Shown: in pieces, positions 1-35,224 of the stretch | Layout: every line of letters starts with the position of its first letter | How positions within the stretch are numbered: the stretch's first letter is position 1 | Origin: Myxococcaceae bacterium | GTDB taxonomy: Bacteria; Myxococcota; Myxococcia; Myxococcales; Myxococcaceae | Assembly: GCA_019694595.1 (NCBI GenBank) | Contig: JAIBBQ010000050.1 | Location: 1 to 35,224 of the forward strand | Direction: 5' to 3' | DNA length: 35,224 nucleotides | Notes under the pieces: generated by a model | The model's input: the letters and a program-made list of their open reading frames with translations, nothing else | The model's database searches: none | Told to the model about the DNA's origin: nothing | Made by a program: the position numbers and the translations under genes

Positions 1-586
1 AGCCGCCCCCGGCTCCGCCCGCGACGCCGCCGCCCCCTGCCCCGCCGCCGCTCGAGCCACCGCCGCCGCCCGCGCCCCCGCCGTGGCAGACGTTGCCCAC
101 GCAGCTCTCGCCTCCGCCGCAGGTCCCGCACGCGAGCTGCTTGCCGCAGCCGTCGGAGACCGAGCCGCAGGTGGCGCCGAGCGCCGCACAGGTCCTGGGC
201 GTGCACGACGCGGTGCCGCACTGGTTGGGCCCGGCGCCGCCGCAGTTCTGACCCGACGGGCAGTCGCCGCAGTGCAGCGTCCCTCCACAGCCGTCGGGGA
301 GCTCGCCGCAGCCGGCGCTGAGCGAGGTGCAGGTGGCGGGCGTACAGGCCGGCGCGGCGTCGCACTTGCCCGCGGCACTGCAGACCATGCCCACGCCGCA
401 CATTCCGCATGCAGCGCCGCCGGCGCCGCAGGCCTGGTCGCTCTTTCCGAGCTGACAGACGCCGTCGGCCGAGCAGCAGCCCTGGCAGTTCTCCGGGCCG
501 CAGCCGTTGATGGTCCCGGAGCCCTGGGGGCCCGCGCCGCAGCCGGCGAGGAAGGTCAGCACGGCGAAGGTGGCGAAGGTTCTCAT
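1..586 (-). CDS. Cys-rich lipoprotein with tandem repeats (C-terminus beyond window)
   Basis: Reading the minus strand from the ATG gives 195 codons that stay open to the left edge, so the C-terminus is missing. The start MRTFATFAVLTFLAGC is a lipoprotein signal peptide with lipobox LAGC (Cys16), which predicts a lipid-anchored envelope protein. Residues about 29-75 are Cys-rich. Residues 81-167 hold two modules of about 45 residues, each of the form C-T-P-x-T-C ... DGCG ... CGxC, with a period of 47. From residue 168 the chain becomes a Gly/Ser/Ala linker. Such Cys-rich repeats followed by a Gly linker are common in myxobacterial surface proteins, usually tethering a larger domain; that domain lies outside the window. 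The cysteines probably form disulfides outside the cytoplasm. Function is unknown. The gene is divergent from the CapA-family gene, with 69 bases between them. Confidence 0.8.
   Translation of the reverse strand, partial: MRTFATFAVLTFLAGCGAGPQGSGTINGCGPENCQGCCSADGVCQLGKSDQACGAGGAACGMCGVGMVCSAAGKCDAAPACTPATCTSLSAGCGELPDGCGGTLHCGDCPSGQNCGGAGPNQCGTASCTPRTCAALGATCGSVSDGCGKQLACGTCGGGESCVGNVCHGGGAGGGGGSSGGGAGGGGVAGGAGGG
86..346 (-). repeat. Two Cys-rich protein-coding modules, 47-codon period
   Basis: These are the two tandem modules in the Cys-rich lipoprotein gene (residues 81-127 and 128-167). Each begins CTPxTC, has a central DGCG and then CGxC. The second module is shorter and ends in CVGNVC just before the Gly-rich linker. 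This is a protein-level repeat; the DNA copies are diverged. Confidence 0.65.
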
Positions 587-655
587 GGCGCGGGCTCGAC
601 CCCGCACCGGCGAGGGAGGTGCAAAATCGTTCAGGCAGGCCTATTCCGTCTCCTC

Positions 656-1774
656 ATGATCCCCGTCGTGCTGCTGCTCCTCGCCACGCCCGACGCCGGG
701 CGCCCGGCCAAGGCCGCCCCGGAGCCGTCGATCACCGTGCTCTTCTCGGGCGACGTGACCCTGGGCTTTCACTACGAGGAGTGGGTCGACCAGCTGATCG
801 CCAAGGGCACCGGGAAGGACGCCGCGCTCGGCTGGGGCTTCGACAGGGTGAAGGCCCGCACCACCAAGGCCGACCTCTTCGTGGCCAACCTGGAGTGCCC
901 CTTCACCGCGCGGGGCGAGAAGATCCCCAAGAACTTCAACTTCCGCGCGCGACCGGAGCTGGTCGCGGCGCTCGCCGCGGGCGGGGTCGACGTGGTGTCG
1001 CTCGCCAACAACCACCTCATGGACTACGGCCCGGACGGGCTGGCGGACACCCTGGAGACGCTGCGCGGCGCGGGCATCACCGCGTTCGGCGCGGGCCCCA
1101 CGCTCGAGCAGGCGCGGCAAGGCGCGGTGGTGACCCGGAACGGGGTGACCATCGCCTTCCTGGGCTACTTCTTCCTGGGCGATCGCAACATCGAGCCCAA
1201 GGAGGTCATCGCCGCAGGCGAGGCCCCGGGCGTCGCCGGCCACTTCAGCTCGGTCGAGGAGCTCACCGAGATGCTGAAAGCCGACATCGCCACCGCGAAG
1301 ACGCGCGCCCAGGTGGTGATCCCCTTCTTCCACTGGGGGCGAGAAGGCCGCACCCAGCCCGAGCCGTACCAGGTGGCGCTGGCGCACGCGGCGATCGACT
1401 CCGGGGCGGCGGCGGTGATCGGTTCTCACCCCCACGTGCTCCAGGGCATGGAGCAGTACCAGGGCGCGCCGATCGTCTATTCGCTGGGGAACTTCGTCTT
1501 CGGCGGCAACTGGGACCCCAAGGACAAGCGCACCGCGCTCGTCGAGCTCACGGTCACTCCGCGCGGGGTGAAGGCGATGACGGTGCTGCCGGCGGTGAGC
1601 GACCACTTCCCCGAGGCGCCGGCGCAGCCCGAGCTCCTCGAGGGTGACGCGGGTCAGGCGGTGCTCGACCACCTGCGGACCATCTCAGTCCCCCTGGGCG
1701 CGGTGCCCCTTGGGCTCCGGCAGGGCAAGCCGCTCGATCAGCAGGTCGCGCATGGCGCGGACGCGGGCCGGTAG
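656..1774 (+). CDS. CapA family protein (poly-gamma-glutamate synthesis-type metallophosphatase fold)
   Basis: A 372-residue protein of the CapA/PGA_cap family, a calcineurin-like phosphoesterase fold found in capsule biosynthesis and in many uncharacterised secreted proteins. The family motifs occur in order: FSGDVTLG, NLECPF, NNHLMDYG, GSHPHVLQG and YSLGNFVF. The chosen ATG gives a short hydrophobic leader (MIPVVLLLLATP) consistent with export. The frame is open much further upstream, but that part lies antisense to the Cys-rich lipoprotein and has no family resemblance. The last 30 or so codons run antisense into the 3' end of the LysR gene (90-base overlap) and do not look like CapA, so the natural stop may have been lost. 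No capB or capC lies nearby, so a role in poly-glutamate export cannot be claimed. Confidence 0.85.
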   Translation: MIPVVLLLLATPDAGRPAKAAPEPSITVLFSGDVTLGFHYEEWVDQLIAKGTGKDAALGWGFDRVKARTTKADLFVANLECPFTARGEKIPKNFNFRARPELVAALAAGGVDVVSLANNHLMDYGPDGLADTLETLRGAGITAFGAGPTLEQARQGAVVTRNGVTIAFLGYFFLGDRNIEPKEVIAAGEAPGVAGHFSSVEELTEMLKADIATAKTRAQVVIPFFHWGREGRTQPEPYQVALAHAAIDSGAAAVIGSHPHVLQGMEQYQGAPIVYSLGNFVFGGNWDPKDKRTALVELTVTPRGVKAMTVLPAVSDHFPEAPAQPELLEGDAGQAVLDHLRTISVPLGAVPLGLRQGKPLDQQVAHGADAGR

Positions 1775-2617
1775 CAGCCGCCCTCCGGGGTGAACGACGA
1801 ACACGGTGCCCTTGCCCGCGGTGAAACCGGGCAGCACGCGGACCAGCCGCGCGTCTCGCCCGCCGGTGTCTTCCACGAAGTCGGGGAGCACGCCGATGCC
1901 CAGGCCCTTGAGGGTGGCCCGCTGCACGAAGCTCATCTCCGAGGCGGTCACCTTGACGTGGGCCTCGATGGTCTCGGTGCCGTGCGGCCCTTCGAGCGAC
2001 AGGCGCTGGTGCCCCTGGGTGGCGCGCATCATCACGAACTCGTGCTTGGCGAGCTGCTTCACGTTGCGCGGCGTGCCGTGCTTCTCGAGGTAGGCCTCGC
2101 TCGCGAAGAGCCCGAAGACCCCGGTGGCGATCTTGCGGGCGACCATCGTCGAGTCCGGCAGCGCGCCCGACGCGCGCACCGCGAGGTCGACGCCCTCGCC
2201 CACCAGGTCGACCATGCGCTCGGTGAGCAGCACCTCGACCGTCGTCTCCGGGTAGCGCTCGGTGTACTCGGCCACCACGTCGGCCAGGTTCCGGTTGCCG
2301 ATGTCGTACGGCGCCGTCAGCCGCACGTGGCCCCGCGGGGTCTCGCGGCGATCGCGCAGGAAGATGGTCGCTTCCTCGAGCCCGGTGAGTGCCCGGCCGA
2401 CCTGCTCGTGAAAGGCGTGGCCGTCGTCGGTGAGCAGGAGCTTGCGGGTGGTGCGCTGCACCAGCGTCACCCCGACCGTCTCTTCCAGCCGGGTCAGCCG
2501 GCGGCTGATGGTGGACTTGGGCATCCCCAGCTTGCGCGCGGCGGCGGTCACGCTTCCTTCCGCGGCAACGATGAGGAAGGTCTGCAGATCTTCCAGGCTT
2601 GGAAGGTGTTGTTCCAT
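1685..2617 (-). CDS. LysR-family transcriptional regulator (CrgA-like)
   Basis: A 310-residue LysR-type regulator of normal length. The N-terminal winged helix-turn-helix is at about residues 8-66 (SLEDLQTFLIVAAEGSVTAA, then RKLGMPKSTISRRLTRLEE). A type-2 periplasmic-binding-like effector domain follows from about residue 92 (GHVRLTAPYDIG). The HTH and the effector-domain start resemble the CrgA subgroup. Upstream of the ATG is AGGGA at about 10 bases. The gene is divergent from the yceI-like gene across 143 bases, the usual arrangement for a LysR protein and its target, and an inverted repeat lies between them. Its effector is unknown. Its 3' end overlaps the convergent CapA-family gene. Confidence 0.93.
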   Translation of the reverse strand: MEQHLPSLEDLQTFLIVAAEGSVTAAARKLGMPKSTISRRLTRLEETVGVTLVQRTTRKLLLTDDGHAFHEQVGRALTGLEEATIFLRDRRETPRGHVRLTAPYDIGNRNLADVVAEYTERYPETTVEVLLTERMVDLVGEGVDLAVRASGALPDSTMVARKIATGVFGLFASEAYLEKHGTPRNVKQLAKHEFVMMRATQGHQRLSLEGPHGTETIEAHVKVTASEMSFVQRATLKGLGIGVLPDFVEDTGGRDARLVRVLPGFTAGKGTVFVVHPGGRLLPARVRAMRDLLIERLALPEPKGHRAQGD

Positions 2618-2654
2618 GGAGTGCGTTCCCTAGCCCAGGAGTTTCGTTCCGCCC

Positions 2655-2684
2655 AGCGCAACTCAATGGGCGGACCGTTGCGCT
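2655..2684. promoter_or_regulatory. Inverted repeat in the LysR/yceI divergent region, candidate operator
   Basis: Perfect 8-base arms AGCGCAAC and GTTGCGCT are separated by 14 bases, near the middle of the gap between the divergent LysR and YceI genes. LysR-type regulators usually bind dyads in such gaps to control both genes. The sequence is not the textbook T-N11-A form, so this is a positional inference only. Confidence 0.4.
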
Positions 2685-2760
2685 TGCGGACTTGCGGCGA
2701 GGGGCGCATTCAACCCACCGCCACGGCCTCGAAGGGGGGCCCACTTCAAGGGAGTTCATC

Positions 2761-3390
2761 ATGCAGCTCAGCAAGAGCCTGACCACCGCAGCCCTCGTCC
2801 TGTCTGCCTCGGCGTTCGCGGCCGACTACGACCTCGACCCCGCGCACACCACCGCGCAGTTCGCGGTGAAGCACATGATGGTGTCGACCGTCCGCGGCAC
2901 CTTCGAGAAGGTGACCGGCACGGCGTCCATCGACGACAAGGACATCACCAAGTCGAAGGCGTCGATCACCATCGACGTGAACTCGGTGCAGACCCGCGAG
3001 CCGAAGCGCGACGCGCACCTGAAGTCGCCGGACTTCTTCGACGCGGAGAAGACCCCGAACATCACCTTCACCAGCACCAAGGTGGAGAAGGCGGGCGCCG
3101 GCCTCAAGATCACCGGTGACCTCACCATGCGCGGCGTGACCAAGCCGGTCACCTTCGACGCCACCATGCCCACCGCGGCGCAGAAGTCGCCCTGGGGCTC
3201 GTCGGTGCGCGCCATCAGCGCCACCACCAAGATCAACCGCAAGGACTGGAACCTCAACTGGAACAAGGCGCTCGAGGCCGGCGGTCTGCTGGTGAGCGAG
3301 GACGTCGAGCTGAGCTTCGACGCCGAGCTGATCGAGAAGGCGCCGGGCAAGCCCACCGCGGCCGCTCCTGCTGCCCCGGCGAAGAAGTAG
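2761..3390 (+). CDS. YceI family periplasmic protein
   Basis: A 209-residue secreted protein. Residues 1-20 form a Sec signal (MQLSKSLTTA then ALVLSASAFA), and the mature part opens ADYDLDPAHT. The YceI lipocalin-like beta-barrel follows, with HTTAQFAVKHMMVSTVRGTF near the start, the SPDFFDAEKTPNITFTST block and LTMRGVTKPVTF. YceI proteins bind isoprenoid-type lipids in a hydrophobic cavity; their physiological role is unsettled. The ATG is supported by AAGGGAG seven bases upstream. A longer in-frame extension exists but would run through the divergent promoter region. The Ala/Pro/Lys tail (from about residue 196) is extra to the domain. It is probably controlled by the divergent LysR regulator. 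Confidence 0.93.
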   Translation: MQLSKSLTTAALVLSASAFAADYDLDPAHTTAQFAVKHMMVSTVRGTFEKVTGTASIDDKDITKSKASITIDVNSVQTREPKRDAHLKSPDFFDAEKTPNITFTSTKVEKAGAGLKITGDLTMRGVTKPVTFDATMPTAAQKSPWGSSVRAISATTKINRKDWNLNWNKALEAGGLLVSEDVELSFDAELIEKAPGKPTAAAPAAPAKK

Positions 3391-3402
3391 TCAGCGCTTC
3401 GC
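3379..3402. terminator. Possible bidirectional hairpin at a convergent junction
   Basis: GCGAAG and CTTCGC arms flank a 12-base loop that contains both stop codons of the abutting yceI-like and lipoprotein genes. No T-run follows on either strand, so it is not a canonical intrinsic terminator. It is listed because the two genes have no space between them. Confidence 0.2.
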
Positions 3403-4110
3403 TTCGATGACGAGCGGCACGTCGACGGTGTGCTCCACCGTCGCCGTGCAGCTCGCCGCGGTACACCGGGTGGCCGTCACGGCTCCCCGTTCCTGAACGA
3501 AGAGCTCGCCCTGCTGGGGCTGGAGCGTCGTCGGGAGGTCCACTTCCAGCGTGCGACCCTGGGTCCTCGCCGAGAGCTGGACGACCTCGCCCCGGTCGCC
3601 GAGCGCGGCTGGCCGGATGAAGGACACCTCGAGCCTCCCCAGGAAGTCCCGCGAGGCCTGGAGCGTCACCCTCTGGCCTGGCCGCGCAGCAGCGGGTGCC
3701 CCTTCGAAGTGGACCGGCAGGAGAAAGGCGGGGAACTCGGCCTCGAGGCTGCCCGTGCCGTCCTTCACCGTGATGCGCTCGGTGGCCCCCGCGGCGGGCA
3801 AGAGCTCCGCCTCCAGCGGACGGCAGGACAGGTCTCCGACGAGTGCCTTTCCTGGGCGCTCGAGCACGCCGCGACCGAAGACCTGCTGGGGCACTCCGCC
3901 GAGCGCGACCTCGAGGTCGGCGCCGAGCGCCAGGCAGCGGCCTTTGGCGTCCACGTTGGACAACAGCAACCGCCACCGGGGCGGGCGCCCGGGCGACGAG
4001 TTCACGTCGACGGCGCGAAGCTCGGGCGTGGCGATCTCGGCGAGGTGGCCCGGGCGCGCGTGCTCGGAGCAGGCCGCGAGCGAAAGACACGCCGCGGCCA
4101 GGTGCCTCAC
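3391..4110 (-). CDS. Hypothetical lipoprotein
   Basis: A 239-residue protein starting at a GTG that overlaps the upstream stop as GTGA. The start MRHLAAACLSLAAC carries a lipobox (LAAC), so it should be lipid-anchored in the envelope. The body is mainly predicted beta: stretches such as RWRLLLSNVDAKGRC, TLQASRDFLGRLEVSFI and TLEVDLPTTLQPQQGELFV suggest one or two immunoglobulin-like or beta-sandwich domains. I do not recognise the family. The 4-base overlap with the membrane/TPR-like gene implies translational coupling and a shared role in the envelope. An open frame extends further upstream but is antisense noise; the GTG with the signal peptide is the credible start. Confidence 0.75.
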   Translation of the reverse strand: MRHLAAACLSLAACSEHARPGHLAEIATPELRAVDVNSSPGRPPRWRLLLSNVDAKGRCLALGADLEVALGGVPQQVFGRGVLERPGKALVGDLSCRPLEAELLPAAGATERITVKDGTGSLEAEFPAFLLPVHFEGAPAAARPGQRVTLQASRDFLGRLEVSFIRPAALGDRGEVVQLSARTQGRTLEVDLPTTLQPQQGELFVQERGAVTATRCTAASCTATVEHTVDVPLVIEAKR

Positions 4111-4883
4111 CTGGGCAGTTCCGGGCCTTGCTGCGCGCGCACCAGGAAGGCGTGCAGCTCGGGCCACACGGCCTTCAGCTGGTCCGGGCTCGACTCGCGG
4201 AACATGCGGAGGATGGGAACCTCGCGGGCACGGCCGCCGGTCTTCGAGGCCACGTAGGCCGCGAGCACCTCGGCGAAGGCGCGCAGCGAGCCGCCCAGCT
4301 GGTCGAGCACCACCGCATGCTGCTCGAGGAGCTTCTCCGCCGCCGCGAAGTCCCCTGCCCGCGCGGCGATCACGGCGCTCGCCAGCCGGCCGGTGGTGGT
4401 CTCCGCAGCGAGCGCAAGGGTGCGCTCGGTGCCGGCGGTGTTGCCGAGCAGCGCGTGCACCAGCACGCCGAGCTGGGCGCCGACGCGCTCGCCCTGGGGG
4501 AATCCATTCAGGGGGCGCTTCATGCGCGCGTCGAAGGCGTCGAGGGTCGCCGCCGCGTCGTGCACCCGCCACAGCAGGAGCTGACAGCGGGCGACGTTGA
4601 CCAGCGGCAAGGGGTTGCGCAGCGACTTCCCCGCCGCCTCGAAGAGCGCCAGGGACTCGAGCACCCGGCCTTCGGCCAGGAGCACCGAGGCCCGGTTGTT
4701 CTCCGCCAGGCCGCGCCTCGCCTTGACCACGAAGAAGGCGAGGACGAAGACGAAGACGACGACGAACAACAGCGGCGCCCAGCGGAGCGCACTGTCGCCG
4801 CTGAGCCCGCCGGGCACCCACAGCAAGGCCACGAACAGACCCGCCACCACCAGCCAGAGGATGAGGGTGCGGGTCCAGCTCAC
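4107..4883 (-). CDS. Membrane protein with two N-terminal TM helices and a TPR-like domain
   Basis: A 258-residue protein from a GTG start. Two hydrophobic segments (about residues 6-24 and 36-54) are separated by a short loop, then a basic stretch (KARRGLAENN). The remainder is helical, with repeated pairs such as ASVLLAEGRVLESLALFEAA and AVIAARAGDFAAAEKLLEQH, typical of TPR-like helix pairs. It probably sits in the inner membrane with the helical domain in the cytoplasm and acts as a scaffold. No enzyme motif is visible. It lies between the 39-residue basic protein gene (15 bases upstream) and a lipoprotein gene (GTGA overlap downstream). Confidence 0.75.
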   Translation of the reverse strand: MSWTRTLILWLVVAGLFVALLWVPGGLSGDSALRWAPLLFVVVFVFVLAFFVVKARRGLAENNRASVLLAEGRVLESLALFEAAGKSLRNPLPLVNVARCQLLLWRVHDAAATLDAFDARMKRPLNGFPQGERVGAQLGVLVHALLGNTAGTERTLALAAETTTGRLASAVIAARAGDFAAAEKLLEQHAVVLDQLGGSLRAFAEVLAAYVASKTGGRAREVPILRMFRESSPDQLKAVWPELHAFLVRAQQGPELPR

Positions 4884-4898
4884 GTGCCCTGAGGGTGG

Positions 4899-5018
4899 CT
4901 AGTACTTGCCCTTGGCGCGGCGCGCGCGGACGCGGCGGCGCTTGAGGACCGCACGCTTGGTCTTGGCGCGGTTCTTCAGCTTCTTCTTGGTGCGGTTCGA
5001 CTTCACGCGGCGGGCCAT
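4899..5018 (-). CDS. 39-residue highly basic protein
   Basis: A complete small gene: ATG, 39 codons, TAG, with AAGGA well placed upstream. The product opens MARRVKSNRTKKKLKNR and ends RRAKGKY; 21 of 39 residues are Lys or Arg and there is no acidic residue. It resembles small ribosomal or nucleic-acid-binding proteins in composition, but I cannot match it to L34, L36, bTHX or another named family. It is divergent from prfA (47 bases between the starts), which gives a translation context. It could be a ribosome- or RNA-associated protein, but function is inference from composition and neighbours. Codon use and the ribosome-binding site support it being real. Confidence 0.7.
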   Translation of the reverse strand: MARRVKSNRTKKKLKNRAKTKRAVLKRRRVRARRAKGKY

Positions 5019-5065
5019 GTCGGTGTCCTTGAAAAGGTGGAGCGTGCCGAATACACGCGCTCACC

Positions 5066-6138
<1,073 letters not shown>

Positions 6139-6142
<4 letters not shown>

Positions 6143-7008
6143 CCGACGAGGTCTGGACGGTGCGCAAGGTGCTCGGCTGGACCGCGGGGCACTTCGAGAA
6201 GAGCACCGTGGACTCCCCGCGGCTCACGGCGGAGATCCTGCTCACCCACGTGCTCAACACCAGCCGGGTGAAGCTCTACACCGACCTCGACCGCCCGCTG
6301 CAGAAGACCGAGCTCGCCGCGTACCGGGCGCTCATCACCAAGCGCCTCGAAGGCCAGCCGACCGCCTACCTGACCGGGTACCGCGAGTTCTACGGCCGGC
6401 GCTTCGCGGTCGACGCCCGGGTGCTGGTGCCCCGGCCGGAGACGGAGCTGCTGGTGGAAGCGGCGCTCAAGGTGCTCCCCAAGGACGCGCCGTCGCGCGC
6501 GCTCGACCTCTGCACCGGCTCGGGCTGCGTGGCGCTGAGCCTCGCCCTGGAGCGCCCCAAGGCCTCCGTGTGGGCGGTCGACGTCTCCCCGGGGGCCTGC
6601 GCGGTGGCCAAGGCGAACGCCGAGGCGCTCGGCGCCGGCGGCCGGGTGACGGTGCTGGAAGGCGACCTCTTCGCGCCGGTGCCCGAAGGCGCGCGCTTCG
6701 ACCTCGTCACCGCCAACGCCCCGTACGTGAAGACGGGCGAGCTCGCCGGCCTGCAGAAGGAAGTGCGCCAGGAGCCCACGCTCGCGCTCGACGGCGGCCC
6801 CGACGGGCTCGACGTCATTCGCCGCATCGCCGACGGAGCGCTCGCGCGCCTCAAGCCTGGCGGGCTGCTTGCACTGGAGATCGGCGATGACCAGGGCGAG
6901 GCCATGGTGACACTGTTGACGCGGGCGGGTTACCGCGACGTGCGGGTGGACGTGGACCTCGCGCGGCTGCCGCGCCTCGCCTTCGGTACTGCCCCGGGAG
7001 CACCCTAG
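6139..7008 (+). CDS. prmC: Release factor glutamine methyltransferase (N5)-PrmC/HemK
   Basis: A 289-residue SAM-dependent methyltransferase that modifies the GGQ glutamine of release factors. The N-terminal helical domain (about 1-85) contains [11 protein letters not shown]. The Rossmann domain carries [11 protein letters not shown], the SAM loop [15 protein letters not shown], and [10 protein letters not shown]. The expected active-site motif NPPY reads NAPY here (residues 193-196), an unusual change in the substrate-amide-binding loop. Downstream motifs such as [16 protein letters not shown] and [10 protein letters not shown] are intact. The GTG start overlaps the prfA stop (GTGA), and murA begins directly after its TAG. 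Confidence 0.95.
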
Positions 7009-8274
7009 ATGGACTCGATTCTCATCACCGGCAACGGCCCCCTGAAGGGCACCACCCACGCCTCGGGCGCGAAGAACGCGGCGCTGCCGATCCTCGCCTC
7101 CTCTCTGCTCGCCGAAGGCACCCACACCTTCCGCAACGTGCCGGCGCTGGCCGACGTGAGCACCATGCTCAAGGTGCTCACCACCATGGGCGCGAAGAGC
7201 GAGCGCCTGAGCGGCAAGAAGAGCAGCATCTGCGAGATCGAGGTGGGCAAGAAGGTCACCCCCGAGGCGCCGTACGAGCTGGTGAAGACCATGCGCGCGT
7301 CGGTGCTGGTGCTGGGGCCGCTGGTGGCGCGCTGGGGCCGGGCGCGCGTCTCGATGCCCGGCGGCTGCGCCATCGGCGCGCGGCCCATCGACCAGCACCT
7401 CAAGGGGCTCGCCAAGCTGGGCGCGGAGATCGAGCTGCACGAAGGCTACGTGGAGGCGCGCGCCAAGCGGCTCAAGGGCGGCACGGTGGCCTTCGACCTC
7501 ATCACCGTCACCGGCACCGAGAACGTGATGATGGCCGCGTCGCTCGCCAAGGGCCGCACCATCATCGAGAACGCGGCGCGCGAGCCCGAGGTCGAGGAGC
7601 TGGCCCGGGTGCTCAACAAGATGGGCGCGCGCATCAGCGGCGCCGGCACCGACGTCATCACCATCGACGGCGTCGAGGGCCTGAAGCCGGTGGACCACGC
7701 GATCATCGCCGACCGCATCGAGGCGGGCACCCTGCTCTGCGCGGCGGCGATCACCGGCGGCGACGTGCTGGTGCAGCACGCGGTGCCGGAGCACCTGGAA
7801 GCGGTGCTCCACAAGCTGCGCGAGATCGGCTGCAAGGTGACGGTGGAGCACGACGGCATTCGCCTGGTGGGCCCGGCGCGGGTGAGCCCGGCGGACATCA
7901 AGACCCGCGAGCACCCCGGGTTCCCCACCGACATGCAGGCCCAGCTGATGGCCGTGCTGGCCACCGCGAGCGGCACCTCGGTCATCACCGAGAACATCTT
8001 CGAGAACCGCTTCATGCACGTCGCCGAGCTGCGGCGCCTGGGTGCGGACATCACCGCCGAAGGCAACACCGCGGTGGTGCGTGGCCAGGCCAAGCTCTCG
8101 GGGGCGCCGGTGATGGCCACCGACCTGCGCGCGTCGGCCTCGCTGGTGCTCGCCGGGCTCAAGGCCGAAGGCAAGACCCTGGTGGGGCGCGTGTACCACC
8201 TCGATCGCGGCTACGAGCGGCTGGAAAAGAAGCTCAAGGCCCTCGGCGCAAACATCCGCCGCGTCAAGGGGTGA
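7009..8274 (+). CDS. murA: UDP-N-acetylglucosamine 1-carboxyvinyltransferase
   Basis: A 421-residue MurA, which transfers enolpyruvate from PEP to UDP-GlcNAc in the first committed step of peptidoglycan synthesis, in the cytoplasm. Lys22-Asn23 (SGAKNAALP), the mobile loop with catalytic Cys120 ([16 protein letters not shown]), [12 protein letters not shown] and FPTDMQAQ are all present. The Cys form predicts sensitivity to fosfomycin. The length matches the family. The ATG immediately follows the prmC stop, so it is read in one operon with prfA and prmC. A small hairpin lies after its stop. Confidence 0.98.
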
Positions 8275-8290
8275 CGAGTCACCAGCGACT

Positions 8291-8316
8291 CCCTGCCCGA
8301 ACTAGGCATTGCAGGG
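8291..8316 (+). terminator. Weak hairpin after murA
   Basis: CCCTGC and GCAGGG arms with a 14-base loop lie 17 bases after the murA stop. A shorter dyad, GGTGAC-GA-GTCACC, overlaps the stop itself. No T-run follows, so intrinsic termination is doubtful. These are the only structures seen in the 105 bases before the next gene. Confidence 0.3.
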
Positions 8317-8379
8317 TGATCTTGAGGCTCGCTACCATCGCTTCCCTCAACTCTTTCCAGTCAGGAGACACGCGTTCCC

Positions 8380-8799
8380 ATGGATTGCCCCAGCTGCGCC
8401 GTCGAGATGGCGAATCTCGAAGGGGATGACACGACGCTGCGCAAGTGTGGCGAGTGCGGAACGCTGTGGATCGACGTCAACGATCTGAACCGGCTGCTGC
8501 TGCACAGCGGCCTGCCAGGTCTGGAGACGCTCGGCGGCAAGGTCGACCCGGACGCGATGGTCGGTCAGTGCCCCGACTGCATGGTCGACCTGCTCCACGT
8601 CGAGGGTGGGGACAAGGCCCACCCGCTCGGGTACGACACCTGCGAGTCGTGCGGCGCGGTGTTCCTGGAGTCCGAGTTCAAGGACGCCTCCACGTTCGCC
8701 AAGGCCACCGAAGAGATCGTCTCGTTCTTCCGGGCCTTCGGGAACAAGGGCAAGCGCCCTGCTCCGGCCAAGGCCGGCGCCCCCGCCAAGAACGCCTGA
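8380..8799 (+). CDS. TFIIB-type zinc-ribbon protein
   Basis: A 139-residue cytoplasmic protein with two zinc ribbons. The first is CPSC (4-7) with CGEC (23-26) followed by [14 protein letters not shown]. The second is CPDC (about 65-68) with CESC followed by GAVFLESEF. The pattern C-x2-C, then CxxCG with a hydrophobic [WF][LI] segment, is that of the zf-TFIIB family (PF13453). The C-terminal tail is Ala/Lys/Pro-rich. These proteins are widespread in myxobacteria but have no assigned function; nucleic-acid or protein binding is a guess. It is 33 bases upstream of kbl and may be co-transcribed with it. Confidence 0.85.
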
Positions 8800-8832
8800 C
8801 CGGCCGTAAGGCCCATGCTAGGGACCGCGTCC

Positions 8833-10029
8833 GTGAACCCGACCTTCACGGCACACCTGCGCGCCCAGCTCGAGGGCATCGAGTCGCAGGGTCTCACCAA
8901 GCGCGAGCGCATCCTCACCTCTCCGCAGCGATCCAAGATCGCGGTGCAAGGGGGCGGCGAGGTCCTGAACTTCTGCGCCAACAACTACCTCGGCCTCGCC
9001 GACGCGCCGGAGCTGATCGCCGCGGCCCGCGAAGGCTTCGACGCGCACGGCTTCGGCATGGCGAGCGTGCGCTTCATCTGCGGCACCCAGGACGTGCACC
9101 GCGCGCTGGAAGAGCGGCTGGCGAAGTTCCTCGGCACCGAGGACTGCATCCTCTTCTCGAGCTGCTGGGACGCCAACGGCGGGCTCTTCGAGATCCTGCT
9201 GGGCGAGGAAGACGCGGTGGTCTCCGACGCGCTCAACCACGCCTCGATCATCGACGGCATCCGCCTGTCGAAGGCCAAGCGGCTGCGCTACGCGAACAAC
9301 GACCTCAAGGACCTCGAGGCCAAGCTGGAAGAGGCCAAGGCCCAGGGCGCGCGCTTCACGCTCATCGCCACCGACGGCGTCTTCTCGATGGACGGCGTCA
9401 TCGCCGACCTGAAGGGCATCGTGGCGCTGGCCAGGAAGTACGGCGCGCTCACCATGGTCGACGACTCCCACGCGGTGGGCTTCATCGGCGAGCACGGCAA
9501 GGGCACCCCGGAGCTGTGCGGGGTGATGGGCCAGGTCGACCTGATCACCGGCACCCTGGGCAAGGCGCTCGGCGGCGCCTCGGGCGGCTACGTGGCGGGC
9601 TCGAAGGAAGCGGTCTCGCTCCTGCGGCAGCGGGCGCGCCCGTACCTCTTCTCGAACTCGCTGATGCCGGCCATCGCCCACGCGACCCTGAGCGCGCTGG
9701 AGCTGCTCGAGAAGAGCGGCGAGCGTCGCAAGCGCCTGCACGAGAACGCGGCCTACTTCCGCCAGGCGCTCACCGCGGCGGGCTTCACGCTCGCGGGCGC
9801 CGGGCACCCCATCATTCCGGTGATGCTGGGCGACGCGGCGCTGGCCGCCCGCTTCGCCGACGCGATGCTGAAGGAAGGCATCTACGTCATCGGCTTCAGC
9901 TTCCCGGTGGTGCCGCAGGGCAAGGCACGCATCCGCACCCAGATGTCGGCCGCACACACCCGCGCGCAGCTCGAGCAGGCGGTGGCGGCATTCACCAAGG
10001 TCGGCAAGGCGATGGGAGTCATTCGATGA
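8833..10029 (+). CDS. kbl: Glycine C-acetyltransferase (2-amino-3-ketobutyrate CoA ligase)
   Basis: A PLP-dependent enzyme of the alpha-oxoamine synthase family. It cleaves 2-amino-3-ketobutyrate with CoA to glycine and acetyl-CoA, the second step of threonine degradation. Clear motifs are [31 protein letters not shown] and [15 protein letters not shown], with the PLP lysine in the last. I chose the GTG start because it gives 398 residues and places the PLP lysine at 244, both as in E. coli Kbl. An ATG 18 bases upstream is possible but its AAGG is only three bases away. The stop overlaps the tdh start (ATGA), so the pathway pair is translationally coupled. Confidence 0.96.
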
Positions 10030-11054
10030 AGGCGCTGGTGAAGGCGAAGAAGGAACCCGGGCTGTGGATGGAAGACGTGCCCACCCCCGACGTCGGGCCC
10101 AACGACGTGCTCATCCGCGTGCGCAAGTCGTCGATCTGCGGCACCGACATTCACATCTGGAACTGGGACGAGTGGAGCCAGAAGACGATTCCGGTGCCGC
10201 TCACCATCGGCCACGAATTCGTGGGCGTGGTGGAGAAGCTGGGCAGCGCGGTGACCGGGTTCAAGCCCGGTGAGCGCGTGTCGGCCGAAGGGCACCTGAC
10301 CTGCGGCCACTGCCGCAACTGCCGCGCGGGCAAGCGGCACCTGTGCCGCAACACCATCGGCGTGGGCGTCAACCGCTCGGGCTGCTTCGCGGAATTGATC
10401 GCGGTGCCGGCGGTGAACGTGTTCCGCATTCCGGACTCGATCCCCGACGACATCGCGTCGTTCTTCGACCCGCTGGGCAACGCGGTGCACACCGCGCTGT
10501 CGTTCGACCTGGTGGGCGAAGACGTGCTCATCACCGGCGCGGGCCCCATCGGCTGCATGGCGGCGGCGATCTGCAAGCACGTGGGCGCGCGCCACGTGGT
10601 GGTCACCGACGTCAACGAGTACCGGCTGGGCCTGGCGAAGAAGCTGGGGGCCACGATGGCGGTCAACGTCACCAAGGGCTCCATCGAGGACTCGATGAAG
10701 ACCCTGGGCATGACCGAGGGCTTCGACGTGGGCCTCGAGATGTCGGGCAACGCGTCGGCCTTCCGCTCGATGTTCCAGGCGATGAACCACGGCGGCCGGG
10801 TGGCGCTGCTGGGCATCCCGCCGAGCGAGGTGGCGATCGACTGGAACAAGGTGATCTTCAAGGGCCTGGTGCTCAAGGGCATCTACGGCCGGGAGATGTT
10901 CGAGACCTGGTACAAGATGACCTCGATGCTGCAGAGCGGGCTCGACGTGACGCCCGTGCTGACGCATCACTTCCCGATCAAGGACTTCCAGGCGGGCTTC
11001 GAGGTGATGCGCTCGGGCCAGTCGGGGAAGGTGGTGCTCGATTGGGCCGCCTGA
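10026..11054 (+). CDS. tdh: L-threonine 3-dehydrogenase
   Basis: A 342-residue zinc-dependent medium-chain dehydrogenase that oxidises threonine to 2-amino-3-ketobutyrate with NAD+, feeding Kbl. The catalytic zinc ligand Cys38 ([16 protein letters not shown]) and GHEFVG are present. The structural zinc cysteines are 93, 96, 99 and 107 ([15 protein letters not shown]). The Rossmann loop [12 protein letters not shown] follows. The residue numbering matches E. coli Tdh. The start overlaps the kbl stop by four bases. The downstream kinase gene begins inside its last codons. Confidence 0.97.
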
Positions 11055-11689
11055 AGGCTCCCAAGCAGAAGCTGTTCGTGGCCATGGCCGGCAACATCGG
11101 CGCGGGGAAGACCACCGCGGCGAAGATGATCAGCCAGAAGTTCGGCTTCGAACTCTTCGACGAGCCGGTGATCGACAACCGGTTCCTCAAGCACTACTAC
11201 GGCGACATGCAGCGCTGGAGCTTCACGCTGCAGCTCGAGTTCCTCATTCGCCGCATCGAGCACCACGAGCTGATCCACACGGTGTCGAAGAGCTGCATCC
11301 AGGACCGCACGCTCTACGAAGACCCGGAGATCTTCGCCAAGTACCTCCACGGCCTGGGCAACATGACCGACGCGGAGCTCGAGCTGTACTTCGAGTACTT
11401 CCAGCGGCTGTCGAAGACCATCGCCCACCCCGACAAGGTGATCTGCTTCGAGGTCCCCCAGGTCGACGTGCTGCTCTCGCGCATTCGCCGCCGCGGCCGC
11501 GAGGAAGAGAAGGGCATCCAGTCGAACTTCCTGCGCGGGCTCAACGGCTACTACTCGTCGTTCCCCACCGTGCTGTCGAAGAAGTACGGCATCGACACCC
11601 TGACCTTCGACGTGACCACGCTCGACATCCGCACCGGCAAGGGGCGGGAAGAGTTCCTCGACAAGGTCACCACCTTCCTCCACGCCTGA
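11042..11689 (+). CDS. Deoxynucleoside kinase family protein
   Basis: A 215-residue P-loop kinase of the dNK/dGK-dAK family, which phosphorylates deoxynucleosides in salvage. The P-loop is GNIGAGKTT (17-25). The DR-type motif [10 protein letters not shown] and the Arg-rich lid [12 protein letters not shown] are present. [21 protein letters not shown] is typical of the family except that it is split here as [11 protein letters not shown] and [10 protein letters not shown]. The substrate base cannot be read from sequence. The best start is a TTG just upstream of the tdh stop (13-base overlap) with AGGTGG at about 10 bases. The first ATG would fall just before the P-loop and remove the first beta strand. 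The stop shares one base with the next start. Confidence 0.85.
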
Positions 11690-12198
11690 TGGACCCGCGC
11701 CCCTCCGAAGCGTCGCTGGTCGAGATGGCGCAGCTGCTGCTGCCGGGCGACGCCAACGCGCTCGGCGCGGCCTTCGGCGGCAGCGTCATGGGGTGGATCG
11801 ACATCTGCGCGGCCATCTCCGCCCAGCGGCACTGCCGGCAGGTGGTGGTCACCGCGTCGATGGACGATCTGCACTTTCACGCGCCGGTGAAGGTGGGGTG
11901 GACGGTGAACCTGCGCGCCCGGGTGATCGCCGCCTTCCACAGCTCGATGGAGGTGGGCGTCACCGTGCACTCGGAGAACCCGCTCACCGGCGAGCGCACG
12001 CTCACCACCTCGGCGCTGCTCACCTTCGTGGCGCTGGACAAGGACGGCAAGAAGCTGCCGGTGCCTCCGCTGCTGCTGGCCACCGAGGCGGAGAAGGTGG
12101 CCTCGGCCGAGGCGCACGCGCGGCGGACCGAGCGGCTCGCGCGCAAGGGCACCGGCGCGACCTGGCAGGCCCTGGTCGACGCGCCGGTGAAGAACTGA
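11689..12198 (+). CDS. Hotdog-fold acyl-CoA thioesterase
   Basis: A 169-residue protein of the YciA/ACOT hotdog group, which hydrolyses acyl-CoA to free acid and CoA. Diagnostic parts are LLLPGDANALGAAFGGSVMG (Asn then GGxVMxW) followed by WIDICAAISAQRHC, then ASMDDLHFHAPVKVGWTV and a second strand block with TTSALLTFVALDKDGK. The extended C-terminal helix is rich in Arg and Ala. The ATG uses the last base of the preceding TGA, so it is tightly coupled to the deoxynucleoside kinase gene and likely sits in the kbl-tdh operon. It ends exactly where the convergent Fe-S carrier gene ends (TGATCA). Confidence 0.88.
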   Translation: MDPRPSEASLVEMAQLLLPGDANALGAAFGGSVMGWIDICAAISAQRHCRQVVVTASMDDLHFHAPVKVGWTVNLRARVIAAFHSSMEVGVTVHSENPLTGERTLTTSALLTFVALDKDGKKLPVPPLLLATEAEKVASAEAHARRTERLARKGTGATWQALVDAPVKN

Positions 12199-12591
12199 TC
12201 AGGTCGAGAACGACGTACCGCAGCCGCACGACGACTTGGCGTTCGGGTTCTGGAACTTGAAGCCCGCTGCCGTGTCGGTCACCTGGTAGTCGACCTCGGT
12301 GCCGGTGAGGTACTTCACGGAGACCGGGTCGGTGCAGAGCTTGATGCCTTCCTGCTCCCAGAGCAGGTCGCCCGGCTTGGAGTCCTTCACCAGGTTGAGG
12401 TCGTACCCGAGGCCGCTGCAGCCGGCGGGGACCACGCGGATGGTGAGGTAGTAGCCCTCGAAGCCCTGCTGGGTCATCACGTCCTTCACCTGGGCGACGG
12501 CCTTGGCCGTGAGGGTGAGCACCGAGCGCTTGGCGGCGGTGGGGGCGGGAGACTCGGCGGCAACGGCGGGGGCGGCGACGGAGGTGTCCAT
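12199..12591 (-). CDS. A-type iron-sulfur cluster carrier (HesB/IscA/ErpA family)
   Basis: A 130-residue protein that receives and delivers Fe-S clusters to apo-enzymes. The three cluster-ligating cysteines are present: Cys58 (AGCSGLGYDL) and Cys122/Cys124 (SSCGCGTSF). The N-terminal 22 residues are an Ala/Pro-rich extension before the domain begins (SVLTLTAKAVAQVKDVM). No isc or suf genes lie nearby, so it is probably a stand-alone ErpA-type carrier, but I cannot separate ErpA from IscA by eye. A short leader and TATA-like element precede the ATG. Confidence 0.92.
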   Translation of the reverse strand: MDTSVAAPAVAAESPAPTAAKRSVLTLTAKAVAQVKDVMTQQGFEGYYLTIRVVPAGCSGLGYDLNLVKDSKPGDLLWEQEGIKLCTDPVSVKYLTGTEVDYQVTDTAAGFKFQNPNAKSSCGCGTSFST

Positions 12592-12598
12592 GTGCACC

Positions 12599-12628
12599 CA
12601 TATAACCGCAGCCCGGCCCGCCGGCCAA
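12599..12628 (-). promoter_or_regulatory. Putative sigma-70-like promoter of the Fe-S carrier gene
   Basis: On the minus strand, TTGGCC is followed after 18 bases by TATATG, seven bases before the ATG. Using TTATAT as the -10 gives a 17-base spacer. The element lies between the Fe-S carrier and the SDR gene on the same strand. It implies a very short leader, and the match is moderate. Confidence 0.3.
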
Positions 12629-12629
12629 C

Positions 12630-13373
12630 TCACCCCAGGGAACGCCCGCCGTCGACGGCGACGATCTGCCCGGTGACGAAGGTGGGCCCGGTGAGGAGGA
12701 ATCCCACCGTGGCCACCACGTCTTCCGGGGACCCGAAGCGTTTCTGGGGGATGCGCTGCCGGAGCGCCTCCAGCGTCTCCGGGCCCAGGTCGACCGGGGG
12801 GAGCACGGTGCCGGGGGCGACGGCGTTGACCCGCACCAGCGGCGCGAGCTCCACCGCGAGCGAGCGGGTGAGCGCGGCGAGGGCCGCCTTCGACATGCAG
12901 TAGGCGCTGTACTGGGACCAGGCGTCGAACACCCCGCCGATGTCCACGATGTTCACCACGTCGCCCCGGCCCTTCTCGCGCATCTGCGGCAGCACCGCCT
13001 GGGTGAGCAGGTAGGGGGCCCGGGCGTTGAGCGCCCACTGGCCGTCGAGCGTCTCGAGCGAGGTCTTCTCGAAGGCCTCGCGCGCGAAGCCGGCGGCGGA
13101 GTTCACCAGGATGTCGACGGGCCCGAGCACGTCGCGGACCTGGGTGGCGAGCGTCTTCAGATCCTCGACCTTGGTGAGGTCGGCCTGGAAGCAGTCGGCC
13201 CGGTTGCCGTCGATGGCGATGCGCTGGGCGGTGTCCTTCGCGCCGGCCTTGGAGCTCGCGTAGTGCACCGCCACGTCGGCGCCCAGCCGGCCCAGCCCGA
13301 GGGCGATCGCCTGCCCGAGGCGGGTCCCGCCCCCCGTCACCAGCGCCACCCTGCCCGTCAGTGCTCGTTCCAC
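12630..13373 (-). CDS. SDR-family oxidoreductase, pteridine-reductase-like
   Basis: A 247-residue short-chain dehydrogenase/reductase. It has the cofactor motif TGGGTRLG, HYASSKAGA after the second strand, the NSAAG motif, and YCMSK with catalytic Tyr and Lys. Where classical SDRs have a catalytic Ser, this reads VNIVDIGG, with Asp. Together with TRLG, HYxxS and YCxSKAAL this resembles the pteridine reductase/FolM branch, which uses Asp-Tyr-Lys to reduce pterins with NADPH. The Asp-Tyr spacing is 14 rather than the usual 13, so the subfamily call is tentative. The GTG start is supported by GGAGG five bases upstream. It is divergent from the spermidine-synthase-like gene. Confidence 0.85.
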   Translation of the reverse strand: MERALTGRVALVTGGGTRLGQAIALGLGRLGADVAVHYASSKAGAKDTAQRIAIDGNRADCFQADLTKVEDLKTLATQVRDVLGPVDILVNSAAGFAREAFEKTSLETLDGQWALNARAPYLLTQAVLPQMREKGRGDVVNIVDIGGVFDAWSQYSAYCMSKAALAALTRSLAVELAPLVRVNAVAPGTVLPPVDLGPETLEALRQRIPQKRFGSPEDVVATVGFLLTGPTFVTGQIVAVDGGRSLG

Positions 13374-13417
13374 GTTGGCCTCCGCGCGCGCCGGTATAGC
13401 GTCTGCGGCTCCTCAAC
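13374..13417. promoter_or_regulatory. 44-base divergent promoter region
   Basis: This is the only space between the divergent SDR and spermidine-synthase-like genes. A central GGTATAGC reads as a -10-like element in both directions (TATAGC forward, TATACC reverse). The GGAGG serving the SDR gene is also here. No convincing -35 was found at standard spacing in either direction. Confidence 0.3.
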
Positions 13418-15349
13418 GTGCGTGCGCTCGTCTTCCTCTCGTCGTTCCTGCTCTTCGCGGCGGAGCTGCACCTGGGGCAAGTCCTGCTCCCCGGCTACGG
13501 CAGCAGCGCCGCGGTGTGGACCACCGCGCTCACCTTCTTCCAGCTGGTGCTGACGCTGGGCTACCTCCTCGCGGGGCGCTTCCCCCTGGCGGCGGGCCGG
13601 CGCACCACGCTGCTGCACCTGGCGCTCGTCGGAGTGCCGCTGCTCGCCCTGCCCTTTCACGTGCTGCGCTTCGAGCTGCCGCCGGTGCTGGGGGTGGCGA
13701 GCGCGCTCACCATCGCCGCGGGCCTGCCGCTGCTGGCGCTGTCGACCACCAGCGTGCTCGCCCAGCGCTGGCACCACCTGCGGCGGCCCGACGAGGCGCC
13801 GTACTTTCTCTACGCGGCGTCGAACCTGGGGAGCCTCGCCGGCCTCTTGCTCTACCCGTTCCTGATCCAGCGCTTCGTGGGGCTCGAAGCGCAGGCCTGG
13901 GCCTTCGTGGGGCTGTACCTGGTGTTCGCGGTGCTGCACTTCCGCGCGCGGCCGGCGGTGGACGATCGCGCGGTGCCCCCGGGCGCGCGCCCGTCGGCGC
14001 GGGAGCGCTTCTTCTGGCTGGCGCTCCCCGCGGCAGGGTCGGCGGTGATGACCGCGGTGACCGAGCTGCTCAGCGAGGACGCGCCCACCCCGGTGGTGTG
14101 GGCGGAGACGCTCGGCGTGTACCTGCTGACGCTGGTGCTGGCGTCGGGGCGCAAGGCCTTCGGCCCTGAAGGCGCCAAGCGGCTGGTGGGCGCGGGGCTG
14201 GTGGTCTTCATGCTGGGGCTGGGCCTGGGCATTCCCAAGTGGGTGTCGGCCGACGCCACCAAGCACGCGATGATGCTGGGGCTGGAGTTCGGGGCCTGCT
14301 TCGCGGCGCACTGGGTGCTCTTCGCGCGGGCGCCGGACGCGGGACGGCTGAGCCACTTCTACCTGTCGCTGTCGATCGGCGGCGCGCTCGGGTCTGCGCT
14401 CATCACCTTCGGGTGCCTGGCGGCGCTCCAGGGCGTGCCGTACCTGTGGTTCGACCTGCTGGTGGCGCTGGGGCTGCTCTTCGCGGCGGTGGCGCCGAAG
14501 GGGCCGCACCCCACCCGGCTCATCCTCACCATGGTGGCGGTGATGGCCTTCATGATCGTCGCCCGGGAGCTCAGCGGCGAACCCAAGGGCCGGCTGATGG
14601 GCGGCGGCCGCACCTTCTACGGCACCCTGCGGGTGCGGGAGAGCGACACCGCGCGGGCGCTGATGCACGGCAACACCCTGCACGGCATGGAAGTGGTGAC
14701 GGTGCCCGGGGTGCCGGTCAGCTATTACGATCCCACGAGCCCGGTCGCCGTGGTCTTCCAGTCGCCGCGGGCGAAGTCGGTGGGCGTGGTGGGGCTGGGC
14801 GCCGGGGTGCTGGCGGCCTTCGCGCAGGACGGCAGCGACTACACCTTCTACGAGCTCGACCCCCAGGTCCGGCCGCTGGCGGAGACCCACTTCACCTTCT
14901 TGCGCTCGAGCAAGGCGCGCATCACCCACGTGCTGGGCGACGCGCGGCTGACGCTGCAGCAGACGCCGGAACACCGCTTCGACGTGCTGGTGATGGACGC
15001 GTTCCAGAGCGACTTCGTGCCCACCCACTTGCTGACCCGGGAAGCGATGGGCATCGAGCTGGCGCGGGTGAAGAGCGACGGGGTGCTGTTGTTCCAGGTC
15101 TCGAACCGTCTCTTCCGGCTGGCCCCCTTCCTGGCGGCCGTGGCGCAGACGCACGGGGTGACCGCCCGGGTGCGCACCGGCCCCAAGGACGGCGAAGGCC
15201 CCCTGGCCGAGTTCCACCACCAGAGCATCTGGGTGGCGGTGGGGACGAAAGAGTCCCTGGATTCATGGGTTCCGGGCTGGATCACCCCGGAGCTCGCCGA
15301 CCAGGTGTGGACGGACGATCGCGTCGACCTCTTCGCCGCCTTGAGATGA
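13418..15349 (+). CDS. Membrane-anchored spermidine-synthase-like protein
   Basis: A 643-residue protein from a GTG start. Residues 1 to about 375 contain roughly ten hydrophobic helices (for example FLSSFLLFAAELHLGQVLLP and LGLGLGIPKWV), an MFS-like or polytopic membrane part. Residues about 395-640 form a SAM-binding domain of the spermidine synthase superfamily: HGNTLHGM, VGVVGLGAGVLAAFA, FYELDP, LGDARLTL and VMDAFQSDFVPTHLL. True polyamine synthases use an acidic DxxDS-type segment; here it is DAFQSD, so the aminopropyl-transfer reaction is not assured. Similar fused MFS/spermidine-synthase proteins are common in high-GC bacteria with no proven role. The gene stands alone, and the next gene has its own promoter. 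Confidence 0.85.
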   Translation: MRALVFLSSFLLFAAELHLGQVLLPGYGSSAAVWTTALTFFQLVLTLGYLLAGRFPLAAGRRTTLLHLALVGVPLLALPFHVLRFELPPVLGVASALTIAAGLPLLALSTTSVLAQRWHHLRRPDEAPYFLYAASNLGSLAGLLLYPFLIQRFVGLEAQAWAFVGLYLVFAVLHFRARPAVDDRAVPPGARPSARERFFWLALPAAGSAVMTAVTELLSEDAPTPVVWAETLGVYLLTLVLASGRKAFGPEGAKRLVGAGLVVFMLGLGLGIPKWVSADATKHAMMLGLEFGACFAAHWVLFARAPDAGRLSHFYLSLSIGGALGSALITFGCLAALQGVPYLWFDLLVALGLLFAAVAPKGPHPTRLILTMVAVMAFMIVARELSGEPKGRLMGGGRTFYGTLRVRESDTARALMHGNTLHGMEVVTVPGVPVSYYDPTSPVAVVFQSPRAKSVGVVGLGAGVLAAFAQDGSDYTFYELDPQVRPLAETHFTFLRSSKARITHVLGDARLTLQQTPEHRFDVLVMDAFQSDFVPTHLLTREAMGIELARVKSDGVLLFQVSNRLFRLAPFLAAVAQTHGVTARVRTGPKDGEGPLAEFHHQSIWVAVGTKESLDSWVPGWITPELADQVWTDDRVDLFAALR

Positions 15350-15368
15350 CGCAGCGGGCCGTTATAAC
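15341..15368 (+). promoter_or_regulatory. Putative sigma-70 promoter for the rhodanese-MoeB gene
   Basis: TTGAGA and TATAAC are spaced by 16 bases, the best housekeeping-promoter match in the window. The -35 overlaps the stop codon of the preceding gene, and the -10 lies within the palindrome CGTTATAACG, nine bases before the ATG. This implies a very short leader. Confidence 0.5.
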
Positions 15369-15377
15369 GACCCTCCC

Positions 15378-16538
15378 ATGGCGACCACGTTCCGCGACCT
15401 GCTGGCGACGGTGAAGAAGGGCATCAAGGAAGCCTCGGTGGACGAGGTGAAGAAGCTCCTCGACGCCAAGGCGCCGCTGAAGCTCATCGACGTGCGCGAG
15501 AGCGACGAATACGCGCAGGGGCGCATTCCCGGGGCGCTGTCGATTCCCCGCGGGTACCTCGAGCTGCGCATCGAGGAGAAGGCCAAGCGCGACGAAGCGG
15601 TGGTTCTCTACTGCGCGGGCGGCACGCGCTCGGCGCTGGCGGCGCGCACCCTGGCCGACATGGGCTACGAGAACGTGGTGTCGATGGCGGGCGGCTACAA
15701 CCGCTGGCACGACGCGGCGCTGCCCACCGACAAGCCCCTGGTGCTGAGCGCGGAGCAGAAGGAGCGCTACCGCCGCCACCTGTCGATTCCCGAGGTGGGG
15801 GAGGAAGGCCAGGCGAAGCTGCTCAGGTCCAAGGTGCTGCTCATGGGCGCGGGCGGGCTGGGCAGCCCGGCGGCGCTGTACCTGGCGGCGGCCGGCGTGG
15901 GCACCCTGGGCATCGTCGACATGGACGTGGTCGACCTCTCGAACCTGCAGCGGCAGGTGATCCACACCGTGGACCGCAAGGGCATGGCGAAGACGGCCAG
16001 CGCGGCGGAAGCGATCCGCGCCATCAACCCCGACGTGAAGGTGGTGCCGTTCCAGGAACGCCTCACCAGCGACAACGTGAAGCGCATTCTCGAGCCGTTC
16101 GACATGGTGCTCGACGGGGGCGACAACTTCCCCACCCGCTACCTGCTCAACGACGCCTGCGTGCTGCTGAAGAAGCCGAACATCCACGGGTCGATCTACC
16201 GGTTCGAAGGCCAGGTCACGACGTTCAAGCCGTACGAAGGCCCCTGCTACCGCTGCCTGTACCCGCAGCCGCCGCCGCCCGACATGGCGCCGTCGTGCGC
16301 CGAGGCCGGCGTGCTGGGCGTGCTCCCGGGCATCGTGGGGCTGTTCCAGGCCAACGAGGCGCTCAAGCTCATCCTCGGGGTGGGCGAGCCGCTGATCGGC
16401 CGGCTGATGACGCTCGACGCCAGCGCGAGCACCTTCCGCACGCTCAAGCTGCGCCGCGACCCGACCTGCCCGGTGTGCCGCGAAGGCGCGAAGATCGAGT
16501 TCATCGACTACGAGCAGTTCTGCTCCACCGCGGCGTGA
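15378..16538 (+). CDS. Rhodanese-MoeB fusion: sulfur-carrier adenylyltransferase
   Basis: A 386-residue two-domain protein. An N-terminal rhodanese (about 20-115) has active-site Cys79 in LYCAGGTRS. A C-terminal ThiF/MoeB E1-like domain starts near 123 and has the ATP loop GAGGLGSPAALYL, DMDVVDLSNLQRQ, the conserved CAEAGVLG Cys307 and a zinc site C290/C293 plus C364/C367. MoeB-type enzymes adenylate the C-terminus of a small sulfur carrier (MoaD, ThiS or related), and a rhodanese can supply persulfide. The known MoeZ/Uba4 type has the order ThiF then rhodanese; here the order is reversed. The carrier protein is not encoded nearby, so the pathway (molybdopterin, thiamine, cysteine or tRNA thiolation) is open. 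It is coupled by GTGA to a second rhodanese. Confidence 0.92.
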   Translation: MATTFRDLLATVKKGIKEASVDEVKKLLDAKAPLKLIDVRESDEYAQGRIPGALSIPRGYLELRIEEKAKRDEAVVLYCAGGTRSALAARTLADMGYENVVSMAGGYNRWHDAALPTDKPLVLSAEQKERYRRHLSIPEVGEEGQAKLLRSKVLLMGAGGLGSPAALYLAAAGVGTLGIVDMDVVDLSNLQRQVIHTVDRKGMAKTASAAEAIRAINPDVKVVPFQERLTSDNVKRILEPFDMVLDGGDNFPTRYLLNDACVLLKKPNIHGSIYRFEGQVTTFKPYEGPCYRCLYPQPPPPDMAPSCAEAGVLGVLPGIVGLFQANEALKLILGVGEPLIGRLMTLDASASTFRTLKLRRDPTCPVCREGAKIEFIDYEQFCSTAA

Positions 16539-16870
16539 ACCACCCGCCGGAGCTCACCGTGCAGGAGCTGTCGGCGTGGCTGGGCGACGCGAGCCGGCCT
16601 CGCCCGGTGCTCCTCGACGTGCGGACGAACGCGGAGCACGCCATCTGCGCGCTCCCCGGCTCGGTCCTGATTCCCCTGCACGAGCTCGAGGCCCGACGCG
16701 CCGAGGTGGAGGCGTTCCAGGGGAAATCGGTGGTCGTCTACTGCCACCACGGGGTGCGCAGCCTCACCGGGGCGGCCTTCGCCCGCGCGCTGGGGGTGGA
16801 CGCCGCCTCGCTGGAAGGCGGCATCGACGCCTGGTCTTCGGAGATCGACCGCGGCGTGCCGCGCTACTGA
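16535..16870 (+). CDS. Stand-alone rhodanese domain protein
   Basis: A 111-residue single-domain rhodanese from a GTG overlapping the upstream stop. The signature parts are LLDVRTNAEHAICALPGSVL and the active-site loop YCHHGVRS with Cys70, the residue that would carry a persulfide. The length is that of GlpE-like rhodaneses. Translational coupling to the rhodanese-MoeB gene suggests it takes part in sulfur relay to the same carrier. It ends seven bases from the convergent Ser/Thr kinase gene. Confidence 0.9.
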   Translation: MNHPPELTVQELSAWLGDASRPRPVLLDVRTNAEHAICALPGSVLIPLHELEARRAEVEAFQGKSVVVYCHHGVRSLTGAAFARALGVDAASLEGGIDAWSSEIDRGVPRY

Positions 16871-16877
16871 GCCCGCG

Positions 16878-19052
<2,175 letters not shown>

Positions 19053-19105
19053 TGCTGGCTCGAAACGTCAGCCTCAAGCGTAGGGCACTGCCACCTGCAC
19101 CCACA

Positions 19106-19615
19106 ATGTTTCCGAGCGCCCCTCTCCTTCTCCTCTTGGCCCAGCTTGACGCGCGGCCCGACGAGGCCACCTTGGACCGGGGGCCGGCGGCGCTGAGCCT
19201 CGAGTGGCGCGACGCGGAGGACCGGCTGGACGCCTCGCTGACGCCGAACGCGCCGGTGGCCGGGGAGCCGCTGGAGGTCATCGTTCACGTGGGCTCCTTC
19301 GACGGGGCCGCCTTCGACGGCCCGGTGCGCATCAACCTGCGATCGATCAACGCGACCATGGGCCAATCGGTGACGGTGACCCGGGAGGCCGGCAAGCCCG
19401 CGTGGCGCGCCACCCTCACTCCCCAGGACCCGGGCACCACCACCATCGAGTTCGGCTTCCGGACCACCCGGAACAAGCTGGTGCACGCCAGCTTCGAGGT
19501 CGGTACCCCGGGGCTGCCGCGCTGGCCGTGGTACGTGGTCATCGGGCTGGGCACCGCGGGCGCCCTGGCCTTCGGAGTGCGCGCGGTGTTGCGGCGGTCA
19601 GCGGAGGGTGCGTGA
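19106..19615 (+). CDS. Hypothetical exported protein with C-terminal membrane anchor
   Basis: A 169-residue protein. A hydrophobic leader (MFPSAPLLLLLAQLDA) is followed by a beta-rich domain (about 40-130, with PVAGEPLEVIVHVGSFDG and DPGTTTIEFGF). A C-terminal TM helix (about 143-162, WYVVIGLGTAGALAFGV) ends in Arg residues. The beta domain loosely recalls FixH/YtkA-like or CopC-like sandwiches, but I cannot assign it. An in-frame start 54 bases upstream would destroy the leader. It is coupled by GTGA to the rRNA methyltransferase gene, an odd partner, and is divergent from the kinase gene. An accessory sensor role for the kinase is possible but unsupported beyond position. Confidence 0.7.
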   Translation: MFPSAPLLLLLAQLDARPDEATLDRGPAALSLEWRDAEDRLDASLTPNAPVAGEPLEVIVHVGSFDGAAFDGPVRINLRSINATMGQSVTVTREAGKPAWRATLTPQDPGTTTIEFGFRTTRNKLVHASFEVGTPGLPRWPWYVVIGLGTAGALAFGVRAVLRRSAEGA

Positions 19616-21102
19616 AGCGAGGCGGCGGGAGCGCGGGGAAGAAGCGCGGCGGCGGTCCGGGCAAGAAGCGGAGCCCTCAGCCTGGTGGGCTGCGGCCCGC
19701 GCTCGCGCCCCAGAAGCCCGGCGGGGTGTCGCACAAGCGGCGCACCGACGAGGAGAAGCGCCGCAGCGACCTGTCGCCGTCGGAGCGCCCTGCCCGCATG
19801 GACCTGGTGTTCCAGTCCTGCCTGGTGGCCTACGGCTACGTCCGCCGGGAAGGCCGGCTGGCGGACCGCGCCCTGGACTTCACGCTGCGGCGGGCGAAGA
19901 CGCTGTACTCGCACGAGCGGCGGCTGGTCGCCGAGAGCGTGTACGGGCTCCTGCGGCGCCAGCGCCTGGTGGACTGGCTGCTGGAGCGAGGGCGGCCCGG
20001 GTTCGAGCGGGTGCCGGCCTCGGCGCAGGACCTGGCGCGGCTCATCGTCTCGCGCTCGCTGGAAGAGCCGAACCTGCGCTGGCTCAACGCGCTGTCGATG
20101 GCCACCGCGAGCGATCGCGCGCTGGTGGAGCGGGTGCCCGAGCTGCTGCGCGAGCTGGGGAAGCTGCCCGAGTCGGAACGCTTCGGCATCGAGCTGTCGG
20201 TCCCCGACTTCCTCGCGCAGCGGCTGATCGCCGAGCTGGGCCCCAGGGCGCACGCGGTGATGAGCGCGATGAACCTGCGCGCGCCGCTCACCGCCCGCAC
20301 CAACACGCTCAAGGGCACCCGCGACGAGCTGGTGAACCTGCTGCAGAGCGAAGATCTGCGCGTGCGCCCCACCCGGCGCTCGCCGCTGGGCGTGCTCCTG
20401 GACACCCGGGTGAACGCCTTCGGGCTGCAGGCGTTCCGCGACGGCCGCTTCGAGATCCAGGACGAAGGCAGCCAGCTGCTCGGCATGCTCGTCGACCCGA
20501 TGCCCACCAAGGCGGTCGACGCCTGCGCGGGCGCCGGTGGCAAGACGCTGCAGCTCGCGGCGGAGATGAAGAACCGCGGGGAGCTGTACGCGATGGACGT
20601 GGACGCGCCGCGGCTGGACGAGCTCAAGGACCGCGCGCGGCGCGCGGGTGTGCACAACGTGCGCGTCTCGCTGCTCCCCGGCGATGACCAGGGCGCCGAC
20701 GCGGCGGTGGGCGCGCTGGAGAAGAAGGCCGACCGCGTCTTCGTCGACGCGCCCTGCTCCGGCACCGGCACCTTCCGCCGCAAGCCCGACGCGCGCTACC
20801 GGCTCACCCCGGAGTCGCTCGACGAGCACGCCGCGCGCCAGCAGAAGCTGCTCGCTCGCTTCTCGCGCATGGTGAAGCCCGGGGGGCGGCTCATCTACGG
20901 CACCTGCAGCGTGCTCGAGAGCGAGAACGAGCAGGTGGTCGACGCCTTCCTCGAGGCCCACCCGGAGTTCTCGGTGATGAGCGCCGAGGGCCGCGTGCCC
21001 GCGGACACGCTGAGCGACCGGGGCTTCCTGCGGCTGTGGCCCGACGTGCACGACACCGACGGCTTCTTCGGGGCGATCCTGGTGCGCAGCAAGGCGCCCT
21101 GA
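19612..21102 (+). CDS. RsmB/NOL1/NOP2 family rRNA (cytosine-5-)-methyltransferase
   Basis: A 496-residue SAM-dependent RNA m5C methyltransferase. After a Lys/Arg/Gly-rich tail (about 1-60), an NusB-like helical domain (about 63-200; RREGRLADRALDFTLRRA) precedes the catalytic domain. The SAM loop is DACAGAGGKTLQL. The two catalytic cysteines are Cys382 in DAPCSGTGT (motif IV) and Cys432 in YGTCSVLESENE (motif VI). The NusB-like domain suggests 16S rRNA methyltransferase RsmB (C967 in E. coli), but other family members cannot be excluded. The basic tail may help RNA binding. The GTG start overlaps the upstream stop. Confidence 0.9.
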   Translation: MKRGGGSAGKKRGGGPGKKRSPQPGGLRPALAPQKPGGVSHKRRTDEEKRRSDLSPSERPARMDLVFQSCLVAYGYVRREGRLADRALDFTLRRAKTLYSHERRLVAESVYGLLRRQRLVDWLLERGRPGFERVPASAQDLARLIVSRSLEEPNLRWLNALSMATASDRALVERVPELLRELGKLPESERFGIELSVPDFLAQRLIAELGPRAHAVMSAMNLRAPLTARTNTLKGTRDELVNLLQSEDLRVRPTRRSPLGVLLDTRVNAFGLQAFRDGRFEIQDEGSQLLGMLVDPMPTKAVDACAGAGGKTLQLAAEMKNRGELYAMDVDAPRLDELKDRARRAGVHNVRVSLLPGDDQGADAAVGALEKKADRVFVDAPCSGTGTFRRKPDARYRLTPESLDEHAARQQKLLARFSRMVKPGGRLIYGTCSVLESENEQVVDAFLEAHPEFSVMSAEGRVPADTLSDRGFLRLWPDVHDTDGFFGAILVRSKAP

Positions 21103-21112
21103 GCCGCGCGCC

Positions 21113-22546
21113 TCACGGCGGCCCGAGCAGCCCGGCCGCAGGCCCAGGACCTTCGAGCGTCTGCAGGAACGCCGCGAGGTCCGATCGCTCGCGCTCGCTC
21201 AGGCCCAGCGCGTGGAGCTCGTTGGTCCCCGGGTAGCCGCCAGGGTCTCCGCCGCGGTCGAAGAAGTCGATCACCTGGGTGATGGTGCGCAGCTGGCCGG
21301 TGTGCATGAACGCCGGCCGCGAAGACGCACAGCGGAGCGTCGGGGTGCGGAACGCTCCGGCGAGCTCCGGTGCCACCGAGGAGGGCAGCCGGGCGTCGTC
21401 CCCGTCGCTGAAGGCGCTGCGGGTGTTCACCGGGCTGGCGATCGCCTTGGGCAGCCCGGCGACCGCCCCCGGGTCGTCGGCGTCGAGGAACACCACCGCC
21501 ACCGTCTCCGCCTTGAGCCCGACGTTGTGGAACTTCTGGTCCGAGAAGAACGGGCCCGCGTGGCAGGTGGCGCATTGCCCCTTGCCGACGAAGAGCGCGG
21601 CGCCGCGCTGCTCGGCGCGCGAGAGCGCCGCGGCGTCGCCGTGCATCCACCGATCGAACCGGCCCTGGCCACAGGTGAGCCTGCGCTCGTAGGCGGCGAT
21701 CGCCTTGCCGAGGTTCACCACCACGCGCAGCACGGCCTGGCGGTCGGCGGCGGCCAGGCCGTCGAACTCCGCGCCGTCGCCGGGGTTGCCGTGGCACTCG
21801 TACGTCTTCGGGGTGAGCTTGCGGCAGCCGGTGGTCGCCGCCGTCAACTGAGGGAAGCGCTTCGCATCGTCCAGCGCGGGCATCGGACCGAAGACCGCCT
21901 CGTACTCGGCGCGGTAGCGGGCGAAGACCTGCTCGGCGACGAAGAGGAGCGAGCTGTTCATCTCGTCGCGCGACTCGATGGGCCCGAAGACCTGGTTGAA
22001 GAGCGCGTCACGGCTCCCGTCCCACATCAGGAGCTTGGCCTGCCCCACGTCGAGCAGCGACGGAGTGCGGCGAAGGCCCCAGCCCGCGGCGAGGGAGATC
22101 TGGTGGCCCAGGGTGCGGGCGTCGGAGAAGCCGGCGTCGGCGACGTGGCAGCCGGCGCAGGAGACCTTGCCGGTCTCGCCGACGCGCCCGAGCGTCTCCG
22201 GGGAACCGTCGTTGTCGCCGTCGAGCAGCGCCCCGGAGAAGCCGGGGTCGAAGAAGAAGCGCTGGCCCAGCCGGGCGGCGGCGGCGGAGTCACCGAAGGC
22301 GTTGCTCACGTCGACCACCGGCCCGGGCAAGGCCTGCGGCGAGAGCGCCTCGAGGGCAGCCCTCTGCGCCGACGTGAAGAGCGGCGCCGGGTCGTTCGGA
22401 TCCTCTCCAGCGTCGGCGGTGCCCGCGTCGAGCTCTCCGGCGTCCACGCCGGCGTCCGGACGGTCGACACCGGAGTCGGGCCCCGAGGTGCCTGGAGCGC
22501 ACGCGGCGACGGTCGCGAGGAGCGCCAGGGCGAGGCGCTGGCTCAC
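21113..22546 (-). CDS. Diheme cytochrome c peroxidase / MauG-family lipoprotein
   Basis: A 477-residue exported diheme protein. The start MSQRLALALLATVAAC is a lipoprotein signal (Cys16). A DAG-repeat acidic linker (to about residue 52) leads to the CCP/MauG domain. Two heme c sites are visible: CAGCH (130-134) and CATCH (325-329). LGQRFFFDPGFSG, TPSLLDVG, MWDGSRDALFNQ, PIESRDEMN, FRTPTLR and FMHTGQL are family motifs. An insertion with two extra Cys (about 241 and 251) may form a disulfide. The family either detoxifies peroxide or oxidises residues of a partner protein (MauG, MbnH). The GTG overlaps the stop of the upstream Trp-rich lipoprotein gene, so the two are made together, and the partner may be its substrate. 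Confidence 0.93.
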   Translation of the reverse strand: MSQRLALALLATVAACAPGTSGPDSGVDRPDAGVDAGELDAGTADAGEDPNDPAPLFTSAQRAALEALSPQALPGPVVDVSNAFGDSAAAARLGQRFFFDPGFSGALLDGDNDGSPETLGRVGETGKVSCAGCHVADAGFSDARTLGHQISLAAGWGLRRTPSLLDVGQAKLLMWDGSRDALFNQVFGPIESRDEMNSSLLFVAEQVFARYRAEYEAVFGPMPALDDAKRFPQLTAATTGCRKLTPKTYECHGNPGDGAEFDGLAAADRQAVLRVVVNLGKAIAAYERRLTCGQGRFDRWMHGDAAALSRAEQRGAALFVGKGQCATCHAGPFFSDQKFHNVGLKAETVAVVFLDADDPGAVAGLPKAIASPVNTRSAFSDGDDARLPSSVAPELAGAFRTPTLRCASSRPAFMHTGQLRTITQVIDFFDRGGDPGGYPGTNELHALGLSERERSDLAAFLQTLEGPGPAAGLLGPP

Positions 22547-24822
22547 TGCAGCCCCGAGGCGGGCACGCAGGGGAAGCGGTTCGTGTCCCAGGCCGGCTCG
22601 GCGACGCCGCTCGAGAAGCCGAGGTTGTCCCAGTGCCGGCTGGACATGACCTGCTGGTGATCGATCCAGTGGGTGGCCCAGCTGCCGAGGTCGACGCCCG
22701 AGTGGTAGAGCACGTTGCCGAAGGTGACGGTGGCCGGGCCCGCGGGGAACTTGCCCGCCGGGAGATCGACGCAGCCGTACGGCTGGCCGCCGAAGAAGAC
22801 GTAGACGCGCTGGGTGCTGGCGTAGACGTCGACGCGCGAGACGCGGTCGCCGCCCGCCTGGTCGATCATCTCCGGGTTGGGTGCGAGGAACGACGTGGCG
22901 CCGGACTTCAGGTGGTACAGGTCCCACCGCGGGCACTGGTTGTTCACGTCCCAGGTGCGGTGATCGCAGAGCTGCACCTGCAGATCGACCGGCCCGTCGC
23001 CGATCGTCTGCACGATGATCGTGGTGCCGGCGGCGAGGTTGTCCTGCACCGGCCAGCTGCGGTCGGAGATCAGCACCTGGGGGTAGCGCCGGCCGGTCGA
23101 GAACCAGTCGACCTCGAAGGTGGTGTGGAGGAACGAGGCCGCCGCCATGGTGCCCTTGGTCTTGGGGGTGAGGCGGAACTTGCCGTTGGTGTCGGCCGCC
23201 CAGTCCGCGAAGGTGACCCAGAGTTCCCCCATCACCACGCCGAGGCCCCACTCGACGGAGGCGGTCGAATAGAAGCCGGCGTTGAAGGTCGGGCTGTCCA
23301 TGAAGGTGGTCTTGAAGCCCGCGTTGGTGGGGGCCGAGAAGGTCTCCGCCTGGGCGAAGCTGGCCGACCAGTCCATCGCGGGGAGCGGCGCGGGCGAGAC
23401 CTTGAGACACGCGCGGGCCACCGGCCGGGGCCTGCTGCTCGCGGCGCCCTGCCCGTTGACGAAGACCTCGCCGTTGGGGTCGGCGGCGCGGACCTGCGCC
23501 GGGGTGAGGAACGCCGGGTACGTCACCCCGTCCTCGGTGAGCGGCGCGCGCGCGGTGGGCGAGAGGTGGCCCTGGAACGGGCACTGCGCGTCGAGCGCCT
23601 CGACCACCAGCGTGGTGCTGCCGGTGAGACCCGACCAGCGCAGCCGGGAGATCGGCTGGCTCTGCTGGCGGTAGGCGCGCTGGAAGCGGGTCTCGCCCAC
23701 CACGAGCTCGTCGTGCGAGCGGCCGCAGCCGTTCTCGTAGAACACGCGCTTGAGCGCGCGGGTGCCCGCGGCCGGCGCGGACAGCACGTTGAAGGCCAGC
23801 GTCGGAGCGCCCCCGCGCGCCGTCTTCTCGGGGCCGTCGGTGAAGTAGAGCACCGCGTTGTTGTTGCCCTTGGCGGTGTACACGCCGCGGGTGACGCCGG
23901 TCTGCGCCGCGGCAGGCGCGTACCCGAGGATCCCGTCGTCGCGGAAGCGCTGGGTGAGCAGCGTGGTGCGGGTCGCCTCGCTCGTCGTGTAGGTCTTCAC
24001 CCGCGATTCGGTCCACCGCATGAAGTAGCAGGAGTTGTCGGCGTCGGTGGCGGAGTCGCCCAGCGCGTAGACCGGCACGCGATCCGCCGCGGGCGACGCG
24101 AAGAGGTAGCCGAGCGTCGCTTCCTGCGTGCTGCGGGTGTAGCCGCTGATCGACTGGGTGAGCTGGGTCTTCACCGCGCCGCTCTGCACCTGGGCGTTGT
24201 TCTCCAGCGTGCTCGCGGGAGCGGCCCGATCGCCGGCGCAGCGGTAGGTCGCGTTGCGCACCACGAGCACGCCGGCGTCGCTGGTGAGCACGTCGGCGGC
24301 CGAGGGCTGCAGGTACACGCGGTAGTCGCGGGCGCCGTCCACCGGTTCGAAGGTGATCTCCGCCGAGTCGTTGCGCACCACCGCGGCCACGTCCTGGAGG
24401 AGCGCGATGCCCGCGTCGTCGCCGTCGCACGGCACCGCGGTGATCACCACGCCGGTGCCGCCACCTGCGGCGCCGCCGCCGCTGGACGCAGTGCCTCCCG
24501 CAGCCCCGCCGCCCGAAGCGCCCTGCCCGCCGCCCGTCGACCCCTGCCCGCCGCCAGCGCCCGCCTGGCCTCCACCGCTGGCACCTTGCCCACCGCCGGA
24601 GGTGGCCTGGCCGCCACCGGCCCCTTCGAGACTTCCGCCGCCGCTGGCCTGGGTGCCTCCGCCCGAGCCGCCGCCGCTGCTGACGGCGCCTCCGGCAGCG
24701 CCGCCACCTGCGCTGCCCATCTGGCCAACACCTTCGCCACAGGCGGTGAGCGCGATCAGTGCCGCCACCGAGAAGAGCCGCAGAGCGCCGAGGGTCATGC
24801 CCAGGGGCTGAGCAATCGACAT
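22543..24822 (-). CDS. Large Trp-rich lipoprotein of unknown function, partner of the diheme enzyme
   Basis: A 759-residue protein. The leader (MSIAQPLGMTLGALRLFSVA then ALIALTAC) has its lipobox Cys at 28. GAGG just upstream favours this ATG over one eight codons later. Residues 36-124 are a Gly/Ser/Ala/Gln linker with GGGQxxx repeats. An Fn3-like strand pattern follows (AEITFEPVDGARDYRVYLQP). The last 277 residues contain 12 Trp and look beta-rich, perhaps lectin- or LamG-like (for example RVYVFFGGQPYGCVDLPAGK). No enzyme motif was found. It is the first gene of a two-gene unit with the diheme MauG-family protein (GTGA). I do not recognise the family. Confidence 0.8.
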   Translation of the reverse strand: MSIAQPLGMTLGALRLFSVAALIALTACGEGVGQMGSAGGGAAGGAVSSGGGSGGGTQASGGGSLEGAGGGQATSGGGQGASGGGQAGAGGGQGSTGGGQGASGGGAAGGTASSGGGAAGGGTGVVITAVPCDGDDAGIALLQDVAAVVRNDSAEITFEPVDGARDYRVYLQPSAADVLTSDAGVLVVRNATYRCAGDRAAPASTLENNAQVQSGAVKTQLTQSISGYTRSTQEATLGYLFASPAADRVPVYALGDSATDADNSCYFMRWTESRVKTYTTSEATRTTLLTQRFRDDGILGYAPAAAQTGVTRGVYTAKGNNNAVLYFTDGPEKTARGGAPTLAFNVLSAPAAGTRALKRVFYENGCGRSHDELVVGETRFQRAYRQQSQPISRLRWSGLTGSTTLVVEALDAQCPFQGHLSPTARAPLTEDGVTYPAFLTPAQVRAADPNGEVFVNGQGAASSRPRPVARACLKVSPAPLPAMDWSASFAQAETFSAPTNAGFKTTFMDSPTFNAGFYSTASVEWGLGVVMGELWVTFADWAADTNGKFRLTPKTKGTMAAASFLHTTFEVDWFSTGRRYPQVLISDRSWPVQDNLAAGTTIIVQTIGDGPVDLQVQLCDHRTWDVNNQCPRWDLYHLKSGATSFLAPNPEMIDQAGGDRVSRVDVYASTQRVYVFFGGQPYGCVDLPAGKFPAGPATVTFGNVLYHSGVDLGSWATHWIDHQQVMSSRHWDNLGFSSGVAEPAWDTNRFPCVPASGLQ
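24514..24618 (-). repeat. Five 21-base repeats encoding GGGQxxx
   Basis: Residues 69-103 of the Trp-rich lipoprotein consist of five consecutive 7-residue units beginning GGGQ (followed by ATS, GAS, AGA, GST and GAS). They form the core of a longer Gly-rich linker (residues 36-124). Such repeats can vary in copy number by slippage. The linker probably holds the folded domain away from the membrane. Confidence 0.7.
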
Positions 24823-24976
24823 GCCTCGAAAGTCCCCAACGGTTTCAGCACCTTGCTGCCTCGCGAGGCGCCCCCCAACTGATGCATCGCCACCACAGGT
24901 GGACCGAGGCTTCCCCAGGGGGCGATGTGTGCCTGCGCTCGCCTGCACCGCGCGCGGCCGGTAGCGTGCGCCCTTC
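24823..24976. promoter_or_regulatory. Divergent intergenic region with several palindromes
   Basis: This is the largest gene-free gap in the window, between the Trp-rich lipoprotein and the RDD gene. It contains the perfect 12-base palindrome GCCTCGCGAGGC (24858-24869), GATGCATC (24881-24888) and the dyad CCACC-ACA-GGTGG (24890-24902). One or more could be regulator sites for the divergent genes. No convincing -35/-10 pair was seen. Confidence 0.3.
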
Positions 24977-25687
24977 GTGGAGTCCCAGGCGTCCAGCGGC
25001 ATCACCGTCGCCACCCCGGAACGGGTGGCGCTCGACCTTCCGGTGGCGGGCATCGGGCACCGCGCGCTCGCCTGGCTGGCGGATGCTGGGGTGATGTTCG
25101 TCGCCCTGTTGCTCGTCTACTTCGTCTATTCGCTGGTGGGCCGCAGCGTGCTCGAGGTGGCGCAGGATCTCTCGGGAGCCGGCCGCGCGGTCGCCCTGCT
25201 CGCCGGGTTCGCCATCCTCCAGGGGTACTGGTCGGGCTTCGAGATCGCCTGGCGGGGACAGACGCCGGGCAAGCGGCTGCTGCGCATTCGCGTGGTGCGG
25301 CGCGATGGCGCCCCAGCTTCGGCCTTCGAGCTGGTCACCCGCAACCTGCTGCGGGCGATCGACTTCCTGCCCATGTGCTACCCGGCCGGCGTGGTGACCA
25401 TGCTCGTCGATCGCCACCACCGGAGGCTGGGCGACCTGGTGGCGGGCACCGTGCTGGTGCGCGAGGAGCGCATCGCGCTGTCTCGCTACACCGACGCCGC
25501 CGCTTCGACGCTCCCGGTGGCCCAGTTCGAGACGGTGACTGCGTTGCTCGCGCGCTGGGACATGCTGGAGCCCGAGGCCCGGCTCCGGGTGGCGTCGGGG
25601 GTGCTGACCGGGCTCGGCCAGCCCACGCCCGGCGACGAGGCCTCGGCCCGGGCGTCGCTGGAGCGCTTGCTGAGGCGCGATGGCTGA
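24977..25687 (+). CDS. RDD family membrane protein
   Basis: A 236-residue inner-membrane protein from a GTG start. The RDD domain (about 20-162) has three hydrophobic helices (AGVMFVALLLVYFVYSLVG; AVALLAGFAILQGYW; IDFLPMCYPAGVVTMLV) and the typical segments GIGHRALAWLADA, TPGKRLLRIRVVRRDG and RRLGDLVAGTVLVR. In this copy the namesake Arg-Asp-Asp triplet is degenerate. A soluble C-terminal part of about 70 residues follows. RDD genes are often next to SpoIIM-like genes, as here (8-base overlap), and frequently near MoxR/DUF58 clusters, which are not seen in this window. Confidence 0.9.
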   Translation: MESQASSGITVATPERVALDLPVAGIGHRALAWLADAGVMFVALLLVYFVYSLVGRSVLEVAQDLSGAGRAVALLAGFAILQGYWSGFEIAWRGQTPGKRLLRIRVVRRDGAPASAFELVTRNLLRAIDFLPMCYPAGVVTMLVDRHHRRLGDLVAGTVLVREERIALSRYTDAAASTLPVAQFETVTALLARWDMLEPEARLRVASGVLTGLGQPTPGDEASARASLERLLRRDG

Positions 25688-26660
25688 GCCGATCACCGCG
25701 TTCGTCGCCCGCCGAGAACCCGACTGGCGCGCCCTGGAGGCGTTGCTGGAACGCCTCGAGCGATCGACGCTCACGCTGGCGGAGATCGAGCAGCTCGACC
25801 GGCTGTACCGGCGGGCGAGCGCCGACCTGGCGCGGGCGCAGGCGAGCTACCCCGGCACCGATGCGGCACGGTTCCTCAACCAGCTCTGCGGGCGGGCCTA
25901 CGGCGGCGTGTACCGGCCGACGGTCAATCGCCTGGGGGCGCTCAAGCGCTTCTACGCCGTCGAGCTCCCCGGGCTGGTGCGCGCCGAGTGGCGGGCGATC
26001 GCGGTGAGCGCGGCGCTCATGGGGCTCGGGGTGATCCTCGGCGCGACCACCGTGGCGCTGGAGCCGACCGGGGTCGCCCTGCTGGTGCCGGATCAGATCC
26101 AGGAGACGGTGGCCCGGGGCCAGCTGTGGACCGACACCATCGAAGGCCAGTCGGCGTCCTCCGAGCTGGCGGTGCGCATCCTCACCAACAACCTGCAGGT
26201 GACGCTGCAGGTCTTCGCCTTCGGGCTCACCTTCGGGGTGCTCACCGTGGTGGGGCTGCTCGCCAACGGCCTGCAGATCGGCGCGCTGGTCACCCACTGC
26301 TTCCAGCACGGGCTGGGCGGAGGCCTGCTGGTCTTCATGGCGGCGCACGGCCCGCTCGAGCTGTCGATCATCGCCATCTCCGGCGGCGCAGGGCTGCTGC
26401 TCGCCCAGGGCCTGCTGCTGCCTGGCGAACGGACGCGCGCCGAGGCGCTGCGAACGCGTGGCGCGCGCGCGGTGCGGCTGGTGCTGGGGTGTGCGCCGAT
26501 CCTGGCGCTGACCGGGGTGATCGAAGGCTTCGTCAGCCCGGGACACCTGTTTCCCGCGCCGGCCAAGATCGCGCTCGGCCTGACGCTGGGCTGCGTGTTC
26601 TGGCTCTGGCTCCTGCGGTCAGGCCGCGGCGCCGGGCAGCTCGGCGACGACGGGCGCTGA
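25680..26660 (+). CDS. SpoIIM / DUF95 family membrane protein
   Basis: A 326-residue membrane protein. A cytoplasmic helical part (about 1-95, with DWRALEALLERLE and DRLYRRASADLARAQ) is followed by about five TM segments (for example IAVSAALMGLGVILGA and VFAFGLTFGVLTVVGLLANG). NNLQVTLQVFAFG and HGPLELSIIAISGGAGL match the stage II sporulation protein M family. Outside endospore formers these proteins are of unknown function and usually pair with RDD proteins. The ATG lies inside the end of the RDD gene. Its 3' end overlaps the convergent J-domain gene by 42 bases. Confidence 0.9.
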   Translation: MAEPITAFVARREPDWRALEALLERLERSTLTLAEIEQLDRLYRRASADLARAQASYPGTDAARFLNQLCGRAYGGVYRPTVNRLGALKRFYAVELPGLVRAEWRAIAVSAALMGLGVILGATTVALEPTGVALLVPDQIQETVARGQLWTDTIEGQSASSELAVRILTNNLQVTLQVFAFGLTFGVLTVVGLLANGLQIGALVTHCFQHGLGGGLLVFMAAHGPLELSIIAISGGAGLLLAQGLLLPGERTRAEALRTRGARAVRLVLGCAPILALTGVIEGFVSPGHLFPAPAKIALGLTLGCVFWLWLLRSGRGAGQLGDDGR

Positions 26661-27122
26661 ACCCGCGCCCAGGCGTTCCTGGCGGCGCTTCTCGCGGTGC
26701 GACTGCACCTTCTCGTACGCCTCGTTGAGCGCGCGCATCTTGTCCGCCGAGCCGCCGCGGTCCGGGTGGTGCTCCCGGGCGAGCTCGAGGTAGCGCTCGC
26801 GCACCCGCTCCTCGGTGTCGAAGGGCGAGACCCCGAGCATGCGGTAGGGGTCCTGGTCGTCGAGGGCGTTGAGCCAGCGCTCCAGCCGCGCCTTGACCTG
26901 GTCGAAGGCGGTCGGCGCGGCAGGTCTCGGCGCGCGGGTGCGGAACTTGGCGTCGGCGCGGAAGACCTCGGTGTACAGGCTCGAGACCCAGCGGTGGCAG
27001 CGCGCACAGTGGAAGTAGCGGACGGGCGAGCCAGCCGTGTGCTGGGTCGTCATCCGGATCCCGCAGTGGGTGCACTCGACGTCGACGTCTTCCAGGGTCA
27101 CGGTGGCGGCGCGCTGGCGCAA
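26619..27122 (-). CDS. Zinc-ribbon and J-domain protein
   Basis: A 167-residue protein if the TTG start is used (AGGA 10 bases upstream). A GTG seven codons later is the alternative and lacks a ribosome-binding site. The N-terminus has two Cys pairs (CTHC 17-20, CARC 39-42) forming a zinc ribbon. A basic/Pro linker leads to a J-domain near the C-terminus (about 90-145): DPYRMLGVSP, YLELAREHHPDRGGS with HPD at 119-121, and MRALNEAYEKV. J-domains stimulate Hsp70 ATPase. Type I DnaJ proteins have the J-domain first and a four-repeat zinc domain in the middle, so this is a different, likely specialised co-chaperone. It is divergent from the HEAT gene. Confidence 0.85.
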   Translation of the reverse strand: MRQRAATVTLEDVDVECTHCGIRMTTQHTAGSPVRYFHCARCHRWVSSLYTEVFRADAKFRTRAPRPAAPTAFDQVKARLERWLNALDDQDPYRMLGVSPFDTEERVRERYLELAREHHPDRGGSADKMRALNEAYEKVQSHREKRRQERLGAGSAPVVAELPGAAA

Positions 27123-27218
27123 GGTCGTGGGTTCCTTTCCACTGCTACAGATCTGCAGCCCGTTGTACCGTCGCCGTGACGCGGCGCAAGAAAACGGCCG
27201 CGCATCGCGGAGGACCAC

Positions 27219-27755
27219 GTGAGAGACGCCCTTCCCCTGCTGCTCCTGGCAGCGTCGACCGCCTTCGGGGCCGGCAACAAGCTCGGCAGCCCGCGGGAAG
27301 ACGACGCCCCCGCCGTCGCCAAGCTGGGCCCGGCGAGCGAGGAGCCGGCGCTGCTGCGCGGACTGCTGTGGGCCTTCGAGCCCGCGCCCTCGGAGATCCG
27401 GGTGCTGGCGGTGGAAGACCTGGGGCTCCTCGGCGATCCCCGTGCGCTGAACGCGCTGGCGCAGCTGATCGGCGACTCGAACCCCATGGTGCAGACGGCG
27501 GCGATCCGCGCCATCGGCGCCATGCGGAACCCGCGGGCGGAAGAGATCCTCTCCAACGTGGTGCGCCACCCGAGCCTGCCGGAGAAGCTCAAGGTGCAGG
27601 CGATCGAGACGCTGTTGCTCCAGAACACGCGCAGCTCGCTGCTCTTCCTGCACCTGGTGGCGCGCAGCCCGCTCTTCTCGTTCAACCTGCAGAACGCGGC
27701 GCGCCGCGTGCTCCAGAACACCACGCCCGAGGCCATGGGCCGCACGGGGACCTGA
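27219..27755 (+). CDS. Exported HEAT-repeat protein
   Basis: A 178-residue protein from a GTG preceded by a strong GGAGG. The leader MRDALPLLLLAASTAFGAG suggests export to the periplasm. Helical repeats follow: SEIRVLAVEDLGLLGDPRAL, PMVQTAAIRAIGAMRNPRAE, and a third around LKVQAIETLLLQN. The pattern is of HEAT or PBS-lyase type, which mediates protein binding. The TGA shares one base with the proC start (TGATG), so the two are coupled, though a functional link between a secreted HEAT protein and proline synthesis is not obvious. Confidence 0.82.
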   Translation: MRDALPLLLLAASTAFGAGNKLGSPREDDAPAVAKLGPASEEPALLRGLLWAFEPAPSEIRVLAVEDLGLLGDPRALNALAQLIGDSNPMVQTAAIRAIGAMRNPRAEEILSNVVRHPSLPEKLKVQAIETLLLQNTRSSLLFLHLVARSPLFSFNLQNAARRVLQNTTPEAMGRTGT

Positions 27756-28597
27756 TGATCGAGCGCACCCTCGCCTTCCTGGGCGCCGGCAACATGGGCG
27801 CCGCCATCATTCACGGCCTGCTCCGCTCCGGGACCAAGGCCGAGCGGATCATCGCCACCGTCCGGCGCGACGAGAAGGCCAAGGAGCTGGAGCGCTCGGC
27901 CCCGGGGATCCGGGTGCTGCGCGACAACCTCCAGGCGACCAAGGAAGCCGACGTGGTGATCCTCGGCGTCAAGCCGCAGGCGATGGAGAAGCTGCTCGCC
28001 ACCGTCGGCCCGGCGCTCGACGGCTCGAAGCTGGTCATCTCCATCGCGGCCGGCGTGCCCATCGCCGCGCTGGAGCGGAAGATCCCCGGGCGGGCGCGGA
28101 TCATCCGCACCATGCCCAACACGCCGGCACTGGTGGGCCGAGGGGCCACTGCCATCTCCCCCGGAGCCTTCGCCACCGACGACGACCTGGCGCTGGCGAC
28201 CCGCATCTTCGACGCGGTGGGCATCACCACGGTGGTCGACGAGTCGCTCCTCGACGCGGTGACCGGGCTGTCCGGCTCCGGCCCTGCCTACGTGTTCCTG
28301 GTCATCGAGGCCCTCAGCGACGCGGGGGTGAAGGTCGGGCTCTCGCGCCACGTGGCGCTCAAGCTCGCCGCGCAGACGGTGCTGGGCAGTGCCCAGCTGC
28401 TGATCGAGACCCAGGCGCACCCCGGCGCGCTGAAGGATCAGGTCACCTCGCCCGGAGGCACCGCGATCGCCGGCCTGCACACCCTGGAAGCCGGCGGGCT
28501 GCGCACCACGCTGATCGACGCGGTGGAGGCGGCTTCCCAGCGCGCCAAGGAGCTGGGCGAGGCCTTCCTCGAGAAGGTCAGCCGGTCGGAATCGTGA
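27755..28597 (+). CDS. proC: Pyrroline-5-carboxylate reductase
   Basis: A 280-residue enzyme of normal length that reduces 1-pyrroline-5-carboxylate to proline with NAD(P)H, the last step of proline synthesis. The N-terminal Rossmann motif is FLGAGNMGAAIIHGLL. VVILGVKPQAM, MPNTPALVGRGATAI, and the signature around LSGSGPAYVFLVIEAL and DQVTSPGGTAIAGLHTLE are all present. The start ATG overlaps the stop of the HEAT gene by one base. divIVA follows after 64 bases that contain a promoter-like sequence. Confidence 0.97.
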   Translation: MIERTLAFLGAGNMGAAIIHGLLRSGTKAERIIATVRRDEKAKELERSAPGIRVLRDNLQATKEADVVILGVKPQAMEKLLATVGPALDGSKLVISIAAGVPIAALERKIPGRARIIRTMPNTPALVGRGATAISPGAFATDDDLALATRIFDAVGITTVVDESLLDAVTGLSGSGPAYVFLVIEALSDAGVKVGLSRHVALKLAAQTVLGSAQLLIETQAHPGALKDQVTSPGGTAIAGLHTLEAGGLRTTLIDAVEAASQRAKELGEAFLEKVSRSES

Positions 28598-28622
28598 CCC
28601 TCGCGGGGGTGCGTGGGATAAC
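28594..28622 (+). promoter_or_regulatory. Putative promoter of divIVA
   Basis: GTGACC is followed after 17 bases by GATAAC, four of six matches in each element to the sigma-70 consensus. It begins at the end of proC and leaves a leader of about 35 bases before divIVA. This is a weak, unverified match. Confidence 0.3.
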
Positions 28623-28661
28623 CGCACCGATCCGCTCCCGCTTCGCTCCGAGGTGCCCGCG

Positions 28662-29165
28662 ATGAAGATGACCCCCCTGGACGTGCGCCAGAAGCGCTTC
28701 GAGCGCGCGTTCCGCGGCTATGCCACCCGGGAAGTCGAAGGCTTCCTCGAGCTCGCCGCCTCCGAGCTGGAAGACGTGGTGCGCGAGAACATCTCGCTCA
28801 AGGAAGAGTTGCAGCGGGTGCAGGCGCGGCTCGAGCACCACCAGGACCGCGAGAAGACGCTGCAGGAGACGATGGTCACCGCCCAGCGCATCAGCGAGGA
28901 CGTGAAGGCCCAGGCCCACAAGGAAGCCGAGGTGATCCTCGCCGAGGCGGAGCTCAAGGCCGACAAGATCGTGGCCCAGGCCAACGGCCGGCTCACCGGC
29001 CTGGTGAGCGAGATCAACGAGCTCAAGCGTCAGAAGGTGCAGTTCGAGGCCCAGCTGTCTTCGGTCATCGACAGCCACCAGAAGTTGCTGGAGACGTTCC
29101 GCGCGGCGGAGGCCGCCGACGTCGCCTTCCTGCTCCAGAAGCGCTCGGGCAACGAAAAGCCCTGA
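28662..29165 (+). CDS. divIVA: DivIVA domain protein
   Basis: A 167-residue coiled-coil protein. The N-terminal DivIVA signature is clear: MTPLDVRQKRFERAFRGY followed by EVEGFLELAASELE. The rest (about 40-150) is continuous heptad-rich coiled coil (LKEELQRVQARLEHHQD; INELKRQKVQFEAQL). DivIVA proteins recognise curved membrane and organise polar growth, division or chromosome attachment. The ATG is preceded by GAGGTG with a 6-base gap; a GTG nine bases earlier is less likely because it is part of that ribosome-binding site. Its exact role in a Gram-negative bacterium is unclear. Confidence 0.92.
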   Translation: MKMTPLDVRQKRFERAFRGYATREVEGFLELAASELEDVVRENISLKEELQRVQARLEHHQDREKTLQETMVTAQRISEDVKAQAHKEAEVILAEAELKADKIVAQANGRLTGLVSEINELKRQKVQFEAQLSSVIDSHQKLLETFRAAEAADVAFLLQKRSGNEKP

Positions 29166-29217
29166 AGTCACTCGGGCAGCTGGCGCGCCGCCGTTCCATG
29201 GTTATGCATGGCGGACC

Positions 29218-30189
29218 GTGCTTGCCGCCCTCGCCCTCGCCGCGCTGACCGCCCTGGGGCCCACCCACGAGCTGCACGGCAAGCGCTTCACCGTCGTCAC
29301 CACCGAGCGCGCCGAGCGGGCGGCCGAGAAGCTGCTGCCGGAGCTCGAGAAGGCGCGCGACGACGTCGAGAAGACCCTGGGCCGCGACTGGGACGGGGTC
29401 ACCGAGGTCCGCGTGGGCGCCGACCGCGACGAGGCTCGCGAGCTGTCGCCGGGCGGCGAGGCGATGCCCACCTGGGCCGAGGCGCTGGCCTGGCCCGAGC
29501 TCAACGTGGTGCTGGTGCCTTCGCCCACGCTCGCCAAGACCGACGCCTACCTGACGCTGCGCCACGAGCTGGTGCACGTGGCGCTGGGGCGGCTGGCGCA
29601 CGGGTGGCCGCGCTGGTTCCAGGAAGGCCTCGCCCAGCAGCTCACCCAGGAAAACCGCTTCAGCTTCCAGCGCTTCGAGACGCTCTCGCGCGCCGTGACC
29701 CAGGACCGCGTGTTTCCGCTGGAAGACCTCGCCACCCGCTTCCCCGAACGCGCCGACGACGTGGCCATCGCCTATGCGCAGAGCGCGTCGTTCGTCGGGT
29801 TCCTCTTCGAGCGCCACGGGCCCCAGGGCTTCGCCCGGCTGACCGACGAGCTGCGCACCGGCGTGCCGTTCGAGCAGGCCTTCGCCCGGGCGCTCCACAC
29901 GTCGATCACCGCCGAGGAGCGGGTATGGCGGCTCGAGCTGCCGGGCCGCTTCCCGGCCTGGGTGGCGGTGGTGATGTCCGACGCGCTCTGGGGCGCGATC
30001 GCGCTCATCGTGGTGCTCGCCTGGTGGCGCCGGCGGCGCGCGATCCTCGCCTGGCGGACCGAGCAGGAGCGCGCCGAGCAGCTCGAGGATCTCGCGCTGG
30101 CCGCGGCGCTCCCCCCGGGCACGCCCCCGTACTGGGCGCTGCCGACGGAGCCTCAGCCCCCTCCTCCGCCCACGACGCTGCTCCACTGA
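29218..30189 (+). CDS. Membrane-anchored metalloprotease (peptidase MA-like gluzincin)
   Basis: A 323-residue protein. The hydrophobic leader (MLAALALAALTALG) precedes a catalytic domain with zinc motif HELVH (116-120) and the likely third ligand Glu136 in WFQEGLAQQ, the arrangement of peptidase MA-family gluzincins. A TM helix lies near 254-273 (SDALWGAIALIVVLAWW), followed by a basic stretch and a Pro-rich tail. The catalytic domain should face the periplasm. The GTG start has only a weak ribosome-binding site. No substrate can be named. It ends three bases from a convergent gene. Confidence 0.82.
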   Translation: MLAALALAALTALGPTHELHGKRFTVVTTERAERAAEKLLPELEKARDDVEKTLGRDWDGVTEVRVGADRDEARELSPGGEAMPTWAEALAWPELNVVLVPSPTLAKTDAYLTLRHELVHVALGRLAHGWPRWFQEGLAQQLTQENRFSFQRFETLSRAVTQDRVFPLEDLATRFPERADDVAIAYAQSASFVGFLFERHGPQGFARLTDELRTGVPFEQAFARALHTSITAEERVWRLELPGRFPAWVAVVMSDALWGAIALIVVLAWWRRRRAILAWRTEQERAEQLEDLALAAALPPGTPPYWALPTEPQPPPPPTTLLH

Positions 30190-30192
30190 CCG

Positions 30193-33156
30193 TCAGGGCT
30201 GCGCGAGCGCCGTCTCTCCGGTGTGGCGCCTCGCCTGGGCCAGGTCCACCACCACCGTCTTCAGCTGCCGGGCGAGCGCCTGGAGCACGCCACCCAGGAG
30301 CTCGGGCCGGTCGGCCACCAGGTCGAGGAAGTCTCGGCGGTCGATGACGAGCGTGGTGAGCGCCTCGGTGGCCACGATGTCCGTGAGGCGCGGGGAGCCG
30401 TCGAGCAGCGAGAGGTCGCCGAAGGCTTCCCCCGCGCGCAGCGCCATCACCAGCTCGCCGTCGCGGCGCGCCTCCACCGCCCCCTCGGAGATGACGAAGA
30501 GAGCGTCGCCGGGGTCACCCGCCCGGTAGATCCGCTCGCCGGCCGCGAACCGCCGCTCGCGGGCCAGGGCGGCGAGCGCCACCAGGTCGTCGACGCCGGT
30601 CCGGGCGAAGATCTCCACCCGCTCCAGGGCGAAGAGGCGCTGCATGGTCTGCTGGCTCACGTCTGCCTCCACTTGGGTGATCGAAAGTCCTCGGGTCCGC
30701 GCTTCGTGCCTCGCCAGCGCGCTCAGGGTCCGGTCGTCTGCGGTCGACAGCGCGAGCACGGTGCCTTCGAACGAGCGGTCGCCCCGGGCCACCCCGGGCT
30801 CGAGGAGCGCGCGCGCCAGCTCGAGCTGCCGAGGGGTGAGCGCATTCTCGAGGAGCTCGAGCGCATAGGCGCGCTCCCGCGGCTCGCCCCGCAGGAGGTG
30901 GGTGTGCGCGCGTCGCATCAGGCGCATGTCGTGGGCCAGGCCGAGCAGCCAGAAGGCGATCTCCGTCGACTGGTCCTGCCGCTCCCGCAACACGCGCAGC
31001 AGCAGGTGTCGCCGGTCCAGCGCGCCGTCGAGCGCCGCGAGCGCCTTGCCCAAGAGCCCGTGCGCCTCGACCCGGCGCTCCAGCGCGGCCTCCAGCTGGG
31101 CCCGGTCGATCTCGGCCCCCGGCAGCTCCTCGCGCAGCCGGGCCAGCGCCAGGCCGACCCGGTAGTGCAGCGCGGCGTCGTCCCGCGCGTTGGAGAACAG
31201 CAACGCGTCGAGCGCGCGCTGCGTCTTCAGGTGGCGCAGCACCCGCGGCAGCTGCAGCCGCAGGCCGAGCGCGCGCGAGCGATCGTCGAGCGCCATGGCC
31301 AGCATCGGCACCACGGGGTCGCCCAGCGCCGAGAGCGCTTCCCGCGCTGCCCGGCGTTCGTCGCGCTGCGCGAGGAACCGCAGCAGCCGGGGCGCCAGCT
31401 CCAGCGCGCGCACCTCGCCGATGGCGTGGATCGCCACCTGCCGCACCGACGGGTCCTCGTCTTCCAGCGCGCGGGCGAGCTCGCCGCCATGGCCGGGCAC
31501 ACGCCCCAGGAGCCGGGCCACTTCGCGCCGCGTCGGCACCGGAGCCGCCTGCCACCCGGTGAGGGTGCGCCGGAGCGCGGCGAGCGCCCCGGGGTGCCGG
31601 CCGTCGAGCCCCAGGAGCGCGCCGATGCTCGCGCAGCGCACGCCCACGTCGCCGTCGTCGAGCAGCCGGGCCAGGAGCTCCGGGGCCCGCGCAGGCGACA
31701 GCGCGGCGATCGACCAGCACGCCTCGACGCGGGGGCGGCGCGCGGGGTCCGAGAGCAGCTGCTCGAGCGGGCCGACCACCTCGGTGGCTCGCTGTTCCCG
31801 GGCGAGGCGAGCGCCGCGCTCGCGCACCCGCTCGTGGGGGTGAGCGAGCAGCGTGGCCACGTGGGGCCGCAGCGGCACCGCGAGCGCCGACAGCAGGTCG
31901 ACGGCCCGCAGCGCCCGCTCCGGCGACGGCGCCCGCAGCGCTTCCACCCACAGCCCCTCGTCGGCGTCGACCGTCGCGCGCGCGCCGGCCACCCGTTCCT
32001 CGAGCGCCGCCAGGTAGTGGGGCTGGAGCCGCCGCACCACCGCGGCCGCCACCAGCCCGAGCGCCACCACCAGCAGCGGCGGCCAGGGCCCTGCCCCGTC
32101 GCCGCGCACAGACAGCAACGCGAAGCCGGCCACCGCGAGGCCCCCTTTGCGGACCATGCCGTCGACCACCTGCCGGGTCGCGTGGCGGGTGCCGTCGGGG
32201 AGCGGCGCGTAGAGGAGCTGGAAGCCCACCGGGAGCAGGCTCATGGTGGCCGCCCCTTCCAGGAGCTTGAGCACGAAGGGGGCTTCGAGCCCCGTGCTCA
32301 CCACGCACGACGCTGCGGCCAGCGTGAGCACCAGCGGCACCAGCAGCAGCGCGCGCACGATGCCCAGCGCGCGGAAGAGCCGCTCGGTGAGGAGCACCTG
32401 CAGCCCCACGCACAAGAGCCCGGTGGCGGCCTGCGACCAGGCGAAGAGCGACGCGAGCTGGGCCTCGTCGAGCGCGCTCGCCGAGCGGGCCCGGAACACG
32501 AAGTCGGCCAGGGCCCCCAGCACCGCGAGCGTCAGCACCGCCCACCCCAGCGCCCGCACGTACGGCCGCCCGGTGACCTCCGACCACGGCGCGACCACGG
32601 CGGCGCCCGGCGCGGTGAGGAGCGCGGGCGGCGCCACCACGCGGGACGCCGCCACCAGGAACGCGCCCGCGGCGGCCATCAGCAGCGGCGCGGTGTGCGG
32701 CCCGTGGACCAGCTGGGCCAGGAGCCCGCCGGCGATGGCGCCCGCCATGCCGATGCCGTTGACCCGGGGGAAGACCGACTTCGCCTCGCGCGCGTCGAAG
32801 TGCTCCGCCTGCTCGGCCCAGAAGCTCAGCGCCAGCTGGGTGGCCGACAGCTCGGCCAGCACCCACGCTGCCACCGCGGCCCAGGCGCTCCCCCACTCCA
32901 GCGCCGCCGCCGCGAGCAGCACCAGGAACACCAGCACGAGCGACAGGGTCCGGGTGCTCCAGCTCGACGCCGAACGCCGGGCGGCCCACAGCGCCACCGC
33001 GGAGGTCCCCAGCGCGGCCGCCGCGTAGAGCCACGGCAGCGCCTGTGCCCCGAGACGGGACAGCACCGCCGCGCTCGCCGCGGGCTTGGCGAGCGCCACT
33101 GCGGCGATGAAGAGCGCCTGGAACGCCGCCGCGGACAGCCACCGCAGCCGGCTCAC
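30193..33156 (-). CDS. Transporter-like membrane domain fused to HEAT repeats and a cyclic-nucleotide-binding domain
   Basis: A 987-residue three-part protein. Residues 1-378 contain about ten hydrophobic helices and resemble MFS/nucleotide-transporter proteins (FPRVNGIGMAGAIAGGLLAQ; LFAWSQAATGLLCVGLQVLL). Residues about 400-800 are helical HEAT-like repeats (DPSVRQVAIHAIGEVRALEL; RRPRVEACWSIAALSPARAP). Residues about 840-970 form a CAP_ED cyclic-nucleotide-binding domain (GDALFVISEGAVEA; GEAFGDLSLLDGSPRLTDI). The phosphate-binding cassette has Asp where cAMP-binders usually have Glu after the Gly, so ligand specificity is uncertain. Binding of a nucleotide may gate transport, but that is inference. 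The GTG start overlaps the stop of the upstream lipoprotein gene. Confidence 0.85.
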   Translation of the reverse strand: MSRLRWLSAAAFQALFIAAVALAKPAASAAVLSRLGAQALPWLYAAAALGTSAVALWAARRSASSWSTRTLSLVLVFLVLLAAAALEWGSAWAAVAAWVLAELSATQLALSFWAEQAEHFDAREAKSVFPRVNGIGMAGAIAGGLLAQLVHGPHTAPLLMAAAGAFLVAASRVVAPPALLTAPGAAVVAPWSEVTGRPYVRALGWAVLTLAVLGALADFVFRARSASALDEAQLASLFAWSQAATGLLCVGLQVLLTERLFRALGIVRALLLVPLVLTLAAASCVVSTGLEAPFVLKLLEGAATMSLLPVGFQLLYAPLPDGTRHATRQVVDGMVRKGGLAVAGFALLSVRGDGAGPWPPLLVVALGLVAAAVVRRLQPHYLAALEERVAGARATVDADEGLWVEALRAPSPERALRAVDLLSALAVPLRPHVATLLAHPHERVRERGARLAREQRATEVVGPLEQLLSDPARRPRVEACWSIAALSPARAPELLARLLDDGDVGVRCASIGALLGLDGRHPGALAALRRTLTGWQAAPVPTRREVARLLGRVPGHGGELARALEDEDPSVRQVAIHAIGEVRALELAPRLLRFLAQRDERRAAREALSALGDPVVPMLAMALDDRSRALGLRLQLPRVLRHLKTQRALDALLFSNARDDAALHYRVGLALARLREELPGAEIDRAQLEAALERRVEAHGLLGKALAALDGALDRRHLLLRVLRERQDQSTEIAFWLLGLAHDMRLMRRAHTHLLRGEPRERAYALELLENALTPRQLELARALLEPGVARGDRSFEGTVLALSTADDRTLSALARHEARTRGLSITQVEADVSQQTMQRLFALERVEIFARTGVDDLVALAALARERRFAAGERIYRAGDPGDALFVISEGAVEARRDGELVMALRAGEAFGDLSLLDGSPRLTDIVATEALTTLVIDRRDFLDLVADRPELLGGVLQALARQLKTVVVDLAQARRHTGETALAQP

Positions 33157-33752
33157 CGGGTGTGGAGCTCGAGCTCGGCCTTCCCCAGGCTGGACGCGAT
33201 CCGCAGCTGGTAGGCGCCCGGCTCTTCCGCGGGCCGGGGGAACCGGGCCACGTAGGCGACCCAGAAGGTGTCGAGATACGGGTAGATGCTGCGCAGGTCG
33301 AGCGACGCGCGGCCCATGCGCTTCACCTCGCGGGGAGCGAGTTCCTGCGCCCCGCTCGAGAGCGTGAGGCGCCAGATCGACGACGGCTTGTCGAAGTCGT
33401 CGAACTTCGGCTCGTTGCAGTGCACCCCGAAGACGACTTCCACCATGTCGCTCAGCCGCGCCTGCTCGCTGGCGAGGTTGGCCTCGACCTCGGCGGCAGG
33501 CAGCGCCTTGAAGCTGCCGGAGCGCCGCACCCGGGCTTCCACGAAGGCGGGCGTCTGCACCGTCGCCGCCACGAAGACCCGGGTGTCGAGCCCGTCGTAC
33601 ACCGCGCCGCGCGCGCTCACGCGCTCGATCTGTGCCTGGTACGCCGACTCCACCGCGGCGTCGGGTACCACCGGAGGCGGCTCGCCGATGCGGGGCACCC
33701 GCGCGGTGGCGCAGGCACAGCCCACCAGGAGCACCGCGGTGAGCGCCTTCAC
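33153..33752 (-). CDS. Hypothetical lipoprotein
   Basis: A 199-residue protein from a GTG that overlaps the pyrE stop (GTGA). The start MKALTAVLLVGC has a lipobox (Cys12), so it should be lipid-anchored. The remainder alternates strands and charged loops (VFVAATVQTPAFVEARVRR; DMVEVVFGVHCNEPKFDDFD; SIWRLTLSSGAQELAPREV). I do not recognise the family. It is coupled on both sides, to pyrE upstream and the transporter-HEAT-cNMP gene downstream, and may act in the envelope with the latter. Confidence 0.78.
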   Translation of the reverse strand: MKALTAVLLVGCACATARVPRIGEPPPVVPDAAVESAYQAQIERVSARGAVYDGLDTRVFVAATVQTPAFVEARVRRSGSFKALPAAEVEANLASEQARLSDMVEVVFGVHCNEPKFDDFDKPSSIWRLTLSSGAQELAPREVKRMGRASLDLRSIYPYLDTFWVAYVARFPRPAEEPGAYQLRIASSLGKAELELHTR

Positions 33753-34318
33753 GGGAAGTCCCCCCGGCGGAAGAGCGCGTGCACCGGCACTCCGGTGGCC
33801 GCGATGGGCGCCACCCCACCTTCGTCGCGGTCGACGATCGCGAAGGCGCCGATGGGAACGAGGCCTTCGGCCCGCGCGCGCTCGATGGCCTTGATGGTCG
33901 ACGCGCCGGTGGTGACCACGTCCTCGACGATCGCCACCTTGGCGCCGGGAGTGAAGGCCTGGAGCCCTTCGACCCACTGCCCCGTGCCGTGGCCCTTGGG
34001 TTCCTTGCGCACGTAGAAGGCGTGCAAGCTCTGGCCGCCGGCGAGGTGGCTGGTCAGGCTCACCGCGGACGCCAGCGGGTCGGCGCCCATGGTGAGCCCG
34101 CCGACCCCCACCGCCGCCGGCGCGTGGGTGCGGATCGCGTCGAGCAGGAGCCGCCCGACGAGCGCGTGGCCTTCGGCGAGCAGCACGGTCTTCTTGCAGT
34201 CGACGTAGAAGTCCGACTCGCGGCCCGACGAGAGCACCACCTTCTGGCGCTTGAACGAGCGCTCGATCAGCAGCGCGAGCAGCCGGCGGCGATCGTCCGC
34301 CACCGAAGGCAGGCTCAC
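33749..34318 (-). CDS. pyrE: Orotate phosphoribosyltransferase
   Basis: A 189-residue type I phosphoribosyltransferase that joins orotate and PRPP to make orotidine-5'-phosphate in pyrimidine synthesis. The Lys-rich FYVDCKKTVL segment, GVGGLTMGADPLA, the YVRKEPKGHGTGQWVEG loop and the PRPP signature VAIVEDVVTTGAST are present. The chosen GTG overlaps the upstream stop (GTGA) and is preceded by GAGGGTGG. A GTG six codons earlier is possible. It lies in an operon with a ParB-like gene and a lipoprotein gene rather than with other pyr genes. Confidence 0.94.
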   Translation of the reverse strand: MSLPSVADDRRRLLALLIERSFKRQKVVLSSGRESDFYVDCKKTVLLAEGHALVGRLLLDAIRTHAPAAVGVGGLTMGADPLASAVSLTSHLAGGQSLHAFYVRKEPKGHGTGQWVEGLQAFTPGAKVAIVEDVVTTGASTIKAIERARAEGLVPIGAFAIVDRDEGGVAPIAATGVPVHALFRRGDFP

Positions 34319-35106
34319 CGGCCACCCTCGAGCCACTCCACCAGCTGGGCGCTGTACTTGAGCTGCTCGATGAGCGCGTCGCGCCGCGCGGGCTCGAGGT
34401 CCTTGAAGACGTCGGCGAGCAGCGCGAGGTCCTGGTTGATCGCCGACAGCCGCACCGTGGCGTCGGCGGCCAGCTCGTCGGCGTCGACCTCTTCCGACGG
34501 TTCCTCGTCGACGTGCTCGGGCGCGAGCCCGTCGTCGTCGGCGAGCGCCTTGTCGAGCATGTCGCGCACCGCGGGCGACAGCCGGCGATCGCGTTCCAGC
34601 CGCTCGCGGGCCAGGGCCAGCTCTTCCCGGGTGACCGCGCGCGAGTGCACCGCTTCCGCGAGCGCGAGCAGCAGCGCCTCGTCGTCGGACAGATCGGTGT
34701 GCAGCCGGGCCAGCACCTTGTCGCGCTGGAGCAGCTTGAGCGCCGCCACCCGGCGAAAGCCGGTGATCACCTGGAACCGGTCGGGCGGCTTGAGCCGCAG
34801 CTCGATGGGGAACAGCTGCCCCAGCCGGGCGAGATCGGTCGCCAGCGGGCCGACGTCGCCCAGCGGGCGGAAGCGGTAGGTGTCGTCGTCGTCGAGCCGG
34901 TGCAGCGGGATGAGCGCCGGCGCGACGTGGTGCTTGCGCCCCGGGCGCCCTTCCGGCCCCGACGGCGCGGGCACTGGCGACGACGGCGCGGGTGCCGGAG
35001 GCGCGGCTTCCTGAGGCGTCACCGGCGCAGGCGGAGGCTCCGGCGGAGCCTCGGGGACCGTCATCGACTCCGGCGCCGGAGCGCCGGGCTCGTTCACGTC
35101 GGACAT
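34315..35106 (-). CDS. ParB/Srx-domain protein, PadC-like
   Basis: A 263-residue protein. The N-terminal 55 residues are Pro/Ala-rich and disordered. A ParB/Srx domain (about 60-155) follows: LIPLHRLDDDDTYRFRPL, then FPIELRLKPPDRFQVITGFR with the box TGFRRVAALKLL in place of the GERR of true ParB. A helical region (about 155-263) with an acidic stretch completes it. No DNA-binding HTH of the canonical ParB kind is obvious. In Myxococcus, PadC is a ParB-like CTP-binding protein that links ParA to bactofilin filaments. The upstream gene fragment looks like a bactofilin tail, which supports the PadC assignment, though this is by resemblance and context only. Its stop overlaps pyrE (GTGA). Confidence 0.82.
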   Translation of the reverse strand: MSDVNEPGAPAPESMTVPEAPPEPPPAPVTPQEAAPPAPAPSSPVPAPSGPEGRPGRKHHVAPALIPLHRLDDDDTYRFRPLGDVGPLATDLARLGQLFPIELRLKPPDRFQVITGFRRVAALKLLQRDKVLARLHTDLSDDEALLLALAEAVHSRAVTREELALARERLERDRRLSPAVRDMLDKALADDDGLAPEHVDEEPSEEVDADELAADATVRLSAINQDLALLADVFKDLEPARRDALIEQLKYSAQLVEWLEGGR

Positions 35107-35107
35107 C

Positions 35108-35224
35108 TCACTTCTTGCCGGCCGGCTTCTTCACCACCACGCGCTTCTTGCCCGCGTCGACCAGCACCGGGGGCGCAGGCGGCGGCGGAGGCGCGGGCCG
35201 CGCGGCGCCAGCAGCGGGCGCGGC
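35108..35224 (-). CDS. C-terminal fragment of an upstream gene, possibly a bactofilin (BacP-like)
   Basis: The last 38 codons and TGA of a gene whose start lies beyond the right edge. The visible tail is Ala/Pro-rich (PAPPPPPAPPVLVDA) and ends GKKRVVVKKPAGKK. The KKRVVVKK block resembles the basic C-terminal motif I recall for the Myxococcus bactofilin BacP, which is needed for binding PadC. Only one base separates its stop from the PadC-like start, so the two are translationally linked. The bactofilin domain itself is not in the window, so the call is tentative. Confidence 0.55.
   Translation of the reverse strand, partial: AAPAAGAARPAPPPPPAPPVLVDAGKKRVVVKKPAGKK

Follow-up and report, generated by a model that had tools for sequence, protein, structure and literature searches.

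Conserved pairing of a diheme CCP/MauG-family enzyme with a predicted lectin-fold lipoprotein in myxobacteria

Organization of the locus

We identified two overlapping lipoprotein genes on the minus strand of a 35,224-nucleotide stretch of DNA from a Myxococcaceae bacterium (hereafter 'the window'). The upstream gene (24822..22543) encodes a 759-residue protein, here called the partner, and the downstream gene (22546..21113, GTG start) encodes a 477-residue diheme enzyme. The original prediction, made from the sequence, described a two-heme CCP/MauG lipoprotein overlapping by GTGA a 759-residue lipoprotein with 12 Trp among its C-terminal 277 residues, and this description is accurate (the exact Trp count is 12, or 4.3%). 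A later ATG at ~24798 is an alternative start for the partner and likewise yields a good signal peptide. The features of the pair are as follows.

22543..24822, minus strand: partner lipoprotein coding sequence, 759 residues (open reading frame, homologues in 13 other myxobacterial genomes)
24739..24822, minus strand: partner signal peptide and lipobox LTAC, Cys28 (sequence; Cys28 invariant in 14/14 members)
24457..24738, minus strand: partner Gly/Ser-rich flexible linker, residues 29-122 (sequence)
23383..24402, minus strand: putative FnIII-like beta domain of the partner, split by an insertion found only in group A (model strands 6-55 and ~252-335; gap in the group B alignment)
23830..24015, minus strand: DUF5648-like stretch within the insertion, residues 270-331 (Pfam PF18885; the window match, with E 0.0074, is below cut-off)
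22546..23376, minus strand: partner C-terminal Trp-rich domain, residues 483-759, predicted ConA-like lectin/GH16-type beta-sandwich (AlphaFold2, Foldseek, VIA-align)
22543..22546, minus strand: GTGA, shared partner stop and enzyme start (sequence)
21113..22546, minus strand: diheme CCP_MauG-family lipoprotein coding sequence, 477 residues, lipobox Cys16 (open reading frame; Pfam PF03150, 5e-26)
22145..22159, minus strand: heme motif 1, CAGCH, residues 130-134 (sequence and bCCP alignment)
22022..22024, minus strand: Trp175, equivalent to MauG Trp93, between the hemes (alignment; invariant in 14/14)
21962..21994, minus strand: Gln185, Pro189 and Glu195, equivalent to MauG Gln103, Pro107 and Glu113, peroxide pocket (spacing and alignment)
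21560..21574, minus strand: heme motif 2, CATCH, residues 325-329 (sequence and alignment)
21260..21262, minus strand: Phe429, sixth-ligand position of heme 2 (alignment column, 56 family members and solved CCPs)

Conservation of the gene pair

We identified the partner family in 14 myxobacterial genomes, which fall into group A (three genomes, including that of the window) and group B (11 genomes). Outside Myxococcota, the search comprised one contig scan with the window protein alone and one plasmid search, and the latter recovered no plasmid-borne partner copies.

At all 14 loci a diheme gene adjoins the partner gene, and the two genes occur in four relative arrangements: divergently, convergently, or in tandem in either order. 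This pairing is far beyond chance, given that genomes searched with the CCP_MauG family contain two to eight strong matches each. No partner without the enzyme was found among the 14 partner-containing genomes. The enzyme does occur without a partner; the examples are two genomes (G157 and G162) and numerous relatives at greater distance. Partner and enzyme trees mirror each other (r = 0.94 across all members, r = 0.91 among those of group B), and 0 of 10,000 permutations gave values as high. The proposal that the two are envelope lipoproteins conserved as neighbors is thus borne out, and the opposite pattern, a partner family that occurs mostly without the diheme gene, is contradicted at every locus.

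The partner lipoprotein

The partner family was not recognized in the original prediction, and it proved to be absent from every library searched. It has no match in NCBIfam or PDB, and the window protein matches only DUF5648 in Pfam, below threshold; a PF18885 match is present in three family members (best 1.1e-5). The copper-type protein MbnP was considered as the partner's identity and gave no match. In the family alignment, the linker is long in the window protein and in its L058 homolog and short or absent in most members. The split beta domain that follows may be FnIII-like, as judged from its strand pattern.

The C-terminal domain matches, at the fold level, the jelly-roll of the ConA-like lectin/glucanase superfamily (AlphaFold2 model, Foldseek and VIA-align). 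Among the matches listed, VIA-align gives Z 13.5-15.6 over 171-217 aligned residues with an rmsd of 2.9-4.5, from a model with a mean pLDDT of 62, so that a lectin/GH16-type fold is assigned with low-to-moderate confidence. Matches include GH16 laminarinases and the ERGIC-53/Emp47 lectin domains (Z ~14). The GH16 catalytic motif ExDxxE is not conserved in the partner domain in an 11-member alignment inspected by eye. A ConA-like fold is no proof of sugar binding.

A Trp-rich tail can be ruled out as a family feature. The same domain contains 6-10 Trp (2.0-3.2%) in the ten other members counted, and the closest relative of the window partner has six, versus 12 in the window. Forty residues are invariant across the 14 members, and none is Trp; those that are invariant in 14/14 include R578, R579, Y580, D613, R672, Y706, H707, R729 and D732. 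Trp conservation is therefore lacking at the family level and is found within subfamilies, at W513, W607, W648 and W731 in group B (11/11) and at W270, W396, W535, W624 and W745 in group A (3/3). Many Trp are ordinary in ConA-like lectin/GH16-type folds.

The diheme enzyme

The enzyme belongs to the CCP_MauG superfamily (PF03150, 92.6 bits against a gathering threshold of 25.6, 5e-26) and contains two CxxCH motifs and a lipobox (VAAC16). The solved structure nearest to it by sequence is 6e1c, annotated 'Di-heme enzyme', which we take to be MbnH. In the phylogenetic tree, it lies among MauG-like sequences and outside the Met-ligand CCP-type groups, rather than clustering with classical peroxidases.

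From its motifs, heme 1 is expected to be high-spin and peroxide-reacting, and heme 2 is expected to serve in electron transfer. The MauG-like pocket residues Gln185 and Glu195 and the inter-heme Trp175 are invariant in 14/14 partner-linked enzymes. Roles in the peroxide pocket have been described for the equivalent MauG residues Gln103, Pro107 and Glu113 (PMC6405878).

The structure model of the enzyme (mean pLDDT 59.7) is too weak for placing heme ligands. In the alignment, the sixth-ligand position of heme 2 is Phe in 3/3 group A and His in 11/11 group B partner-linked enzymes. Elsewhere in the 56-member alignment, this position is Met in peroxidases and Tyr in other MauG-like relatives; outside the partner-linked set, Phe or His occurs only in the two closest enzymes that lack a partner. 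No conserved Tyr that might substitute as a ligand is found near Phe429 in the alignment. Replacing the axial Tyr with His eliminates the bis-Fe(IV) signal in both MauG and BthA, and the Tyr-to-His and Tyr-to-Met variants of BthA retain peroxidase turnover (PMC6405878). The Phe/His switch also provides a natural experiment on the part that the axial ligand plays in directing diheme enzymes toward peroxidase or protein-modifying chemistry.

Exopolysaccharide gene context

Myxobacterial exopolysaccharide drives both social motility and the building of fruiting bodies, yet little is known about how it is held or finished at the cell surface.

We found the pair within an eps-type exopolysaccharide locus (a Wzx/Wzy cluster) in 10 of the 14 genomes, the window's genome not being among them. 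WecG/TagA genes, which number one per pair genome and two in G008 and G077, lie within ~7 kb of the pair in nine of the 14 genomes, and a Poly_export gene directly adjoins the pair in G082. Many group B genomes are closely related, so that the eps linkage does not amount to nine independent events. Four pairs, those of the window, G098, G077 and G039, do not adjoin WecG or OPX genes; G098 and G077 have other polysaccharide-type neighbors. GH44 genes adjoin the pair in G008, G098 and G163. Polysaccharide genes are not adjacent to the related partner-less enzymes of G157 and G162.

At L058, the gene row runs OPX, a 410-residue protein, a response regulator, Wzz, GT2 and WecG, followed by the pair. 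The 410-residue protein has no Pfam match and occupies the place of the beta-barrel. The eps locus of M. xanthus contains the same kinds of genes (PMC7484181, PMC9601211).

Constant adjacency and the usual eps-locus site suggest that the pair probably acts jointly on the outer coat of the cell. The pair lies outside an eps locus in the window's genome, and its link to exopolysaccharide there is thus by homology only. A literature search on cytochrome c peroxidase and the exopolysaccharide gene cluster in Myxococcus returned nothing on the pair, and the literature searched contained no description of strict pairing between a redox enzyme and a lectin-fold lipoprotein in an eps locus.

Proposed role and alternatives

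We give about an even chance to the interpretation that the pair forms a conserved two-lipoprotein surface module, in which a peroxide-type diheme enzyme and an uncatalogued polysaccharide-binding partner serve exopolysaccharide. Both proteins would be lipid-anchored on the outside of the myxobacterial envelope. The partner may hold or recognize polysaccharide through its ConA-like lectin/glucanase-fold domain, with the FnIII-like domain assisting. The enzyme, which keeps the pocket Trp, Gln and Glu, would react with H2O2 at heme 1 and oxidize, in a peroxidase-type reaction near the partner, a target that is most likely the polysaccharide or a bound compound. Alternatively, its role within the module may be to remove peroxide at the slime layer.

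Strict pairing also fits an enzyme and its protein substrate. The original prediction proposed that the Trp-rich partner may be that substrate. In this reading, the enzyme would be a MauG/MbnH-type maturase that oxidizes specific Trp of the partner to a quinone, kynurenine or cross-link. Shared superfamily membership, the proximity of 6e1c, the retained Trp175 and the subfamily-specific Trp speak for this idea, but the lack of any Trp among the 40 family-invariant residues, the location of the Trp in a lectin/glucanase-type fold and the replacement of the axial Tyr by Phe or His in all partner-linked enzymes (His abolishes bis-Fe(IV) in MauG and BthA; PMC6405878) make it very unlikely. In another version, conserved non-Trp residues (e.g. 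Tyr580, Tyr706 or His707) would be modified, so that the lectin fold becomes active in binding or catalysis; this version draws on the invariance of the nine residues listed above. These are equally expected in a polysaccharide-binding or catalytic cleft, and the axial Tyr is lost here too, and we regard this version as unlikely. It is distinctly doubtful that a diheme enzyme without the MauG Tyr oxidatively modifies conserved residues of the lectin-fold lipoprotein and so activates an anchor or processing factor for social exopolysaccharide; if it does, the slime matrix of a bacterium would be under redox control at the post-translational level.

Two further explanations were considered. The retained pocket residues and the peroxidase turnover of the BthA variants (PMC6405878) speak for a plain peroxide-detoxifying cytochrome c peroxidase that lies near a surface protein by chance. 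Adjacency in 14/14 loci across four arrangements, correlated divergence, a tree position outside the Met-ligand groups and the missing Met ligand render it quite improbable. Extremely improbable is a RoxA-like oxygenase whose substrate is a polymer that the partner holds. In its favor, RoxA is related to CCPs and its second heme is bis-His (PMC6797691), and group B has His at this position. RoxA, however, has a distal pocket without acid-base catalysts (PMC6797691), against invariant Gln and Glu here, and the window enzyme carries Phe in place of His and has no RoxA family match in Pfam. The surface module serving exopolysaccharide remains our preferred interpretation.

Comparison with known systems

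The window enzyme shares the diheme CCP_MauG fold family with MauG, which functions in TTQ biosynthesis, and retains the equivalents of Trp93, Gln103, Pro107 and Glu113. It differs in having Phe in place of the axial Tyr294, its partner is not methylamine dehydrogenase and no mau genes were seen. Its score against TIGR03791 (MauG equivalog) is 151.7 bits, below the NCBIfam cut-off of 443.85.

MbnH-MbnP likewise consists of a diheme enzyme encoded beside a secreted partner. The window enzyme lacks the axial Tyr and scores 97.7 bits against TIGR04039 (MbnH), below the NCBIfam cut-off of 362.85, and the window partner has a predicted ConA-like domain and no NCBIfam match. BthA of Burkholderia is a diheme MauG-like peroxidase that, like the window enzyme, has one constant neighbor gene, in its case for a putative phosphatase (PMC6405878). 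In BthA the axial Tyr463 is retained and Ser occupies the inter-heme Trp site (PMC6405878), whereas in the window enzyme Phe replaces the Tyr and the Trp is retained.

Bacterial cytochrome c peroxidases share the fold family and the peroxide pocket, but their Met axial ligand is Phe or His in the partner-linked enzymes, and their tree position is separate. RoxA and the hydrazine synthase gamma subunit, the latter part of a multi-subunit enzyme, are CCP/MauG relatives with a bis-His heme 2 and provide a precedent for the group B His. RoxA lacks the acid-base residues, and neither protein explains the group A Phe. The partner's C-terminal domain is alike in predicted fold to the lectin domain of ERGIC-53/Emp47 and to laminarinases, with identities of 6-14% among the alignments listed.

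A conserved pair of lipoprotein genes

The two window genes encode predicted lipid-anchored proteins:

24822..22543, minus strand, partner lipoprotein, ORF of 759 aa
22546..21113, minus strand, diheme lipoprotein (the enzyme), ORF of 477 aa with a GTG start

The ORFs share a GTGA overlap and the partner's C-terminal 277 residues contain 12 Trp, exactly as originally described. The enzyme carries a pair of CxxCH motifs and matches Pfam CCP_MauG (5e-26); it scores far under the cut-offs of both the NCBIfam MauG and MbnH models.

We identified the partner in 10 of 98 related genomes, in a Polyangiaceae MAG from a genome collection and, by a profile search of 195 Myxococcota genomes, in three more (14 in total). 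A CCP_MauG gene directly adjoins it in all 14, so the pairing is real. The partner precedes the enzyme in tandem in the window and genomes G098 and G077, and follows it in G082; the genes are divergent in nine genomes and convergent in G111. This persistence of adjacency despite rearranged gene order argues for a functional bond.

The enzymes form two subfamilies: group A (window, G098 and G082; support 100/100) and group B (the other eleven plus two from G157 and G162, genomes in which no partner is detectable; support 100/99). Group B enzymes end in PW..WP, and group A partners carry an insertion inside an FnIII-like domain that holds a DUF5648-like stretch. Partner–partner and enzyme–enzyme distances correlate (r = 0.94 overall; 0.91 within group B, equalled in 0 of 10,000 permutations), with several group B genomes being close kin and pair counts thus not independent events. 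Both genes depart jointly from genome kinship: window partner and enzyme group with G098 and G082, and the window genome's own-family kin sit in group B.

The partner-less group B enzymes (loci L112 in G157 and L111 in G162) have a His ligand and no polysaccharide genes beside them. One adjoins a type I phosphodiesterase gene; the gene for BthA, a Burkholderia diheme MauG-like peroxidase, reportedly lies downstream of a putative phosphatase (PMC6405878).

Association with exopolysaccharide loci

Genes near relatives' pairs, called with a simple script, encode WecG/TagA glycosyltransferase, hexapeptide acetyltransferase, Wzz, GT2, OPX (Poly_export), flippase, polysaccharide deacetylase and GH44, matching the gene kinds of exopolysaccharide loci. 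The Myxococcus xanthus eps locus contains the same kinds (glycosyltransferases, serine acetyltransferase, glycosyl hydrolase, OPX and PCP; PMC7484181, PMC9601211). Such context surrounds the pair in 10 of 14 genomes. WecG occurs once per pair genome, except in G008 and G077 with two copies each, and in 9 of 14 genomes the distance from the pair is about 7 kb or less; an OPX gene adjoins the pair in G082. GH44 glycoside hydrolases adjoin it at L080:591-2708, L056:2113-4698 and L077:11034-13352; EpsB of M. xanthus is predicted to be a glycosyl hydrolase (PMC7484181).

The window pair neighbours RsmB, RDD, SpoIIM, DnaJ and DivIVA genes. Those from RDD to the DivIVA-family gene (24977-29162) show no visible link to the pair. 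In the window genome, WecG and OPX are carried by a different contig from the pair, so the exopolysaccharide link of the window pair is by homology only.

Partner tryptophans and fold

The partner has no match in NCBIfam or the PDB and a sole, weak Pfam match (DUF5648). Its AlphaFold2 model (mean pLDDT 62) gives the Trp-rich domain a predicted ConA-like lectin/GH16 fold, with a Foldseek E-value of about 5e-6 and a VIA-align Z-score of about 14.

The original prediction was that the Trp-rich partner may be the substrate of the MauG-type enzyme. Among 40 positions invariant across 14 partners, none is Trp. Conserved Trp are subfamily-specific: W513, W607, W648 and W731 in 11/11 group B partners, and W270, W396, W535, W624 and W745 in 3/3 group A partners, the window's W731 being Phe in the two remaining group A members. 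Of the 11 members counted, the window protein has the most Trp (12; closest relative, 6). Carbohydrate-binding clefts in proteins of this type often contain aromatic residues, so these Trp need no redox explanation.

Heme ligand and peroxide pocket

In aligned solved CCPs, Met serves as the second heme's sixth ligand; in MauG and BthA this ligand is Tyr (PMC6405878). Across 56 family members, CCP-type proteins have Met, partner-linked enzymes Phe (group A, 3/3) or His (group B, 11/11, and both partner-less enzymes), and all other MauG-like proteins Tyr. Replacing the BthA Tyr with His or Met abolished the bis-Fe(IV) signal and kept peroxidase turnover; the signal was likewise lost in MauG with His (PMC6405878). 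No partner-linked enzyme deviates at Trp175, Gln185 or Glu195, the counterparts of MauG Trp93, Gln103 and Glu113; where MauG has Pro107, group A also has Pro and most group B enzymes have Ala. By analogy, partner-linked enzymes should react with peroxide and are unlikely to perform MauG-type long-range Trp chemistry.

A separate clade (L117, L118, L119, L121, L123) keeps the axial Tyr and has Leu, Val or Ile/Thr at the pocket Gln/Glu positions; because of this loss, it is probably not a peroxidase. Tyr-ligand MauG-like genes at L125, L126, L127, L128, L129 and L130 have two recurrent neighbours: the product of one has a C-terminus resembling that of outer-membrane porins (NDxFTSSLVxSY), and the other encodes a small secreted protein that terminates in NKxGQPYGSY. 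A small protein related to the latter resembles cupredoxins (PF13473). Together these genes appear to form another conserved MauG-like system.

We favour, at roughly even odds, a peroxide-type redox module serving exopolysaccharide, which would be surface exposed, bind polysaccharide, use peroxide and bring partner and enzyme into contact. The constant pairing also suits an enzyme that modifies its partner. Modification of non-Trp residues is unlikely; that of Trp is less likely still. At the sixth-ligand position of the second heme, we found no precedent for Phe; His has precedents in RoxA (PMC6797691) and the hydrazine synthase gamma subunit.
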